Origin: Magnetovibrio sp. PR-2
Lineage (GTDB): Bacteria > Pseudomonadota > Alphaproteobacteria > Rhodospirillales > Magnetovibrionaceae
Direction: 5' to 3'
Assembly (NCBI RefSeq): GCF_036689815.1
Contig: NZ_JBAHUR010000001.1
Span: forward strand, 310,001 to 374,000
DNA: 64,000 nucleotides
Of this stretch, positions 1 through 64,000 are shown in pieces. The translations under genes and the position numbers were made by a program. Within the stretch, counting starts at the first letter, position 1. Every line of letters begins with the position of its first letter. The notes beneath the pieces were generated by a model. It was given only the letters and a program-made list of their open reading frames with translations. It did not search any database and was not told where the DNA came from.

Positions 1-233
1 TGCGCGTTGGCCAATTGATCGAACGCGCCAAACACGAAGGTGTGACGGAAGTCATCTTGGCCACCAATGCGACCGTAGACGGGCAAACCACTGCGCACTA
101 CATCGCGGAACGTCTCGACGGGGCAAATGTGCGCGTGTCCGGACTTGCCCATGGTGTGCCCGTGGGCGGAGAGCTGGACTACCTGGACGAAGGCACGCTT
201 TCCACGGCCTTGAAGGCCAGAAAACCGGTCTGA
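1..233 (+). CDS. recR: Recombination protein RecR, C-terminal part
   Basis: The reading frame is open from base 3 and gives the last 76 residues of RecR; the start lies before the window. The visible part is the second half of the Toprim fold, with [16 protein letters not shown], and the conserved C-terminal stretch [17 protein letters not shown]. The N-terminal helix-hairpin-helix and zinc finger are not visible. RecR works with RecO (and RecF) to load RecA onto gapped single-stranded DNA in recombinational repair. In alphaproteobacteria it usually follows dnaX and ybaB, which should lie just upstream of this window. Confidence 0.93.
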
Positions 234-339
234 TCTGCTAAACTATCGGTAGTGAGTTTTTCTCAGTTAGGCTTTATAGGCGATTATTGTTTTGCGTACA
301 TGCATTTTTGTGGTACAACCATAGATGGATGTGGCGCAT

Positions 340-487
340 GCTGCATCCCCGTTCCCTCAACTTTCTCCCATTCCGGGGGGTCTGGGAAAAGTTGAACCTT
401 GAACGCCTTCCACCTCAACACCCCTCCGGAAGGTGTTCTGCCCATGACCGCGTCACCCCATGCCCGGGGGTGGCGCGGTCGCTTTTT
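340..487 (+). ncRNA. Possible structured small RNA or long recR 3' end
   Basis: The gap between recR and the cytochrome gene holds three hairpins in a row on the plus strand. One spans 357-395 (TCAACTTT-c-TCCCA pairing with TGGGAAAAGTTGA), one spans 417-437 (AACACC/GGTGTT), and one is a GC-rich terminator-like stem at 446-480 followed by a T-run. I saw no convincing open frame with a ribosome binding site here. It could be an independent small RNA or the structured end of the recR transcript. The signal recognition particle RNA was considered, but its conserved tetraloop context is missing. No promoter is clear enough to call. Confidence 0.3.
446..487 (+). terminator. Rho-independent terminator after recR
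   Basis: GACCGCG...CGCGGTC arms, extended by CACCCC/GGGGTG with one mismatch, close a short loop and are followed by GCTTTTT. The orientation suits transcripts arriving from recR. On the minus strand no T-run follows the stem. Confidence 0.6.
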
Positions 488-515
488 GGGCGTAGCGTGT
501 GGGAAATTGGAGGAT

Positions 516-980
516 TTAGTCGATGCCGCTGGCGTTTTGTACGGCCCGCACGAACGACACGATGTTGTCGATTTGCGGCTCAGTGATGCCTTTGGTCGGG
601 GGCATTTCCCCAAAGCGCCAGTTTTTTTCGCGTTTTCCATCGCGCAGCGCTTTTTTGAAAACGTAGTCGGGGAAGACGTTTTCGCGATACATGGGGTGAA
701 TAAGCGGCTGTCCTTTGCGTGACCCGCCAGAGCCATCCGCGCCATGGCAGTCCTGACAGAGTTTGGCAAAGTCCGCCCGACCCGCCTGTTGCAGAGGGGT
801 CAGTTCGGGCACGACCACATTGGCTTTGATCGAGATCTTTTCTTTACCCCACATGGAATACGTGGTCAGCACCACCAAGACTGCCATCATCAAGAGCATC
901 CACTTCCACGGAGAACCCTGACGGGGGGCCTCGGGATGCAGGCCTTCGGTGTCGGTTGGTTGAGGTTCGGGCGCGCTCAT
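516..980 (-). CDS. Membrane-anchored monoheme cytochrome c
   Basis: 154 residues. A hydrophilic N-terminus of about 25 residues leads into one membrane segment (about 27-43) that should anchor the protein with its C-terminal domain in the periplasm. The heme c motif CQDCH is at 75-79 and the likely sixth ligand is Met126 in GEMPP, so this is a class I cytochrome c fold. It probably carries electrons in respiration; the redox partner cannot be told from sequence. The start has AAGGA upstream. It lies 10 bp after rmuC on the same strand and may be co-transcribed with it, though the functions look unrelated. Confidence 0.88.
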   Translation of the reverse strand: MSAPEPQPTDTEGLHPEAPRQGSPWKWMLLMMAVLVVLTTYSMWGKEKISIKANVVVPELTPLQQAGRADFAKLCQDCHGADGSGGSRKGQPLIHPMYRENVFPDYVFKKALRDGKREKNWRFGEMPPTKGITEPQIDNIVSFVRAVQNASGID

Positions 981-990
981 GTGTGGGTCC

Positions 991-2178
991 TTACGTGGTG
1001 AACAGATCGGATTCTGAGATGAAGTTTTCTATGCTGTCGTCGCGGTCTTCAATTTCAGGCTTGGCCGTATTGCGGTTGGCCGCCGTTTGTTTGGCGGGGG
1101 TGGGGGGCTGGAGCTCTTCGGCCGACGTTTCTTCACCCAGTTGAATGCGATCGACGCGGTCGATATCACCTTTGATGCGCGTGGATGAGGTTTCGATGTC
1201 GCCAATGGTTTTGTTTGCGGTATCAAAGTTTTTGCGCAGCTTCAAGACACGCTCATCCATCAGCTCCACATTGCGCATCAGTTTGCGCACTTCGTTTTGA
1301 ATAAGCCCCGCTTGTTCGCGCATCTGGGCGTCTTTCAAAACGGCGCGCACGGTGTTGAGCGTCGCCATCATGGTGGTGGGCGACACGATCCACACCCGCG
1401 CGCGATAAGATTTTTCAACCACATCGGGGAGAGATGCATGCAGCTCGGCATAGACGGCTTCGCTTGGCAAAAACATCAACGCACTTTCCGCCGTTTCGCC
1501 GGGCACGATGTATTTGTCCGCAATGTCTTTGACGTGCTTCAAGATGTCGGTGCCAAAGGCGGACAGGGCGCGCTTGCGGTCTTCATCAGTTTCCGCGTTT
1601 TTTAAAGCCAAGAAACTTTCAAGGGGAAACTTGGAATCGATGACGATGGGTCCCGGCGGGTTGGGCAGTTTCAACAAACAGTCCGCGCGCTTTTTGTTGG
1701 AGAGTGTCGCTTGAAATTCATAAGCCGACGGGGGCAAAACATCGGTGACCAAATCGTTCAGCTGAATTTCACCAAACGCACCGCGGGTTTGTTTGTTGGA
1801 CAGGATGTCTTGCAGACCAACCATTTGATCGGAAAGTTCGTTCAAGTTTTTTTGTGCCGCATCGATCACCGCCAAACGTTCGTGGACTTGTTTGATGACA
1901 TCGCCGGTGCGTTGGCTGTGTTCGGTGAGCCCGTCGCCTAGGCGCTTGTTGACGCTGTCCAAACGGTCTTCCAACGTGCGCGACAGACCGGTCTGGGTTT
2001 CGCCCATGGCTTGGAGCCGTCCGGTGAGCTCGGCTTGATGCAAAACGATGCGGTCGAACAAATCGGCGTGTTGGCTGTTGCGCTTGGACGAGACCATGGC
2101 CCACACCACACCCAAAGCCACCACCAGGCAGCCCACAGCGATCAAGAGATTGGTGTCGATGACAATTTGCGAATCCAT
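991..2178 (-). CDS. rmuC: RmuC family DNA recombination protein
   Basis: 395 residues from the ATG at 2178; an in-frame TTG at 2214 would add 12 residues and is less likely. There is an N-terminal membrane segment (about 5-25), then a long predicted coiled coil, then the RmuC nuclease-like core with TRGAFGEIQL and IVIDSKFPLESF. RmuC is a member of a PD-(D/E)XK-like family that limits DNA rearrangements between inverted repeats in E. coli. The C-terminal ~60 residues are polar and low in complexity. The gene is followed closely by the cytochrome c gene and diverges from the DUF4405-like gene. Confidence 0.9.
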   Translation of the reverse strand: MDSQIVIDTNLLIAVGCLVVALGVVWAMVSSKRNSQHADLFDRIVLHQAELTGRLQAMGETQTGLSRTLEDRLDSVNKRLGDGLTEHSQRTGDVIKQVHERLAVIDAAQKNLNELSDQMVGLQDILSNKQTRGAFGEIQLNDLVTDVLPPSAYEFQATLSNKKRADCLLKLPNPPGPIVIDSKFPLESFLALKNAETDEDRKRALSAFGTDILKHVKDIADKYIVPGETAESALMFLPSEAVYAELHASLPDVVEKSYRARVWIVSPTTMMATLNTVRAVLKDAQMREQAGLIQNEVRKLMRNVELMDERVLKLRKNFDTANKTIGDIETSSTRIKGDIDRVDRIQLGEETSAEELQPPTPAKQTAANRNTAKPEIEDRDDSIENFISESDLFTT

Positions 2179-2321
2179 AGCCAAACAGTGCCTGATCCGG
2201 CTTCGAAAGTCCAATGTGCACGTTACGTTCTGTTACATAAAACAGCTGTCTGAGACATACACCAGATACATGGGTCGCTTACCATCTTTCAAATCACATG
2301 ATTTGTCAGAGGACCTTCCCC

Positions 2322-2870
2322 ATGAACACCCAAGCCCCAACCCTGTCGCCATCGTCAGCCAACACAGGCTGGCTCTATGCCCTTCAATACAAACACGCCA
2401 CCGTTTTGACCGCGATCACCTTCGTGATTGTCGGGGTGACGGGGGTGATGGTCTTTTTTCATTTGGGCACCCAATATGTGATGGGCATGCATGAATGGCT
2501 GGGTCTTGTTATGGTCGCGGCTGCCGCTCTGCATATGACGCGCCACATGAAGGCGCTCGGCAAACAGTTGCAAAAACCGCGCGCACGGGTGTGGTTGGCA
2601 ACGGGTGCTTTGGTCACGGCTGTGTTTGTCGGCAGTGCCTTGTTGGCCCCCAGTGGCGGCAATCCGATGAAGGCCTATGCGCATAAATCTATAGACGCCT
2701 CCGTGAGTGCTATTGGCGCCGTGTTGAACGTGTCGGATAGCGACGTCCAAGCCCGCCTGGAAGCTGCGGGTCTGGACGCCAATGATTTGAACATGTCCGT
2801 GAATGATGTGGCTGCATTTAACCACGTGGAAGCGCCCGCCGTTTTGGCCGCCGTCATGGGGCCGCGCTAA
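2322..2870 (+). CDS. DUF4405-like membrane protein, cytochrome b-type helices
   Basis: 182 residues; the ATG at 2322 follows AGAGGA. Three membrane segments are visible. The first carries His in YKHATVL. The second contains MGMHEWLGL and leads to ALHMTRHMK, the histidine pattern of DUF4405 and small cytochrome b-like proteins, so heme binding is plausible. After the third segment comes a polar tail of about 70 residues (Lys-Ser-Ile-Asp-Ala onward) ending in a helix-rich region, likely periplasmic. A longer relative lies at 30200-31075. The gene ends exactly where the convergent HD-GYP gene ends. The electron-transfer role is inferred from the histidines only. Confidence 0.7.
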   Translation: MNTQAPTLSPSSANTGWLYALQYKHATVLTAITFVIVGVTGVMVFFHLGTQYVMGMHEWLGLVMVAAAALHMTRHMKALGKQLQKPRARVWLATGALVTAVFVGSALLAPSGGNPMKAYAHKSIDASVSAIGAVLNVSDSDVQARLEAAGLDANDLNMSVNDVAAFNHVEAPAVLAAVMGPR

Positions 2871-4406
2871 CTACTCGGCGGCTTGGGCGTGGTCAGTAAA
2901 CTGGGCGGCGATGTCTTGGAATTCGGCCTCCACCGCGTCCAAGGCGTCGACGATGTCGGGGTCGAAGTGCGCGCCCTTGCCGTCGCGGATAATGCCCATG
3001 GCTTTGTCGTGAGAAAACGCCGGCTTGTAGACCCGCTTGGAAATCAGCGCGTCATACACGTCAGCGACGGCCATCAAGCGGCCGGACATGGGGATACCGT
3101 CGCCCTTCAAGCCGTTGGGATAGCCCGATCCATCCCACTTTTCGTGGTGTGTCACGGCAATTTCGCGGGCATAGCGCAAAAACGAGTTTGAGCCCAGTTC
3201 GTTTTCGGCGACCGCCAAAGCGTCCGCGCCCAACTGGGCATGGGTTTTCATGATCTCAAATTCTTCATCCGTGTGCTTGCCGGGTTTGAGCAAAATACTG
3301 TCGGGAATGCCCACTTTACCGACGTCATGCAGCGGTGCGGATTTGTACAACAGATCAATGCTTTCGTCGTCCAGTTGGTCTTTGAAGCGGGGATGGTCTT
3401 TGAGCTGCACCGCCAAGGCGCGCACGTAGCGCTGGGTGCGCAAAATGTGCGCGCCGGTTTCGTTGTCGCGGGTCTCGGCCAAACTTGCCAGCGACAAAAT
3501 GGTCACGTCGCGGGTGCGCGCAAGTTCTTGGGTGTGGTCCTTGATGCGGTCCACCATGGTGTTGGTGTGCTGCGCCATGACGCCGAACTCGTCATTGCTG
3601 GCAACGGGGATGCGGTTGTCGTAATCGCCCAAAGTCACACGGGTGAGCACGCTGGTCTGCTGATTGAGCAGGCCGTGCAGGTTGCGCGCATAGGACCGAA
3701 TGATGTTGAGCGTATGGGGCAAAACCACGATCAGTACGAAGCCAAACTCTTTGAGAACGGAAATCTGTGCTTCTCTCAAACCCACGGCGTCGGCGTTGTG
3801 CACAATCCAATCTAAGTCCTTAACCACCAAAAGCATGAACACACCCACCAACACGGTGATGGAGACAGAGGCGAACAATGCCACTTTGCTGGTGAGCGGG
3901 AAGTAGTCGTCATCCACGTCGATGTCTTTGTGTTGCGCTTCAATTTCGGCGGCGACGTGGCGTTCGCGCTCTAGCGCTAAGTCGGAGGCTGCAAAAAAGC
4001 CCAATCCCGTGACGCCGAACAAAACCTTAAGTCCGCTTTCCAAAAACGGGAAGCCGTAAGCAAATTCATTGTAGGCCATGATCAAAATGGCGCTGGTGGC
4101 GAACAGGGCCAATTCCAGCCAAAACAGGCGGTTCACTTGGTATTTGAGCGGTGCGCTGTCCACCAAAGCCGCGACCAAAGGTTTGCGCACCATCAATTGG
4201 GCCGCGAGCACCGCGACGATGGGTAGAGCGACTTCTAAGGGTGTTAGGGATTCAATGAAGGGGCAGACCCGGATTCCATAAACGGGAATAACCACCATGG
4301 TGACGAGATAATGCAACAAGGCGCGCATACGATTGTCTTCAGCTCCCCGTGAACGGATCAATGGGCTTGAATTCAGGGCAGTCGTGCCCTTGGAGTCTGT
4401 GTGCAT
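2871..4406 (-). CDS. Membrane HD-GYP phosphodiesterase with HAMP domain
   Basis: 511 residues from the ATG at 4406, which has GAGG upstream; a TTG at 4418 is the alternative. The order is several N-terminal membrane segments (to about residue 235), a HAMP-like linker (about 245-295), and an HD-GYP domain to the C-terminus. The metal-binding HD is in APLHDVGKVGIPD near residue 360. The second hallmark, HHEKWDGSGYPNGLKGDGIP, is complete with the GYP motif. HD-GYP enzymes hydrolyse c-di-GMP to pGpG or GMP, so this protein is likely to lower c-di-GMP in response to a membrane or intracellular signal. All catalytic residues I can check are present. Confidence 0.92.
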   Translation of the reverse strand: MHTDSKGTTALNSSPLIRSRGAEDNRMRALLHYLVTMVVIPVYGIRVCPFIESLTPLEVALPIVAVLAAQLMVRKPLVAALVDSAPLKYQVNRLFWLELALFATSAILIMAYNEFAYGFPFLESGLKVLFGVTGLGFFAASDLALERERHVAAEIEAQHKDIDVDDDYFPLTSKVALFASVSITVLVGVFMLLVVKDLDWIVHNADAVGLREAQISVLKEFGFVLIVVLPHTLNIIRSYARNLHGLLNQQTSVLTRVTLGDYDNRIPVASNDEFGVMAQHTNTMVDRIKDHTQELARTRDVTILSLASLAETRDNETGAHILRTQRYVRALAVQLKDHPRFKDQLDDESIDLLYKSAPLHDVGKVGIPDSILLKPGKHTDEEFEIMKTHAQLGADALAVAENELGSNSFLRYAREIAVTHHEKWDGSGYPNGLKGDGIPMSGRLMAVADVYDALISKRVYKPAFSHDKAMGIIRDGKGAHFDPDIVDALDAVEAEFQDIAAQFTDHAQAAE

Positions 4407-4439
4407 TATACGCCTCAAACGCTAAGATTTCTTGACCTT

Positions 4440-4457
4440 TTAAGGCTGGGGCCTTAA
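4440..4457. repeat. Short inverted repeat between HD-GYP and def genes
   Basis: TTAAGGC-TGGG-GCCTTAA forms a perfect 7-bp stem in the divergent promoter region of the HD-GYP gene and def. It may be an operator or a leader hairpin. It has no T-run on either strand. Confidence 0.35.
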
Positions 4458-4502
4458 GTCCTTCTCGCACACACTATTCGTTTGAGCCCGAGGTTAAGTT
4501 AC

Positions 4503-5024
4503 ATGGCTATCTTGCCCATATTGGTCGCCCCCAATCCCGTCTTGAAAACAAAGGCCAAACCCGTCGAAGCGGTGGACGCCGAAATCCGTCAGCTGATGGA
4601 CGATATGTTGGAAACCATGTACAGCGCGCGCGGCATCGGCTTGGCCGCCCCGCAAGTGGGCGTGTCCAAACGCGTGCTGGTAATGGACACCGCCAAGGAA
4701 GATGAAGACCCGCAGCCCATCTGCATGGCCAACCCCGAAATCGTCTGGGCGTCTGACGAAGAAGAGCTGCGCGAAGAAGGCTGTTTGTCCCTGCCCGAAC
4801 AATACGCCGAAGTGGTGCGTCCCTTGGTCGTGCGGGTGCGCTATCTGGACAAAGAGGGCGAAATTCGCGAGCTGGAAGCAGATGAGATCATGGGCATTTG
4901 TGTGCAGCACGAAATGGACCACTTAGACGGCACATTGTTTGTGGATCACTTGTCGGGGCTGAAACGCAACATGATTTTGCGCAAGTTGCAAAAGGCGCGC
5001 AAAGGCAAACCGGCAACGGTCTAA
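4503..5024 (+). CDS. def: Peptide deformylase
   Basis: 173 residues from the ATG at 4503. It removes the formyl group from the initiator Met of new proteins. All three metalloenzyme motifs are present: [18 protein letters not shown] with the metal-binding Cys, and QHEMDHLDG with two metal-binding His and the catalytic Glu. It is followed 25 bp later by fmt, which adds the formyl group to the initiator tRNA; this def-fmt pair is a widely conserved operon. A TTG 21 bp upstream is in frame, but the ATG gives the usual N-terminus. Confidence 0.96.
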
Positions 5025-5049
5025 AACGGAGCTGGGCGGGGAAGATAGC

Positions 5050-5949
5050 ATGCGATTGATATTCATGGGCACGCCGGACTTTTCCGTTCCGGCCTTGGAC
5101 GCTTTGTTGAACGCGGGCCACGACGTGGTGTGCGTTTACAGCCAACCGCCGCGCAAAGCGGGCCGGGGGCAAAAGCTCAAACCCACCCCTGTGCATGCGT
5201 TTGCTGAGAGCAAAGGCATTGACGTGCGCACCCCTGTGTCGCTCAAAGGTGAAGACGAACAGGCCGCGTTTGCAGCCCTTGAGGCCGATGCGGCGGTCGT
5301 TGTTGCGTATGGCCTGATTTTGCCCAAAGCGATTTTGGACGCGCCCAAGTTGGGGTGCTTCAACATCCATGCAAGCTTGCTGCCGCGTTGGCGTGGGGCT
5401 GCGCCGATCCAGCGCGCCATTGAAGCTGGCGACCCTGAAAGTGGCGTCACCATCATGCAGATGGACGAAGGCCTGGACACGGGTGACATGATGATGGTCG
5501 GCAAACTGGCGATAGACGAGACCACCAACGCGCAAATGCTGCACGATGCTTTATCGGCGATGGGTGCTCAGTTGATGGTTGAAACTTTGGCGACGCTGGA
5601 CAGAATTAAGCCGACGCCGCAACCCGAAGACGGCGTGACCTATGCCAAAAAAATCGACAAGGCTGAAACCCGCATGGATTGGAGCCGACCTGCTGTTGAG
5701 CTCGACCGCCAAGTGCGCGCGTTGTATCCGCTGGCCTGGTTCGAACGCGACGGCCAGCGTGTGCGCGTGGGGAGGGCCGACGTGGTGGACGGCACAGGCG
5801 CACCCGGATCGGTGATCGGTGGTTTGTCGGTGGCGTGTGGCAAAGGGGCTTTGGAGCTCACCCACGTTCAGCCTGCCGGCAAAAGTGCCATGGACGCCGG
5901 TGCGTATCTGCGCGGTAAGCCGACCCAGGCTGGCGAGCTTCTGGATTAA
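5050..5949 (+). CDS. fmt: Methionyl-tRNA formyltransferase
   Basis: 299 residues, near the usual family length. It transfers formyl from 10-formyl-tetrahydrofolate to Met-tRNA(fMet). The N-terminal catalytic domain begins [16 protein letters not shown] and contains the formyltransferase signature around [20 protein letters not shown], with catalytic Asn/His and the later Asp in DTGDM. The C-terminal OB-like tRNA-binding domain starts near residue 205. Operon with def. Its last 4 bp overlap the end of the convergent solute-binding protein gene. Confidence 0.97.
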
Positions 5950-6779
5950 TCAGCGGCGGGCGAATGCTTGTGCACCTTAGAGGCCTGATTGAGCTTTTCA
6001 AAAAGATCTAAATGCAAAAATGTGCTGTAGGGACGCAGGGCTTCTTTGAAGGCAGAGCTCTCTTCAACATCGTGGATGCTCTCGGAAATTTCTTCGACCT
6101 TCAGCACAAACTGCGAATGTTTTGAAATCGCCAGATAGACCGGGCCTTGTCCCAGTGAGGGTTCAAGAAAGGACAGATTGCGCAGCACGCCACGTTCTCC
6201 GGCCCCCCACATCAGCATCAATTCCGGCCCGACGGCGTAATCCAAACGCTGATGAGCCACGCCCAAGGCCAGCTGGCCAAAGGTTGCCCGTTCTGCCAGG
6301 TCGAACTTTTGGGCCTGCAGGGCTTCGTCGAACGCTGGGGTGACACGGGCCCCGCGAATACGCCCGACGGTGAGACCGTTGATATCGTTTAATTCGACCG
6401 TTTGGCGCGGATCGCTCACATGCTTCGCCATCATCATATTAAAAAGAGCGATGGGGTTTTTGGGGTAGACCAAATAGGCTTCGCGGTCCGGGCTTTTGAG
6501 GGCTGGGATAATGGCGTCGATGTCACCGTTTTTGACCCGGCGGAAGGCGCGCGACCAGTTGTTGATTTCAAAGACGGGTTTGATGCCAAGGCGGTCCAAA
6601 GCCCGGGTAATTTTTTCGACCAAAATGCCCTTAGGGTTGGATTGATCGTCCAAAAACACATACGGCGGTGCGGATAAAGCGCCGATGACCATGGCTGGTT
6701 TGGCGGACTGGGCGCGAACAGAGACGCCCCACAATAGTAAGCTCATCGAAACGGCAAGGAGCAAGCCAATACGCATCAC
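5946..6779 (-). CDS. Periplasmic solute-binding protein, family 3
   Basis: 277 residues with a signal peptide (about 1-24, cleavage after VRAQSA). The rest looks like a type 3 extracellular solute-binding domain, including [20 protein letters not shown] and the hinge region [14 protein letters not shown]. Such proteins usually bind amino acids or similar small molecules, but many stand-alone copies in this lineage have no transporter partner. No permease or ATPase lies nearby, so the ligand and role are unknown. It converges on fmt and may be co-transcribed from the same strand as the hemerythrin gene upstream. Confidence 0.8.
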
Positions 6780-6845
6780 TTAGCCCTCCATCCATCGCAC
6801 CATATGAGTGCCCAAGTCTGATTATAGCACAAGTATTGCGATTTA

Positions 6846-7235
6846 TCAGCCGCGTGCTTTTTGGGCAGCGGTGTCGTTGTTGATGATGTGCGGGATCAAG
6901 CGGCGCTCCATCCACACCGACAGGGCCTGTCCGGCGAATTGAGACCCGGCTTCCTTTTCGGCCCAGATTTTGTTGAGCTCGTCCAACAGGCTTTTGTGCT
7001 GTTCGGTTTGCTCGTCCAACAAGGTGGAGCCAGTCTTCACATAAAAGGCTTCTTCATCAGCGAAGTGGGTCTGGGTGTATTTCATCAACAGATCGAAGGC
7101 TTGTTCCAAGATCGCGGTTTCTTTGCTTTGGTGAATGGCGTCGACGAACATGTTCGCCGCATCGAAGATCATGCGGTGCTGGGCGTCGATGGTGTCGTCG
7201 CCGGTCTTAAAGCTGTCGTCCCAGTTAAATTCCAT
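6846..7235 (-). CDS. Bacteriohemerythrin, one domain, with a changed iron ligand
   Basis: 129 residues from the ATG at 7235. It is a four-helix hemerythrin that normally binds O2 at a di-iron site. Counting from MEFNW, the ligands visible are His20, His57 and Glu61 (HFADE), His80, His116 and Asp121 (HIINND). The position that should hold the first His of the HxxxH pair has Gln76 instead (QTEQH). This could change oxygen binding or stability of the site. A two-domain relative at 60515-61300 keeps all ligands. The other sequence features match the family well, so the identification is firm. Confidence 0.88.
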   Translation of the reverse strand: MEFNWDDSFKTGDDTIDAQHRMIFDAANMFVDAIHQSKETAILEQAFDLLMKYTQTHFADEEAFYVKTGSTLLDEQTEQHKSLLDELNKIWAEKEAGSQFAGQALSVWMERRLIPHIINNDTAAQKARG

Positions 7236-7321
7236 AGGCAAAGTATAAGCGTATTTGCAAGGCGAAGGTAGGCGAAAACAAGTGCTTCATACGATAAAAG
7301 ATGACTCGCCGAACGTTTCAA

Positions 7322-8464
7322 TCAGAAGCGATCGGCATCGGGCACGTCCTCGCCGATGGTTGGCGTTTTCACACCACGCGCAGCGGCCGCGCGTTCTTCT
7401 TGGCCTTGCATATAAGTTTTGAATTTTGACGCGCGGGTGATGGTCGTGGGTTTTTTGTCTTGTGCGTCTTTGAGAATGCGGCGCACGTCGTCGATGCCTT
7501 GGCGCATTTCCAGCATGATGAATTCCGAACGCTTTACCGGCCCGCCGGTGTTGGGTTTGGGGAACAGTTCGTGCCACGCGCTCATTTTCACGGACAGCGC
7601 GCACAGCACCCCGCCGATGGTGGTGTGGTAGCTTTCGATCAGGGCTTCAACTTGACGGAATCGTTCGGCGGACACATCACTCCAGAAATCTTTGGTGGAA
7701 CTGTCAAATTCATCGAACAAACGTTTCAAGTGCGCGCTCAGTCCTGTGAAGGTTTTTTCCAGCATGTCGCAGGTTTTCATCAGGTTTAGATCGTTTTTAA
7801 GCTCCCAGTTGGAGCGGATGGCGGACATGCTGTCGAGAAAGTTCCGTGTAATCGGCGCGGTGGTGTCGAGGGTGTTTTTGTAATACGCCAAAGACAGGAA
7901 GATATCGCCGTAGTCTTCCAAAAAGCGCGGCAGCTCCATCAAATCGATGTCGAGGCGCTTGGCCATCATGTCCAATTTTTCGCGCGCCATTTTGATGTCG
8001 GGATTGCGAAACAGGTTGAGCAAGTCGTCGAAGTCTTGAACGTTCACGTCGCCGCTGCCGTAAATTTCGCTGATCAGCGGGAAGGTAAAGTCCTTCATGT
8101 AACCGCCCAGCTCTTTGCTTTTTTCCGGCGACAGACGCAAAGCTGAAATGTCGTTCACGGGGATTTCTTGTTCGCGCAGCGCAACACGCAAGCTGTAGAC
8201 GTCGTATGACGGCATGCGCGACAGTTTGCGCAGCATGGTGATGTCGGTGGGCGGGGCATTGAATTCTTCGCGCAGTTGGCGCGCGGCGGAGTCCACAGTC
8301 ATCTGCCCGCTGCCAGCGTCTTCATCGCGAAACAGCTCAATCATGGAATGCAGCCGCGCGTTTTTGATCATGCGCGCGCGTTTCAGCGTCTTCGTTTCGA
8401 AGGGCACAATGCTCAATGGCATAATGTGCAGCGCATCGAGATCTTTTTGCAGGCTGTCCGACAT
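7322..8464 (-). CDS. Conserved-looking cytosolic protein of unknown function
   Basis: 380 residues from the ATG at 8464, which has GGAAA upstream; a longer frame reaching 8539 adds unconvincing sequence. I do not recognise the family. It has no signal peptide or membrane segment, is rich in charged residues and looks mostly helical, with a low-complexity C-terminal tail rich in Lys, Arg and Ala. It contains segments such as DFDDLLNLFRNP and FLEDYGDIFLSLAYYKN. It stands alone between the hemerythrin gene and the divergent truA. Codon use resembles its neighbours. Confidence 0.7.
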   Translation of the reverse strand: MSDSLQKDLDALHIMPLSIVPFETKTLKRARMIKNARLHSMIELFRDEDAGSGQMTVDSAARQLREEFNAPPTDITMLRKLSRMPSYDVYSLRVALREQEIPVNDISALRLSPEKSKELGGYMKDFTFPLISEIYGSGDVNVQDFDDLLNLFRNPDIKMAREKLDMMAKRLDIDLMELPRFLEDYGDIFLSLAYYKNTLDTTAPITRNFLDSMSAIRSNWELKNDLNLMKTCDMLEKTFTGLSAHLKRLFDEFDSSTKDFWSDVSAERFRQVEALIESYHTTIGGVLCALSVKMSAWHELFPKPNTGGPVKRSEFIMLEMRQGIDDVRRILKDAQDKKPTTITRASKFKTYMQGQEERAAAARGVKTPTIGEDVPDADRF

Positions 8465-8644
8465 TACGTTTCCTATACCGCCCCGGCCCCATATTGTTTG
8501 AGGTTTTTCGGATGACCGGGGGGCCGACAAGTGAAGCACAGTGGTGTTTTACGCCTGTTTGGTGTGCTTAGCAATATAAAGGCCATATTTGATAAAATAC
8601 GGTTATCGAATGACATTTAAAAAATCTCGCTCTAAAAAGGCGTC

Positions 8645-9403
8645 ATGGTTCGATATCGTTTAACAGTTGAATACGATGGCGGTCCCTATGTGGGCTGGCA
8701 ACGCCAAGACAATGGTTTGGGCGTGCAACAAGTCGTGGAAGAAGCTATTCCCAAATTCGCCCACGAAAGCGCCCATGTGCAGTGTTCGGGGCGCACGGAT
8801 GCGGGCGTGCACAGCTATGGCCAAGTGGCGCACTTCGATTTGGAGCGTGACGACCTGAGTGCGGACGCCGTGCAAGGTGCGCTGAATTATCATATGAAGC
8901 CGCACCCGGTGGCGATTGTGGCGTGCGAAATTGTCGATGAAGATTTCCATGCGCGCTTCAGTGCGACAGAGCGTGAATACCTCTATCGCATCTTGAACCG
9001 CCGCGCGCGCCCGGCGGTTGAGGAGGGGCACGTTTGGTGGGTGCCCACGCCGCTCGATGCTCAAGCCATGCACGAAGCCGCCCAGGTCTTGGTCGGGCGT
9101 CACGACTTCACCACCTTTCGCGCCACCATGTGCCAGGCGGACAGTCCGTTGAAGACCCTGGACGAACTTTCGGTTACGCGGGCTGCGGGGGACGAAATTC
9201 ACATCAAAGCCCGCGCCCGGTCATTTTTGCACCACCAAGTGCGCAACATGGTCGGCACCTTGCGCGAGGTCGGTCGCGGCAGATGGACGTCCGTAGATGT
9301 CAAACGGGCGCTGGAGGCCAAAGACCGCTCCGCCGGAGGCCAAACGGCTCCGGCGGACGGGTTATACTTCGTGCGTGTTGGGTTTGAGCCTCGGGAAAGC
9401 TAG
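8645..9403 (+). CDS. truA: tRNA pseudouridine(38-40) synthase
   Basis: 252 residues. It makes pseudouridine at positions 38-40 in the anticodon arm of tRNAs. The start MVRYRLTVEYDG and the catalytic motif CSGRTDAGVHSYGQVAHF, with the active-site Asp in RTDAG, are characteristic. ARSFLHHQVRNMVGTL marks the C-terminal half. Length is typical. In alphaproteobacteria truA often sits near def-fmt and dapE, as here. It converges on the soluble chemoreceptor gene with only 2 bp between stop codons. Confidence 0.97.
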   Translation: MVRYRLTVEYDGGPYVGWQRQDNGLGVQQVVEEAIPKFAHESAHVQCSGRTDAGVHSYGQVAHFDLERDDLSADAVQGALNYHMKPHPVAIVACEIVDEDFHARFSATEREYLYRILNRRARPAVEEGHVWWVPTPLDAQAMHEAAQVLVGRHDFTTFRATMCQADSPLKTLDELSVTRAAGDEIHIKARARSFLHHQVRNMVGTLREVGRGRWTSVDVKRALEAKDRSAGGQTAPADGLYFVRVGFEPRES

Positions 9404-9405
9404 CT

Positions 9406-10890
9406 CTACGCTTTATAGCCCATACGAAAGCCGCCCCAGTGTTGGCCGTTGACGGTGATGGGGGCTGAGCAGTCCTTCATCACAGCCGTGACCCCGCCGC
9501 CCATGTCGCGCTTGTAGGTTTTCAGCAAGAACGGCTTGGTGGCGTTTTGACCGGCGCCCAGACCCGTGGGGTCGTTGAACACACGGCGGTTGCGGCAATT
9601 GGCCATATTCCACACCGGATCGTCCGACGGCGGTTTGGAATATTGGGCGTTGTGGGTCGGCAAATAACCGTTGCGGTCCACCGCAGCACAGAACGTCACC
9701 TTGGGGTCGAGCTTTAGCAACGGCTCTTGCACCGGGGGCAAGATGCTGTCGGTCAAGTTCACCATTTTACCCATGACCTGTTGCGGCTCCACGCCCGGGA
9801 TGGGGACGTAGTTTTCGTCGAACAGGTCTTGCATGGTGATTTGGCCACCCCGCACCGCGTCTTCGAACAACGCTCCGATTTGTTTGGCGGTATCGCGAAC
9901 AGCGGTGATGAACGGCGTGTCTTCAATTTCGATGCCTTCCTCGACCACCTGTTCGATCAGATCTTCGCTGAGCTCCAACAGTTGCGACACGTGGCCGTTG
10001 GCGGTGTCCAAGCGTCTGCTTTCTTCAATCACGTCTTCGGAGAAACTGCCCAGGCTTTCGGACACATGTGTGCAGACGTTGATGTTGGTTTGGGACGATT
10101 CGTGAATGTTGCCCACGTGGGTTTTCAGCAAATCGAAGATGGTCTGCAGATCGTCCATAGCGTTAGCGATTTTGATCGTATCGTTGTTGGCTTGATCGGC
10201 CTTGTCGATACTGTCGGAGCTATCGCGTGACAACATGTCGATTTGGGTGCGCAGCTCGGCCACGGTTTCTGTGATGTCCGTGGTCGCATCGCTGGTTTGT
10301 TTCGATAGGTTCTTCACTTCACCAGCAACAACGGCAAAACCTTTGCCCGCCGCACCAGCGCGTGCGGCTTCGATGGTTGCGTTCAAGGCCAACAGGTTGG
10401 TCTGCTTGGCGATGGCTTCGATGTTCGCCGCCACGCCCGAAACGCGTTCCAAGGCATGGGTCAGCGCATCCAAGCGGCTGGAGATGCCCGAGACCGATTC
10501 GATCAAGCTTTTGATGGAAATCGTGCTGTCTTGCACCGTGCGGGTGGTGTCCGCCGTGCTATCGGTTGCTTCGTTGGCGATGTTGTTCGCCGTTGTCGCC
10601 AGCTCGCCAATTTGTGAGTTTGAGGTGTGCAGTTCACCCATTTCGTCGCGCAATTGGTTGAGATGATCGGTTTTGCCGCTGACAGCATTGGTGATTTCGT
10701 CGAGATCGAGCGATATTTCGGCAAGCTCGCCCCATACGCCTGCGATTTGGCGCGCGGCCATGGTGCCGAACACATCACCTTGTTCGGTCATGGCGTCGAG
10801 TTCTGCTTGGTCTAGTGAATCGTCAGTTGGTGTAGATTCGTTGTCTACGGCCAGCTCTAAGTGGTCGGCCTTCAGCTCCACACTGGTCAT
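9406..10890 (-). CDS. Soluble methyl-accepting chemotaxis protein with C-terminal sensor region
   Basis: 494 residues from the ATG at 10890, preceded by AGGGAGGGG. No membrane segment is visible, so it should be cytoplasmic. The signalling hairpin is clear, with [19 protein letters not shown] and [14 protein letters not shown]. After it comes a C-terminal domain of about 150 residues with [30 protein letters not shown] and [10 protein letters not shown]; similar C-terminal sensory regions occur in chemoreceptors of Rhodospirillales. It probably reports an intracellular signal to CheA/CheW. No che genes lie in the window. Confidence 0.9.
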
Positions 10891-11158
10891 GGGTAGCCCC
10901 TCCCTTAAGGGTGTGTTCTGTTCATTATTGTGTGGACACGCACAACCAGACCGTGGTCTGGCGCTTGCCCACAATTCTTTTTACTCCTACCCACCCCGAT
11001 GATAGCGGGATTGCTTGTTGGGAAACAACCCACAAAATCGTATTGCGCAACGTTTTTCATTCACATGAATGTACAGTAAATCATTGGCATACCTCATTAA
11101 TTATGTGAGGAACGCATGTGTGTTGGCAGGGCCCGCAATCCATGCTTATTATTGGGCC

Positions 11159-11512
11159 ATGACCGATGATAAGACCTTGATGACATTGAAAACCAAGCCC
11201 TCGGCGGAGCCTGTGGCCGAAGCTGCAGCACCTGACGGCAGCCCTTCCGCAGCTCTCCCAGAAAAAGAGTTGCCGCTTTTGGGGCTATTTGCTGTGGGCT
11301 TTGGGGTGTTAAGCGTTCTGCCGTTTGTTCCCGGCGGTTTTATTTTTGCGCCGCTGTCTTTAATTTTGGGACTGATTGCCGTGTTTGCGGGTCACATCGG
11401 CCTCGGCCTGACGTCGCTGCTTTTGGCCATGGTGGGGATTGTGACCTCACCTGTGTTGATGAGCATCATCGGCGCAGCCGCGTTTTTGAGCTGGCTGGGC
11501 GGTCTTTTTTGA
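11159..11512 (+). CDS. Small membrane protein, unknown
   Basis: 117 residues from the ATG at 11159. A GTG at 11120 with GAGG upstream is an alternative that would add 13 residues. A polar Ala/Pro/Ser-rich N-terminus of about 40 residues precedes three closely spaced hydrophobic segments rich in Gly, Leu and Ile (from LLGLFAVGF to the C-terminus). I recognise no family. It is convergent with the next membrane protein gene, 5 bp away. Confidence 0.6.
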   Translation: MTDDKTLMTLKTKPSAEPVAEAAAPDGSPSAALPEKELPLLGLFAVGFGVLSVLPFVPGGFIFAPLSLILGLIAVFAGHIGLGLTSLLLAMVGIVTSPVLMSIIGAAAFLSWLGGLF

Positions 11513-11517
11513 GCCTC

Positions 11518-12084
11518 TTACATTAAGGTCCCGGCAAAACCTTGGATGATGAAATACATAAACCAATCCAAGATCACCACGCCGACGGCCGCCAATCCCC
11601 CTAAGTTGAGCGTATAGCGCGCAACGAACCAGCCGACCGTAAAGGCGTAGACCAATGCGGCGGCCAACATAAACGACAGCACACCACCTTCCACCAATCC
11701 CAAAGACACGGACAATTGCACGGGGATTAAAACCACCGACACGATCAAAGCGGTCCAGTTCGATGCAATGACAAAGCGCAAAAAGCGGTGTTGTTTGCCA
11801 ATCCATCCGGTGATGAAAAACATGGCCAAAGGAAACGCGAACCAGACCATGGCGTAGGCAATGACTTCGACGCTGTAAAAGCGTATGGGATCAAGCTCTG
11901 CCCCATGCTCATTGAACTGCAGCACCATGTCCAAAAGGTGCAGCGGGAACACCAGGGCGGCGACCCAATACGAGTTCCAAAAACTGTCGACTGTGGCACT
12001 GAAAAAATAACGGCCTTGCGCGTCGAGCTTGGCCAGACGCCAAGCGCCGGCAATGGAGAGAACGGCTTCGCGCGCACTGAGCAT
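11518..12084 (-). CDS. Polytopic membrane protein linked to dapDE
   Basis: 188 residues with about five membrane segments. The N-terminus, MLSAREAVLSIAGAWRLAKLD, is amphipathic. The segments resemble Yip1-like membrane proteins found behind dapE in related alphaproteobacteria. Its ATG overlaps the dapE stop codon (TAATG), so it is translationally coupled to dapE. That coupling suggests a shared operon but gives no direct clue to function. Confidence 0.75.
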   Translation of the reverse strand: MLSAREAVLSIAGAWRLAKLDAQGRYFFSATVDSFWNSYWVAALVFPLHLLDMVLQFNEHGAELDPIRFYSVEVIAYAMVWFAFPLAMFFITGWIGKQHRFLRFVIASNWTALIVSVVLIPVQLSVSLGLVEGGVLSFMLAAALVYAFTVGWFVARYTLNLGGLAAVGVVILDWFMYFIIQGFAGTLM

Positions 12085-13241
12085 TACGATTGCCCCGCAA
12101 AAAAGCCTTTGATCATCTCGTAATATATGTCGGTGAGCTTCAAGATGTCGGCGGTGGCGATGTGCTCGTCGACCTTGTGGGCGGTTTGGTTGAGCAAGCC
12201 AAACTCAGCGACTGCACAATGATCTTTGATAAAGCGCGCATCCGATGTGCCGCCCGAGGTGCTGAGCTCTGGTGTGAGCCCGGTGATTTTGGTGGCGGCG
12301 GCACTCATGACGTCTGACAGTTTTCCCGGCGGGGTTAAAAAGCTTTCGCCGCTGGCGCGCATCTCAATGTCGAAGTTATCGCCCGCCCCGTCCAAACGGC
12401 GCTGGATTTCCGCCTTTAGGCTGTCGGGCGTGTACGTGTCATTGAAGCGCACGTTGAACTGGGCCTTGGCGGTATTGGGAATGATGTTGACCGCCTCATT
12501 GCCAATGTCGATGGAGGTCACTTCCAAGTTTGACGGCTGGAAGTGTTCTGTTCCGGTGTCCAAGGGCGCGTCAATTAAGGCGTTCAACAGTTTCACCAGC
12601 TTCGGCGCGGGGTTGTCGGCGTGCTGCGGATAGGCCACGTGGCCTTGGGATCCGTTTTGAACGATCCAGCCGTTGAGCGATCCGCGCCGCCCGATTTTGA
12701 TGGTCTCACCCACCACAGTGGTGTTGGACGGCTCGCCCACGATGCAGGCATCGATGGTTTCGCCATTTTGCACCATCCAGTCCAAAACCTTGACGGTGCC
12801 ATTGATGGCCGGGCCTTCTTCGTCGCCTGTGATCAGGTAAGAAATCGAGCCCGCAAAGCCGTCGACCTTTTCGTCCAAAAACTCTGCTGTGGCAGATACA
12901 AAGCAAGCTATGGCCGTCTTCATATCCACCGCGCCGCGCCCATAGAGCACACCGTCGTGGATTTCGGCCCCAAACGGGGGATAGGTCCATGCGGCCTCGT
13001 CGCCGACGGGCACCACGTCCGTGTGTCCTGCAAAACACAGGTTCGGGCCGTCCGTGCCTAAACGGGCATAAAGATTGTCTACGTCGGGTGTGTCGGTGTC
13101 GGAATAGGCCAAGCGGTGACAGACGAAGCCCAAAGGTTTCAACGCACCCTCCAACACCTCCAACGCGCCTGCATTTTCAGGCGTGACGGAGGGGCGCTGG
13201 ATCAGCGCTTGGGTGAGTTCGATGGGATCGATCTGTGCCAC
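12084..13241 (-). CDS. dapE: Succinyl-diaminopimelate desuccinylase
   Basis: 385 residues, normal for the M20 metallopeptidase family. It cleaves N-succinyl-LL-diaminopimelate to LL-diaminopimelate on the route to lysine and peptidoglycan. Zinc-site motifs are visible: FAGHTDVVP, YGRGAVDMK, and TGDEEGPA with the catalytic Glu. The C-terminal STSGGTSDARF holds further substrate and metal residues. dapD lies 19 bp upstream on the same strand, so the two consecutive succinylase-pathway steps form an operon together with the coupled membrane protein gene. Confidence 0.97.
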   Translation of the reverse strand: MAQIDPIELTQALIQRPSVTPENAGALEVLEGALKPLGFVCHRLAYSDTDTPDVDNLYARLGTDGPNLCFAGHTDVVPVGDEAAWTYPPFGAEIHDGVLYGRGAVDMKTAIACFVSATAEFLDEKVDGFAGSISYLITGDEEGPAINGTVKVLDWMVQNGETIDACIVGEPSNTTVVGETIKIGRRGSLNGWIVQNGSQGHVAYPQHADNPAPKLVKLLNALIDAPLDTGTEHFQPSNLEVTSIDIGNEAVNIIPNTAKAQFNVRFNDTYTPDSLKAEIQRRLDGAGDNFDIEMRASGESFLTPPGKLSDVMSAAATKITGLTPELSTSGGTSDARFIKDHCAVAEFGLLNQTAHKVDEHIATADILKLTDIYYEMIKGFFAGQS

Positions 13242-13260
13242 CTCAAGGGCGCTCCTGAAC

Positions 13261-14109
13261 TTAGTCGCGCAGCAACTCGTTGATGCCGGTTTTGGCGCGG
13301 GTTTTTTCGTCCACGCGTTTGACGATCACGGCGCAGTACAGGTTCGGCGCAGGCTCGCCCGTGGGCATGGTGCGGTGGCTGGGCATGGAGCCCGCAACCA
13401 CGACTGAGTAGCTCGGCACGCGACCATAGAAAATTTCGCCGGTTTCGCGATCCACAACTTTGGTGGAGGCGGAGATGTAAACACCCATGCCCAGCACAGA
13501 ACCTTCTTCGACGATGACGCCTTCGGCCACTTCGGCGCGTGCACCGATGAAGCAGTTGTCTTCAATGATGGTCGGGTTGGCTTGCAGGGGTTCGAGAACG
13601 CCACCGATACCGGCACCGCCGGACAGGTGCACGTCTTTGCCGATTTGGGCGCAAGAGCCCACCGTGGCCCAGCCGTCAACCATGGTGCCGCTGTCCACAT
13701 AGGCGCCTAAGTTCACGAAGCTTGGCATCAGCACGACGCCGGGCGCAATGTAAGCGCCGCGGCGCGCGACACAGTTGGGAACGGCGCGGATGCCCGCTTC
13801 GCGGAACCGTGCGTCGTCCCAGCCTTTGAATTTGCTGTCCACTTTGTCGAACCAGTGCGCGCCGCCGGGGCCGTTTTCGATCAAGCCCATGTCGTTCAAG
13901 CGGAACGACAACAGAACGGCTTTTTTCAGCCATTGGTTCACTTTCCAATCGCCAACGGAAACGCGTTCGGCCACACGGGCTTTGCCGCTGTCCAGCAGTT
14001 CCATGGATTGTTCAACGGCTTCGCGTACTTCGCCCTGGGTGTCCAGGCCGACGTTGTCGCGGTCATCCCAGGCGGTGTTGATGGTGTTTTCCAAATCGGT
14101 GTAGCTCAT
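13261..14109 (-). CDS. dapD: Tetrahydrodipicolinate N-succinyltransferase
   Basis: 282 residues. It adds succinyl from succinyl-CoA to tetrahydrodipicolinate, the first committed step of the succinylase branch to diaminopimelate. An N-terminal helical domain precedes a left-handed beta helix of hexapeptide repeats, seen as [20 protein letters not shown] and [20 protein letters not shown]. Length and end match the family. First gene of the dapD-dapE group; a 110-bp gap separates it from the nucleotidase gene upstream. Confidence 0.97.
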
Positions 14110-14219
14110 GATTGCTCACTCTATATTTTGCACAAAAATATGGGGGGGAAGGTCTGGTGCAACATAAGGTGTGGGAACTGGCCTGTAAAGCCGCCCAAGG
14201 CCTTAATTTGAATCCGGTT

Positions 14220-14909
14220 TTACAGGCTTTCCAGCCAACCCACCAGATCGTCGGTTTCAATGTCCACGTGGTCGCCTTCGGGGTCTTCTTTACAGATGTC
14301 GCATTCGGTCACCGGGCGCACCCAGACCGTGGTCATGCCCAGGGCGCGCGCGGGCTTTAAATTGCGCGCGATGTCTTCGACCATGACGGCTTGGGTGGGG
14401 TCGAAATCGAAACGTCCCACCAGGCGGTCATAGACTTCGGGTTCCGGTTTGGGCACGAAATCGGCGTCTTTGATGTCAAACACACCGTCGAAATGGTCCG
14501 TTATCCCCAACCGGGTTAGAACACGCTCAGCATGTGCGAGATCGGCATTGGTGAAAATGAGTTTGCGTCCAGGCAATGTTTTCAGCACCGCGTCCAGCGC
14601 TGGATTGGGCGGAATGGCGGTGATGTCGATGTCGTGCACAAAGTTCAAATAGGGCTTTGGATCCATCTTGTAATTGACCATCATGCCGCGAAGTGTGGTG
14701 CCATATTCACGGAAGTAGCTTTTTTGCACCCGGTAGGCTTCGTCTTCGTCAACGTCTAAGAATTTCGACAAATATTGACGCATACGCACGTCGATTTGTT
14801 CGAACAGACCGTGCACGCCGTGATAGAGCGTGTTGTCCAGGTCAAAAACCCAGGTCGGGGTGTGGCGCAAATTGCTTGCGCCGGGAAGGGAGGGCGTGTC
14901 GTCAGTCAT
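14220..14909 (-). CDS. HAD-family pyrimidine 5'-nucleotidase
   Basis: 229 residues from the ATG at 14909; a frame reaching 14945 is possible but less likely. The HAD nucleophile motif is VFDLDNTLYHG, motif II is IFTNAD, and motif III/IV is seen around KPEPEVYD and MVEDIARNLKPA. The layout matches the SDT1/Phm8-like pyrimidine 5'-nucleotidase group, which dephosphorylates UMP, CMP or related small phosphates. It precedes dapD on the same strand, an arrangement common in alphaproteobacteria, although the biochemical link is unclear. Confidence 0.85.
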   Translation of the reverse strand: MTDDTPSLPGASNLRHTPTWVFDLDNTLYHGVHGLFEQIDVRMRQYLSKFLDVDEDEAYRVQKSYFREYGTTLRGMMVNYKMDPKPYLNFVHDIDITAIPPNPALDAVLKTLPGRKLIFTNADLAHAERVLTRLGITDHFDGVFDIKDADFVPKPEPEVYDRLVGRFDFDPTQAVMVEDIARNLKPARALGMTTVWVRPVTECDICKEDPEGDHVDIETDDLVGWLESL

Positions 14910-15097
14910 GGAGCGCATTAGACGCTGAGCCAATACAACACGCAAGGCCTTTTCCCTTGAATAAGTTCATAAGTATGTACATCTCGTATTAGGCTAGACT
15001 GCGTAGGGATTCGTATGATCTGATATGCTAATGTGTAGCAATCATTGTGCCTTTCGATCTAAACTTAAAGGCAAGAAAAACTAGCCTTGGGGACTAT

Positions 15098-16807
15098 ATG
15101 TCACACGCAGCCGCTGCAACTGCTCCGCCTCCGGCAACCAATCCGGCTGACGCGAAAACGGACCGGGATCGGTTCGTGGCGCTGGCGTTTTGCTGGGCGG
15201 ATTTCCTTTTGGAAGTGGACATGGACGAAAAGATCGTGTTCGCGGGCGGACCGTGGCAAGCGATCACGGGCATGACCACCGATCAAATGCAAGGCAAGGG
15301 CTTGGATGACATTGTCTGGGCGGATGATATGGGCTTGATGCGCTCGCTCTTGGGTGTCGCGCGGCGCCAAGGGCGCATCGAAGACGTGGACATCCGCTTC
15401 AAAGGCCAACACGGTGGCGGCTTGCCGTTCGGTTTTGCCGGCTATTTTCTGGAAGACTTGGGCAGCCACTATTTCTTGGCCCTGCGCGTGGCCCGCAATA
15501 CGGGTGCGGGTTTGACCCACGGGGGGGCCAAAGACACCGACAGCAATTTGTATGACGCCGACAGTTTCGCCAACGTTTTGGGCGGCAAGCTCAAAGACGG
15601 CGAAGACGACAGTCAGCTGACTTTAATCAACATGCCTGGCTTGGACGAGCTGAAGGCCCGCATGACCCCGGAACAAGCCGCCGAGCTGGACAAGGTCTTG
15701 GGCACGTATTTGCGCGCCAGTTCCGTTGACGGCGACAGTGCTGCGGAACTGGACGGTGGCAAGTTCGGCATTGTGCACGCGGATGATCTGAGCGTCGAAG
15801 AGTTGGAAAGCCAGCTGGCCGATGTCACCAAACAATTCGACCCGACATCCAAGGGCGTAGCCATCGAAGCTGCCACCATGGAGGTGGACGCCGACAACAT
15901 TTCCGAAGAAGACATGGCCAACGGTTTGGTTTACGCCATCAACCGGTTTAAAGAAGGCTCTGGCCACATGAATATGAAGGATCTAACGTCGAACCTGTCG
16001 ACGTTGGTGAACGAAGCGGCGGAAAAGGTCACCACCTTTAAAAACACGGTTGCCAACCGCGCGTTCAGTTTGGTCTATCACCCGATTGTCAATCTGAAGA
16101 CCGGTGAAATCCATCACTACGAAGCGCTGACGCGTTTCCAAGAAGGCGTTTCACCCTTTGAAATCATCACCATGGCCGAAGAAACCGGGCTCATTCCCGA
16201 GTTCGACTTGGTTGTGGTGGAAAAAGGGTTGGAGTTCTTAAACACCATCCCGCGCAACTCGCCGATGTCCATTGCCGTCAATATTTCCGGTCAATCCGTG
16301 GCGTCGGATTGGTATGTGGAGCGGCTCCACAATTTGATGGCCGAAAATCAATGGGCCAAAGGCCGAATGGTGTTCGAAATCACCGAGTCCGCCAAAATGG
16401 AAGACTTAGAACAAGCCAACAACTTCATCCAGCGTTTACGCAAAGACGGCTATCCGGTCTGCTTGGACGATTTTGGCGCAGGCGCGGCGAGCTTTGGTTA
16501 TTTGATGCGGCTCGAAGTTGATGTGGTGAAATTGGACGGCCCGGTGGTCAAAGACGCACAACGCGCGCCGCGCGGTAAGGCCCTGTTTGAAAGCATGGCG
16601 ACGCTGTGCAAAAACTTAGGGATCGAGACCATCGCCGAGATGATCGACGACCAAAAAGGGCTCGATTTTGTGCGCAAATGTGGCGTCGATTATGCCCAGG
16701 GGTATTTGTTTGGCAAGCCCGACGCCAACACCAAATCCTTCAATATGGCGAAACACATCCACCTGTTCCCCAATCCGGCCTTTACCACCGGGCGCAATTG
16801 GAAGTAA
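15098..16807 (+). CDS. PAS-EAL c-di-GMP phosphodiesterase
   Basis: 569 residues from the ATG at 15098; a GTG at 15047 adds 17 residues. The N-terminus holds a PAS-like domain (about 30-140), followed by an acidic, low-conservation linker region, then an EAL domain (about 330-560). Catalytic motifs look intact: YEALTRF, Asn in [32 protein letters not shown] and [10 protein letters not shown]. It should therefore hydrolyse c-di-GMP to pGpG. No GGDEF domain is fused. No membrane segment is seen, so sensing is cytoplasmic. Confidence 0.9.
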
Positions 16808-16991
16808 GCGCGAGCCCATTTTATCTTGCCGAAACGCCACAATAAGCCTATCGTGCCAGCGCGTTACCCGTTGTCTTGAATGCCCTGCTGAACTCATCGT
16901 CCAACAAGTTCTTCCTGACGATCGCGAACGTTACCGGAGCACAGGCAAAGCGTGCCTGCGCCCACACACTAAAGTCAAAGGAACTTTGATT

Positions 16992-17201
16992 ATGGCAAAA
17001 GGCACCGTGAAGTGGTTCAACGCCACCAAAGGTTATGGTTTTATCGAGCCGGAAGACGGCTCCAAAGATGCATTTGTGCACATCTCTGCTGTTGAAAAAG
17101 CAGGTTTGAGCGGCTTGAACGAAGGCCAAAAGGTCGAGTTTGATCTGCAAGAAGGCCGCAACGGCAAAATGGCTGCTGACAACTTGGTCGCTTTGGACTA
17201 A
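16992..17201 (+). CDS. cspA: Cold-shock protein
   Basis: 69 residues, the usual size. It is a single OB-fold nucleic-acid chaperone with RNP1 KGYGFIEPE and RNP2 [10 protein letters not shown]. The first codons follow AAAGGAA. The preceding 184 bp from the EAL gene carry no other gene and probably include a long 5' leader, which is typical for cold-shock genes. It is followed 78 bp later by a DEAD-box helicase, another common cold-adaptation protein. Confidence 0.95.
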
Positions 17202-17279
17202 GAACAGACGCACATTTTCAGTGTGGGGGCGCTGGACCGACGGTCCGCGCCCCTTCACGCTTTTTTGGACATCTATTTA

Positions 17280-18707
17280 ATGACTGATTTTAAGAGCCTC
17301 GGCCTGATCGAGGCTGTGCACAAAGCGGTGGCGAAAGTCGGCTACACCGAACCTTCGCCGATCCAAGCCCAAGCAATCCCGACCTTGTTGGAGGGGCGCG
17401 ATCTGTTGGGCATCGCGCAAACGGGCACGGGTAAAACGGCGGCGTTCGTGTTGCCGATTTTGCACCGCTTGGTTAAAGCCAACATCTTACCCGCACGCAA
17501 AACACCCCGGGTTTTGATCTTGGCGCCGACCCGTGAATTGGCATTGCAGATCCAAGAAAGCATAGAAAGCTATGCAAGGTTTACCGAGGTCCGCGCCATC
17601 GTCGTGTTCGGCGGTGTGCCCATCAACAAACACATCAAGGCTTTGAACGCCGGCGCTCAGATCGTCGTGGCGACACCGGGGCGTTTGTTGGATTTGATGA
17701 ACCAAGACAAGGTGCGGCTCAACAAGATCGAAACCTTGGTCTTGGACGAAGCGGATCGCATGCTCGACATGGGTTTTGTCAACGACGTCAAAAAAGTCTG
17801 CGCCGCCGTTCCTGACAAGCGCCAGACCTTGTTGTTTTCGGCGACCATGCCCGACAACGTTCAGTCTTTGGCCAACGGTTTGTTGAACAACCCGGCACGC
17901 GTTGAAGTCGCACCGCCCGCCACCACGGCGGAACGTGTGCAACAGCGCGTTCTGATGGTACCCAAAGACAAAAAACGCACGCTGCTCAGCCATATCTTTG
18001 CCGACGAGGCGTATTCTAAGGTGTTGGTCTTCACCCGCACCAAACATGGTGCGGACCGGGTCGCGCGTCATTTGGACCGGGCTGGCATCAGTTCGGGTGC
18101 GATCCACGGCGACAAGCCTCAAGGTGCGCGTCAGCGCGTGCTCAAGGGGTTTAAGGCCGGCAATCTGCGCGCGCTTGTGGCGACTGACATCGCGGCGCGC
18201 GGCATTGATGTGGATGGTGTGACGCACGTCATCAACTTCGATTTGCCCAACGAACCCGAAAGCTACGTGCACCGCATTGGGCGCACGGCGCGTGGTGGTG
18301 AACAGGGCGAAGCCATTTCATTTTGCGATGCCCAAGAACGCGGCTATCTGCGCGACATTGAAGTTGCCATTCGCCAAGCCGTGCCTTTAGACGACAGCCA
18401 TATTTTCCATGCTGAAGCCATAGCCCAGCCCGACGAAGACCCGCCCAAGCGCGGACAGCGCCGCGCGGGCGGTGGACGACCGGGCGGACGGGGAGCGCCG
18501 CGCGCATCGGCCCCGAAGTCCAAAGCGAAAAAGGCCAAAGGGCATCGCCCCACCGACGGCAAGCGCCATGGTGATAAGGGCCACGGCGGACACGGTCATA
18601 GCGAAAACCAAGGGGCCAGCGCCAAAAACCACGGGGCAAAAAAGACTGGGCAGCAAAAGAAGAATGCCAAACGCGGGGCCAAACGAGCCGTCAAACGCGC
18701 ACGCTAA
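17280..18707 (+). CDS. rhlE: DEAD-box RNA helicase, RhlE type
   Basis: 475 residues from the ATG at 17280. The helicase core has the Q motif (FKSLGL...PSPIQAQAIP), motif I AQTGTGKT, PTRELALQ, DEADRMLDMGF, SAT, and motif VI HRIGRTAR. The last ~100 residues are a basic, Gly/Lys/His-rich tail that probably binds RNA. RhlE-type enzymes remodel RNA in ribosome assembly and mRNA decay. Placement after the cold-shock gene suggests a cold-related role. No terminator is obvious after the gene. Confidence 0.93.
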   Translation: MTDFKSLGLIEAVHKAVAKVGYTEPSPIQAQAIPTLLEGRDLLGIAQTGTGKTAAFVLPILHRLVKANILPARKTPRVLILAPTRELALQIQESIESYARFTEVRAIVVFGGVPINKHIKALNAGAQIVVATPGRLLDLMNQDKVRLNKIETLVLDEADRMLDMGFVNDVKKVCAAVPDKRQTLLFSATMPDNVQSLANGLLNNPARVEVAPPATTAERVQQRVLMVPKDKKRTLLSHIFADEAYSKVLVFTRTKHGADRVARHLDRAGISSGAIHGDKPQGARQRVLKGFKAGNLRALVATDIAARGIDVDGVTHVINFDLPNEPESYVHRIGRTARGGEQGEAISFCDAQERGYLRDIEVAIRQAVPLDDSHIFHAEAIAQPDEDPPKRGQRRAGGGRPGGRGAPRASAPKSKAKKAKGHRPTDGKRHGDKGHGGHGHSENQGASAKNHGAKKTGQQKKNAKRGAKRAVKRAR

Positions 18708-18980
18708 AGTTTCTTCATAAGTATAACAATACCGCTTACGGTCACATATCCGTCACCCATACAAGTTATACACAAAATGCATCTAAAGGGGTGTGTGTCT
18801 GTGTATGCATACGCAATGTGTGCGATTTTCGCGGATACAAACTCATGATAGTTGGTATAGCTGACGATATGACCAATCCATGGGTTGTATAGGTGGGAGA
18901 CGCATGGGGCGCGTCATTCGGGGAGTTTTTGCTGGGCGTTTCAGGCTGGGGGCTTGGACGGAAAAGAAGAGGTTACCCAT

Positions 18981-19460
18981 ATGACCAAAGCTACAGACGT
19001 GACGTTTATCAAACCGCCGACCACGGTTCAGGACAAGGTTCTGACAGATGACGGTGTTCGACCGAATTTTGACGCTGCAGCAGACGTGATCGAAGATCTT
19101 GGCCGTGATTTCGTGCGGCGTCTGCCCCAAAACATCTTCGTCATTGAACAAGACCTCGCAAAACTCAAAGAAGACGAATCCAGCACCGTTTTGCGCGCCG
19201 TCTTGTTTCGTCGGGTGCATGATTTAAAGGGCCAAGCCGGGACCTACGATTATTGGCTGATCACCGTGATCAGCAATGAACTGTGCCGTTTTATTGAACA
19301 CTCCCAGGTGATGACGCCGCGCCATTTTAAACTGATGCACTATCACGTTGAAGCGATGAAAATGGTCTTTACCAAGCGCATGACCGGCAAGAATCCGGAT
19401 GGTGGGCAGCGCATGATCAATACCTTGCACACCATGGCCGCCAAGGTCATGCAAGACTGA
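18981..19460 (+). CDS. Hpt-like protein, first of a tandem pair
   Basis: 159 residues from the ATG at 18981. The central region LFRRVHDLKGQAGTYDYWLI resembles a histidine phosphotransfer domain: a His (residue 80) followed by the DLKG turn, then a second helix with LCRFIEH. No receiver or kinase domain is fused. A second copy of the same architecture starts 129 bp downstream. The N-terminal ~60 residues are less conserved but share FIKPP/FITPP and QDKVL. A signalling role is inferred from the Hpt pattern; the partner is unknown. 273 bp upstream hold no recognisable gene. Confidence 0.75.
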   Translation: MTKATDVTFIKPPTTVQDKVLTDDGVRPNFDAAADVIEDLGRDFVRRLPQNIFVIEQDLAKLKEDESSTVLRAVLFRRVHDLKGQAGTYDYWLITVISNELCRFIEHSQVMTPRHFKLMHYHVEAMKMVFTKRMTGKNPDGGQRMINTLHTMAAKVMQD

Positions 19461-19588
19461 ACACGCCCTCCCGCACCATTTGTGTGGGCATCCCATTCTT
19501 TTGCACCAGAGCAAGGAGTCATAACCTTGTGTGGAGTATGGTAATATTCACTCTGGAGATTAGGCCAGAGTACGAAGAGGTGGCCACA

Positions 19589-20086
19589 ATGGGAAAATCT
19601 GAAGGCGTTCAATTCATCACGCCACCGAACAAGCTGCAAGACAAGGTCTTGAAAATAGACGAGGAAATTACGGAGCCAGACTTCGACGCCTTGGACGACA
19701 TTGTTCAACAGCTTGGTCAAGAGTTTGTGCGCCGCTTACCCGAAGAGTTGAAAGCCATTGGGCAAGAACTTGAAAGCTTGAAGGCGGAGCCCACCAACTC
19801 AGCGAGACGCGCTGTGTTGTTTCGCCGCGTCCATGATTTAAAAGGCCAAGCTGGGACTTATGATTATTGGCTGATTACGGTGGTCGGTAACGATTTGTGC
19901 CGCTTTATCGAACACGCTGAAACCATCGCCCCTGTGCACCTTCAAGTCATGGAGTACCACGTGCAAGCCATGACCCGCGTGATGCGCGACAAAATGACCG
20001 GGAAGGCGCCTGCGGGTGCGCAGAAGATGGTCGATACGCTCCATGACATGGTTGGCAAAGTCTTGAAGCAGGCGGCCACACCCTAA
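19589..20086 (+). CDS. Hpt-like protein, second of a tandem pair
   Basis: 165 residues from the ATG at 19589, with GAAGAGG upstream. It is paralogous to the gene before it along its full length. The block VLFRRVHDLKGQAGTYDYWL is identical between the two, with the candidate phospho-His at residue 82, and CRFIEH and MTGK are shared. The N-terminal half is more acidic than in the first copy. It converges on the sensor kinase gene, with 5 bp between stop codons, so a link with that kinase is possible but unproven. Confidence 0.75.
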   Translation: MGKSEGVQFITPPNKLQDKVLKIDEEITEPDFDALDDIVQQLGQEFVRRLPEELKAIGQELESLKAEPTNSARRAVLFRRVHDLKGQAGTYDYWLITVVGNDLCRFIEHAETIAPVHLQVMEYHVQAMTRVMRDKMTGKAPAGAQKMVDTLHDMVGKVLKQAATP

Positions 20087-20091
20087 ATGCG

Positions 20092-21858
20092 TTAAGCGTT
20101 TGCAGCTTCGTCTTGGCTTAAGACGCGGGCAGCGGGGAAGCGCATGTTGATTTGTGTGCCTTGACCCGGTTCACTGCTGATTTCAAAAACCCCGTCGTGC
20201 AGCTCGATCAAGCCCTTGGTCAACGGCAAGCCCAGGCCTGTGCCTTCGTGTTTGCGTGCGAGGGAGGAATCGACTTGGCCGAATTTATCCATGGCCTTGG
20301 CAAGCTCTTTGTCGCTCATGCCAATGCCGGAATCAACAATGGAAACCACCATATCCCCACTTTCGGTAACTTTTGCATGGCAAGATATGTTTCCGTCTTC
20401 TGGGGTGAATTTCACCGCATTGCACAAAAGATTGATGAACACTTGTTTCAAACGCAACGGGTCGGCGTAAAGCCGGGGCAAGCTGGCATTGTCGATGCCG
20501 CGGATGTCGACGGCTTCGCTGACGGCCCGGTTGGTGACAATTTGCAATGACGTGTCGCAGATTTCGCGGATATCGACCTCTTCTTCGCGCAGCTTCAGTT
20601 TGCCCGCTTCGATGGCCGTGACGTCCAAGATGTCGTTGATCAGCTCCAAAAGGTGCGAGCCGGACGAATGGATGAAGCTGATGTATTCCTTGTATTGCGG
20701 ATTGTCGATGGGTCCGAAGAACTCGTGCTTGATGGTGTCGGCAAAGCCGATGATGGCGTTCAACGGTGTGCGCAGCTCGTGGCTCATGTTGGCGAGCAAC
20801 TCGGTCTTGGCGTTGTTGGCCATTTCCGCTGCGCGACGGGCGTCATGCATGGCTTCTTCGGCCATTTTGCGTTCCGAGATGTTTTCATGCAGTGCTGCAA
20901 AATGAGAAATCTCGCCGTGTTCGTTGCGAATGGGGGAAATGTGCACGCTGGCCCAAAAATCTGACCCGTCTTTGCACACGTCTTTGATCTCGCTCGACCA
21001 ATCGTGTCCGGCCAAAATCGTTTCCCACAATTGTTGATGAACTTCGGGCGGTGTGTCGGGGGATCTCAGCAAGCTGGGCTTTTGGCCGACGGCTTCGGCG
21101 GCACTGTAACCCGTGACCTCTTCGAACTTGGGGTTTACGTATTCGATGGTGCCTTCGGTGTCGGTGATGAATACGATAATCGGGCTTTGGTCGACGATGC
21201 GCACCAGTTTGCGCAAAGACAGCTCGGCCTTTTTGCGGATATCGACCTCGGTGGACAGGGACTGCGTGCGCTCTGCGACTTGTTGTTCCAAGTTGTCCTT
21301 GGCGGTGCGCAAGGCTTTGGTCTGATGGGCGATTTCTTGTTCCATGGGTTTGATCATCCAGTGGAACAAAATGAACCATAAAATGGCGCTCAACAGGGCA
21401 ATGATCAGCAGCGTCAAATACAACAAATTGCGGCTGAGTTGGGTGAGGGTTTGTGCCAACCCTTTTGCATTGTGCGTCAAGGTGATGGTCAGTGTGCGCG
21501 GTCCATATTGAAACGATTTCGATTTTTCATGCACGGCTTGGGCGTCTTCTTCAGCAGCGTATGAAAAAAAGGTGCGCCCATTGTCCATAACCACGCGTAA
21601 CGCAGCGACATCGTGATGATTGATGGGCCATTCTGCGAGGACCCGGCGTCCTTCGGAATAGTCGTTGCGCAACATGGCATCGCTCAACACACCGCCCAGA
21701 AGTTCCAGCTCGGTATGGGTCGCTTCTTCAATCTCACCTAGCAACAGGTCTTTTTGCTGCTCAAAGACCTTGAGGCTGGCTAACGACACAACAGCACTCA
21801 GCAAGCCGATCATGACGGCGAAGACGAAGCGATTTTGCCTGTGCAGGTTGGTGATCAT
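20092..21858 (-). CDS. Membrane PAS sensor histidine kinase
   Basis: 588 residues. Two membrane segments (about 11-31 and 147-168) flank a periplasmic sensor of about 115 residues. A coiled coil and a PAS domain (about 215-330) follow, then HisKA with His360 in NMSHELRTPLNAIIGF, and the ATPase domain with DSGIGM and GTGLGLPL. There is no receiver domain. The start is 6 bp after the stop of the PhnD-like binding protein gene, so the two are an operon. The natural reading is that the binding protein presents a ligand to the kinase. The cognate response regulator is not in the window. Confidence 0.92.
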   Translation of the reverse strand: MITNLHRQNRFVFAVMIGLLSAVVSLASLKVFEQQKDLLLGEIEEATHTELELLGGVLSDAMLRNDYSEGRRVLAEWPINHHDVAALRVVMDNGRTFFSYAAEEDAQAVHEKSKSFQYGPRTLTITLTHNAKGLAQTLTQLSRNLLYLTLLIIALLSAILWFILFHWMIKPMEQEIAHQTKALRTAKDNLEQQVAERTQSLSTEVDIRKKAELSLRKLVRIVDQSPIIVFITDTEGTIEYVNPKFEEVTGYSAAEAVGQKPSLLRSPDTPPEVHQQLWETILAGHDWSSEIKDVCKDGSDFWASVHISPIRNEHGEISHFAALHENISERKMAEEAMHDARRAAEMANNAKTELLANMSHELRTPLNAIIGFADTIKHEFFGPIDNPQYKEYISFIHSSGSHLLELINDILDVTAIEAGKLKLREEEVDIREICDTSLQIVTNRAVSEAVDIRGIDNASLPRLYADPLRLKQVFINLLCNAVKFTPEDGNISCHAKVTESGDMVVSIVDSGIGMSDKELAKAMDKFGQVDSSLARKHEGTGLGLPLTKGLIELHDGVFEISSEPGQGTQINMRFPAARVLSQDEAANA

Positions 21859-21864
21859 TGTGTT

Positions 21865-22731
21865 TTACGGTTCCAGGACGGGCAGGACTTCCTTCAAAAT
21901 GGTGCGGTGAAGATCGTAGTCGCTGTCTTGAACGGGAACGAAGCCGGTGAGCGTTGGACCGATGGCGGCCAAGATCTCTTTGCCTTCGGGTTCGGTTTTT
22001 AAATCCTGAAGCGCCTTGGCGATTTTGGTTTTGAGGTTAGCTTCCATGTTGGCGCGCGTCACAAACACGTGGGTGGATAAATCGGGCGAATAGGCCAGCA
22101 CCCGAACGGGGTTGGCTTTGTGTTCGTTAAAGACTTCTTCGGCGACGGCCCCGGCGTCAAAGTCGCCGATCTCAACCCCCAATACGACATTGGAGTGATT
22201 GCGCAGGTGCTTGTAACTGGCCAACTGATCCAAACCCGCCCCCGCTTGCATCAGCATGTACAGCGGAACTTGGGTGCTGAGCGTCGATTTGGCACTGCCG
22301 AACGCCATGGTTTTGCCTTTCAGCGCGGCCAAGTCTTTGAGCGGGCTGTCTTTGTAAACAAAGATCACCGCGCGAAAGGTCGGCTTACCGTCGAATTCAT
22401 AGCGCGCCAACAAGGGCTTCACACCGTATTTCTCAGCGATGACGACATAGGGACTGCCGCCCAAAAACGAAATGTCGAGCTGGTCTTCGCCCGTGGCGGC
22501 GATGTGATCGCCATAGTTTTTGGCGACCTGGATGTTGACGTCACGGCCCAGTTTAGTTGATAGATAGCTTGCTAAGGGCGTGTATTTTTCCACCAACAAC
22601 TCGGCGTTAAGGTAAGGCATAAAGCCCAAGCTCAGCGGTTTTTTGGTATCAGCGGCGTTCACTTCGGAAAGGCTCGCAAGCCCGGCCCAAAGCACAAAAC
22701 TTAAGGCCAAAGCCTTTTGGTACACACTCAT
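21865..22731 (-). CDS. PhnD-like periplasmic binding protein paired with a kinase
   Basis: 288 residues with a signal peptide (cleavage near VNAAD). The mature protein matches the phosphate/phosphite/phosphonate binding family, with LGFMPYLNAELLVEKYTPL, the conserved SFLGGSPYV, and GKTMAFGSAKSTLS. Family members bind phosphonates or other anions, and many are used for sensing instead of uptake. No ATPase or permease gene lies beside it; the next gene, 6 bp away, is a membrane histidine kinase. The ligand cannot be told from sequence. Confidence 0.88.
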   Translation of the reverse strand: MSVYQKALALSFVLWAGLASLSEVNAADTKKPLSLGFMPYLNAELLVEKYTPLASYLSTKLGRDVNIQVAKNYGDHIAATGEDQLDISFLGGSPYVVIAEKYGVKPLLARYEFDGKPTFRAVIFVYKDSPLKDLAALKGKTMAFGSAKSTLSTQVPLYMLMQAGAGLDQLASYKHLRNHSNVVLGVEIGDFDAGAVAEEVFNEHKANPVRVLAYSPDLSTHVFVTRANMEANLKTKIAKALQDLKTEPEGKEILAAIGPTLTGFVPVQDSDYDLHRTILKEVLPVLEP

Positions 22732-22807
22732 TTAGACCCCCTCAGTCTTTTGTCCTACGAATATTAGGGCTATTCCTGCGGGGTTACAAGTGTGTTGAGA
22801 ACCGCTC

Positions 22808-23254
22808 TTAGCTAGCCGCGATCATGTCGATGTACGCACCGTAGCCTTCGCCTTCCATGTCCTCCAGCGCAATGAAGCGCAATGACGCAGAATTGATGCA
22901 GTAGCGCAAACCGCCCAGGGCGCGCGGCCCGTCGGTGAACACATGGCCCAAGTGGCTGTCTGCGTGGGTGGAGCGCACCTCAACCCGGCTCATGGCGTGG
23001 GAGAAATCCTGCAGCTCTTGAATATGCTTGGGCTCTAAGGGTTTGGCAAAGCTTGGCCAGCCACACCCGGAGTTGAATTTATCAATGGACGAAAACAACG
23101 GTTCGCCGGAAACGATGTCGACATAGATGCCGGGACGCTTGTTGTCGAGGTATTCACCCGAGCCCGGCGCCTCCGTCCCGCTCTTTTGTGTCACACGGTA
23201 TTGTTCTTCGGTGAGCTTTGCAATGGCGTCGGGGTTTTTGGTGTAGGTGGGCAT
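22808..23254 (-). CDS. msrB: Peptide methionine (R)-S-oxide reductase
   Basis: 148 residues from the ATG at 23254. It reduces methionine R-sulfoxide in proteins. SGCGWPSF and the active-site Cys in [12 protein letters not shown] are present. The two CxxC zinc sites of some family members are absent (the second is [11 protein letters not shown]), so this is a zinc-free type in which Cys of GCGWPSF is the likely resolving residue. A frame extension to 23302 adds unlikely sequence. A GC-rich inverted repeat lies just upstream. Confidence 0.95.
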
Positions 23255-23321
23255 GGGTGGGGCTCCGTTGTCTGTGTAGAGATATGGGAACCTCAGTCCC
23301 AAATTCCTAGCCCCCGACTTA

Positions 23322-23364
23322 CCCCCTCTCCCTCAAGGGAGAGGGGGGGAGGGTGAGGGGGGGC
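23322..23364. repeat. GC-rich intergenic palindrome
   Basis: CCCCCTCTCCCT and AGGGAGAGGGGG form a perfect 12-bp stem with a 2-base loop, followed by more G-rich sequence. Repeats of this CCCTCTCCC-AAGGGAGAGGG type are scattered between genes in many proteobacteria. Short reading frames across it give Pro/Leu-rich artefacts and are not genes. Confidence 0.6.
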
Positions 23365-23391
23365 AACGCAAACAACCACCCAGCCGAAAAG

Positions 23392-23426
23392 AAAAAGCCC
23401 GGCTCAATCCCATGAGCCGGGCTTTT
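23392..23426 (-). terminator. Intrinsic terminator of the argB-engB-yidC group
   Basis: AAAAGCCCGGCTC and GAGCCGGGCTTTT form a perfect 13-bp stem around an 8-base loop, 20 bp after the argB stop. Read on the minus strand it ends in CTTTTTCTTTT. The plus strand also has a short T-run, so it may work both ways. Confidence 0.85.
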
Positions 23427-23446
23427 AGATTTGCGATCAGGCGCGG

Positions 23447-24373
23447 TTAGTCCCGCGTAATCAACGTCCCTGCACCATGCTTGGTGAACAGTTCCAGCAG
23501 CAATGCGTGCGGGATGCGGCCGTCGATGATGACGGCGGCTTCGACGCCTTCGTCGATGGCGTTGAGGCACGTTTCCACCTTGGGGATCATGCCGCCTTTG
23601 ATGACACCTTGTTCGATCAGTTCGCGCGCATGCATGGCGGTCATGCGTTCAATCAGCTTGCCGTTTTGATCCAGCACACCTTTGATGTCGGTTAACATCA
23701 ACAAACGTTTGGCGACCATGGCCCCGGCGATGGCACCCGCAGCGGTGTCGGCGTTGATGTTGTAGGTCTCACCTTCGTCGCCCACACCGATGGGGGCGAT
23801 CACCGGGGTGATGTCGCTTTCGTCGAAGTTGTCCAGCACGTGGGTGGTGATGGATTTGGGTTCCCCAACCAAGCCGAGGTCGATGACCTGTTCGATGCTG
23901 CTGTCAGGGTCTTTCACCGTGCGGTGCAGTTTTTCCGCGCGGATCAAGTTGCCGTCTTTGCCGGACAGACCCACGGCGAAGCCGCCCGCGCCGTTGATCT
24001 CGGTCACGATTTGTTTGTTGATGGAGCCCGCCAAGACCATTTCCACCACGTCCACGGTGGCTTTGTCGGTGACGCGCAGGCCTTGGATGAACTCGCTTTC
24101 GATTTTGAGCTTGTCCAGCATGGCCGCGATTTGCGGACCACCGCCGTGCACCACGATGGGGTTGGCGCTGACTTGGCGCAGCAAAACGATGTCGCGCGCA
24201 AACAGCTTGGCCAATTCCGGATCGCCCATGGCGTTGCCGCCGTATTTCACCACGAGGGTTTCACCCGCGTAACGGCGCATGTAGGGCAGGGCCTCCGACA
24301 GGGTCTTGGCTTGCTTGAGCCAAGCTTCGGGCGGGGCCTCGGGATCGATTTTCATTTTTGCTTCGTCTGCCAT
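23447..24373 (-). CDS. argB: Acetylglutamate kinase
   Basis: 308 residues. It phosphorylates N-acetylglutamate, the second step of arginine synthesis. The amino-acid kinase fold shows [11 protein letters not shown] near the start, [10 protein letters not shown], and [20 protein letters not shown]. The C-terminal [20 protein letters not shown] carries conserved substrate residues. Last gene of the rpmH-rnpA-yidD-yidC-engB-argB series, an order common in alphaproteobacteria, followed by a strong terminator. Arginine feedback cannot be judged from sequence alone. Confidence 0.97.
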
Positions 24374-24416
24374 AATGCGCTCAAATTATCTCAAATAGAG
24401 TTTCTATACCAGGGTC

Positions 24417-25076
24417 TTAGACAGCCATGCGCGCCAAGTCCGCGCGCAGCTCTTCAATGCCGATTTTTTTGGCCGAGCTGGTGGCGCGGATCACGGGGTG
24501 AGACGCCACGTGTTTGGAGAGCTCTGCCTGGACTTTGGTTTTCAGTTTTTCCAGCTCACCGGCTTTGACCTTGTCGATTTTGGTCAGCACGATCTGATAA
24601 GACACCGCTGCCGTGTCGAGCATTTTGAAAATGTCGCGGTCCACGTCTTTGATGCCGTGGCGGCTGTCGATTAGCACCAACACGCGCATCAACTGAGCAC
24701 GGCCTTTGAGGTAGCTGTTGACCAAACGCGTCCACTTTTTGACTTCGTCTTTGGGTGCTTTGGCGTAACCGTAGCCGGGCAGGTCGGCCATCAACATGCG
24801 CCCGGCCAAATCGAAGAAGTTCACCTGCTGCGTGCGGCCCGGGGTGTGGGACATGCGCGCCAAGGACTTGCGCCCCGTCAGCGCGTTCACCAGCGACGAC
24901 TTGCCGACGTTGGAGCGCCCGGCAAAGGCGATTTCGGGAAGCGTCGTGTCGGGGATTTGGTTGAGGCCCGCCGCACCCAACACGAACGTGCACTCGCCCG
25001 CGAAGACCTTGCGGCCTTGCTCCAGCTCGTCTTGCGAAAAGCTGTCTTCAACGGGGAGCGGTGCGATATCGCTCAT
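24417..25076 (-). CDS. engB: Ribosome biogenesis GTPase YihA/EngB
   Basis: 219 residues. It is an essential GTPase of the TrmE-Era family used in assembly of the large ribosomal subunit. G1 is GRSNVGKSSL, the switch includes TPGRTQQVNF, G3 is DLPGYGYA, G4 is TKID, and G5 is the ATSSAKK region. The start is 6 bp after yidC, so the two are one transcript. The N-terminal extension of about 40 residues is normal for the alphaproteobacterial form. Confidence 0.96.
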   Translation of the reverse strand: MSDIAPLPVEDSFSQDELEQGRKVFAGECTFVLGAAGLNQIPDTTLPEIAFAGRSNVGKSSLVNALTGRKSLARMSHTPGRTQQVNFFDLAGRMLMADLPGYGYAKAPKDEVKKWTRLVNSYLKGRAQLMRVLVLIDSRHGIKDVDRDIFKMLDTAAVSYQIVLTKIDKVKAGELEKLKTKVQAELSKHVASHPVIRATSSAKKIGIEELRADLARMAV

Positions 25077-25082
25077 GACAAA

Positions 25083-26864
25083 TCAGCCGCCGACTTTCAC
25101 GCCCATGCGGCGCATGATCACCCATTGCTGCAAGATCGACAGGGCGTTGTTCCAGGCCCAGTAGATCACCAAACCAGCAGAGAATTGCGCCAGCATGAAG
25201 GTGAAGATGAACGGCAGATACATGAAGATCTTGGCCTGAACCGGATCGGTCGGTGCGGGGTTCAGCTTTTGCTGCATGTACATGGTCAGGCCCATGATGA
25301 TCGGCCACACGCCGATGTCAAAGGGCGACAGCATCACCGGAACGTCCCAGGGGAAGAAACCAAAGCCGGTCAAAATGGTGGCCGGGTCTTTCGCGGACAA
25401 ATCCTGAATCCAGCCAAAGAACGGTGCATGGCGCATTTCGATGGTGACCAACAGCACTTTATATAAAGCAAAGAAGATCGGGATTTGCACCAAGATCGGC
25501 AAACAGCCCGCTGCCGGGTTGGCTTTTTCTTTTTTGTAGAGCGCCATCATTTCTTGGTTCAGGCGCATCTTGTCGTCTTTGAAGCGTTCCTGCATCTTTT
25601 TGATTTCAGGCTGCAGCTTCTTCATTTTGCTCATGGCGGTGTAGGACTTGTTCGCCAGCGGGAACAAAACCAACTTGATCGCCACGGTCAGCAGCAAGAT
25701 CGCCACACCGAAGTTGCCCAACACGCCATGCAGCCAGTGCAAAGCATGGAAGATCGGCTTGGTGAGGAAGTAGAACATGCCGAAATCGACGGCCAAATCG
25801 AAGTTTACGATGCCGTGTTCTTGGGCATATTGATCCAACAAGGTCACACGTTTGGCGCCTGCGAAGAAATGCGTGGTGGCTTCAGCCGTTTGACCCGGGG
25901 CGACGGCGAATTGCTGGCCGACGAAGTCTGTTTGGTATTTTTGGATCATGCCCGTTTGGGTATAGAACATACGGGTGTTGACCGTTTGTTTTTGGTCCGG
26001 AACCAACGCGGTGAGCCAGTATTTGTCGGTAAACCCGATCCAACCGCCGGTGGTTTGGTTGCGGATGCCGCCGGTGGTCGTCAGGGTGCCGTCGTCGACA
26101 AGATCGTCGTAATCGAATTCTTCCAACACGCCTTCGAACACGCCCAAAGGACCTTCGTGCAGGATATACAGGCCCGAAACTTCCGGCGTGCCCCAGCGGG
26201 TCACCAGGCCGTAGGGGCTCATGGTCACCGCTTCGCCAGAATTGTTTTCAACGCGCTGGGTGATGGTAAACATGTAGTCTTTGTCGATGGCGATGGTGCG
26301 CTTGAAGGTCAAGCCTTCGCCGTTGTTCCAGCTCAGCGTTACGGGGTTGGCCGGATCCAAAACGGTGCGATCCGCAGTCCATTCGGACTCATTGTTCGGC
26401 GTTTTGATGTTGGTGCCCACCCAACCGTATTCGGCGTAGTAGCTGTCCATGGTGCCGCGCGGTGTCAGCAAGCGGATTTTCGCACTGCCTTCGTCCAAGG
26501 TCTCGTTGTAAGTGTTCAAGATCAAGTCGTCGATGCGCCCACCCTTGAGCGCGATGGAGCCGGTGACGCTGGGGGACGTGATGGAAACACGCGCGCCTTG
26601 TTTGACCAGTTCTTCAGCCGTGTTCAGCTTGTCCATCAGCTGCATATCCGCACCGGCCATGGTGCCGGCTTGGCCCGTGGTTTGGGCAGCTTGTGGTGTG
26701 GCGGACGGCATTTGGGGCGCGGTGGGCAAAGCCGGGTCTTGGCCGACGGTTTGTTGCGTCTGCTCTGCCGTGGTTTGCACGGGCTTGGACGGGAAGATCA
26801 GCTCGAACCCAAACAAGATCGCGACGGAAAGCACGACGGCCAAAATCAGATTGCGGTTATCCAT
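25083..26864 (-). CDS. yidC: Membrane protein insertase YidC
   Basis: 593 residues, typical for a Gram-negative YidC. An N-terminal membrane segment (about 6-23) leads to a large periplasmic P1 domain (to about 360), then five membrane segments with the conserved insertase core. Visible landmarks are FGVAILLLTVAIKLVLFPL, MKKLQPEIKKMQERF, and NPAAGCLPILVQIPIFFALYKVL. It inserts proteins into the inner membrane alone or with SecYEG. Downstream of yidD, rnpA and rpmH in the conserved order. Confidence 0.98.
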   Translation of the reverse strand: MDNRNLILAVVLSVAILFGFELIFPSKPVQTTAEQTQQTVGQDPALPTAPQMPSATPQAAQTTGQAGTMAGADMQLMDKLNTAEELVKQGARVSITSPSVTGSIALKGGRIDDLILNTYNETLDEGSAKIRLLTPRGTMDSYYAEYGWVGTNIKTPNNESEWTADRTVLDPANPVTLSWNNGEGLTFKRTIAIDKDYMFTITQRVENNSGEAVTMSPYGLVTRWGTPEVSGLYILHEGPLGVFEGVLEEFDYDDLVDDGTLTTTGGIRNQTTGGWIGFTDKYWLTALVPDQKQTVNTRMFYTQTGMIQKYQTDFVGQQFAVAPGQTAEATTHFFAGAKRVTLLDQYAQEHGIVNFDLAVDFGMFYFLTKPIFHALHWLHGVLGNFGVAILLLTVAIKLVLFPLANKSYTAMSKMKKLQPEIKKMQERFKDDKMRLNQEMMALYKKEKANPAAGCLPILVQIPIFFALYKVLLVTIEMRHAPFFGWIQDLSAKDPATILTGFGFFPWDVPVMLSPFDIGVWPIIMGLTMYMQQKLNPAPTDPVQAKIFMYLPFIFTFMLAQFSAGLVIYWAWNNALSILQQWVIMRRMGVKVGG

Positions 26865-26884
26865 GATGTCTTTTTATCCCCAAT

Positions 26885-27190
26885 TCAGACGTTTGCGTCT
26901 GGAGCACACCCACAAGAGCTGTGCGTATGCGTATGGTGTGTCTGTTTGTGATGGTCTTGATGTTCAGGCGTGCCGGGAACGGGGTCGTAACCGCCGTCGT
27001 TCCACGGATGGCACCGGCCAATACGTTTTAGCCCCATCCAGGCGCCTTTCAGCGCGCCGTGGGTCTCAATCGCTTGCAGTGTGTAGCTGGAGCACGTGGG
27101 ATAGTAGCGGCAGCTCGCCGGCAAAACCGGGGAGATCACCAACTGATAGCCCTTGACCAAGGCACGTAGGATATACGCGACGGGGTTCAT
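26885..27190 (-). CDS. yidD: Membrane protein insertion efficiency factor YidD
   Basis: 101 residues. YidD is a small basic protein thought to help YidC-dependent insertion. The signature [23 protein letters not shown] is split here as [18 protein letters not shown], followed by [20 protein letters not shown]. The C-terminus beyond residue 80 is His-rich. Its start overlaps the end of rnpA by 4 bp, which indicates translational coupling. Confidence 0.96.
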
Positions 27191-27582
27191 GTGCTCTCTT
27201 CTCCTTTGACGCTCACTCCGGTTTTATCCAGAGCTTTGATCAAATCCCCGGCCAACTTGGTGTAGGCCCGGGTCAGTGTTGCGCGTCGTCCAATGATCAC
27301 CAGATCAAAGCCCGCTTGCGCGTGGGTGGGCATAATATCTGCAACAAGGGCCCGAAGTCTCCGCTTGGCGCGGTTGCGTTCGACTGAATTGCCGACCTTT
27401 TTGCTCACCGTAAACCCCACACGCAAAAAGCCATCCGTGCGGTTCGCCCCTTCCACAGGGTGGCCGTTCGCAGGGTGGCTTTTGACCTGGAGGATTAGCC
27501 CAGGTGTCGCCCACTTCTTGCGCGTCGCAGCAACCCGAAGAAATTCGGGACGCTTTTTCAGACGCTCAATCCGGGGCTGCAT
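27187..27582 (-). CDS. rnpA: Ribonuclease P protein component
   Basis: 131 residues from the ATG at 27582, with GGAG upstream. Longer frames would run into rpmH, so this start is preferred. It is the protein subunit of RNase P, which matures the 5' end of tRNAs. Visible features are the basic N-terminus [36 protein letters not shown] with the RNA-binding RNR motif, and the C-terminal [10 protein letters not shown]. It follows rpmH by 10 bp. Confidence 0.96.
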
Positions 27583-27592
27583 GTCTCCGGGA

Positions 27593-27727
27593 TTAAGCGG
27601 ACAGGCGTTTGCGGCCTTTGGCGCGACGAGCGGCCAAGATGCGCTTGCCACCGACGCTCGACATGCGGGCGCGGAAGCCGTGACGGCGTTTGCGGATCAG
27701 TTTGCTCGGTTGATACGTGCGTTTCAC
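27593..27727 (-). CDS. rpmH: 50S ribosomal protein L34
   Basis: 44 residues starting at a GTG codon at 27727, with GGAGAAG upstream. The protein begins [10 protein letters not shown], continues [11 protein letters not shown] and ends [11 protein letters not shown], a nearly invariant L34. It is a small basic protein of the large ribosomal subunit and begins the rpmH-rnpA-yidD-yidC-engB-argB series. A good vegetative promoter lies about 35 bp upstream. Confidence 0.97.
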
Positions 27728-27761
27728 GTGTCTTCTCCGTTATCTAAAATTCAAGGTGCGT

Positions 27762-27790
27762 TGTATATGGGCTCACAGGCCGGAAGTCAA
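27762..27790 (-). promoter_or_regulatory. Sigma70-type promoter of rpmH
   Basis: On the minus strand TTGACT and TATACA are separated by exactly 17 bp. They end about 35 bp before the rpmH start codon. This is the best vegetative promoter match seen in the window and should drive the whole rpmH-to-argB group. Confidence 0.75.
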
Positions 27791-27951
27791 CGCAAACCGT
27801 GGCTTTTTTCCGGGTTTTTTTCCACCCATTCCAGGGATTTGGCTAAGCTTGGCTGGTAAACTGGGCCGCTAGAGCCGATATTTGTAACCAATGGGGAAAC
27901 TTGATCGAATGTACTTTTAGCCAAATCGTCGCTGAAAAGGAATTCGACACC

Positions 27952-28689
27952 GTGAATAGTTTAGAAAAAACAATGCCTAAGCAAACACCATCTCAACTGA
28001 TGCGCTTCTTGCCGATCACCGTCGTGGCGGCGGGATTGGTGTTGTTTTTTGCCCAGGGCTGGCATGAATACCTCAGCTTCGAAGCCTTGTCCCGCCACCG
28101 CACGGATTTGGTTGGGTTTGCCCAAGACAATGCCCTTGGCGCCGTTTTGGTTTACGTCGGGCTTTATATCGTGGTGACGGGGTTTTCACTGCCGGGCGGG
28201 GTGTGGCTGACATTGGCCGGTGGTTTTGTGTTCGGTGGCTGGCTTGGCGGGCTGTACACGGTGGTGGGGGCGACGGTCGGTGCCACGGCGATTTTCTTGG
28301 CCGCGCGCTATGCCTTTGCCGATCTGTTTCGCGCCAAAGCGGGCGAGAATCTCAAGCGCATGGAAGACGGCTTTCAGAAAAATGCGTTTCACTATTTGAT
28401 GTTTTTGCGCCTGGTTCCGGCGTTTCCGTTCTGGCTGGTGAATTTGGTTCCGGCGTTGTTGGATGTGAAACTGTCCACATACGTCACGGCGACGTTTTTG
28501 GGCATCATTCCCGGCACCTTCGTGTTTGCGTTTGTGGGTGCGGGGCTGGGATCGGTCTTTGAAAGCGGGGCCGAGCCCGATTTGGGGCTGATTTTTGAAC
28601 CCCAAGTGTTGTTGCCCATTTTGGCCTTGGCAGGATTGTCGGTGGTGCCCGTGTTGCACCGTAAATTTAAGTCTCAAAATAAGGATTGA
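27952..28689 (+). CDS. TVP38/TMEM64 (VTT) family membrane protein
   Basis: 245 residues from the GTG at 27952, with AAAGGA upstream; an ATG at 27973 is an alternative. Five to six membrane segments. The VTT (DedA-like) core has GGVWLTLAGGFVFGG and the signature FLRLVPAFPFWLVNLVPAL (F-R-P-P-N pattern). Such proteins are implicated in lipid scrambling and small-molecule transport. It is 3 bp before a flavin disulfide reductase gene; this pair recurs in many bacteria and suggests a joint role in metal or redox homeostasis, which I infer from the pairing only. Confidence 0.88.
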   Translation: MNSLEKTMPKQTPSQLMRFLPITVVAAGLVLFFAQGWHEYLSFEALSRHRTDLVGFAQDNALGAVLVYVGLYIVVTGFSLPGGVWLTLAGGFVFGGWLGGLYTVVGATVGATAIFLAARYAFADLFRAKAGENLKRMEDGFQKNAFHYLMFLRLVPAFPFWLVNLVPALLDVKLSTYVTATFLGIIPGTFVFAFVGAGLGSVFESGAEPDLGLIFEPQVLLPILALAGLSVVPVLHRKFKSQNKD

Positions 28690-28692
28690 TGC

Positions 28693-30129
28693 ATGTCGAA
28701 TTTGGTGAAGTGTGACCTTTGCATCATCGGTGCAGGTTCAGGGGGCTTGTCGGTCGCTGCGGGTGCCGTGCAAATGGGCGCCGACGTGGTGCTCATTGAA
28801 AAGGGCAAAATGGGCGGCGATTGTTTGAACTATGGCTGTGTGCCGTCCAAAGCCCTGTTGGCCGCTGGCCACGCCGCCCAAGACGCCCGTCACGCCAGCC
28901 GCTTTGGCATTGATGTGGGGGATGTGGGAATTGACGCCAAACAGGTCTTTGCGCACGTGCACGACGTCATCGCGGGCATCGCCCCCCACGACAGTGTGGA
29001 GCGGTTCGAAGGCTTAGGCGTTAACGTCATCCAAGGTGCGGGCCGCTTCACAGGTCCCAACACAGTTGCCGTCAACGACCAAACTGTGCATGCGAAAAAG
29101 ATCATCATCTCTACAGGATCGCGCGCGTTTGTGCCGGAGATTGAAGGTCTGGCCCCGCTGTATGTGCTGACCAACGAAAACATCTTTGAGCTTGAGAGCG
29201 TGCCCGAGCACTTGATCGTGGTCGGCGGCGGCCCCATTGGCTGTGAACTGGCCCAAGCGTTTCGGAACTTAGGTTCACAGGTCACCATCTTGGAGATGTT
29301 TAAGATCATGCCCAAGGATGATCCCGAGCTGGTGCGTGTGGTGCGAAACCGTCTGCTGGCCGACGGCGTGGTGATCCATGAAGGTGTCACCGTTGTGCGT
29401 GCCCAAGGAACCAAGGATGCGCCGGAGATCGTGTGCGAAGACGACGACGGGCGCGAACATGTGATCAAGGGCTCGCACCTGTTGATGGCGGCCGGACGCC
29501 GCCCTAATGTCGGCGGGTTGGATTTGGAGCGCGGTGGCATTGATTACACGCCGAAGGGCATCATGGTTGATGCACGTTTGCGCACATCCAACAAAAGCGT
29601 GTTTGCCATCGGCGACGTGGCAGGTGGGCTGCAGTTTACCCACGTGGCGGGCTATCACGCGGGCATCGTCATCCGCAACACGCTCTTTAAGCTGCCGGCC
29701 AAAGCCAAACACCAAACGGTGCCGTGGGTGACCTACACCGCCCCGGAGCTCGCGCAAGTGGGGCTCACCGAACGCCAAGCCCGCGATCAGTTTGGTGCAG
29801 ACAACATCCGTGTTTTGAAACACCCTTTCCAAGAAAACGACCGCGCCCGGGCGGAGCGTCTCACCGACGGTTTGGTCAAAGCCGTGGTGACCAAAAAGGG
29901 TAAGATTTTGGGCGCAGGTATCACCGGACCGCGTGCAGGGGAGCTGATCCAACCGTGGGTTTTGGCCATGGAACAAGGCCTCAAAATTGGGGCTTTGGCG
30001 TCCACCATCGCCCCGTATCCGACCTTGGGCGAAGTGAGCAAGCGCGCGGCGGGCAGCTTTTATACGCCGTCTTTGTTCAGCGACCGCACCCGCAAAATCG
30101 TTCGGTTCGTGTTGAAATTTCTTTCATAA
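28693..30129 (+). CDS. FAD-dependent disulfide reductase (Mer/Lpd family)
   Basis: 478 residues. It belongs to class I pyridine nucleotide-disulfide oxidoreductases. FAD binding is shown by IIGAGSGGLS. The redox pair is Cys44/Cys49 in GGDCLNYGCVPSKAL. NAD(P) binding is at VVGGGPIGCELA, and a second FAD site is at VFAIGDVAGG. The C-terminus has TIAPYPTLGEVSKRAA; the His-Glu pair seen in lipoamide dehydrogenase is not evident, so it is more like the mercuric-reductase-like group of unknown substrate. It forms an operon with the VTT protein. Confidence 0.9.
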   Translation: MSNLVKCDLCIIGAGSGGLSVAAGAVQMGADVVLIEKGKMGGDCLNYGCVPSKALLAAGHAAQDARHASRFGIDVGDVGIDAKQVFAHVHDVIAGIAPHDSVERFEGLGVNVIQGAGRFTGPNTVAVNDQTVHAKKIIISTGSRAFVPEIEGLAPLYVLTNENIFELESVPEHLIVVGGGPIGCELAQAFRNLGSQVTILEMFKIMPKDDPELVRVVRNRLLADGVVIHEGVTVVRAQGTKDAPEIVCEDDDGREHVIKGSHLLMAAGRRPNVGGLDLERGGIDYTPKGIMVDARLRTSNKSVFAIGDVAGGLQFTHVAGYHAGIVIRNTLFKLPAKAKHQTVPWVTYTAPELAQVGLTERQARDQFGADNIRVLKHPFQENDRARAERLTDGLVKAVVTKKGKILGAGITGPRAGELIQPWVLAMEQGLKIGALASTIAPYPTLGEVSKRAAGSFYTPSLFSDRTRKIVRFVLKFLS

Positions 30130-30199
30130 AACAAACCTGTTCGCCCCTACATTAGAAGCGTATTATATTTTTATGCGTTCTTTAGATCGGGGGTCGGTT

Positions 30200-31075
30200 A
30201 TGAACACACCGAAAAAGAAAACCAGTTATCGCGCCATGACGTCTTTGGTGACGACGTGGGCCTTTGTGGTCGCGACGGTCACGGGCGTGGTGCTCTACAT
30301 CACGCCCCAAGGGCGCATCGCCAACTGGGTGGTGTGGGACTTGGGCGGACTGACCAAGACCGCGTGGGGGGAGCTGCACATCATCTTCTCCATCGTCTTT
30401 GTGGTCGTGGGCGTGGTGCACCTAGTCTACAACTGGAAGCCGTTTAAGAATTACATGGCAGAGCGCGCCAAAGGCCATGTGCATGTGAGAAATACGGTCT
30501 ATGGTTCGTTGATTATCATCGCCGTGTTCTTTGGGTTGAGCCTCGCCAACGTGCCGCCCGCCAGTTGGATTTTTGATTTGGAAGACCAGATCAAAGACAG
30601 CTGGATTACCTCACCCGATTTTGAGCCGCCGTTCGGGCACGCCGAAGACGTGTCCTTGGTGGGCTTTGCCAAGCGCCAGTTCATCGATTTGCCCAAAGCC
30701 ATTGACGCCCTAAACGGCGAAGACATTGAGGTCCCGGACCGGCGCATGAAGCTGAAAGACATTGCCGCGGTTAATTCCACCACGCCTATGCATATCTATA
30801 TGGTCATCCGCCATTTGGAAGACCGCCCGGCTGTGCAATCGAGCTACACGCCTGAAGAGGTCGAAGCTCAGTTTGCCGGAACCGGGGTCGGACGCAAAAC
30901 GGCCGGGGCCCTGGCGAAAGAGTTGCAAATGGGGTTCGCCCTGTTCCAAGGCCGTCTAAAACTTGCAGGGATTGAGATTAAAGCCGAAGATAAGATCAAA
31001 CCCATCGCCGAGGCCCATGGGATTGAGGCGTTGGATGTGGTGAAGATGGCTTTGATCGAAGGATACCGTCCGTGA
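30200..31075 (+). CDS. DUF4405-like membrane protein with long C-terminal domain
   Basis: 291 residues from the ATG at 30200. Three to four membrane segments carry histidines in GELHIIFSIVF and VVHLVYNWKPF, a pattern of small cytochrome b-like (DUF4405) proteins. A polar C-terminal region of about 150 residues follows, with DRRMKLKDIAAVNSTTPMHI and a helical tail ending KMALIEGYRP. It is a longer relative of the protein at 2322-2870. Its last codons overlap the next gene by 4 bp (GTGA), so it is coupled to the methyltransferase pair. Heme binding is likely but not shown. Confidence 0.75.
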   Translation: MNTPKKKTSYRAMTSLVTTWAFVVATVTGVVLYITPQGRIANWVVWDLGGLTKTAWGELHIIFSIVFVVVGVVHLVYNWKPFKNYMAERAKGHVHVRNTVYGSLIIIAVFFGLSLANVPPASWIFDLEDQIKDSWITSPDFEPPFGHAEDVSLVGFAKRQFIDLPKAIDALNGEDIEVPDRRMKLKDIAAVNSTTPMHIYMVIRHLEDRPAVQSSYTPEEVEAQFAGTGVGRKTAGALAKELQMGFALFQGRLKLAGIEIKAEDKIKPIAEAHGIEALDVVKMALIEGYRP

Positions 31076-31860
31076 ACGTTCCAAACAATTGGGACCCGTC
31101 CCATTATCTGCAGTTCCAAGACCTGCGCTTGCGCCCGGCGCTTGATCTGTTAAGCCGCGTGCCCTTGGCCGATGTCCAGCGCCTGACCGATTTGGGCTGT
31201 GGCGCGGGCACGGTGACGCCGTACATTTGCAAACTGTGGCAAAACGCGTGGGTGCTGGGCATCGACAATTCCCCTGAAATGTTGCACCGCGCTGAAGTTC
31301 TCAACCCTGCGCTGAAGGTCCACTGGCAACAGGCCGACATCCAAGGCTGGTCGGCCCCCCAGCCCCAAGACCTGATCTATTCCAACGCCGTGCTGCATTG
31401 GCTGGATGATCATCAAACGTTGTTTCCCCATTTGATGGATCAGTTGGCCCCAGGTGGAACGCTTGCTATCCAAATGCCCAACCAACAGGCCGAACCGTCC
31501 CACGTCTTGATGAACGAGGTTGCTGCAAAAGGTCCATGGGCGTCGACGCTAGAGCCATTGCTGCGCGAAGCCCCTGTTGCGGACATGGGCGATTACTACG
31601 ACTGGCTCAAGCCCTTGAGCGAAACTCTGGATATCTGGGAAACCACCTATGCCCAGGTGTTGGACGGTGACGATCCGGTGTTAGACTGGATTGGTTCGAC
31701 CGCCTTAAAACCTTTGAGCGAAGCGCTGGACCCAGAAATGCGCAAAATGTTTGTCAACGCCTTGGCCCAAGAGTTGGCGCGCGCGTACCCCAAACGCCAA
31801 GACGGCAAGACCGTATTCCCGTTCCGCCGGCTGTTCATGGTCGCCACACGTCCGCAATGA
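31072..31860 (+). CDS. Methyltransferase, trans-aconitate methyltransferase-like (copy 1)
   Basis: 262 residues, GTG start. Motif I of class I SAM methyltransferases is DLGCGAGTVTPY. Family-specific stretches include NWDPSHYLQFQDLRLRPALDLL, YSNAVLHWLDDH and RRLFMVATR, as in trans-aconitate 2-methyltransferase (Tam). The actual acceptor is unknown. The stop overlaps the start of a second, related copy by 4 bp (ATGA). Both follow the DUF4405-like gene in one coupled operon. Confidence 0.85.
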   Translation: MNVPNNWDPSHYLQFQDLRLRPALDLLSRVPLADVQRLTDLGCGAGTVTPYICKLWQNAWVLGIDNSPEMLHRAEVLNPALKVHWQQADIQGWSAPQPQDLIYSNAVLHWLDDHQTLFPHLMDQLAPGGTLAIQMPNQQAEPSHVLMNEVAAKGPWASTLEPLLREAPVADMGDYYDWLKPLSETLDIWETTYAQVLDGDDPVLDWIGSTALKPLSEALDPEMRKMFVNALAQELARAYPKRQDGKTVFPFRRLFMVATRPQ

Positions 31861-32606
31861 GTGACGCGATAGACCCGCGCCTGCAACCGGCTCTGGATTT
31901 GCTCAACGCCGTGCCCTTGCAGTCGGCCCGACGTGTAACGGACTTGGGCTGTGGGCCGGGAAATGTGCTTCCCTATTTGCGTGAAAGATTTCCGGGGGCA
32001 GAACTCAGTGCGGTGGATCGCTCCACCGAATGGCTGATGCTGGCGCGTTCGCACCACGGAGATGATTTTGACTGCGTACAAGGCGACATCGCGCGGTGGG
32101 AGCCGGACGCGGCCCAAGACTTGATTTATGCCAACGCATCGCTGAACCAGCTGCACGATCACAAAAATCTGTTTCCAAAATTGATGGGCTTTTTAAACCC
32201 AGGCGGCGTGTTGGCGGTGCAAATGCCCAATCAATACAAAGAACCCAGCCACACCATCACCTTGGAGATCGCCAAAAACGGCCCCTGGGCCGAACGTCTT
32301 GTTCATCTGTTGCCTGATGATCCCGTATCTGAAATAGCAAGCTATGAGAAATGGTTGAGCCCGGTCAGTCAATCTCTCAAGATTTGGGAAGACACTTATG
32401 GTGAAACGTTGGTGGGTCGCGATGGGGTGGTGGATTGGGTCTTTGCGACCGATCTGGGGCGCCTGCGCGAAGCCTTGCCCCCTGAACTCAAAGGCCCGTT
32501 TCGCACCCAGCTGGCGGACAAGTTGCGCGCCGCTTATGCGCCCAAGGCAGACGGCAAGACAGACTTTGGGTTTCGTCGATTGTTTATGGTGGCGACCCGG
32601 GGGTGA
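31857..32606 (+). CDS. Methyltransferase, trans-aconitate methyltransferase-like (copy 2)
   Basis: 249 residues. Motif I is DLGCGPGNVLPY. It parallels copy 1 throughout: RLQPALDLL, IYANASLNQLHDH, QMPNQYKEPSH, and the same ending FRRLFMVATRG. It lacks the N-terminal YLQF region and reads SLNQLHDH where copy 1 has VLHWLDDH, so substrate choice has probably drifted. The pair arose by tandem duplication. The stop of this gene abuts the convergent diguanylate cyclase gene. Confidence 0.83.
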   Translation: MSDAIDPRLQPALDLLNAVPLQSARRVTDLGCGPGNVLPYLRERFPGAELSAVDRSTEWLMLARSHHGDDFDCVQGDIARWEPDAAQDLIYANASLNQLHDHKNLFPKLMGFLNPGGVLAVQMPNQYKEPSHTITLEIAKNGPWAERLVHLLPDDPVSEIASYEKWLSPVSQSLKIWEDTYGETLVGRDGVVDWVFATDLGRLREALPPELKGPFRTQLADKLRAAYAPKADGKTDFGFRRLFMVATRG

Positions 32607-33500
32607 TCAACTGGCTTTGGCCTTTTGGCGATACATATTGCGATCAGCTTCCAAAAGCGCATTGGTGATGCTTTGTTTGTGGGCATCGAAGACCACATCG
32701 CCGATGCTGAGCCCCAGTTCCCAGTGTGTGTCGGGGGTCAGCGTGTTTAACTCTTCAATCGCATTTTGAATGCGCGCGCGGGTGCGGTCCAAACGCCCGT
32801 CTTGCATATTGGTCAATAGGACCACGAATTCATCGCCGCCGAACCGAAACACCAAATCGCTTTTGCGCACGCTGTTGGTGAGGATGTTGGCGACGGTTTG
32901 CAAGGCATCGTCGCCCACCATATGGCCGAAGTCGTCATTGATGGTTTTGAAGTTGTCGACATCGATCATCATCAGCCCCAGCAGTTCGTGGCGGCGCTTG
33001 GCGTTGGCGATTTCGCGGTCAATGACTTCGTCGAAAAATTGACGGTTATACAAACCGGTCAGTCCGTCGTGAATGGCCATTTCCCGCAATTTCTGGGCTT
33101 TGGTATTGAGGTGAAATAGCAACACGTTGATGTTTTCCACCAACGCCGTTTCGCGAGAGGTGTGGGCGTGTTGATACACCTCGCATTTCAGGCAAGAGCC
33201 CAGCTTTTGGGCAAAGTCGCCGTCGCTTAAACCATCGCACAGCGTGCCGGCGGTGAGCCAGCAGCGCTCATGGGGGTTGGCGTAAGAAAGACAATCGGTC
33301 TTGGTGCAGTCGTTGACGGTCCAGCAATCGTTGGGACCAGCTAACGTGCGCAATTTGGCCAGGGCTGGAAAAGGGCCCAGGGCACTGTCGGCCTCAATGA
33401 CGTCGGCGATGAAGGTTTCCAAATGCGAATTGAGCTTATTCAGAAACGCATCCGGCTGCTTTTCGCAGCTCCGGTCCGGTTTTTGGTTTTTGCTTCCCAT
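32607..33500 (-). CDS. Diguanylate cyclase with two-CW Cys domain
   Basis: 297 residues. The GGDEF motif (221-225) is intact and an RxxD inhibitory-site motif lies upstream (212-215), so it should make c-di-GMP with product feedback. The N-terminal half holds a Cys-rich region: Cys59-Trp60, Cys65, Cys70, Cys80-Trp81, Cys88, Cys103 and Cys106. The spacing matches the two-CW domain, which may bind metal or sense redox state. No membrane segment is seen. The start has AGAGGGGG upstream. It converges with the methyltransferase pair. Confidence 0.9.
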   Translation of the reverse strand: MGSKNQKPDRSCEKQPDAFLNKLNSHLETFIADVIEADSALGPFPALAKLRTLAGPNDCWTVNDCTKTDCLSYANPHERCWLTAGTLCDGLSDGDFAQKLGSCLKCEVYQHAHTSRETALVENINVLLFHLNTKAQKLREMAIHDGLTGLYNRQFFDEVIDREIANAKRRHELLGLMMIDVDNFKTINDDFGHMVGDDALQTVANILTNSVRKSDLVFRFGGDEFVVLLTNMQDGRLDRTRARIQNAIEELNTLTPDTHWELGLSIGDVVFDAHKQSITNALLEADRNMYRQKAKAS

Positions 33501-33676
33501 CCCCCCCCCTCTTTCCTTGTCTGCGAGAGCAAGGCGCAGCGTCTGAATTGAAGTTCAGATCTTTTTCTTCTCTTAAAAAGTGTAGCACGCCGTGGGAGGG
33601 CTGGAAAGTTTAATCAAATGAAGTGTATATGCGTACGTCGCAACCAAGATACTTTGGCGCAGGCGTGCCAGTTTTA

Positions 33677-33705
33677 TTGCAATTTAGGTTTTGATCACTT
33701 ATATT
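33677..33705 (+). promoter_or_regulatory. Likely promoter of panBC
   Basis: TTGCAA and TATATT separated by 17 bp, about 92 bp before the panB start. It lies in the AT-rich 297-bp gap between the diguanylate cyclase gene and panB, which holds no other gene. Confidence 0.5.
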
Positions 33706-33797
33706 GTGCAGTGCAACATGGATTGCAAAACAGGTTTAAACAGGGCAAAGTTTCAAAACCCAACTGACAACAGTGGCATATAGATTGGGGAATCGGT

Positions 33798-34652
33798 ATG
33801 AGCACACATAAATCGATCAATGTCGATGCGGCCATGCGCCGCTTGACCGTTCCGGATATCCGCGCGCACAAGCGCCGCGATGGGGCCGAACCTTTGGTTT
33901 GCCTCACGGCCTACACCGTTTTGACGGCGCGCTTGTTGGACGCGCACACCGATCTTTTGTTGGTGGGGGACAGCCTCGGCATGGTGCTGTATGGGCTGGA
34001 CAGTACCGTCGGCGTGACCATGGACATGATGGTGTTGCACGGGCAAGCCGTGATGCGCGGGGCGAAACGCTCGTGCGTGATTGTCGACATGCCGTTCGGT
34101 TCCTACCAAGAAAGCCCCGAAGTCGCCTTTCGCAATGCGGCCCGCATTATGAAAGACGTGGGCTGCGCCGGTGTGAAGATCGAAGGCGGCGCGGAAATGG
34201 CGCCGACCGTGAAATTCCTGTCTGAGCGCGGCATCCCCGTTTTGGGCCACGTCGGTTTGATGCCCCAATCCGTCAACACCATGGGCGGTTTCAAAGCCCA
34301 AGGCCGTGAAGACGATGCGGCACAAAAAATCATTGATGACGCCAAAGCCTTGGAAGAGGCCGGTGCGTTCGCCGTGGTGGTCGAAGGCACCATGGAACAC
34401 ATCGCGCGCCGCATCACCGACGAAATCGCGGTTCCCACCATCGGCATCGGCGGCTCGCCCGCCTGCGACGGCCAGATTTTGGTGACCGAAGACATGGCCG
34501 GATTGTTCACCGAGTTCAAACCGAAGTTCGTCAAACGCTATATGGACTTGGGCGGTGGTTTGGCCGAAGCGGCGCGTCAGTATGCTGACGAAGTGCGCAC
34601 GGGAACCTTCCCCGCTGACGAACACTGCTTCGGGGTGAAGAAAAAGTCCTGA
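33798..34652 (+). CDS. panB: 3-methyl-2-oxobutanoate hydroxymethyltransferase
   Basis: 284 residues. It makes ketopantoate from 2-oxoisovalerate and methylene-tetrahydrofolate, the first step of pantothenate synthesis. Landmarks are [26 protein letters not shown], the metal-binding Asp and Glu region, VKIEGG, and [10 protein letters not shown]. The length is slightly above E. coli PanB and normal for the lineage. Its stop overlaps the panC start (TGATG), so panBC is translationally coupled. Confidence 0.97.
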
Positions 34653-35506
34653 TGAGCGTTACGACCGTTCGCACCATTCAAGCGCTGCGCGACCAAGTGA
34701 AGGCTTGGCGCAAGGATGACCTGTTGGTGGGTGTCGTGCCGACCATGGGCGCGCTGCATGCGGGACATTTGTCGCTGGTTGAGGCCGCACTGTCCACGTG
34801 TGAGCGGGTTGTTGTGACGTTGTTCGTCAACCCGACCCAATTCGGCGAAGGCGAAGACTTTTCCGTCTATCCCCGCGACGAAGACCGTGACCGGTCCTTG
34901 ATCGAAGAGCGCGGCGCCCATGTGTTGTTCGCGCCTAAAGTCGAAGAAATGTATCCGCCGGGCTGCATCACAGAAGTCCACCTGCCGGGTCCTGACCGGA
35001 TCTTGGAAGGCTTGCACCGCCCGGGCCATTTCACCGGCGTGGCAACGGTGGTGACGAAGCTTTTGAACCAAGCCCAAGCGGACCATGCCTTTTTTGGGGA
35101 AAAAGACTTTCAGCAGCTGATGGTGATCAAAACCTTGGCGCGCGATTTGTGCATCCCCACGCAAATCCACGGTGTTGAAACCGTGCGCGAAGACGACGGC
35201 TTGGCGCTATCGTCGCGCAATATGTATTTGAACGTTGGTGAGCGCGAAACCGCGCCGATTTTGAACCAAACCCTGCGACAAGTCGCTGCAGACTACCGTG
35301 CGGGCGGCGACGGGGCCGCGTTATGCCGTGCGGCTGCAAAGACCCTCAAAGACGCAGGCTTTGGCCCAGTGGACTACGTCGCCATCGCCGACAGTGTGAC
35401 GTTCGCGGAACAAAAAACTTACGATCCCGCCCACCCCGCGCGCATTTTGGCCGCCGCCAAGCTGGGCCGGGCGCGTTTGATCGACAACATCGCCGTTGAT
35501 GATTGA
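34652..35506 (+). CDS. panC: Pantoate-beta-alanine ligase
   Basis: 284 residues. It joins pantoate and beta-alanine with ATP to give pantothenate. The nucleotidyltransferase HIGH motif is GALHAGHLSL after VPTMG. Other landmarks are VNPTQFG, HFTGVATVVTKL, FFGEKDFQQL, and the KMSKS-equivalent SSRNMYL. Coupled to panB. panD and panE are not in the window. Confidence 0.97.
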   Translation: MSVTTVRTIQALRDQVKAWRKDDLLVGVVPTMGALHAGHLSLVEAALSTCERVVVTLFVNPTQFGEGEDFSVYPRDEDRDRSLIEERGAHVLFAPKVEEMYPPGCITEVHLPGPDRILEGLHRPGHFTGVATVVTKLLNQAQADHAFFGEKDFQQLMVIKTLARDLCIPTQIHGVETVREDDGLALSSRNMYLNVGERETAPILNQTLRQVAADYRAGGDGAALCRAAAKTLKDAGFGPVDYVAIADSVTFAEQKTYDPAHPARILAAAKLGRARLIDNIAVDD

Positions 35507-35512
35507 TCGCAG

Positions 35513-35941
35513 ATGAGCGGTTATCTGGGCCTATTCTTCACCGCCTTCCTGGCCGCCACCATTTTTCCGTTTTCGTCCGAAGCCGTACTTGCAGGGTTGA
35601 GTGTTTCCGGCGGGTTCGAAGCCCTGTGGTTGTGGGGTGTCGCCACGGCGGGCAACACCTTGGGCGCCATGGTGAACTGGGCGCTGGGGCGGTGGTGTTT
35701 GCATTGGCAAGACCGGAAATGGTTCCCGTTCAAAGCCGATGATCTGGAAAAGGCCGATCGATGGTTTTCCAAGTGGGGCGTGTGGTCGTTGTTGCTGAGC
35801 TGGGTGCCGATCATTGGCGATCCCATCACCTTTGCGGCTGGGTTTTTGCGGGTGAAGTTTTGGCTCTTTAGCGTGTTGGTGCTGATCGCCAAAGGAGGCC
35901 GCTATTCAGCGGTTCTCCTGATCGCTCAGGGCTTCTTATAG
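35513..35941 (+). CDS. Small VTT/YqaA-like membrane protein
   Basis: 142 residues with about four membrane segments. It resembles YqaA, a short relative of DedA/VTT proteins: FPFSSEAVLAGLS, GNTLGAMVNWALGR, and SWVPIIGDPITFAAGF are typical. The function in the family is not settled. It starts 7 bp after panC but is probably unrelated to CoA synthesis. Its 3' end overlaps the convergent dehydrogenase-like gene by 16 bp. Confidence 0.82.
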   Translation: MSGYLGLFFTAFLAATIFPFSSEAVLAGLSVSGGFEALWLWGVATAGNTLGAMVNWALGRWCLHWQDRKWFPFKADDLEKADRWFSKWGVWSLLLSWVPIIGDPITFAAGFLRVKFWLFSVLVLIAKGGRYSAVLLIAQGFL

Positions 35942-37041
35942 CTCACCCGGTAAATTAAACCTGCGCCGTCGTCACTGATCAACAGCGATCCGTCCGGCAA
36001 GTCTTCCACATCCACGGGCCGTCCCCAAACGTCTTCGTTGGGGCGCAGCCAGCCTTCGATGAAAGGCTCTTTGCCGAGCGCTTGTCCGGCATCATTGAAG
36101 CGAATGCGCATGATGCGGTACCCCACAGGGATCGAGCGGTTCCACGAGCCATGTTGCGCCACAAAGGCGTCATGGCGGTAGTCTTCGGGGAACATGTCGC
36201 CTTCGTAAAAATCTACGCCCAAGGGGGCCACGTGGGCTTGGAATTTGATCTGGGGTTTGACGGTGCCTTGGGGTGGGGACAAGAGCTTAAATTGCGGCGT
36301 GCGGTCTTCACCACCGCCAAACCAAGGAAAGCCATAGTGCGCGCCCAGGCCTTCTAAGGCATTGAGTTCGTCCGGCGGACTGTCATCCCCCATGCCGTCC
36401 GCGCCGTTGTCGGTGAAAAAGATCTGCCCCGTTTGGGGGTTTACATCCAACCCAACCGTGTTGCGCACGCCGGTGGCGGCAATTTCAGGCTGGCCCCATT
36501 TGCCGGGGGTGAACTTTAAGATGGTGCCTTCCAGTCCATGTAGGCTACAGACATTGCACGCAGCGCCGACGCCCATATACAGTGCGCCGTCCGCCCCGAA
36601 CGTCATGTAGCGATACCCATGCCAAGATTTGTCGGGCAGGCCGTCAAACAACACCTCAGGCGTCTGTCCCGCCAGTGCATCGATGGCGGGGACGTGGTAG
36701 CGCGTCAGCCGATTTTGCTCACCGACATAAAGATAGCCGTCTTTCCACGCAATGCCATTGGCGGCCTTAAGCCCCGAAAGGACCGGATAGGTTGGACGCA
36801 ATCCGTCGTCGTCGCTGAGCGGTATGGCGTAGATGGTGTCGCGCCGCGTGCTGACAAAAACCACACCCAGTTGTGGGGCGAAGTCTATGGCACGCGCGCC
36901 TCGGGCACGGGCGAAAACCTCAATGGAAAATCCGGGGGGCAGTTTTAAATCCTGCACCCACGATTGCGCGGTTACGGGCTTGGGCTGGTACGTCAATAGC
37001 CCGAGACCAATCAGAAAAGCTGTAAAAAAATGATGTTTCAT
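35926..37041 (-). CDS. Exported sorbosone/glucose dehydrogenase-like beta-propeller
   Basis: 371 residues from the ATG at 37041; a longer frame would run through a terminator. A signal peptide (about 1-25, before QSWVQDL) sends it to the periplasm. The rest is a six-bladed propeller of the soluble quinoprotein glucose/sorbosone dehydrogenase type, with LPPGFSIEVFARARGARAIDF at the start, VGLDVNPQTGQIFFTDNGADG, HGSWNRSIPVGYR, and GRPVDVEDLPDGSLLISDDGAG at the end. Family enzymes use PQQ; the substrate here is unknown. Confidence 0.88.
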   Translation of the reverse strand: MKHHFFTAFLIGLGLLTYQPKPVTAQSWVQDLKLPPGFSIEVFARARGARAIDFAPQLGVVFVSTRRDTIYAIPLSDDDGLRPTYPVLSGLKAANGIAWKDGYLYVGEQNRLTRYHVPAIDALAGQTPEVLFDGLPDKSWHGYRYMTFGADGALYMGVGAACNVCSLHGLEGTILKFTPGKWGQPEIAATGVRNTVGLDVNPQTGQIFFTDNGADGMGDDSPPDELNALEGLGAHYGFPWFGGGEDRTPQFKLLSPPQGTVKPQIKFQAHVAPLGVDFYEGDMFPEDYRHDAFVAQHGSWNRSIPVGYRIMRIRFNDAGQALGKEPFIEGWLRPNEDVWGRPVDVEDLPDGSLLISDDGAGLIYRVSYKKP

Positions 37042-37081
37042 AGTGATCGATATATGGGATTTAAGAGCGTCTTCACCAAAT

Positions 37082-37119
37082 AAAAAAAACGCCCGCAACC
37101 TCGGGGCTGCGGGCGTTTT
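37082..37119 (-). terminator. Intrinsic terminator of the FadL-type gene
   Basis: AAAACGCCCGCA and TGCGGGCGTTTT form a perfect 12-bp stem with a 10-base loop. The minus-strand RNA ends in eight U. It isolates the porin gene from the dehydrogenase-like gene 41 bp further on. Confidence 0.9.
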
Positions 37120-37138
37120 ATTCGGTGCGTTCGTCAGC

Positions 37139-38410
37139 CTAGAAGCTATAGGTATAACCGACGTCGAAGTTCCACTGATCCATTTGCAGATCAATGGTGT
37201 TTCCGTTGTGGTTCGCGTTGTTGTCATTGGACGTCATGTTGCTGAAAGCTCGCGTCACGGCGAGGCCGACTTCATGGCCGGAGCCAATTTTGTAGGTGCC
37301 GCCTGCGCTCAAGTGATACTGCGGAACAGCCGGGGCCAAGATGTTGAACATGCCTTCATTTTCTTCGAACGCCATGGAGTTCCAGCTGCCACCTGCGCGC
37401 ACAGTCATGGCTTCATCCATTTCGTACTGAACACCCAATTTGAAGACATCCATGTCATCCCAACCAAAGCCGAGGCCAGTTTTCGTACCCAACTGTGCAG
37501 GACCAGTGGTGGCACCAACGTTGTTGGTGTTGGAAATGGATTTCACGTCATCATACATGATGCGCTTCCAGTCCAAGGCAACGGTCAAGCCGTCCATAGC
37601 TTTGTAAGCTGTAGCAAGGGTGAAGGACGCGGGGATATCCAAATCGCCACCTTCGGCAAACAGGCCGGAATAGGCGTCAAACTCGGTCATATAGGTGCGG
37701 GTGCGATACGTCACGCCCATGTCCAACTTATCGGTCATGTTGGCCAGAATGCCGAATGTGGCACCATAGCCGTATGAATAATCATAACCGTTATCCGTCA
37801 AACGACGGCTGTTGGATGATGCTGTGCCAAAGCCTTGCAGGCCGACGGCTTCGAAGCGCTGTGCGGCGATGGTGGGCGCGATGCCGACGGTCAGGTTGTC
37901 ACCGACCTTTTGGGAATAGGTAAACATAAGACCGGTTTGGGCCAAATCGATGCCTGTGCTGGCGCTGGTACAACCGCTAAAGATACAGCCCTTGTAGTTC
38001 GTGTTCATGCCACCTGAGCCGACCAGTGTCACGCCCAGAGAATATTCACCCATGTTCAGGTTTACGCCGGTAGAGGGAATATAGAACCATTCGGAATCAC
38101 TGTTGTGGGTGCCAGCGGATTCTGGGTGGCCGAAGAACACGGCGTCGCCTTCAATCGTTGACTTGCGGCGCGGCGAGAATACAGAAACGCCGAGATCAAA
38201 GCGATTGCCAAGGGCGTGCATGGCAGCCGGGTTGTTGACGGCGGCGAGGGTGTCGAGGCTCATGGCAGAGCCGGCACCGGACATGCCTTTGGATGCATTG
38301 CCGTAGCCGTTGGAGAACATGCCGTCGGTCGCCTGCGCGCTGCCGGAAGCGAGCGCCATCATGGCGGTTGCTGCACCGATCATCAGGGTGGGTTTAAAGG
38401 CTTTATTCAT
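37139..38410 (-). CDS. Outer membrane transport protein, FadL/OmpP1 type
   Basis: 423 residues from the ATG at 38410, with GGGGGAAA upstream. A signal peptide ends near ASGSAQATDG. The mature part begins FSNGYGNASKGMSGAGSAMSLD and has the NPAAM element, as in FadL-family porins that carry hydrophobic compounds across the outer membrane. Many short amphipathic strands follow and the protein ends in Phe (YTYSF), as expected for a beta-barrel. The substrate is unknown; long-chain fatty acids or aromatics are typical. It has its own terminator. Confidence 0.9.
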   Translation of the reverse strand: MNKAFKPTLMIGAATAMMALASGSAQATDGMFSNGYGNASKGMSGAGSAMSLDTLAAVNNPAAMHALGNRFDLGVSVFSPRRKSTIEGDAVFFGHPESAGTHNSDSEWFYIPSTGVNLNMGEYSLGVTLVGSGGMNTNYKGCIFSGCTSASTGIDLAQTGLMFTYSQKVGDNLTVGIAPTIAAQRFEAVGLQGFGTASSNSRRLTDNGYDYSYGYGATFGILANMTDKLDMGVTYRTRTYMTEFDAYSGLFAEGGDLDIPASFTLATAYKAMDGLTVALDWKRIMYDDVKSISNTNNVGATTGPAQLGTKTGLGFGWDDMDVFKLGVQYEMDEAMTVRAGGSWNSMAFEENEGMFNILAPAVPQYHLSAGGTYKIGSGHEVGLAVTRAFSNMTSNDNNANHNGNTIDLQMDQWNFDVGYTYSF

Positions 38411-38763
38411 AAAGGTTTCCCCCTTCTGGGCCGATCCGGGTTGTGAAACCGTGGATGGTGGGCCGCTAAATTGTTTTGTGTCGAGCCCCAAACGTTTTTT
38501 GACGTTTTTGCTTTTATGGTTGGTGCTCAGTCATCGTGTTCCCTGTAAGGATGCAAGTTTGTACCACAGCTGATCAAAAATTAAGTAGTACACATATACC
38601 ACATTCGAATTTATCTAATATGTTGCATTTATGTCATAGTTATAATGTGTTAGAACTCAGATTTGTAAGGGTATTCCCGAAGTTGGTTTCGGGGAAACCC
38701 GCAAATACACAACAAAAAACGCCGCCCACTGGGGACGGCGTTTTTCGAAAAGAAGCGGTTGGC
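38411..38763. other. AT-rich intergenic stretch with promoter and terminator
   Basis: 353 bp without a supported gene. The right part holds the terminator of the lipoprotein gene (see 38715-38745). The middle (about 38570-38670) is AT-rich and likely contains the porin promoter on the minus strand, but I cannot fix a single -35/-10 pair with confidence. Confidence 0.5.
38715..38745 (-). terminator. Intrinsic terminator of the lipoprotein gene
   Basis: AAAAACGCCG and CGGCGTTTTT pair across a CCC/GGG inner stem with a small bulge. On the minus strand it ends in a T-run, 18 bp after the lipoprotein gene's stop codon. Confidence 0.8.
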
Positions 38764-39921
38764 TTAGCGCAGGTAGAGGTGAACCTCATTGCTTTGTGCC
38801 GCGTTTAGGGTTTTGCCGGACACCGCAACGCGGGCAGGTGGCAGACCCATTTCCGTCAAGGCGCGCAACACGTCTTCGGCGTGGCGGCGCGCTTTGGTGG
38901 AGTTCAAAGCCACACGGGCGGGCCCACCTGAGGCCGGAGCCACAGCGACCAAGTCAAACGCAGCGTTGGGGCGGCGTTCGAGAACTTTGCCGACCGCGTT
39001 GTACAGCGCTTGTTGATAGGGAACCTTTTCACGGTCAAAGCGGATCACCACCAGCGGGCGGCGGCCGGATGTATCCATGGGCTTGCCGGCAATGGCGCCC
39101 GGACCGGCAGCGGTCTTGGCGACGTTGGATAGGCTTGCGCCGAAAATTTCACCCGTTTTGATGCCAGCGGCCAAGGTGTTCAGGTTCGAACGTTCCGTGG
39201 CGACATAGTTGCTTTGGCGGCGAATGTCTTCGGTGGTTTCTTTGAGCAAGCGGTCGATCAAAACAACGGTTTGATCCACTTCGTCTTGCAAAATGGCCAA
39301 TTGACGGTGGTCTTCGTCAACCGCACCGGACACGCCAAAGGCGGCGGCGGTGGATTCAGACAAATAAGAAGACATGGTGGACATGCCCGCGACCGCAGTC
39401 GCCAGCTTGTTCATCGACGCGATGCCGACGTTCAAGTTGTCCAGCGACACCTGTGCGCCATTAAATTGTTGAACCAAGATCGGGTTGCCCGGCGTGGTGC
39501 CCACTTGCAAGCGGGAATTCACGGCGGCAACGGTGCCGTGGTAATTCTGCGCACTGGCGATCATATCGGCACGCAACGTTTGCAATTGACCGTTATGGGT
39601 GCTGACCTGTTCTTGCAGGCGTTGCAGTTCGGACCGCAGCTCGATGACCTTGCGACCGACGAAGGTGCCGGTGTCTTGGCCCGGCGTGACGCCGACGGGC
39701 TCAAAGTTCGTGGTCCCCAAAAGAGGCGGCTGAGCAACCCCGCTGGTGTTTGCCACGGTTTGGGTCGGAGCCGCCGAAGCGGGTTGTGCCGCAGCACTCG
39801 GAGTATCCGAGGCCGGATCTTCACCCGTCAAAGAAGGCCACAGGGCAGATTCAGAAAAAGAGCAGGCCGGCAATATAACTGCAGCCCCCACGATCAGTGC
39901 CCGGAACTTGGAAAAATCCAT
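38764..39921 (-). CDS. Outer-membrane-associated lipoprotein with coiled coil
   Basis: 385 residues. The signal peptide ends in a lipobox (ILPAC, Cys20), so the mature protein should be lipid-anchored in the cell envelope. A Pro/Ala/Ser-rich linker (about 35-75) and a heptad-rich helix (about 85-115) follow. The C-terminal ~110 residues, with PLVVIRFDREKVPYQQALY and ARRHAEDVLRALTEMGLPPARVAV, recall an OmpA-type peptidoglycan-binding domain, though the match is partial. Function is unknown. Confidence 0.75.
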   Translation of the reverse strand: MDFSKFRALIVGAAVILPACSFSESALWPSLTGEDPASDTPSAAAQPASAAPTQTVANTSGVAQPPLLGTTNFEPVGVTPGQDTGTFVGRKVIELRSELQRLQEQVSTHNGQLQTLRADMIASAQNYHGTVAAVNSRLQVGTTPGNPILVQQFNGAQVSLDNLNVGIASMNKLATAVAGMSTMSSYLSESTAAAFGVSGAVDEDHRQLAILQDEVDQTVVLIDRLLKETTEDIRRQSNYVATERSNLNTLAAGIKTGEIFGASLSNVAKTAAGPGAIAGKPMDTSGRRPLVVIRFDREKVPYQQALYNAVGKVLERRPNAAFDLVAVAPASGGPARVALNSTKARRHAEDVLRALTEMGLPPARVAVSGKTLNAAQSNEVHLYLR

Positions 39922-40230
39922 TTCGCGCGTTCGCCTTTAAACTTGGTACCTAGTCAATCCAGGAAACGTATCCCCCAGATGCAAAGCTGAAATCATTCAA
40001 AACAATGTATTGTCCAGCCTTACAGCAATTTTGCAGCGATCTTAACGAATGCCAAAAGCGGCGGCAAGGCCCGATTTCATTAATTAGTATTTGCCTCTAA
40101 CTCTTTATAATTCGTGAAAACAGGCCCTGGCGTACAACAATGGAAAAAAAAGCGTCATCTTCCTCTTGCAAAGGGCTGCGGGCTGAGTTAGTTTCCGCCC
40201 GCTTCTGACGGATAACGTCACAAGCACCTT
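39922..40230. other. Intergenic region with tRNA promoter
   Basis: 309 bp without a gene. It holds the start region of the lipoprotein gene on the left and the tRNA promoter on the right. The centre is AT-rich, and nothing else is supported. Confidence 0.5.
40166..40194 (+). promoter_or_regulatory. Promoter of tRNA-Arg
   Basis: TTGCAA and TAGTTT are 17 bp apart and followed by a GC-rich stretch about 36 bp before the tRNA, as usual for stable RNA promoters. Confidence 0.55.
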
Positions 40231-40307
40231 GGACCCTTAGCTCAGCTGGATAGAGCATCTGACTACGAATCAGAAGGTCGGGCGTTCGAATCGCTCAGGG
40301 TCCGCCA
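40231..40307 (+). tRNA. tRNA-Arg (anticodon ACG)
   Basis: 77 bases with CCA encoded. The acceptor stem pairs GGACCCT with AGGGTCC. The anticodon stem is TCTGA/TCAGA around the loop CTACGAA, which places the anticodon ACG at 40265-40267. The T arm carries GTTCGAATC. A34 is normally converted to inosine, letting it read CGU, CGC and CGA. It has its own promoter and a terminator 8 bp later. Confidence 0.97.
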
Positions 40308-40314
40308 TCCATTC

Positions 40315-40348
40315 AAAAGGCCGGTTGCCACCATGCAACCGGCCTTTT
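40315..40348. terminator. Bidirectional terminator after tRNA-Arg
   Basis: AAAAGGCCGGTTGC and GCAACCGGCCTTTT form a perfect 14-bp stem with a 6-base loop. The plus strand continues in G-TTTT. On the minus strand it sits 12 bp after the phosphatidylserine-decarboxylase-like gene, so it serves both genes. Confidence 0.88.
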
Positions 40349-40359
40349 GTTTTACAGAT

Positions 40360-41781
40360 TTAGTCCGGGGTCCAGGGCGTTTTGGGCGCGCTGTAGGGCG
40401 TGTTCAAGATGCCGATTTGGTTGCCCATGCGGGTTTGCACGGCGGGGCTGACCATGGTGGACCCGTTCGATCCTTCGATAGGCGAAAACAGCATAATGTT
40501 CAAAGAGCCACCGAAATAGAAGTTGCCGAACTCGGTGATGCCTTTTTTGACGGCGGCTCCATTTTTGATGTTTTTGGTGTTGAACACGACCGAGCCCACG
40601 GTATCCAAACCCACAGGAATGGACGCGACATAACCTTTTAAGGTGTCCGGCGCGCCGGGCGGGCGTTGGCCTTTGGGCAGGTTGGCGTATTCCACTTCCA
40701 GCACGATCACACCACGGGTGAAGCCTTGGAACTGGCTAAAGTCCGTGCCCGGGCGTCCGACGTTGCCGTCCATGGGCACCCAGTTGGGCCAATCGCTGTA
40801 GCCAAACGTGCCGTGGGCGTAAGGATCACCGGCTTCGACGATCTCATGATAAAGAATGGTGCCGTCCACGGGACTGTGGAAGTGGTGATAGGTGTTGGGC
40901 ATCAAAACACACGCCAAACCGGTGGCACCTTGGAACTTTTCTTTCAGTGCGCTTGGTGCGTTGGCCAACAGACTATCGACGGACATGGGGATCCCTTTGA
41001 CGTCCAACACCGTGTCGCGTTGTAAGGGGTTTTCGATCAAGCTGCGCACGACTTCACCGGATTTAACCTGCACCGGCTGAACCAGCGGGTTCATGATGCA
41101 GTCGGTGGGTGAGACGATGACGTATTTACGATCCGCCATGGTCACCGGGCGCGACGGATAGGTGCCGGTCGTGGGATCCATGATCAGATTGCGCGCAAAA
41201 AACTGGTTCCAGCTTTTATATTCGCTGGCTTGTTGCAGCACGTAATCTTTGATCTCCAAGCGGGGGTCGGCCACCCATTCGGCCACCTTGCCGGTGGACG
41301 ACGCGCTGTCCATGTGGGCTTTGTATTCTTCATTGAACTTGATCAGGAAGTTTTTCACGCCGTTGACGGCAGGTGTATTGGGATCACCTTTGACCAAAGC
41401 CACACCCTTGTCGTTGTGGTTATAGAGCCATGCGAAGTATTGGATGGAATCCAGCGCATTGTCGTTGGTGCCGCTGATTTGTGGCAGCAAAACGCAGACT
41501 TGGTCGTAAAAGGCCTTCACGGCATCTTTGAGTTCTTTGCCGTTGGAAGCCTGGGTTTTCCACGGGTTTTCAACGCTGCCCCCATATTTGTAGCCATATG
41601 GCAGGGGCTTTAGGCCGTCATAGGCTGCCTGAAAGGCGTTTTGCAGCGGTTTGTGTTTGGCGTACTGGTCGTCCAGATAGTCCAGCGAGCCTTGGCACGG
41701 CGATTTCGCCGAGGCCACCGTCGCGCTAAAGCTCACAGCCAATGCGCAGACGCTTGAAATCAAAAAGTTGTGCAGTTTCAT
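40360..41781 (-). CDS. Exported phosphatidylserine decarboxylase-like protein
   Basis: 473 residues with a signal peptide (about 1-25, cleavage near ASAKS), unusual for this family. GGAGG precedes the ATG. An N-terminal region (about 30-175) recalls the extra domain of some decarboxylases. The catalytic part has YKSWNQFFARNL, Asp227 in SPTD, the His-rich PNTYHHFHSPVDG (297-306), and the self-cleavage site FGGSL at 423-427, where most members have a GST triplet. Ser426, the pyruvoyl precursor, is kept but the next residue is Leu. It probably decarboxylates a phospholipid or another amino-acid-like substrate in the periplasm; the substrate is unproven. Confidence 0.85.
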   Translation of the reverse strand: MKLHNFLISSVCALAVSFSATVASAKSPCQGSLDYLDDQYAKHKPLQNAFQAAYDGLKPLPYGYKYGGSVENPWKTQASNGKELKDAVKAFYDQVCVLLPQISGTNDNALDSIQYFAWLYNHNDKGVALVKGDPNTPAVNGVKNFLIKFNEEYKAHMDSASSTGKVAEWVADPRLEIKDYVLQQASEYKSWNQFFARNLIMDPTTGTYPSRPVTMADRKYVIVSPTDCIMNPLVQPVQVKSGEVVRSLIENPLQRDTVLDVKGIPMSVDSLLANAPSALKEKFQGATGLACVLMPNTYHHFHSPVDGTILYHEIVEAGDPYAHGTFGYSDWPNWVPMDGNVGRPGTDFSQFQGFTRGVIVLEVEYANLPKGQRPPGAPDTLKGYVASIPVGLDTVGSVVFNTKNIKNGAAVKKGITEFGNFYFGGSLNIMLFSPIEGSNGSTMVSPAVQTRMGNQIGILNTPYSAPKTPWTPD

Positions 41782-41849
41782 GATGTACTCCTCCCTTGTG
41801 CAACTTTAGGGATAGTTCAGGGCGGAATGCAATATATAAATGGTTGTTG

Positions 41850-41863
41850 ATACCAATTGGTAT
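41850..41863. promoter_or_regulatory. Palindromic operator candidate between divergent genes
   Basis: ATACCAATTGGTAT is a perfect 14-bp palindrome placed between the decarboxylase-like gene and the divergent small secreted protein gene, next to TATATAAA. It could control both genes. No known regulator motif was matched. Confidence 0.45.
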
Positions 41864-41939
41864 ATAAAGAACAATTCATACAACCTATGATTAGGTATGT
41901 CGCTCTGCGGCAGTTTTCAATCTCTCAGGGGGAAATGTT

Positions 41940-42395
41940 ATGTTTAAGAGTGTTACGGGATTGGCTTTGGCATTGGTGATTGGGGCCACTGGCTCTGCGG
42001 CTCTGGCGGATGGCCATGGCGGCAAAACGGGCGTGAATGCGTTTCGTGCGTGTTATGGCACAGCCACCAACGGCCATGTCGTTGGCGCGCCGTCGCTGAA
42101 TTTACAAATGGTTGTCGACAATATGCCGGACAAGAAAGCCATGGGCACCGGCACGGTGACGTGGGCTTCGGTTGGTCCGAATTTTAAACCCATCAAGACC
42201 GAGGTCAAAGGCCCTTGGTACTTCATGTGCACCATGAAATCGTGCTCCGTTCGCTGGGACTTCAAAAGTGCGCCGGGTGCGCCGGGCTTGGAAGGCTCTC
42301 TGGTTGCGCCCAACTGGGGGGCTCCGGGTACCGCACGCTACGAATTCAAAGGCGGCCCGGGTACCGTTGTTCAGCCCATGGCCGTTTGCAACTAA
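41940..42395 (+). CDS. Small secreted protein with four cysteines
   Basis: 151 residues with a signal peptide (cleavage near ALADG). The mature protein has Cys38, Cys97, Cys102 and Cys150, which could form two disulfides, and many Gly, Thr and Val residues suggesting beta structure. Motifs include FRACYGTATNGH and WYFMCTMKSCSVRWDF. I do not recognise the family. It diverges from the decarboxylase-like gene across a palindrome, which may mean shared control. Confidence 0.7.
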   Translation: MFKSVTGLALALVIGATGSAALADGHGGKTGVNAFRACYGTATNGHVVGAPSLNLQMVVDNMPDKKAMGTGTVTWASVGPNFKPIKTEVKGPWYFMCTMKSCSVRWDFKSAPGAPGLEGSLVAPNWGAPGTARYEFKGGPGTVVQPMAVCN

Positions 42396-42421
42396 CCCAA
42401 CTGGGTCCTACCAAACTTATG

Positions 42422-42450
42422 CGGAGCGGCTTGGCCGCTCCGTTTTTTTT
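42422..42450 (+). terminator. Intrinsic terminator of the small secreted protein gene
   Basis: CGGAGCGGC and GCCGCTCCG form a perfect 9-bp stem with a 3-base loop, followed by eight T. Confidence 0.92.
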
Positions 42451-42477
42451 GGGTGGGTAGGTTTGAGCCCACAGGGA

Positions 42478-43800
42478 TCAATCGGTGTTGAGCGCTTGGA
42501 TTTTGCGGTAAAGCTTGCGTTCGCTCAGCCCCAGTTTATCCGCAAGCTCCTTGCGCGTGCCCTTAAAACGGGCGAGTGCGTTTTTAAGGTAGCGCTGCTC
42601 GGCCTCTTCCAAGGTGACCAACGGTTCGGACAGTTCCGTTTCGAAATCCAGGCCATTGCCGCTTTGTAAAACCATTTCCATGGGCAGGCAGTCGGGCGTG
42701 ATGGGATTGCCGTCGGCCAAAAGGGCGGCGCGCTCCAAGATGTTGCGCAGTTCGCGAATGTTGCCGGGATAGGCATAAGCATAGAGCATGCGACGCGCAT
42801 CGTCGTCGATGCTGAGCTCTTGGCCCGGTGCCACGCGCTGCCAGATGGACGGGATCAACACGGCCAAGTCGTCCACCCGTTCGCGTAAAGACGGCAACAA
42901 GATGGGAAAGATGTTGATGCGGAAATACAAATCTTCGCGAAAACGCCCGTCTTTGACCATGTCCTTTAAATTGCGGTGGGTGGCGCAGATGAGACGGAAT
43001 TTCGCTTGGCGCGGTTCCGTTGAGCCGACCCGGCGAAACGTCGAGGTTTCCAAAAGCCGCAACAGCTTCACTTGCATGGGCAGCGGAATGTCGCCGATTT
43101 CATCTAAGAAAAGCGTGCCACCGCTGGCGGCTTCGACCAGGCCGCGCTTTTGGGCCAGTGCCCCTGTGAACGCCCCTTTTTCGTGACCGAACAGTTCGCT
43201 TTCAAACAGGCTTTCGGTCAGGCCCGAACATTCCACCGGGACAAACGGCTTGTCGTGGCGTTCAGACGCTTGATGAACGGCTTGGGCGACCATTTCTTTA
43301 CCAACCCCGGTTTCGCCCAACAATAAGGCGGTGGCATCGGTGGGGGCGACGCGCTGAACCAAGTCGAGCATGCGGCTGAACGCTTGGGAGCGGCCGATGA
43401 GGCCCTGGGCTTCGGGTGTGGCGCTGGCGATGGTGGAGTGGCGCATGATCTCGACAACATGGGTGATGTTGCCGTGTTCGTCGTGAACCGGGTGCGTTTC
43501 CACGTCCACGTGCTCTTCGCCGTGCTCGGTATGGTGAAGATGCAAAACGCGTTTTTTGGTGTTCGACGCACAGGTGCCGTCCAACGGACAACTTTCCCCC
43601 GCCCGGTCGCACGGCGTGTTGAAGTGGTGCGAGACCTCATAACAAAACCGCCCAATGACATTATCACCATAAAGTGCGTGGTAAGCTTCGTTGGCGGCAA
43701 CGATGCGGTATTCGGGGGTGAGCAACGCGGCGGGTTCCGAAATGGCCGAAAGCAGTTCGCCCGTTTCGGGGGGGGAAGTGGTGGCTGTGAACTCTGTCAT
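42478..43800 (-). CDS. Sigma54-dependent activator with Cys/His-rich PAS domain
   Basis: 440 residues from the ATG at 43800. The N-terminal PAS-like domain (about 15-125) has unusual residues: Cys53, His58, His59, Cys64, Cys71, Cys77, then a His-rich stretch (88-109), so it may bind a metal, heme or Fe-S group. The AAA+ domain has Walker A GETGVGKE and the sigma54 contact loop GAFTGA, and the arginine-rich ATPase end is intact. The C-terminus is a Fis-type HTH ([18 protein letters not shown]). No receiver domain, so it senses directly. Two palindromes lie just upstream of its start. Confidence 0.93.
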
Positions 43801-43811
43801 AAAGGGCATTC

Positions 43812-43860
43812 TGACAAATTTGTCATGACATCGCAAATAAAACTGACATATATGTCAGTT
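43812..43860. promoter_or_regulatory. Twin palindromes, likely activator binding sites
   Basis: TGACAAATTTGTCA (43812-43825) and TGACATATATGTCA (43844-43857) share TGACA-N4-TGTCA; the second extends to a perfect 20-bp palindrome. Their centres are 32 bp apart, about three helical turns. They sit 12 bp before the sigma54 activator gene's start and about 120 bp before the promoter at 43978, as expected for upstream activator sites plus autoregulation. Bases 43861-43977 are AT-rich and could bend. Confidence 0.7.
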
Positions 43861-43977
43861 TTAGGGTGAGGTTTGGCGCGGTGTTTAGAAGCAATATGTT
43901 AAGAGGTATGCGTTTATCGCGTTGTAAATAAGGCGGAATATAAAAAGGTTATGACATTGTTATAAAGCTGCACGGAG

Positions 43978-43994
43978 TTGGCATAGTTTCTGCT
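43978..43994 (+). promoter_or_regulatory. Sigma54-type (-24/-12) promoter
   Basis: TTGGCATAGTTTCTGCT matches YTGGCAYG-N4-YTGCW: GG at 43980-43981 and GC at 43992-43993, 12 bp apart as required. The predicted start is near 44005. The palindromic sites upstream and the sigma54 activator gene next door support it. Confidence 0.65.
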
Positions 43995-44004
43995 GTGTAA
44001 GGTG

Positions 44005-44182
44005 AAAACGTACAACTCCCAATTACGTACTTCCATGCTGACTGCATAACTAGAGACACCACGAGCCCGATATGGGGATAGCCTTCTCCCTCCCCCTCAG
44101 AGCTTTTCCATAAACGGCAAGTGGTGTCTCGCTCTTTTCCAAAGAGCCGTATTGGGCAAAGACCGATCAAGGAGAGGCGTCA
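44005..44182 (+). other. Structured leader of the sigma54 unit
   Basis: The stretch from the predicted start to the micropeptide has a 10-bp stem (GAGACACCAC at 44053-44062 with GTGGTGTCTC at 44121-44130) enclosing a C-rich loop, then a second hairpin (GCTCTT...AAGAGC at 44131-44147). The strong ribosome site AAGGAG follows. It may be a regulatory leader or a small RNA. Confidence 0.45.
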
Positions 44183-44260
44183 ATGGACATCTTGTTTTGG
44201 TTATTATCTTTTGTCGTTCTTGGATTTTTGGGCATGACCGTGGCGACGGTTATGGATTGA
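44183..44260 (+). CDS. 25-residue membrane micropeptide
   Basis: It starts MDILFWLLSFVV and ends TVATVMD. Residues 3-17 are strongly hydrophobic, with Asp near each end, which fits a single membrane helix. AAGGAG sits 8 bases before the ATG. The 5' leader, the sigma54-type promoter and the terminator 38 bp later bound it as a gene of its own. Size and hydrophobicity recall subunits such as CydX or KdpF, but the sequence is not one I recognise. Coding potential rests on the ribosome site and context, so it remains a prediction. Confidence 0.55.
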   Translation: MDILFWLLSFVVLGFLGMTVATVMD

Positions 44261-44297
44261 CCCCGAAACGCACCCATAACATCTCCGCAGATACTTC

Positions 44298-44328
44298 GGG
44301 GCTCGGTTTCGACCAAGCCCCTTTTTTT
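44298..44328 (+). terminator. Intrinsic terminator of the micropeptide unit
   Basis: GGGGCT pairs with AGCCCC, with an inner GG/CC after one mismatch, followed by seven T. It ends just before the stop codon of the gene on the opposite strand. Confidence 0.85.
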
Positions 44329-44329
44329 G

Positions 44330-44674
44330 TCAGTTGATGAAACGATGCAGTTCAACGGGCTGACCGCTCTGGATGTCGCCAAGTGCGCGCATGAAGCTGT
44401 TGGCATTGTCGCGAATGCGTGGCGGTGGCGAAACGTTCAGCATACGCTTTAACGCGCGCAGGTCTTTTGGCGAAAGCGAAGCGTTGGTCCGGCTCAGTTC
44501 GGCCTGAAAATTGTCTAGGTTGAAGGTCTTGCCCTGGGCCTTTAACGTCAAGGCCGCTTCGAACAGGGTTTGGTAGGGGGCGTAGCGGAACCTGCCCGCC
44601 AATACGGTCTCGCAGGGGGCACCATGCAAGACGGACCAGATCACAGCTTTTTCGGGGCTCAAGGCATTACACAT
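44330..44674 (-). CDS. Small helical protein of unknown function
   Basis: 114 residues. No signal or membrane segment. The sequence AVIWSVLHGAPCETVLAGRF...YQTLFEAALTLKAQGKTFNLDNFQAEL has the rhythm of a helical bundle and weakly recalls the N-terminal domain of DnaB-type helicases, but this is only a resemblance. It converges on the micropeptide unit. The 46-bp gap to the methyltransferase start at the other side suggests co-transcription after that gene. Confidence 0.6.
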   Translation of the reverse strand: MCNALSPEKAVIWSVLHGAPCETVLAGRFRYAPYQTLFEAALTLKAQGKTFNLDNFQAELSRTNASLSPKDLRALKRMLNVSPPPRIRDNANSFMRALGDIQSGQPVELHRFIN

Positions 44675-44720
44675 GATCTCAATGTATGGCCGAAAAGGAT
44701 GTGATCAAGCCCGGTGAGGA

Positions 44721-45344
44721 TCAGAGAGGCTTTTGCGCGATGATAAACATGGCTGGCCCTGACGTGGGCTGCCAGTGGCGCATAATTGAAAAGCCTGCGT
44801 TTTGCATTTCCGCCAGCAGCACGGGTGGGGCGATAAAGTTCACCTTGGGAAGCAAGCCCAAAGCTGCCCCAATGGGCAAGACCAGCCCCAACAGACGCAT
44901 CAGTCCCACGATGCAAACGGTCGAAGAGACAAAATATCCGCCGGGCTTAAGCATACGATAGGTTTCACGCAGCACGTTTTGGCGGTCATCAACCAGGTGC
45001 AAAATACTGTGGGCCATAATCATGTCGAAACGTGCATCCGGTTCATTCAAGTCTTCGATGGAGGATTGCTTGAACGTGACGTTTTCAATGTTCGCTTTTT
45101 CAGCTTTGCCTTGGGCAATGCCAACCATGGCTTGGGAAAGATCAATGGCCAGGACATGGTGCACAAACGGCGCGTGCCTCAGTGCCGTCGTGCCGGTGCC
45201 GCACGCCAGTTCCAAAATATCCATGTCCGCGTGCAGATACTCTTGCGTCTGTGCAAGCTTACGTTCGTAAGCTTCTGGATCGCCAACGGGTTGTTTGGCG
45301 TACTTTGGGGCAATTTTGTCCCAAAAATGAGCGGATTTATTCAT
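44721..45344 (-). CDS. Class I SAM-dependent methyltransferase
   Basis: 207 residues. Motif I is ILELACGTGTTALRH, followed by IDLSQAMVGIAQGKA and the post-motif region MIMAHSILHLVDD. The fold is like UbiE/COQ5-type small-molecule methyltransferases. A hydrophobic stretch (about residues 145-175) may touch the membrane. It diverges from a LysR-type regulator across a palindrome, so that regulator is the likely controller. The substrate is unknown. Confidence 0.87.
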   Translation of the reverse strand: MNKSAHFWDKIAPKYAKQPVGDPEAYERKLAQTQEYLHADMDILELACGTGTTALRHAPFVHHVLAIDLSQAMVGIAQGKAEKANIENVTFKQSSIEDLNEPDARFDMIMAHSILHLVDDRQNVLRETYRMLKPGGYFVSSTVCIVGLMRLLGLVLPIGAALGLLPKVNFIAPPVLLAEMQNAGFSIMRHWQPTSGPAMFIIAQKPL

Positions 45345-45399
45345 TTCAAGCCTCTATGGAAAGGTCTCACAGTCTGGTTGCCCCCGTTATGATCCATGC

Positions 45400-45422
45400 A
45401 TAATCAAAAAGAAATTGATTAT
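45400..45422. promoter_or_regulatory. LysR-type operator candidate
   Basis: ATAATCAA and TTGATTAT are perfect 8-bp arms separated by 7 bp, with an ATC-N9-GAT core as in LysR boxes. It lies between the divergent methyltransferase and LysR genes, 28 bp from the LysR start chosen here. Confidence 0.6.
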
Positions 45423-45449
45423 TTGTGTTGAGTGTATATGCATATGTGC

Positions 45450-46349
45450 ATGGATTGGCGATCGGTACAGTTTGACTGGAACCATGTCCGCGCCTTTTTG
45501 GTGACGGCGGAAGAAGGCTCTTTGTCGGCTGCCAGCCGGGCGCTGAATCTGACCCAGCCGACCATCGGGCGACAAGTCTCGGCGTTGGAAGGCGGCCTCG
45601 GCCTGACCTTGTTCGAGCGGGTTGGCCGCTCCTTGGTGCTGACACAAAGCGGGCTTGAGCTGTTGGAGCACGTCCGTGCCATGGGCGAAGCCGCCACGTC
45701 TGTGAGCCTGGCGGCGAGCGGGCAGGCCACCACCATCGAAGGCCACGTCACGATTACCGCGACCGACGCCATGGCCCAGTATGCTCTGCCGCCCGCCATT
45801 GGGCGTCTGCGCCAAGAGGCCCCGGCCATCACCATCGAAATCATTGCATCAAATGCAGTGCAGGATTTGCGTCGCCGCGAAGCCGACATCGCCGTGCGTC
45901 ACGTCCGCCCGACCCAGCCCGACCTGATCGCCAAGCACATCCGCGATTTCCCCTTGAGCCTCTATGCACACACGGATTATCTCGACTTGATCGGTCGGCC
46001 TCAGCCGGACGGTGATCTGAGCCATGTGGACTTTATCGGGTTTGACGGGACGGACCAGTTGCACGTCCGCCTGCGCGAACTGGGTTTGGTCGGGAACGGT
46101 GTCACGTATCCGGTCTTGTCGGAAAACAGCACGGTGGTGTGGCAGATGGTGCAGCAGGGGCTGGGGGTGAGCGTCGTTGCAGACGAAATCGCCGAAGGCA
46201 TGGCGGGGCTGGAACGCGCTTTTCCATCTCTAGACAGTACCTTTGTCCCGTTGTGGCTGGTGACACATAGGGAGCTTAAGACCAGCCCACGCATTCGCAA
46301 GGTGTTTGACGTCTTGGCGGAAACGCTTAAGCGCCCTGGGTTTCGGTGA
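45450..46349 (+). CDS. LysR family transcriptional regulator
   Basis: 299 residues from the ATG at 45450; ATGs at 45438 and 45444 and a GTG at 45432 are in frame. The N-terminal winged helix (FDWNHVRAFLVTAEEGSLSAASRALNLTQPTIGRQVSALE) is typical, and the C-terminal part is a ligand-binding domain. It should regulate itself and the divergent methyltransferase gene through the palindrome between them. The 3' end overlaps the convergent MocR gene by 23 bp. Confidence 0.92.
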   Translation: MDWRSVQFDWNHVRAFLVTAEEGSLSAASRALNLTQPTIGRQVSALEGGLGLTLFERVGRSLVLTQSGLELLEHVRAMGEAATSVSLAASGQATTIEGHVTITATDAMAQYALPPAIGRLRQEAPAITIEIIASNAVQDLRRREADIAVRHVRPTQPDLIAKHIRDFPLSLYAHTDYLDLIGRPQPDGDLSHVDFIGFDGTDQLHVRLRELGLVGNGVTYPVLSENSTVVWQMVQQGLGVSVVADEIAEGMAGLERAFPSLDSTFVPLWLVTHRELKTSPRIRKVFDVLAETLKRPGFR

Positions 46350-47736
46350 CAGCTTTCAAAGTTTGCATGGCGTCTTGCATGGTGTCTTCTTCAAAGGCAC
46401 AAAAGCCCAACAATAGGCCGGATCGGTTTTGCGGCTGGGCGTAGTGTTGGGACAAGGGCGGGCAGTGCACGCCTTCCCGCGCGGCGTTGCGCGACACCTG
46501 AACGTCGTCCACGTCGGTGGGCAGCTCGAGCACGATGTGCATCCCGGCGGCGTGATCTTGCCAGGTGGCGCTATCCCCGAAGTGTGTGTCCAGCAATGCC
46601 AGCAAAATTTCACGCCGTTCGCTATAGATGCGGCGCATACGCCGGATGTGGCGTTGAAAATCGCCGCCTTCCAAAAACGCTGCCAAGGGGCGCTGGGCGC
46701 TGAGCCCGGCTTTGGCACCGTAAGTCTTTAGGGTTTCGGTGACGGGACCGACAAAGAACTGCGGCACCACCAAAAAGCCCAGACGCAAAGTTTCGGAAAA
46801 GATTTTGGAAAAGCTGCCGATGTAAAACGTGCGCCCATGTTGGTCCAGGCCCGCCATGGCGGGGATGGGGCGGCCGGCGTAGCGGAATTCGCTGTCGTAG
46901 TCGTCTTCGATCAACCACGTTCCATTGTTGCGCGCCCACTTGAGAAACTGGACACGGCGGGCGGTGGATATGGTGCCGCCCACGGGATAGTGCGCCGATG
47001 GCGTCAACAACGTCAGCATGGGTGAAAAGGGCGCATTTCGCGGTGTCTTGGGCCCTTCGTCGTCGCAGGCCAGCCATTCGGGCTGCAATCCCAAACTTTG
47101 CACCAAAGCGCGCAGGGGCAAGTAGCCGGGGTCTTCCATGGCGATGGTGCCGCCCCGGGCGGTGACCGTGCGCACGATGATCTCCATGGCGTCTGCGGTG
47201 CCGGACGTCATCAAAATGCGGTCCGGTGATACGGGGAAGCCGCGCCATTCGTTCACGTAAGCCGCAATGGCTGTGCGCAGGCGCGGATCACCAAAGGGAT
47301 GCACTGCGCGGCTCAAAGCATCTGGATCGGTGCGCGCCACCCGCGCAAAACATTTTCCCCAGGCTCGGTGGGGAAAGGCGCTCATATCCGGGCGGCCGGG
47401 TTGAAGCGGCAAGAGCTCCGACGGTGCTTGATCGCCGAGCGCATCGTCCAAGCTGACAGGCTTGGGCAGCTCGACGGGACCGATCTCGGCCACATAGACG
47501 CCGGAGCCTTTGCGGCCTTCGACAAAACCTTCGGCCTCCAACTGATCATAGGCACCCACGACGGTGGCGCGGGATACGCCCAGTTCTTCGGCCAAGCGCC
47601 GCGATGCAGGCAGGCGCGACCCCGCGCGCAGCTCCCCGCCGATGATGCGGGTGCGCAAAGCTTCGTAGATTTGATCGAACAGGGTTTCGGTACTGTCCGG
47701 CTCAAGACTGAAGGTCAAAATAGGGGCGCGCGCCAT
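46327..47736 (-). CDS. MocR/PdxR family GntR-aminotransferase regulator
   Basis: 469 residues. The N-terminal winged helix of the GntR type covers about 1-80, with YEALRTRIIGGELRAGSRLPASRRLAEELGVSRATV. The rest is a class I aminotransferase-like domain with the PLP Lys in GSFSKIFSETLRLGF. Such regulators sense PLP or an amino compound. It diverges from a flavin oxidase-like gene (110 bp apart), its likely target. The usual link is to PLP or pyridoxine metabolism. Confidence 0.93.
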   Translation of the reverse strand: MARAPILTFSLEPDSTETLFDQIYEALRTRIIGGELRAGSRLPASRRLAEELGVSRATVVGAYDQLEAEGFVEGRKGSGVYVAEIGPVELPKPVSLDDALGDQAPSELLPLQPGRPDMSAFPHRAWGKCFARVARTDPDALSRAVHPFGDPRLRTAIAAYVNEWRGFPVSPDRILMTSGTADAMEIIVRTVTARGGTIAMEDPGYLPLRALVQSLGLQPEWLACDDEGPKTPRNAPFSPMLTLLTPSAHYPVGGTISTARRVQFLKWARNNGTWLIEDDYDSEFRYAGRPIPAMAGLDQHGRTFYIGSFSKIFSETLRLGFLVVPQFFVGPVTETLKTYGAKAGLSAQRPLAAFLEGGDFQRHIRRMRRIYSERREILLALLDTHFGDSATWQDHAAGMHIVLELPTDVDDVQVSRNAAREGVHCPPLSQHYAQPQNRSGLLLGFCAFEEDTMQDAMQTLKAVTETQGA

Positions 47737-47846
47737 GAAAAAATTGGTCTGCTTTGATTTTTCTAAAGTGGATATTCAAGGTAAGCCAATTCAAAGCTAA
47801 AAAACAAGCTCTTGAATTGCGGAGACCATCCTATGAGCCCCATGCT

Positions 47847-48500
47847 ATGACACAAGTGTTAAACAAAACAGAACGCACCCGTTTGCGCCGCGCGCACCCG
47901 CGCGGTCACTACGACGTTGAAACCATCCACGCGATCTTGGACGCCCAGCCCATGTGCCATCTGGCGTATGTGGTGGACGGCTCACCGATTTGCATGCCGA
48001 CCATCCAATGGCGCGAAGGGGGGCGGGTGTATTGGCACGCGTCCAGTGCGGGGCGCGGCATTCAGGCTGCGCTGGGCGCAGAGGTTTGTTTGACCGTGTC
48101 GATTTTGGATGGGTTGATTTTGGCGCGCTCGGCCATGCATCACTCGGTGAACTTTCGGTCCGTCCTGGTGTTCGGTCAGCCCGAAGCCATTGAAGACCCG
48201 GACGTCAAAAAAGAAAAGCTGGGGAATTTGATCGACCATCTCTACCCCGGGCGCAATGAGTTTTTGCGCCCCATGACGGATCAAGAGATTAAGGCCACGG
48301 CGGTGCTGTCCATGCCCATCGATGAGGCCTCGGCCAAAATCCGCACCGGCGGGCCCAAGGATGACGAAGCAGATTACGCGTTGCCCATTTGGGCCGGGGT
48401 GTTGCCGGTGTCCATGAGCGTGGGTGAGGCAATACCGGACCCCAGAAACTTAGACGGCGTCGAAAGGCCAAAGCACCTCGACGCCGTGAAGTTGGGTTAA
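47847..48500 (+). CDS. Pyridoxamine 5'-phosphate oxidase-related flavin protein
   Basis: 217 residues from the ATG at 47847. The split-barrel fold is suggested by RLRRAHPRGHYDVETIHAILDA, CHLAYVVDGSPICMPTIQW, and RSVLVFGQPEAI. The protein probably binds FMN, but the classic PdxH substrate residues are not evident, so the reaction is unknown. The divergent MocR regulator suggests control by a PLP-related signal. Confidence 0.83.
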   Translation: MTQVLNKTERTRLRRAHPRGHYDVETIHAILDAQPMCHLAYVVDGSPICMPTIQWREGGRVYWHASSAGRGIQAALGAEVCLTVSILDGLILARSAMHHSVNFRSVLVFGQPEAIEDPDVKKEKLGNLIDHLYPGRNEFLRPMTDQEIKATAVLSMPIDEASAKIRTGGPKDDEADYALPIWAGVLPVSMSVGEAIPDPRNLDGVERPKHLDAVKLG

Positions 48501-48506
48501 AAGAAC

Positions 48507-48959
48507 CTATTTGTCTTTGCAAAACACCTTACACACCAAACTGTCTGCGGCAAGCCAGCCGGGACCGCGGGCGAGGATCAGCATCAGCACGGCTGCCCAC
48601 AACAGGTGGTCGGGCCAACTGCCGGGATAGACAAAAAACTGAATGACCAAGGTCATGCCCAACAGGCCAAAAGCCGACAGGCGGGATGCCAAGCCGATGA
48701 CCAGCAGCGCGCCCAAAACGTGTTCGGTCGCCGTCGCCATATAGGCCGCGACTTCGGGGGGCAGCACGGGGACTTTGTATTCTTCGCGAAACAGATACAG
48801 GGTCGTGTCGGTCAAGTTAAACTCGCTGTCCACCTTGGTCTGTCCGGCGCGCACAAAAAATGCGCCCAGGCCGACACGCGCCATCAAAATGATCAGCGGG
48901 TCGGGGATGGTTTTCAACTTGCCGACGACTTGGCCGTAGAGGGTCATCAATGAAGACAT
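48507..48959 (-). CDS. DoxX family membrane protein of the bufferin locus
   Basis: 150 residues with about four membrane segments, including MARVGLGAFFVRAGQTKV and ATEHVLGALLVIGLASRLSAFGLLG, as in DoxX/DoxD-type quinone-linked membrane proteins. It follows bufC by 12 bp and is the last gene of the bufABC operon; DoxX genes are common partners of such loci. Its exact part in copper handling is unclear. Confidence 0.82.
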   Translation of the reverse strand: MSSLMTLYGQVVGKLKTIPDPLIILMARVGLGAFFVRAGQTKVDSEFNLTDTTLYLFREEYKVPVLPPEVAAYMATATEHVLGALLVIGLASRLSAFGLLGMTLVIQFFVYPGSWPDHLLWAAVLMLILARGPGWLAADSLVCKVFCKDK

Positions 48960-48971
48960 AGGCGTGGTCCT

Positions 48972-49745
48972 TTATTGGATTTTTTCAAACATGCCGGTGG
49001 CGATGAGCTCGGCAAAAATAAGGGGGAGGGTCTCAACGCTTTCCACACCCTCAAGTATGGCAAACGCTTGGCCGACGATTACACCGTCGGCCAAGCGCGA
49101 CGCCAAGATATAGGCGTTGGGCGACAGCGCATGGATATTCACCTCGGCGTGGGGACGCACGATTAAAATGGCGTCTCCGCCGTCGTCGAGATTGACGCCC
49201 AAGTCCGGATCTGCGCCGTCTTGGTGCATGTCCCAGATTTGTTTGATGGGGAATGCACTGGAGACAAACCGCACGCTTGGGTGCGGGCGCAAGTGATGGA
49301 GCGCCAACTCTTCAGGGGGGATAGCGGCCAAGTCTTCGGCCACCAAAGGTTTCGCCTCGCTTGCATGAAACGCTGCATTTGCCTGCCATTCCAGCTCCGC
49401 CACATCGGCGACGTAGGCCATGTCGCTCAACTGGGGCAAGCTTTGCAAAAAGGCAGGAAAGCCTTGGCCGTACTCAAACAGGCACGGCGAGGTCGGTGGA
49501 TGGGTGCGCACGAACGAACGTGCGACTTGGGTGAAGAAGTCTTCGCCCACCAATTCGTGGACAATGTGGAAGGTCGCGGCCAAGGCTTCGGCAAGTAAGA
49601 TCGTGGTGTTGTTGCGGTGAATTTGCAGGCGCTGTTCGGGTGTGAAACCGTCGCCGATGATCACACCGGACAGCGCACCGGCATCCGCGCCAAGGGAAAT
49701 ATCTGAAAAGGTGCTCTGCAGCTCAGCCAACGAAAGCATGGGCAT
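48972..49745 (-). CDS. bufC: BufC-like partner protein (DUF2063)
   Basis: 257 residues. The N-terminal half carries FTPEQRLQIHRNNTTILLAEALAATFHIVHELVGEDFF, the signature of DUF2063 proteins that form complexes with DUF692 enzymes and recognise the precursor peptide. It overlaps bufB by 23 bp, so the two are coupled. An ATG 6 bases into the gene is an alternative start. Confidence 0.85.
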   Translation of the reverse strand: MPMLSLAELQSTFSDISLGADAGALSGVIIGDGFTPEQRLQIHRNNTTILLAEALAATFHIVHELVGEDFFTQVARSFVRTHPPTSPCLFEYGQGFPAFLQSLPQLSDMAYVADVAELEWQANAAFHASEAKPLVAEDLAAIPPEELALHHLRPHPSVRFVSSAFPIKQIWDMHQDGADPDLGVNLDDGGDAILIVRPHAEVNIHALSPNAYILASRLADGVIVGQAFAILEGVESVETLPLIFAELIATGMFEKIQ

Positions 49746-50616
49746 CCTCCTTCACGAGGTGACGCGCCAAGATGGCGTCGGCCTTGTGGGCTTCCCCAAC
49801 CAAAACGTCAAGTTCAGGAATGTTTGAATCCCGCTCGATCAACGTCGGTTTTGCACCCACTTTGCCTACCGTGTAGTCGAACAAGTTCCATACCGCGTCA
49901 GTGATGGGCGATCCATGATCGTCAACACGAATGGTGCGCCCGTCGATGACGGTCTTGGAGTGCCCAGCCATGTGGTATTCCAAAACTTTTTCGGCAGGGA
50001 TTTGGTCGATGTAGGCGTGGGCATCGAAACCGTGGTTTTGCGCGCTGACGTAGACGTTGTTCACATCCAACAGCACGTTGCAGTCGGTGCGTTTGACGAC
50101 TTCGACCAAAAACTCGGGTTCGGGGATGACGGAATGTTCGTAGCGCAAATAGGAAGACGGGTTTTCGATTAGCACGGGACGCTTTAAGGCGTCTTGCATT
50201 TCGATCACGTGGGTGGAAAAAATCTCTAAACATTCTTCGGTATAGGGCAGGGCAATCAGGTCGTTCAAATACGCCCCATTGGCAATGGACCAAGATAAAT
50301 GTTCGGACACGGCACCGGGCTCACAGCGGCGTTGTAAATCGACTAAACGTTTTAAATGAAGACGGTCCAACGGCGCGGCGGAGCCCAAGGACATGCCGAC
50401 ACCGTGCAGCGATAGGGGAAAGCGTTCGCGCATGGCGTCAAGCCATCGCAACGCAGGCCCACCGTCGGCCATATAGTTTTCAGAGTGCACCTCCAACCAA
50501 CCGATGTCGGGTTGGTGTTCGAGGATGTCTTGATAGTGCTGCGCTTTCAGTCCGATCCCAGCGCGTGTTGGGATCGAACTGGTAGAGCGCTGCGCGGTTT
50601 GGGCCTGTTGGTCCAT
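49723..50616 (-). CDS. bufB: BufB-like DUF692 multinuclear iron oxidase
   Basis: 297 residues from the ATG at 50616. DUF692 enzymes carry two or three iron ions in a TIM barrel and modify cysteines of a ribosomal peptide. Visible parts are GIGLKAQHYQDIL, GWLEVHSENYM, and LDVNNVYVSAQNHGFDAHAY with metal-binding His, Asp and Glu. It lies 24 bp after bufA, its probable substrate, and overlaps bufC. The homologous enzyme in Caulobacter makes thiooxazole groups in bufferin, which binds copper. Confidence 0.88.
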   Translation of the reverse strand: MDQQAQTAQRSTSSIPTRAGIGLKAQHYQDILEHQPDIGWLEVHSENYMADGGPALRWLDAMRERFPLSLHGVGMSLGSAAPLDRLHLKRLVDLQRRCEPGAVSEHLSWSIANGAYLNDLIALPYTEECLEIFSTHVIEMQDALKRPVLIENPSSYLRYEHSVIPEPEFLVEVVKRTDCNVLLDVNNVYVSAQNHGFDAHAYIDQIPAEKVLEYHMAGHSKTVIDGRTIRVDDHGSPITDAVWNLFDYTVGKVGAKPTLIERDSNIPELDVLVGEAHKADAILARHLVKEDAHAFVG

Positions 50617-50640
50617 TGTGCGCAATTCCTCTTTCTTTGA

Positions 50641-50904
50641 TTACATGGGTTTCAACATGCCGCCGGTGATTTTGGAGCACGTGCCTTTGGGAACGGCGAT
50701 GAAGGCGTCTTTTTGGTCGTCCATTTTGGAGGTACCTGCGCAAGAAGACGTTGCCGTTTGGCAGTCGTTGTGGCCGGCTTTGGACACGCCGTAACATTTT
50801 TCCATTTCGGATGCATGTGCGGTGGTGGTCATGGCGCCTGCGGACAGGGCGACGGCAACGGCGGCTGCGATGATCGGGGCTTTGCTCAAGGTTTTAGCGG
50901 ACAT
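50641..50904 (-). CDS. bufA: Bufferin precursor peptide (DUF2282)
   Basis: 87 residues with a Sec signal peptide ending near THASE. The core has four Cys (37, 48, 55, 76) in EKCYGVSKAGHNDC, SSCAGTSK and VPKGTC, matching DUF2282/bufferin precursors, where central Cys become thiooxazoles and the peptide binds copper in the periplasm. GGAG precedes the ATG. A GTAACC-N16-CGAA promoter lies upstream. It should be induced by copper through SigF, as in Caulobacter. Confidence 0.9.
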   Translation of the reverse strand: MSAKTLSKAPIIAAAVAVALSAGAMTTTAHASEMEKCYGVSKAGHNDCQTATSSCAGTSKMDDQKDAFIAVPKGTCSKITGGMLKPM

Positions 50905-50991
50905 GGTTGTCTCCTCAGATAAATAAAAAAGCGTTGTGGATCCCGTTTCGGGGGATGGGGCGCGGTTGTGTCTTGCGCCTTCCCCTCCTAT

Positions 50992-51017
50992 TTCGTCCGG
51001 GTGCGGGAATGGGTTAC
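50992..51017 (-). promoter_or_regulatory. SigF-type promoter of the buf operon
   Basis: On the minus strand GTAACC (51012-51017) and CGAA (50992-50995) are separated by exactly 16 bp. This is the form reported for SigF-dependent promoters in Caulobacter, and the sigma gene is right beside it. It lies about 88 bp before the bufA start. Confidence 0.75.
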
Positions 51018-51088
51018 ACTGCGTTTGGATTTTTTTTCGAAAGTGTGTTTATCTCGACAAAACACGGCGCAAGCATTTAAAGGCGAGC

Positions 51089-51688
51089 ATGAGCGAAAAA
51101 ACGGACAAGACCGAACAAGACCGCCCTGAGTTTGCCCAGTGGTCTGCCTGGATGGCAGCTGCGCAAGACGGCGACGGCGTGGCGTATCAAAACTTGCTGC
51201 AGGCCGTGTTGCCGTTGATCCGCGCCATCGTTTCGAAAAAAATTCAAGACCCGGACAAAACCGAAGACATCGTGCAAGAGGTCTTGATGTCGGTGCACAA
51301 AAACCGTCACACCTATGATCCGTCCCTGCCGTTCAAGCCGTGGTTGGCCACCATTACCCAGCGCCGCACCATTGATGCTTTGCGCAAAATTTATCGCCAG
51401 GGCGCGCGTGAGACCTTGGTTGACGAATATCCTGAAACCTTTTTGGCAGATGAAACGAATATATCCCCAGAGGACGACTTGGTCTTCGCCATGGGCGACG
51501 AATTATCCCGCGCCCTAGAGAGTTTACCCGCCGGGCAACGCACAGCGGTTGAACTGTTGAAATTGCGCGAAATGAGCCTTAAAGAAGCGTCCGAGGCCAG
51601 CGGAATGTCCGTGGCAGCCCTGAAGGTTGCCATGCACCGCGCCTTAAAGAGCCTGCGCACACAAATGGCCCCAAAGCCGGAGTTGTAG
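51089..51688 (+). CDS. sigF: ECF sigma factor, SigF type
   Basis: 199 residues from the ATG at 51089. Region 2 includes IQDPDKTEDIVQEVLMSVHKN and the -10 reading stretch PWLATITQRRTIDALRK. Region 4 is LPAGQRTAVELLKLREMSLKEASEASGMSVAALKVAMHRALKSLR (split at positions 150-195). It is followed 5 bp later by nrsF, its anti-sigma partner. The pair diverges from bufA. In Caulobacter, SigF responds to heavy metals and controls DUF692/DUF2282 operons. Confidence 0.92.
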   Translation: MSEKTDKTEQDRPEFAQWSAWMAAAQDGDGVAYQNLLQAVLPLIRAIVSKKIQDPDKTEDIVQEVLMSVHKNRHTYDPSLPFKPWLATITQRRTIDALRKIYRQGARETLVDEYPETFLADETNISPEDDLVFAMGDELSRALESLPAGQRTAVELLKLREMSLKEASEASGMSVAALKVAMHRALKSLRTQMAPKPEL

Positions 51689-51693
51689 TTAAG

Positions 51694-52371
51694 ATGAACA
51701 TGTCAACCCATGACCTAATTTCGAACCTGTCGGACGATCTTGCCCCCGTCAAACGCCTGGCCCACCCGGCCAAGCGGTTGTTGATGTGGATGGGCATTGC
51801 GTTCCCGGTGTCTTTGATCATGGGTGCCTTGGTGGAACAGCAGTCTTTTGCTTTGGCTTTTGTCGACGGTGAATCCTTTTCATTGGCCAAGCAGCGTCTC
51901 ACCGATTGGCGCAGCTTGCTTGAATTGACAGCAATTTTCGCCACCGCCCTCACGGCGGGCTATGCGGCTTTGTGTGGCACCCAACCGGGACGCGCCCCCC
52001 ATGCTTGGGTGTTGCCCATCGTGCCCTTCGCCGCATGGCTGGCTTTGATCACCGAAAGCTGTTTTGAGCTGTATCAGCAAATCGGTCCCGATCAGTTTAG
52101 CTTTGCTCCGCACTGGACGTGCTATCCCTCCGTGGTTGCCACGGGGGCGGCGCCGGCACTGGTTATGGTGATTTTGCTCAAGCGCGGCATGCTGGCCACG
52201 CCTTCGGTAACCGTGGGCATGGCGGTTCTGGCAGCATCGGCCTTGGGTGCGGTGGGTCTGCGCTTGTTCCATCCGCCCGACGCGACGGCTATGTTGTTGA
52301 TGTGGCAGTTGATCGCCACGTTGACGCTTTATGGGGTGGCTTCACTGATCAGCGTCATACGCGCGCGGTAG
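51694..52371 (+). CDS. nrsF: NrsF family membrane anti-sigma factor
   Basis: 225 residues with about six membrane segments. It begins with a short cytoplasmic helix that should hold the sigma factor. Conserved Cys123 (ESCFELY) and Cys143 (HWTCYPSV) in a periplasmic loop are the likely sensor of metals. It is the DUF1109/NrsF partner of SigF, 5 bp downstream, and probably releases the sigma when the Cys react with metal. Confidence 0.9.
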   Translation: MNMSTHDLISNLSDDLAPVKRLAHPAKRLLMWMGIAFPVSLIMGALVEQQSFALAFVDGESFSLAKQRLTDWRSLLELTAIFATALTAGYAALCGTQPGRAPHAWVLPIVPFAAWLALITESCFELYQQIGPDQFSFAPHWTCYPSVVATGAAPALVMVILLKRGMLATPSVTVGMAVLAASALGAVGLRLFHPPDATAMLLMWQLIATLTLYGVASLISVIRAR

Positions 52372-52380
52372 ACATCGTGT

Positions 52381-52617
52381 TTATGCGGTGTGACCGGCCA
52401 GCGGCACGGTGAAGGTAAAGTGTGAACCTTCGCCCGGCGCGGTTTGCACCCAAATGGTTCCACCATTGCGTTCGACCAACTCTTTGCTCAGCGGCAGTCC
52501 CAGCCCGGTTCCAAGTTCGCCATGGGTGCCTTGGGTGGTGGTTTTTATGTCCACCGCAAAAATATGACGCCCAGCGTTGTGAACGTCGTGAGCGTATTCG
52601 GACATTTTTGATTTGGC
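52381..52617 (-). pseudogene. Decayed histidine kinase fragment
   Basis: The frame joins a dimerisation-helix stretch ([15 protein letters not shown]) directly to the end of a kinase ATPase domain ([19 protein letters not shown], then [12 protein letters not shown]). The intact neighbour at 52745 has the same two stretches about 150 residues apart ([34 protein letters not shown]). So an internal segment of roughly 150 codons is missing here and the 5' end is lost. It is best read as a remnant of a second, diverged copy of that kinase. Confidence 0.75.
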
Positions 52618-52635
52618 GCACCGATCTGCACGTCC

Positions 52636-52666
52636 AGTCCCCAATGGCAGTCCCCAATGGCAGTCC
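52636..52666. repeat. Tandem 13-bp repeat
   Basis: AGTCCCCAATGGC occurs twice in direct tandem, followed by a partial third copy. It lies at the broken 5' side of the kinase fragment and may mark the point of rearrangement. Confidence 0.6.
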
Positions 52667-52744
52667 TGTGAAATTAAGACACAATGTTTGGCCGTATTGG
52701 GTCAGCACGCATTAACCTTGCTCAACCTTGGCGATGGGTTGCGT

Positions 52745-54238
52745 TCAGCGTCCCGCCAGGGGCACGGTGAAATAGAAGGTCGTGCCATCTCCAGGCGAGC
52801 TGATCACCCAAATTTGACCGCCGTTGCGCTCCACCATTTCTTTGGTCAGCGGCAATCCCAATCCGGTACCCAGCTCGCCTTCGGTGCCGCGGGTGGTCGT
52901 TTTTTGATCTAAAGAAAAGAGATTTTCGAGCAAGGCTTTGGGGATGCCGATGCCGGAATCGGAAACAGTGACTTGGGCGAAACGGGTATCGTCGGTAATT
53001 TCAATGTCGACCGTGATGCGTCCGCCTGCTTTGGTGAATTTGATGGCGTTGCCGACCAAATTGCGGATCACGGACTGCATCATGTTTTGATCGGCATAGA
53101 CCAACAGGTTGGGGCCATGGATATCGAGCACAACTTTTTTCGTTTTGGCAGCGGGCTTGATGACTTTGAGCGAATCTTGGATCAAATCCAGCATCAACGT
53201 GTTGCAAGGTTCGAATTTGGCCCCGTCCATTTGCAACCTGGACCAGTCCAAAAGGTTTTGCACCAATTCATACATATGCCCACCGGCGTCGTGGACGTCT
53301 TTGGCGTAGTCGGTGATTTGTTTTTTGTCGAGACGATCATCCATGGAGCTCATGATCTTGGTCATCCCCAACAGCGCCGTGAACGGGCTTTTGAGATCGT
53401 GGGAAATGATTGAAAACAGCCGGTTCTTCACGCGGATTTCGTTGCGCAATGCGCCCGTTGTTTCCGCGATGATGGCATCGCGGTGGTCGCGTTCGGTGTG
53501 GAGGTTATCCAGCAAACGCCGGGTCCAGGCGATGGCGGTGGTGGATAAAATGCTCAGCATGGCGAACACCAAAAGGTGCACGTTCAACAGTTTGTTGGCA
53601 GAGAGGGCTTCGGCTTCATCAAAGCTGGCGGTTGGGAACGAAACCCGGATGCCGCCGCGAATCTCACCGACCTTATAGCCTTGTCCCCGGTGGCACGGCA
53701 GGCAGGCCTCTTTGACATCTAGCGGCGCCATATAAAAGAAAGCGGGGCCATGTCCGTTTGGCATTACCTCCATCTGTTCGCGCGCGCCATCCTCAAAACT
53801 TTCCAGCGCCTTGCGTTCCCAATCGGACGGAGTGTTGTTCGGATTGAGGGGGCGCAAGCTGGTGATGTTGATGTTGAGATCGCCCTTGTTGAGGATTTCG
53901 GCGATTTGGCGCGTCATGTAGGTGGGGTTGATCATCGTTAAGTGCTGCCCACCGGGCGTGACGATGTCTTTTTCAAACACGCGGAGATAAGGGTTTGACG
54001 GTGAGCTTTGTGTGACCGGTGCATAAACCCCGCCCAGATTGGTATTCCACAAGCGCGTGGTTTCGACCATGGTGAAGACCATGCGGGCGCGTTCGCGTGC
54101 GAGCTCCTGAGAGTTGGATCTAAGGCCTTCTAAATTCCAGCTGTAAGATGAGCTGACGATGGCGGCCCATAAGAGCACGGGCATACCGTATAAACTTAGT
54201 TTTTGCCATAACCCGCGGTGTGTATTGCGCGTTGTCAT
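52745..54238 (-). CDS. Sensor kinase with heme-binding Tll0287-like domain
   Basis: 497 residues from the ATG at 54238. An N-terminal membrane segment (about 15-33) and a second (about 217-237) flank a periplasmic domain that ends in the c-type heme motif CLPCH (179-183) with APLDVKEACLPCHRGQGY, the DUF3365/Tll0287-like pattern. The kinase core has His280 in SIISHDLKSP, and the ATPase end [18 protein letters not shown]. It probably senses gas, redox state or heme. No response regulator is adjacent. A decayed relative lies just downstream. Confidence 0.9.
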   Translation of the reverse strand: MTTRNTHRGLWQKLSLYGMPVLLWAAIVSSSYSWNLEGLRSNSQELARERARMVFTMVETTRLWNTNLGGVYAPVTQSSPSNPYLRVFEKDIVTPGGQHLTMINPTYMTRQIAEILNKGDLNINITSLRPLNPNNTPSDWERKALESFEDGAREQMEVMPNGHGPAFFYMAPLDVKEACLPCHRGQGYKVGEIRGGIRVSFPTASFDEAEALSANKLLNVHLLVFAMLSILSTTAIAWTRRLLDNLHTERDHRDAIIAETTGALRNEIRVKNRLFSIISHDLKSPFTALLGMTKIMSSMDDRLDKKQITDYAKDVHDAGGHMYELVQNLLDWSRLQMDGAKFEPCNTLMLDLIQDSLKVIKPAAKTKKVVLDIHGPNLLVYADQNMMQSVIRNLVGNAIKFTKAGGRITVDIEITDDTRFAQVTVSDSGIGIPKALLENLFSLDQKTTTRGTEGELGTGLGLPLTKEMVERNGGQIWVISSPGDGTTFYFTVPLAGR

Positions 54239-54379
54239 AGGCCCCACCATTTGGCATATTTTCTGTGTAAATTATAGGCGCTGCGGAGCGAACGCGTCCA
54301 GCGCGTGAGTCCGAATGTCGTATTAAGTGAAATGTTTTGGTGTTATTGCGCACCGCACAAAAAGAGCTTGCCAGGGCAG

Positions 54380-55798
54380 CTACTCTTCTTCTTCAAGCCA
54401 CCACATGTCGGCATTTTGCTCGCCGCTTTGCGCAGCACCTTCGGGCAGGCGCTGTTCGGCGTGCGCGATGTTCTTATCGGTGACTTCCACCATCCGTGTC
54501 AGGCCCAACTTGTCGTAAGTTTCGCGAGCGTCCATGAAGGCTTTGAGCGCGGCCTCATAATGTTTGTCTTCGCCGGTCATGCGCCCCAACAAGAACAAAG
54601 CGCTGCCCATGTTGTTTTGCGTTGCCGCCCATAGGGTTGGTTGCTGGGTTACGGTGCGCACCGTGAGGGCTTGTTTGCACGCGGTGACGGCTTTTTCCAC
54701 GACGTCTTCATTATCGGTCTGACGGCCCAGCACTTGTGCGGTTTGGGCGAAGTTGTTGAGTGTCTCACTCCACAGCAACGGCATGGAACGTTTGTTCAAG
54801 ACCTTCAGCGCGGACTGGTAATGGCCAAGCGCTTTTTTCAGATTGGCAACCTCGTCGGTTTTGATGTCCATGCGGTAAAGCACCTCACCCGTTCGATTGT
54901 GGGTGGTGGCCCAGGGAAACGGTGTGGCTTCGAAGGTAAAGATTTCCAACGCGGCTTTGTAAGCCTCTTCGGCTTTGACGAGGGTGTTGATGTCGTCGGT
55001 GCGCTCACCCATGGCCTGCAAAACCGTACCGAGGTTGCGTTGCAGGTAAGCCCAGTTGGTGGGGCTGTCGGAACGCAGCGTGCCTTTGATGCCTTCGGCG
55101 TAGGCCAGGGCGGCGCGGTGAAGGACTTCGGTGCCGGGGAACAGATGGCCGAACGACGCCAAGGCATTTGCAAACATGGCTTGCAAAGAAGCGCGCTCGC
55201 GCGGGGTGAACTCGCGCGGGATGTGTTCCATGATCTCAGCGGATTTTTCCAACGCGGGTGCTATGAGATTGCGGCACGTTTCACGCTTTGGGTCCGTGTC
55301 GGGATTGAGCGCGGCCAAAGCAGAGGCCATCACCAACGGGCCGTAGGCTTCGGGATCGAAGCCCAAGGGCAGGTTTAGCGATTGAAACGGTGAAATGGTC
55401 CCCGCCGGGTCAACGTCAACGGGTGGAGGGGCGGCGAAGTGTAAAAACAGGTTTGCGCCCGGTGGCGGTACGTCACCCCAAATCACCAAGTCGGCATCGT
55501 GTTGGGTGAGCCATCCCAAGGCTTGGGTGCAGGCTTGGGGCAGCAAGTCAGAGCGGTTCACCTCCGGTGTGAGAACCGGGGCTTCGTTCACGACTTGCAC
55601 GAAGATGCCGTTGTGACCGGAAAATACACTGGCGATGCTGCGCGCGTGGTCTTGGCCTTGGGTGTCAATAAACGGGCCGATCAGGATTTTGATGTCGGTC
55701 TCGTTGGCGGCCGTGCCCAACAGGCGCGCGAAAAAACCAGGTTTTCTCTTCGCCTGGGGGTGTTGGGGCGGGGCTTGGTTTTTGGGCGTGTCGTTCAT
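54380..55798 (-). CDS. TPR-repeat protein with unknown N-terminal domain
   Basis: 472 residues. The N-terminal ~180 residues, with ILIGPFIDTQGQDHARSIAS and DLVIWGDVPPP, resemble TPR-linked modules of signalling proteins, but I cannot name the family. From about 200 onward there are several TPR-like helical pairs (NLGTVLQAMGERTDDINTLVKAEEAYKAAL and others, split). The C-terminus is acidic. No membrane segment is visible; it should act in the cytoplasm as a scaffold. It is adjacent to another TPR gene on the same strand. Confidence 0.75.
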   Translation of the reverse strand: MNDTPKNQAPPQHPQAKRKPGFFARLLGTAANETDIKILIGPFIDTQGQDHARSIASVFSGHNGIFVQVVNEAPVLTPEVNRSDLLPQACTQALGWLTQHDADLVIWGDVPPPGANLFLHFAAPPPVDVDPAGTISPFQSLNLPLGFDPEAYGPLVMASALAALNPDTDPKRETCRNLIAPALEKSAEIMEHIPREFTPRERASLQAMFANALASFGHLFPGTEVLHRAALAYAEGIKGTLRSDSPTNWAYLQRNLGTVLQAMGERTDDINTLVKAEEAYKAALEIFTFEATPFPWATTHNRTGEVLYRMDIKTDEVANLKKALGHYQSALKVLNKRSMPLLWSETLNNFAQTAQVLGRQTDNEDVVEKAVTACKQALTVRTVTQQPTLWAATQNNMGSALFLLGRMTGEDKHYEAALKAFMDARETYDKLGLTRMVEVTDKNIAHAEQRLPEGAAQSGEQNADMWWLEEEE

Positions 55799-55838
55799 AA
55801 GTGAGTCTGGCTTATCCGATTCGGGGGCTCAAGTGATC

Positions 55839-57272
55839 TTAGCCGCCTTTGAGGACACCCATCAATGCTTTGCGCACTTCGCTGACGGCCACCGACCACG
55901 GTTCGTCCGATTTGGTGCGAAAGATTCGCATGCTCGGGTACCAGGGGCTGTCTGCGCGATCCAACAGCCAGCCCCAATCCGCGCCGCTGTCCAAGATCAT
56001 CCACACCGGCTTGCCCAAAGCACCGGCCACGTGTGCGGTGACGCCGTCGCAGCAGATAACCAAATCCAACTGGTGGATGGTGGCGGCCAAATCGGCCAAA
56101 TCCATGATGGTGGGCCCGGCCTGTTCGACCAGGGGCTGTAGCCCCAGGCGGGAAATGTCCGACGCACCCGCACCGCGTTCCAAGGAGAATGCCTGGACTT
56201 CGGGGATGCCGATCAGCTCGGCCAGGTCGTCAAGCTCCATATCGCCGTGACGTTTGGGACCTTTGGTGGAGCGCCCTTCCCACTTGCCCGACCAGACAAG
56301 GCCGAGAGCCAAACGGGTTTCGGGAAGAATGTCCAAGGTGCTTGCGCCAATCTTCGGCACGTTCAGGTAAGGCACGTCCTCAGGCACGGTGTCGACCTTG
56401 GTGCTCAGCCGCGCGGGGAGGCTCAACAGGGGGATTTGAACGTCCGCCGTGACGCTTTCGCCAAGGCTTACGGTTTTTTCAATATCGGGCGACGCTGCCA
56501 ACAGGTGTGCCAAGTGCGGCGCGCATTCCCAAATGACGGTTGCGCCGCCGCGTTTCAAAACGGCCGCGTAACGCGCGAATTGAACCGCGCGCCCTTCGTC
56601 GCCTTCGGCGTTGACCAAAATGGTTTTGCCTTGAAGGGACGATCCGTTCCAGGGCTCAATCCCTTCGCGGCGCACATCTTGGCCGTTGATGGCAAAGCGG
56701 GTTTCCAGCTCTTTAAAGCCGCGCGGCCATTCGCCCATTTGCAAAATGGTGTGGGCGTGCTCGACCCGGCATTGGGCATAGGTGGGTTCTAGCTTGATCG
56801 CGCGCGCGAAGTGCTCCATGGCGACTTGGGCATGGCCGCCTTCGCGAAAAGCCAAGCCCGCATTATAGAGTGCCTTGGGCGATTTCGGCCCATGCTTGAC
56901 CGCACGGCGGTGCGCCTCAACGGCTTTAGAGGTTTCGCCCAAATCGCGCAGAGCATTGCCCAGGTTGGTGTAAACGGCGGTGGACGCCGTTTTCAGTGCC
57001 AAAGAGCGGCGATAACACGCGACCGCAGCCTCGGGCCGCCCGGCGGAGCGCAGCGCCACGCCTAAGTTATTGTACGTGTCGGCAGAGTTGGGCTGGAACC
57101 GCAATGCGTGGGAGTATTCTTTGATCGCCACATCCAGCCGTCCCGCGCGGTGGTGTTCCAACGCTTGGTCGTAATGGCGGCGGCCCTCGTCCGCACGCGA
57201 GTTCGCGCCGGAGGGCTCTGGGCTGTTATCCGTCGGGGTGGTGATGGGGGGTGTCATTATCTCTGCATTCAT
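55839..57272 (-). CDS. TPR protein with glycosyltransferase-like C-terminal domain
   Basis: 477 residues from the ATG at 57272; starts at 57257 or 57311 are possible. The N-terminal half holds about four TPR repeats, seen as RFQPNSADTYNNLGVALRSAG and VYTNLGNALRDLGETSKAV. The C-terminal half, with ILVNAEGDEGRAVQFARYAAVL and DLVICCDGVTAHVAGALGKPVWMIL, resembles glycosyltransferase family 9-like domains of TPR proteins; activity is unproven. It lies 40 bp before the other TPR gene in transcription order, so the two are probably co-transcribed. Confidence 0.8.
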   Translation of the reverse strand: MNAEIMTPPITTPTDNSPEPSGANSRADEGRRHYDQALEHHRAGRLDVAIKEYSHALRFQPNSADTYNNLGVALRSAGRPEAAVACYRRSLALKTASTAVYTNLGNALRDLGETSKAVEAHRRAVKHGPKSPKALYNAGLAFREGGHAQVAMEHFARAIKLEPTYAQCRVEHAHTILQMGEWPRGFKELETRFAINGQDVRREGIEPWNGSSLQGKTILVNAEGDEGRAVQFARYAAVLKRGGATVIWECAPHLAHLLAASPDIEKTVSLGESVTADVQIPLLSLPARLSTKVDTVPEDVPYLNVPKIGASTLDILPETRLALGLVWSGKWEGRSTKGPKRHGDMELDDLAELIGIPEVQAFSLERGAGASDISRLGLQPLVEQAGPTIMDLADLAATIHQLDLVICCDGVTAHVAGALGKPVWMILDSGADWGWLLDRADSPWYPSMRIFRTKSDEPWSVAVSEVRKALMGVLKGG

Positions 57273-57513
57273 CCTGAGCCTAAGTATCTGTTGGAACGCA
57301 CGCTTCTTCAAGTGAAACTCGCGCGCCCTTCAGCATTTCGTATCTGCGTCGAGGGAGCTGAATACGATCTTATGGCGTCTGGCCCGTTGTCTATATGTGA
57401 GATTGCACAGCGTGGCAATTATATTTGCGCGACGCGCGCGTAGGCTTGCTTATTGATATCCCCCCGGGCCTGTATTACGTAGGAAGAAGCAAACGCAATA
57501 CAGGTCCCTCCCC

Positions 57514-58401
57514 ATGATGATTTACGACATGCCGCTTTGGCGCCCCCCCTCCGAAGGCCCAAACCTGATCATTCAGGCGACCATCGGGTGCAGCTTCAAT
57601 GCGTGTACGTTTTGCTCCATGTACAAGATCAAATCTTACCGCCAACGCCCGTTGGAGGAGGTTTTTGCCGACATCGAAGACGCGGCCCAAGATTGGCCTG
57701 ACGCCACCCGGGTGTTCCTGGCTGACGGGGATGCGTTGGCCGTGCCGACGGATGATTTGGAGCAAATCCTCGACAAGCTGATTGCCGAATTTCCCGATCT
57801 TCAGCGCGTGACGTGCTACGCCACGCCGCAAAACTTGACCAAAAAGTCCGTGGAAGACTTGCAGCGGCTGAAGGACAAGCGCCTCAATATGGTCTATTTG
57901 GGCATCGAATCGGGCTCTGATTCCATGCTCAAACGCATTCGCAAAGGCTCGTCAAAGCTGATGCAAAAGGCGATGGTGCGGGCGGACGAAGCGGGCCTGA
58001 AAATTTCCGCCACCGTTATTTTGGGCCTTGGCGGGAAAGAACACTGGCGCGAACACATCGAAGGCACGGCCGCGTTGATCAACACCGTGTCGCCGAAGTT
58101 TTTGTCGACGCTGCAGCTCGCCCTAGAAGGCGGCGTTGAACCGGAATTCCGCGAAGCCTTTGCCAAACCAGACGGCTCTGAATTTGAATGGCAAGACGAC
58201 GCGGGTATTTTGGCAGAGTTGGAATATTTGCTGGAATTGCTCAAACCTGAAAAGGCTGTGATTTTCCGCTCCAATCATGCTTCAAACGCCTTGGCGTTGG
58301 CGGGCAACCTGCCCCGCGATAACGAAGCGTTGCTCGCCCAAGTGCGCGCCGCACAAAGCAACGCGGGTTCTTTGCGTCCACAATGGATGCGTAGTCTTTA
58401 G
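57514..58401 (+). CDS. Radical SAM protein, CX4CX2C type
   Basis: 295 residues. The iron-sulfur motif is GCSFNACTFCSMY, with Cys26, Cys31 and Cys34. The spacing CX4CX2C differs from the usual CX3CX2C but occurs in a known subgroup of radical SAM proteins. Glycine-rich and Glu residues (YLGIESGSD, VILGLGG) of the barrel follow. The reaction is unknown; no partner gene is close. The gene stands alone between two strand-opposed genes. Confidence 0.87.
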   Translation: MMIYDMPLWRPPSEGPNLIIQATIGCSFNACTFCSMYKIKSYRQRPLEEVFADIEDAAQDWPDATRVFLADGDALAVPTDDLEQILDKLIAEFPDLQRVTCYATPQNLTKKSVEDLQRLKDKRLNMVYLGIESGSDSMLKRIRKGSSKLMQKAMVRADEAGLKISATVILGLGGKEHWREHIEGTAALINTVSPKFLSTLQLALEGGVEPEFREAFAKPDGSEFEWQDDAGILAELEYLLELLKPEKAVIFRSNHASNALALAGNLPRDNEALLAQVRAAQSNAGSLRPQWMRSL

Positions 58402-58513
58402 AATAGTTATAATTGATGGGCGCAGGCGTACTTCGCTTTGTCGTGGTATTCCCCCTAACCTCATGATATTGTGCGCAGTAGAGAGGGTCCAAATTTACTG
58501 GGGGTAAATTTTC

Positions 58514-60235
58514 ATGTCTATCAAAGCACGCCTGATCGCGGTGCTCGCGGTTATATTGTTGGTGTTCAGTGGTGCCGCGGTGATTACGCTGGTGAACCTG
58601 AGCGCGCAGTTGCCGAAATTGGAAGCCACGGAAACCGATGCAACGTCGGTTGCGGATCTTTCGATTCCGTTGGCAATTGTTATCAAAGACATTCAACTGG
58701 ACGTGGTTCAGGTGCAGCAATGGATTACGGATATCTCTGCCACGCGCGGATTGCCGGGGTTTGACGATGGCTTCACCGAAGCCGCCGCATTCGCCGAAAA
58801 ATTCAAAGAAGACGTTCAAGCGGCCCGTGACCTCGCCTTGGCATTGGAGCTGAACGAGGTCGTCGTTGCCCTCAACGAAACGGAACAAGCGTTCGGCCCG
58901 TTTTATGAAACCGGGATCAAAATGGGTGAAACCTACGTTGCCAAAGGCCCGGAAGAAGGCAACGTGATGATGGAAGAATTCGACGGCGTGGCCGGGGCCA
59001 TGGGCGAAAACATGGAAGCCCTGTTGGCCAAGGTGTCTGAATCCACCAGCGTCAAACTGGAGGTGTTGGAAGAAGGTATTCATGAGGTACAAACGTCCAT
59101 TGAAGGTGTGCAGACCCTGAATATGGTGTTGACCATCATCGGCGTGATTATCGGTTTAGGTGCGGCTGGCTATTTGGTCGTCTTGATCAAGGGCTCTATT
59201 GAAGCCTTGATCCATGACATCGAACAGATTTCTAACCACGACTATGTGGGTGAGACTCAGTTGAGTGGGGAGCGGACCGATGAGTTCGGCACCGTTGCGC
59301 GCGCCCTTCAAGAAACCAAACAGGCCTTGATCGCTTCCCAAGAACGCGAACAGGCCCAACAAGAAGCCGACCAACGCCACGCTGAAGAGCGCAAAACCGA
59401 ACGCCTGCGTATGGCCGAACAGTTCGAAACGTCGGTGGGTTCGGTTGTGGAAACCGTTTCTGCAGCGGCAAGCGAAGTGCAAAGCAGCGCGCAGTCCGTG
59501 TCCGGCACAGCGGATCAAACCAGTTCACAAGCCACCAATGTTGCGGCGGCGGCGGAACAGGCTTCGGCCAACGTGCAGACTGTGGCAAGTGCAGCGGAAG
59601 AGCTGTCGAGCTCCATTTCCGAAATCTCGCGCCAAGTTTCGCAATCCACCCAGATTGCCGGAACGGCAGTGGCCGAAGTCGAAGGCGCCAACGACAAGGT
59701 GCAAGGCCTGGCCGAAGCCGCCAACAAAATCGGCGAGGTCGTGGCATTGATCACCGACATTGCAGACCAAACCAACTTGCTGGCCTTGAACGCGACCATC
59801 GAAGCGGCGCGTGCGGGGGAAGCCGGCAAAGGCTTTGCCGTGGTGGCGTCAGAGGTGAAAAACCTCGCCAACCAAACCGCCAAAGCAACGGAGGAAATCT
59901 CCAACCAAATCGGCGGGATCCAAGGTGCCACTAAAGACGCCGTTACAGCCATTGGCTCCATCGGTGGGATTATCAACCAGATCAACGAGATCACATCCGC
60001 CATCGCCGCTGCCGTAGAAGAACAAGGTGCGGCGACGTCCGAAATTGCGCGCAATGTGGAGCAAGCGTCCAGCGGCACACAGGAAGTGTCTTCCAACATT
60101 TCCCAAGTGACCCAAGCGGCGTCCGAAACGGGAAGCTCGGCCACGCAAATTCTCGACGCGGCCGGAGAGCTGACCCGTCAGTCCAGTCAGCTCAGCGGTG
60201 AAGTGCATAATTTCCTCAACACCATCCGGGGATAA
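58514..60235 (+). CDS. Membrane methyl-accepting chemotaxis protein
   Basis: 573 residues. GGGGG precedes the ATG. Membrane segments at about 7-28 and 198-222 flank a helical periplasmic sensor rich in Glu and Ala. A HAMP linker (about 223-275) follows, then the signalling hairpin with [20 protein letters not shown] and [22 protein letters not shown]. It should pass an external signal to CheA. A terminator follows 17 bp after the stop. A soluble relative is at 9406-10890. Confidence 0.94.
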   Translation: MSIKARLIAVLAVILLVFSGAAVITLVNLSAQLPKLEATETDATSVADLSIPLAIVIKDIQLDVVQVQQWITDISATRGLPGFDDGFTEAAAFAEKFKEDVQAARDLALALELNEVVVALNETEQAFGPFYETGIKMGETYVAKGPEEGNVMMEEFDGVAGAMGENMEALLAKVSESTSVKLEVLEEGIHEVQTSIEGVQTLNMVLTIIGVIIGLGAAGYLVVLIKGSIEALIHDIEQISNHDYVGETQLSGERTDEFGTVARALQETKQALIASQEREQAQQEADQRHAEERKTERLRMAEQFETSVGSVVETVSAAASEVQSSAQSVSGTADQTSSQATNVAAAAEQASANVQTVASAAEELSSSISEISRQVSQSTQIAGTAVAEVEGANDKVQGLAEAANKIGEVVALITDIADQTNLLALNATIEAARAGEAGKGFAVVASEVKNLANQTAKATEEISNQIGGIQGATKDAVTAIGSIGGIINQINEITSAIAAAVEEQGAATSEIARNVEQASSGTQEVSSNISQVTQAASETGSSATQILDAAGELTRQSSQLSGEVHNFLNTIRG

Positions 60236-60251
60236 TTCTTTCAACACATAC

Positions 60252-60281
60252 AAAAAGGCGTCCCATTGGGGCGCCTTTTTT
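60252..60281 (+). terminator. Intrinsic terminator of the chemoreceptor gene
   Basis: AAAAAGGCG pairs with CGCCTTTTT around a CCC/GGG inner stem, ending in six T. It is 17 bp after the stop. Confidence 0.88.
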
Positions 60282-60352
60282 AGTGGGTGCGATGAAAATT
60301 GCGTCGCATTTTGCGAGTCCTATGTGGTTAAACGGTGGATGATATGCTAAAT

Positions 60353-60393
60353 AATGCTAAATACCATACTAATGGAGTATGGTATTTAGCATT
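60353..60393. repeat. Long perfect inverted repeat
   Basis: AATGCTAAATACCATACT and AGTATGGTATTTAGCATT are perfect 18-bp arms around a 5-base centre. It lies alone in the 279-bp gap before the double hemerythrin gene. It has no T-run, so it is more likely an operator or a repeat element than a terminator. Confidence 0.7.
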
Positions 60394-60413
60394 GGAAAAG
60401 TGGCATGTTTGTT

Positions 60414-60434
60414 GCTGATTAATCCATAATCAGC
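60414..60434. repeat. Second inverted repeat upstream of the hemerythrin gene
   Basis: GCTGATTA and TAATCAGC form perfect 8-bp arms with a 5-base loop, 80 bp before the gene start. Together with the larger palindrome it suggests regulation of the hemerythrin gene. Confidence 0.5.
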
Positions 60435-60514
60435 AAAATAGCCGACTAATTATTAGGTTATAAGCTGCGCCGATGAGTACATAACAACAATAATCTCTGA
60501 ACGGAGTGAATCTT

Positions 60515-61300
60515 ATGTTGCCGCAGTTGAAAATCGAAACCTCGAACAATCTATTTATCGACGTCAATCACACGGATTTGGCAAATGCCATCGAAAACGT
60601 CAAGAAGGCTTGGTTAAGTTACGGCGCCTCAGATAATTTTACCCAAGCATGCGCCTCGTTTCTAGAGGAGCTGCGTGAGCACTTTTCCCATGAAGAAATC
60701 ATCCTTCGTGGTGCTGGGTATGAACACTTGGAGGTTCACTCTGACAGCCACACACAAATATTGGTTCTCCTGGAGGCCATCTTGAACGTGGGCATGGACG
60801 AAAACACGGGGACGTATTTCCTGGATAAAGTGCGCGAAAAGCTCTTCGAACATGAACTGGTGGCCGACCAGGGTTATTGGCATTTATTTGAATCGGAAGA
60901 CTTTGCTGAAGGCAATGCCATCACCTGGGCGGCGCAGATGGAAACGGGTGTTCCGTCCATCGACGCGCACCACAAATCTTTGGTGAGATACATCAACCGC
61001 TTGGCACACCGGATAGAGGGCGGGACCACGAATGAGTTGTTGGTGAGCGAGCTGGAACAGCTCTACGCCTATTCCGCCCACCACTTTCATGAAGAAGAGG
61101 TCGAGCTGACCCGTAAGGGACCTGGCGCATCTTCACGTCACCGCCAGGCGCACTTGAATTTGTTGGAGGATCTTATACGCACCATCAACAAACTGAGCAC
61201 GGAAAAGGTTCCGCCCAAGGCGCTGCCAACCTACTTAGGCCTGTGGCTCTCCAACCACGTGATGGCCTACGACGTGGCAGAGTTTTCGAGCCGCGTTTAA
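60515..61300 (+). CDS. Double-domain bacteriohemerythrin
   Basis: 261 residues from the ATG at 60515, with ACGGAG upstream. Two hemerythrin domains are fused. Domain 1 has His19, His56, Glu60, His75, His79, His113 and Asp118. Domain 2 has His153, His190, Glu194, His209, His213, His248 and Asp253. Both sites are complete, so two di-iron centres per chain are expected. Fusions of two domains are uncommon. Oxygen storage or sensing is the likely role; the inverted repeats upstream may regulate it. Confidence 0.9.
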   Translation: MLPQLKIETSNNLFIDVNHTDLANAIENVKKAWLSYGASDNFTQACASFLEELREHFSHEEIILRGAGYEHLEVHSDSHTQILVLLEAILNVGMDENTGTYFLDKVREKLFEHELVADQGYWHLFESEDFAEGNAITWAAQMETGVPSIDAHHKSLVRYINRLAHRIEGGTTNELLVSELEQLYAYSAHHFHEEEVELTRKGPGASSRHRQAHLNLLEDLIRTINKLSTEKVPPKALPTYLGLWLSNHVMAYDVAEFSSRV

Positions 61301-61497
61301 CCCTCACCAAAAGCGATTATGGCAATCAGTCCAACGACACCACCAACAACGGTGCCGTTGATCAGTCCGCCGCCAAAGCGGTACTTGAGCGATTTGGCTT
61401 CAACCGAGCTAATGGAGCAATAGCCGCGCGGTGTCAGGTAGCCCCAGATGAAGCCGCCGGTAAATCCGATCAAAGTGAGGATGAGAGGTATGCTCAT
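61297..61497 (-). CDS. Small two-helix membrane protein, unknown
   Basis: 66 residues with two membrane segments (about 4-20 and 43-62) and a basic loop between them that contains Cys27 and Ser/Glu residues. The end overlaps the hemerythrin gene by 4 bp on the other strand. It follows the ArsC-like gene by 3 bp, so it is probably its co-transcribed partner. Confidence 0.65.
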   Translation of the reverse strand: MSIPLILTLIGFTGGFIWGYLTPRGYCSISSVEAKSLKYRFGGGLINGTVVGGVVGLIAIIAFGEG

Positions 61498-61500
61498 GTC

Positions 61501-61842
61501 TTAGAGCAAGTCGTCGACATTTTCCGGCGGCCGCCCCATGACGGCCTTGCCGCCTTTGACGACGATGGGACGTTCGATGGCGCGCGGGTGCGCGGACAGG
61601 GCTTCGATCAGCGCGTCGTTGTCCAATGCACCAACGTCGATGCCTTCTTCCTTGGCTTCTTTTTTGCGCACGATTTCAGACGCCGACTTGCCCAGCTTTT
61701 TCAAAATGTCTTTGAGCTCGTCCGCGCTCGGCGGGGTTTGCAGGTATTCAACAATTTCCGGCTCCACGCCTTTGTCTTGGATCAGCTCCAAGGTTTTGCG
61801 GGATTTGGAACAGCGCGGGTTGTGATAAATGGTGACGCTCAT
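61501..61842 (-). CDS. Arsenate reductase-like protein (ArsC, glutaredoxin type)
   Basis: 113 residues. The thioredoxin-like fold has the active Cys11 in YHNPRCSKSRKTL and conserved Arg residues in AIERPIVV. This matches the glutathione/glutaredoxin-dependent ArsC family, so it may reduce arsenate, but no ars operon (arsB, arsR) is nearby. It lies 6 bp after the MscS gene in transcription order. Spx-like regulators share this fold but not this motif. Confidence 0.9.
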   Translation of the reverse strand: MSVTIYHNPRCSKSRKTLELIQDKGVEPEIVEYLQTPPSADELKDILKKLGKSASEIVRKKEAKEEGIDVGALDNDALIEALSAHPRAIERPIVVKGGKAVMGRPPENVDDLL

Positions 61843-61848
61843 AATGAC

Positions 61849-62997
61849 TTAAGCCTTCGTTTTAGCCGATGGGGGTACAAAAATGTCCGGTGCTTCACCG
61901 GGCAGACTTTCCACATATAGGGACTGTGACGGGAAAGCAAAGCCGGAACCGGCATTTTCCACCACGTCTTTGATCTGGTAGGCCAGCCGTTCTTTGATCT
62001 CCAACCATTCCCCCCAGTTGGTGGTTTTGGTGAAGCAGTACAGCATGATGTCGATGGAGCTGTCGGAAAACTTGTCGATGCGCACGAAGGTCGAAACTTC
62101 GGGCGGATGGGCAAATTCGTCCGAGCCCAGCACGTAGTCTTCAATGCCGTCGCGAATGGCCTTGAGCTGATCGATGGTGGCACAATATTCAATGCCGATG
62201 TGCCAATAAATCCGGCGGTGCGTCATGGCACTGAAGTTTGTGACTGCACTGTCCGAAAGGTGGGTGTTGGGCACATAGACGGGCGCTTTGTCGAAACGCC
62301 GAACCATGGTGGAGCGAAATCCGATCTGTTCGACCGTGCCTTCGACCACACCGTCGACACGCACCCAATCGCCTTTGTTAAAGCGCCGCTCGGCGATGAT
62401 CAAAATGCCGGCAATGAGGTTCTTGAATAAATCTTGTGCACCCAAAGCCACGGCGACACCGAACAGGCCAAGCCCCGCCAGGATCGGCCCCACCTGAATG
62501 CCCCAAATCTCCAACACGGCGGCGATGCCGACAAATGCAATGAGGATCTTGGAGGCCTTCACCATCCAATCCATCATCACGGCGGTAAAGATTTTTTCGA
62601 GGCGCGTGAGCAAATTCGACAGGGGTTTGATGGCGCGATAAATCGCCCAAAAAATCGCGGCTGTAATCAGCGAGCGCACCAGCCGGTCGGCAATGTCTTG
62701 GGCATGGTCCTCAAGGTCCAAAAATTCGATGGCGAGGAACAGACCGAAGATGACGGGCAGAAGCCGGATCGGTTCTTCCAAGGCATTGAGGATTTCGTCG
62801 TCCAACATGTTTTTGGTTTTGGACACCTTAAAGCGCAGCACCCGAATGATGAAGCGCGAGATCAGCCCGCGCAACAACATGAAGACGATAAAGATCGCGA
62901 TGGCCGTGAGAATGCCGCCAACGTCCACACCGAACGCCCCGGTCTTCCAGACCTCTTCGAACAGGTCCCAGAATTCTTTGAGTTTGTCCATGTCCAC
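61849..62997 (-). CDS. MscS family mechanosensitive channel
   Basis: 382 residues with about four or five membrane segments. The MscS core has the pore-helix region GLFGVAVALGAQDLFKNLIAGILI and the beta domain with GDWVRVDGVVEGTVEQIGFRSTMVRRFD. It should open under membrane tension and release solutes after osmotic downshock. It probably forms an operon with the ArsC-like gene. Confidence 0.93.
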   Translation of the reverse strand: MDMDKLKEFWDLFEEVWKTGAFGVDVGGILTAIAIFIVFMLLRGLISRFIIRVLRFKVSKTKNMLDDEILNALEEPIRLLPVIFGLFLAIEFLDLEDHAQDIADRLVRSLITAAIFWAIYRAIKPLSNLLTRLEKIFTAVMMDWMVKASKILIAFVGIAAVLEIWGIQVGPILAGLGLFGVAVALGAQDLFKNLIAGILIIAERRFNKGDWVRVDGVVEGTVEQIGFRSTMVRRFDKAPVYVPNTHLSDSAVTNFSAMTHRRIYWHIGIEYCATIDQLKAIRDGIEDYVLGSDEFAHPPEVSTFVRIDKFSDSSIDIMLYCFTKTTNWGEWLEIKERLAYQIKDVVENAGSGFAFPSQSLYVESLPGEAPDIFVPPSAKTKA

Positions 62998-63088
62998 TCA
63001 CCACTGAAATTGTGGTGGGATGATAGCGGAAGCGGCGGGGGTGTAAAGCCCGCACCGCTATACATATGGAAAGTTTATGTCGCCAGAA

Positions 63089-63229
63089 TTATGGGCTGCG
63101 ATGGCAGTGATATGTGCCGGTCTTGTGGTTCCAGTGACAGCCAGAGCTATCCAACCCACCACCATGTGCATAGGCTTGTGAGGCGAAAAGCCCCAGAGTT
63201 GCCAGAACGATGAAAAGTGCGCGGAACAT
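63089..63229 (-). CDS. Secreted YHYH-domain micro-protein
   Basis: 46 residues, starting with an ATG at 63229 behind a perfect AGGAGG. A signal peptide (MFRALFIVLATLGLF...AYA) is followed by a short mature part HGGGLDSSGCHWNHKTGTYHCHRSP with the YHYH pattern (Cys-His...Tyr-His-Cys-His). The mature peptide, split here, is only about 25 residues. His and Cys suggest metal binding. It is too short for many gene finders. Another, longer frame in the same place has no ribosome site. Confidence 0.75.
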   Translation of the reverse strand: MFRALFIVLATLGLFASQAYAHGGGLDSSGCHWNHKTGTYHCHRSP

Positions 63230-63379
63230 GTGGACCTCCTATAAAGTGATTGGCGTTGCAAATACACTTTATGAGGGTATTATGGGGTTGTAAAGCAGGG
63301 TGTCATTCCTATTCAGGCAAGGTTAATGTTTTTGCCGATACGTTGGCGCATAGACAAACACGAACGGAAAGGGTCTTTC

Positions 63380-63580
63380 ATGACGGCACGCCATTATCTG
63401 GCCTTGGGCTTAGGCATTCTTGTTTCTATTGCGGTGGCCATTGTGTCCGTATTCGCGTTTATCGTGGGCGCGGTGTTGGCGGGTTTGGCAATCGTCGCCT
63501 TGCGTTTGCACAAACCGTCTATGCCAGAACTGCACCCCGACGACATGATCGACATCACTGAGGATGTGCGCGAAGTGTGA
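63380..63580 (+). CDS. Small single-helix membrane protein
   Basis: 66 residues from the ATG at 63380; GGAAAGGG precedes it. One or two hydrophobic stretches (about 6-40) are followed by a short acidic C-terminus ending TEDVREV. I do not recognise the family. It converges on the cyclic-nucleotide-binding gene, 7 bp away. Confidence 0.6.
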   Translation: MTARHYLALGLGILVSIAVAIVSVFAFIVGAVLAGLAIVALRLHKPSMPELHPDDMIDITEDVREV

Positions 63581-63587
63581 CTTGGGA

Positions 63588-64000
63588 TTATTGATCCAAT
63601 TCTGAAATCATAATGTTGGCGACGCGCAGACGGCTTGAAAACTGTTTGGCCACATTGCTCATCAACGTCACAACCAGGTCGGGGCGTTCTTGACGCAGTT
63701 GGGAAAAGTGTTTGGTGTCGATGACGTAGCACACGCTATCTCTGGACGCCACGACACTGGCGGAGCGGGGCTCGCCGTCAATCAGTCCCATTTCGCCAAA
63801 CAGGGATCCCGCCATCAACGTTGAGATGCGTTTTTTGCGGCTGGCGCCAGGAATGTCGATGAAGATGTTCATGCGGCCACGGGCTAAGAAATAGGCGCAT
63901 GCGGCGTCTTCGCCTTGGGCGAAAATTTGCTCACCCTTGCGATAGATCCGACGTTGAACGCTTTGGCCTAGGTCCATGAGGTCTTGGCGTGAAAGTCCGT
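63588..64000 (-). CDS. Cyclic nucleotide-binding domain protein, N-terminus cut off
   Basis: 137 residues visible, the frame stays open to the window edge. The CAP-type effector domain has YRKGEQIFAQGEDAACAYFLARGRMNI (split), SLFGEMGLIDGEPRSASVVA, the phosphate-binding cassette with Glu, Gly and Arg. The protein ends about 40 residues after the cassette, so no DNA-binding helix follows in this part. It may be the C-terminal sensor of a transporter or kinase, or a short stand-alone sensor. Confidence 0.88.
   Translation of the reverse strand, partial: GLSRQDLMDLGQSVQRRIYRKGEQIFAQGEDAACAYFLARGRMNIFIDIPGASRKKRISTLMAGSLFGEMGLIDGEPRSASVVASRDSVCYVIDTKHFSQLRQERPDLVVTLMSNVAKQFSSRLRVANIMISELDQ

Follow-up and report, generated by a model that had tools for sequence, protein, structure and literature searches.

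The activator gene and the divergent unit

The locus comprises a gene for a FisR-like sigma54-dependent activator on the minus strand (42478..43800) and, divergent from it, a small unit made of two activator boxes, a sigma54 promoter element, two hairpins, a 25-codon micropeptide gene and an intrinsic terminator. All positions refer to the window, i.e. the whole 64-kb stretch of Magnetovibrio sp. PR-2 DNA that was analysed. As judged from its Pfam domains and from the alignment with homologs, the activator is formed by a PAS domain with three cysteines (C53, C64 and C71), an AAA+ sigma54-interaction domain with a GAFTGA motif (PF00158, 2.4e-68) and a Fis-type HTH (PF02954, 1.2e-9). Also on the minus strand, the gene at 40360-41781, adjoined by a tRNA-Arg at 40231-40307, encodes a 473-aa member of the phosphatidylserine decarboxylase family whose N-terminus resembles a signal peptide.

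Box 1, a TGACA-N4-TGTCA palindrome (TGACAAATTTGTCA) at 43812-43825, was identified from the palindrome count in the window and from the box type at related loci. Box 2 (TGACATATATGTCA, core 43844-43857) forms part of a perfect 26-bp palindrome at 43838-43863, identified by the palindrome scan and by comparison with the box pair of a related genome, G007 (see below). Neither box is assigned to a strand. The box starts are 32 bp apart, and 11 bases separate box 1 from the activator ATG at 43800 on the minus strand, so that control by the activator of its own gene is plausible. These are exactly the only two TGACA-N4-TGTCA palindromes of the window, where 0.10 would be expected, and two were seen in 0 of 100 shuffles. 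The sigma54 -24/-12 element (TTGGCATAGTTTCTGCT, plus strand, 43978-43994) has a GG-to-GC spacing of 12 bp and a score of 12/13. Three sites of the window reach this score when both strands are counted, and the element alone is therefore weak evidence; the two other matches lie at 60400-60416 (plus strand) and 36625 (minus strand). The promoter position by itself would place the start of transcription near 44005. The box centres would then lie about 155 and 186 bp upstream, in agreement with the regulatory layout of sigma54 promoters (sites 100-200 bp away), and the G007 locus is arranged alike.

Downstream of the promoter element, all on the plus strand, folding predicts a long hairpin at 44053..44130 (hairpin 1, the core of the putative RNA), with a basal stem formed by 44053-44062 and 44121-44130 and a C-rich apical loop of 13 nt (TTCTCCCTCCCCC, 44084..44096). 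It is immediately followed by hairpin 2 (44131..44147, GCTCTTT and AAAGAGC around TCC), which has no U-tail and for which no counterpart was seen at the G007 locus. The micropeptide gene (MDILFWLLSFVVLGFLGMTVATVMD, 44183..44260) runs from an ATG at 44183 to a TGA at 44260 and is preceded by an AAGGAG at 44169-44174. The unit ends with an intrinsic terminator recognised by sequence and fold (44298..44328, stem 44298-44321, T7 at 44322-44328). Thus, the elements that the first-pass annotation had read from the sequence, namely two perfect palindromes at a sigma54-activator distance, a correctly spaced -24/-12 element, two leader hairpins, a hydrophobic 25-codon frame with its AAGGAG and a U-tailed terminator, were all recovered. 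The fold of the leader (44003-44186) gave a z-score of -3.21, equalled by 1 of 200 shuffles. The Rfam scan provided no family for the hairpin RNA, its sole match being a tRNA. A match to mmgR at 44266-44335 was set aside, since its 15.9 bits are below the gathering score of 41.

A FisR-like activator and its relatives

The activator shares 51% identity over 424 aa with a homolog from Cupriavidus metallidurans CH34, in which C53, C64 and C71 occupy the same positions. Each of the 85 PAS domains that were aligned has the three cysteines, a count biased by the fact that 83 of these domains were either chosen by (80) or gave rise to (three) cysteine-containing search patterns. We set these positions against what we take to be the cysteine numbering of JMP134 FisR. 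The C. metallidurans homolog is divergent from a gene of metallo-beta-lactamase fold and a gene of pyridine-nucleotide-disulphide-oxidoreductase fold, which we read by eye as a persulfide dioxygenase (PDO-like) and an SQR-like protein. This arrangement resembles the layout reported for FisR (PMC7315123, PMC9774590). An Acinetobacter baumannii protein named FisR is devoid of these cysteines, and the name FisR alone therefore does not fix the sensing chemistry. Inspection of the divergent unit in the window revealed no sulfide-oxidation gene (pdo or sqr) beside the activator, and for this reason we call the latter FisR-like and not FisR. By analogy, this kinship makes reactive sulfane sulfur the likely signal. 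The first-pass annotation knew of no described system with this micropeptide; the activator belongs to a known type.

Relatives were collected by scanning a genome collection with PAS patterns, which yielded at least 596 stretches, at least 551 of them confirmed. The best 80 of these at least 551 loci (L041-L120) were kept, and all counts in this and the following paragraph refer to them; their record titles indicate beta- or gammaproteobacteria or unclassified Proteobacteria. A TGNCA-N4-TGNCA box was found upstream of the activator in 54 of the 80. The zone extending from 150 bp upstream to 14 bp inside the PAS match, 13,120 bp in total, held 75 boxes, versus 37 in 663,806 bp taken from other parts of these loci. 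The distances between a perfect box and a second box with at most one mismatch peaked at 9, 31 and 22 bp (30, 20 and 19 pairs, respectively).

The divergent genes were compared with eight reference proteins, five of which were drawn from the surveyed loci themselves, using categories that are not exclusive. A divergent match within 3.5 kb was obtained for 64 of the 80 loci; it was absent in 16, 11 of which had the full 3.5 kb. The matches were to CcoG (36), CydA (18), the Rieske protein (12) and CydP (7); PDO was matched 16 times with the L043 reference or 15 times with the C. metallidurans reference, and SQR 3 times with the SQR-like L050 reference and 0 times with the C. metallidurans SQR. 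A Pseudoalteromonas record carries an annotated divergent cydP-cydB-cydX-ybgE cluster, in which the product of 'cydB' matches both cytochrome bd subunits. Part of the divergent genes lie behind -24/-12 elements. From sequence comparison, FisR-like activators facing ccoG, cydA or Rieske genes suggest a respiratory role beyond sulfide oxidation.

We also searched for a C-rich loop in the leaders of these relatives, after the chosen -24/-12 match: a few short C-rich runs were observed and the 13-mer was absent. Several of these leaders encode CydP-like small proteins. As for mobile elements, PAS relatives of the activator occurred in 4 plasmid records and 0 phage records, and none was confirmed in viral contigs.

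The putative hairpin RNA and the micropeptide in related genomes

Among 18 genomes of the family, a close ortholog of the activator (69% identity) was found only in G007, which belongs to another genus. When 317 genomes of the order were searched with a threshold of E 1e-95, scoring at most 5 candidates per genome, the only activators retained were that of the window, that of G007 and a weaker one in G133; the latter is a 54% match flanked by different box-like sequences, on a contig that ends soon after. In a class-wide sample of 385 genomes, the threshold was passed by the window's own activator only. No close ortholog was seen in the five further genomes available for the genus of the window (one of them 67% complete), and the locus is therefore patchy. 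The DNA of the unit had no match in the other 59 of 60 genomes searched, nor in the plasmid collection.

The G007 locus displays, in this order, paired boxes 31 bp apart, a promoter element on the divergent strand (TTGGCACGTTTCCTGCT) and a hairpin. This box pair is the sole close pair of the G007 genome, which contains 22 boxes versus 36 for the reversed control. The window genome (G000) contains 100 versus 53. In the light of these controls single boxes mean little. Among 18 stretches around other boxes (5 from G007, and 13 from G000 among the matches listed), none had a sigma54 match scoring 11 or more; one of them (L205) ended at the box, with a single side visible.

The long hairpins of the window and of G007 carry the same loop (UUCUCCCUCCCCC), and box pair, promoter element and hairpin keep their order and spacing: the 13-nt loop TTCTCCCTCCCCC is identical and lies 101 nt (G007) and 105 nt (window) past the start of the promoter match. 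The fold of the G007 hairpin region gave a z-score of -3.91, equalled by 0 of 200 shuffles. In the basal stem 10 of 10 pairs are kept, 4 of them changed on both sides and none broken. Slid alignments left 29-50% of the positions paired; among 500 shuffles, 29 did as well as the real stem. With two sequences and such a proportion of equally good shuffles, the covariation of the basal stem is suggestive only. As the hairpin is carried by two genomes only, its conservation rests on one comparison, that of the window with G007, a single cross-genus pair compared by sequence.

A T7 follows the G007 hairpin, and no peptide gene was found downstream, before the end of the opposing gene. A hairpin ending in a U-tract where the peptide gene is lacking designates the RNA as the conserved output of the locus. 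Consequently, the idea of a micropeptide unit next to its own activator had to be revised, the divergent unit of G007 being a candidate hairpin RNA. The arrangement of the window recurs beside the orthologous activator as regards palindromes, promoter and hairpin, but not the peptide. The broader proposal, that the activator controls a small sigma54 unit through the upstream palindromes, gained support from conservation, both from these three elements in G007 and from the boxes in 54 of the best 80 of at least 551 loci. Palindromes and peptide are each conserved in relatives, the peptide away from the activator.

The 13-mer loop sequence itself occurs in 44 of the 317 genomes of the order. We folded 30 of these loci, setting aside those with more unpaired bases but without a -24/-12 match; only in the window and in G007 does a -24/-12 match stand 101-105 nt upstream of a motif that has 11-12 of its 13 bases unpaired. 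In two further loci (L169 and L175) the -24/-12 match is looser, and 5 and 4 of the 13 motif bases, respectively, are unpaired. In three other genomes (G078, G001 and G003; loci L163, L184 and L185, around position 1501), TTCTCCCTCCCCC was observed just before strong terminator-like hairpins, which perhaps represent another kind of C-rich 3'-end RNA.

Homologs of the micropeptide were searched for independently of the activator. Using the single query in the 18 genomes of the family, we detected one in G007 (E 3.1e-4) and one in G004 (0.013); a profile search in the 317 genomes added one in G005 (6.7e-4) and a second G007 copy (0.0087). Matches at E of 1 or less were obtained in 88 of the 317 genomes, the remainder, from 0.023 up, not being counted as family. 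The resulting five members from four genomes have in common the pattern LF...V..GF.G.T, and each is preceded by a ribosome-site-like sequence. Outside the window, the peptide genes are located away from the activator. Sequence comparison thus indicates that the peptide is a real small-protein family, distributed separately from the activator. A common AT-rich stretch resembling CATTAG...AATATA was observed upstream of the micropeptide genes of G007 (two), G004 and G005 (L123 1489-1572, L157 near 1779, and on the minus strand L124 near 1563 and L129); it is possibly a common promoter of these genes.

Several candidate relatives of the peptide were discarded. In the 385-genome class sample, four more matches with E of 0.001-0.005 each fell within a frame of 174-219 aa and were taken as chance. 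The PDB, searched with the peptide profile, yielded nothing but P-II proteins matched over a short GFxGMT stretch (E 0.075), which was likewise attributed to chance. The best Pfam match had an E of 0.012 and NCBIfam gave none. We also considered CydX. PF01654 was found in 1 of the 10 genomes searched (G006) and not in G000, G007, G004 or G005; since no cytochrome bd subunit I was found in the window genome and no family match was convincing, this identity was rejected.

Finally, we looked for pairing between the C-rich loop and the leaders of the peptide genes. In each of the two G007 leaders, a stretch of 9 nt is perfectly complementary to the loop (GGGGGGGGA, which starts 49 nt before the start codon, and GGGGAGGGA, which starts 37 nt before it). 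Elsewhere in G007 such a 9-nt complement was present in 3 of 145 gene leaders (about 199 kb) and 17 of 3596 random windows. In a second background, partly picked for the complement, 9 nt were reached by 4 of 89 windows of RBS-like type and by 26 of the 2498 others. The duplex energy of the first leader was equalled by 3 of 145 gene leaders and 10% of the RBS-like windows; that of the second, equalled by 16 of 145 and 19%, is unremarkable. The complements in the G004 and G005 leaders are limited to 4 and 6 nt, and no C-rich-loop RNA was found in these two genomes by the 13-mer search of 317 genomes and the folding of 30 loci. In the window, pairing of the loop with the leader of the adjoining peptide gene was dismissed, as it amounts to a 5-nt run and 300 of 1000 shuffled loops were as good. 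Genome-wide, loop complements showed no enrichment; they numbered 8 in G000 versus 14 for the reversed control and 10 in G007 versus 6, one in each genome being the locus of the loop itself. By eye, several of these places coincide with ribosome sites, e.g. of a pyruvate-dehydrogenase-like gene (G000, L213) and of a thioredoxin-like gene (G007, L214). As G000 and G007 have no such target in common, we claim no RNA target. The pairing of the loop with the G007 peptide leaders is a lead, recognised post hoc and with mixed controls.

Proposed mechanism, alternatives and known systems

The reading that we favour, with a probability of roughly 60%, is that of a predicted transcript carrying a C-rich-loop regulatory RNA, driven by a FisR-like activator and sigma54 and fused in the window to a micropeptide gene. 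It builds on the kinship of the activator, the type and pairing of the boxes, the position of the promoter, the hairpin with its invariant loop and the peptide family, which sequence comparison establishes. In this mechanism, reactive sulfane sulfur, or a related thiol-oxidising signal, would probably link the cysteines of the activator PAS domain and raise the ATPase activity; the inference is modelled on sulfane sulfur sensing via cysteines, which raises ATPase activity (PMC12170894). The activator would bind both boxes, whose spacing is close to three helical turns, and drive sigma54-RNA polymerase at 43978-43994. Transcription under sigma54 dependence would yield a product of about 325 nt with a short 5' tail, the long hairpin, the second hairpin, the 25-codon gene and the U-tailed terminator. 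The long hairpin would display UUCUCCCUCCCCC as a single-stranded loop, and the RNA would most likely pair this loop with G-rich leaders and ribosome sites, in the style of GsrN on katG, a step proposed by analogy and with less support than the others. The 25-codon gene would encode a one-helix membrane peptide as a second, co-induced output in the window. In G007, where the peptide genes lie apart from the unit, they may serve as RNA targets.

The alternative that survives best, which we nevertheless hold to be unlikely, takes the unit as a sigma54-controlled micropeptide mRNA with a long 5' leader, in which the hairpins would serve to stabilise the mRNA or to gate its translation. It fits the reality of the peptide family, with a ribosome-site-like sequence before all five members, the CydP small membrane proteins that lead the divergent operon in some relatives (7 of the best 80 of at least 551 loci), and the ribosome site of the peptide, which is predicted to be paired in the full window transcript; the G007 locus, which keeps promoter and U-tract-ending hairpin without the peptide gene, argues against it. 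In an evolutionary extension of the favoured reading, a sulfide/persulfide stress circuit would respond with RNA in place of enzymes. The FisR-like sensor would have given up the genes that it usually faces, for respiration or sulfide oxidation, and taken on a C-rich-loop sRNA, which would form one module with a new family of 25-residue membrane peptides, in trans in the genus of G007, where both peptide leaders carry loop complements, and fused into one dual-function transcript here. This extension is doubtful, the more so in view of the duplex energies of the control leaders and windows.

The hairpin could also be a conditional terminator or attenuator of the divergent transcript that does not act in trans, read-through in the window yielding the peptide. 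The T7 after the G007 hairpin is in line with this, as are two alternative pairings in the window, one of 11 bp (44065-44075 with 44147-44157) and one of 9 bp (44122-44130 with 44174-44182), which exclude or interleave with hairpin 1, the 9-bp one covering bases that adjoin the ribosome site of the peptide. Yet helices of at least 11 bp arose in 18 of 300 shuffles, an attenuator does not need an invariant 13-nt C-rich loop, and in G007 no gene that could be attenuated was seen before the end of the opposing gene; we regard this explanation as improbable. Pure autoregulation, in which the boxes, 11 bases away from the activator start, would act on the activator promoter alone and the divergent unit would be a chance assembly around one of three equal-score -24/-12 matches, is very improbable: the promoter, its spacing and the hairpin are found again in the genus of G007, and divergent genes, some of them preceded by -24/-12 elements, are seen repeatedly among the relatives.

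The favoured reading, that of a regulatory RNA fused to a micropeptide gene, can be set beside several known systems. In E. coli, SgrR lies beside a divergent RNA, SgrS/SgrT, that both base-pairs and encodes a small peptide. The window activator likewise adjoins a divergent peptide-encoding RNA, for which base pairing is putative; SgrR is not a sigma54 activator, however, and no sequence kinship is claimed. The Qrr RNAs and CrcZ are small RNAs made from sigma54 promoters under a dedicated activator, two features proposed here as well, whereas activators, signals and RNA structures differ. The locus also gives a concrete, testable context to a micropeptide family of five members for which the databases returned no convincing match.

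In Caulobacter, the C-rich loop of the small RNA GsrN acts on a G-tract in the katG leader (PMC5869019). The predicted window RNA resembles it by its C-rich loop, with putative targets, and differs in that GsrN is a member of the general stress response; no sequence similarity is claimed. The window activator resembles FisR of Cupriavidus pinatubonensis and A. baumannii in domain order and in the divergent, here predicted, sigma54 target (FisR as described in PMC9774590, PMC7315123 and PMC12170894); the three PAS cysteines of the window activator are those of the Cupriavidus type, as seen in the C. metallidurans homolog. A literature search, to which subscription journals were mostly outside scope, returned no FisR-controlled small RNA or micropeptide among the matches listed. 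In the sources consulted, the targets described for FisR are sulfide-oxidation operons, and those of FisR and other sulfide or persulfide regulators are enzymes and transporters; the window would offer a hairpin RNA and a micropeptide instead. If our reading is true, a sulfane-sulfur sensor with a small RNA as its dedicated output and a micropeptide closely linked to it would add a post-transcriptional arm to the sulfide/persulfide response, and a sigma54 example to the RNA/peptide dual units.
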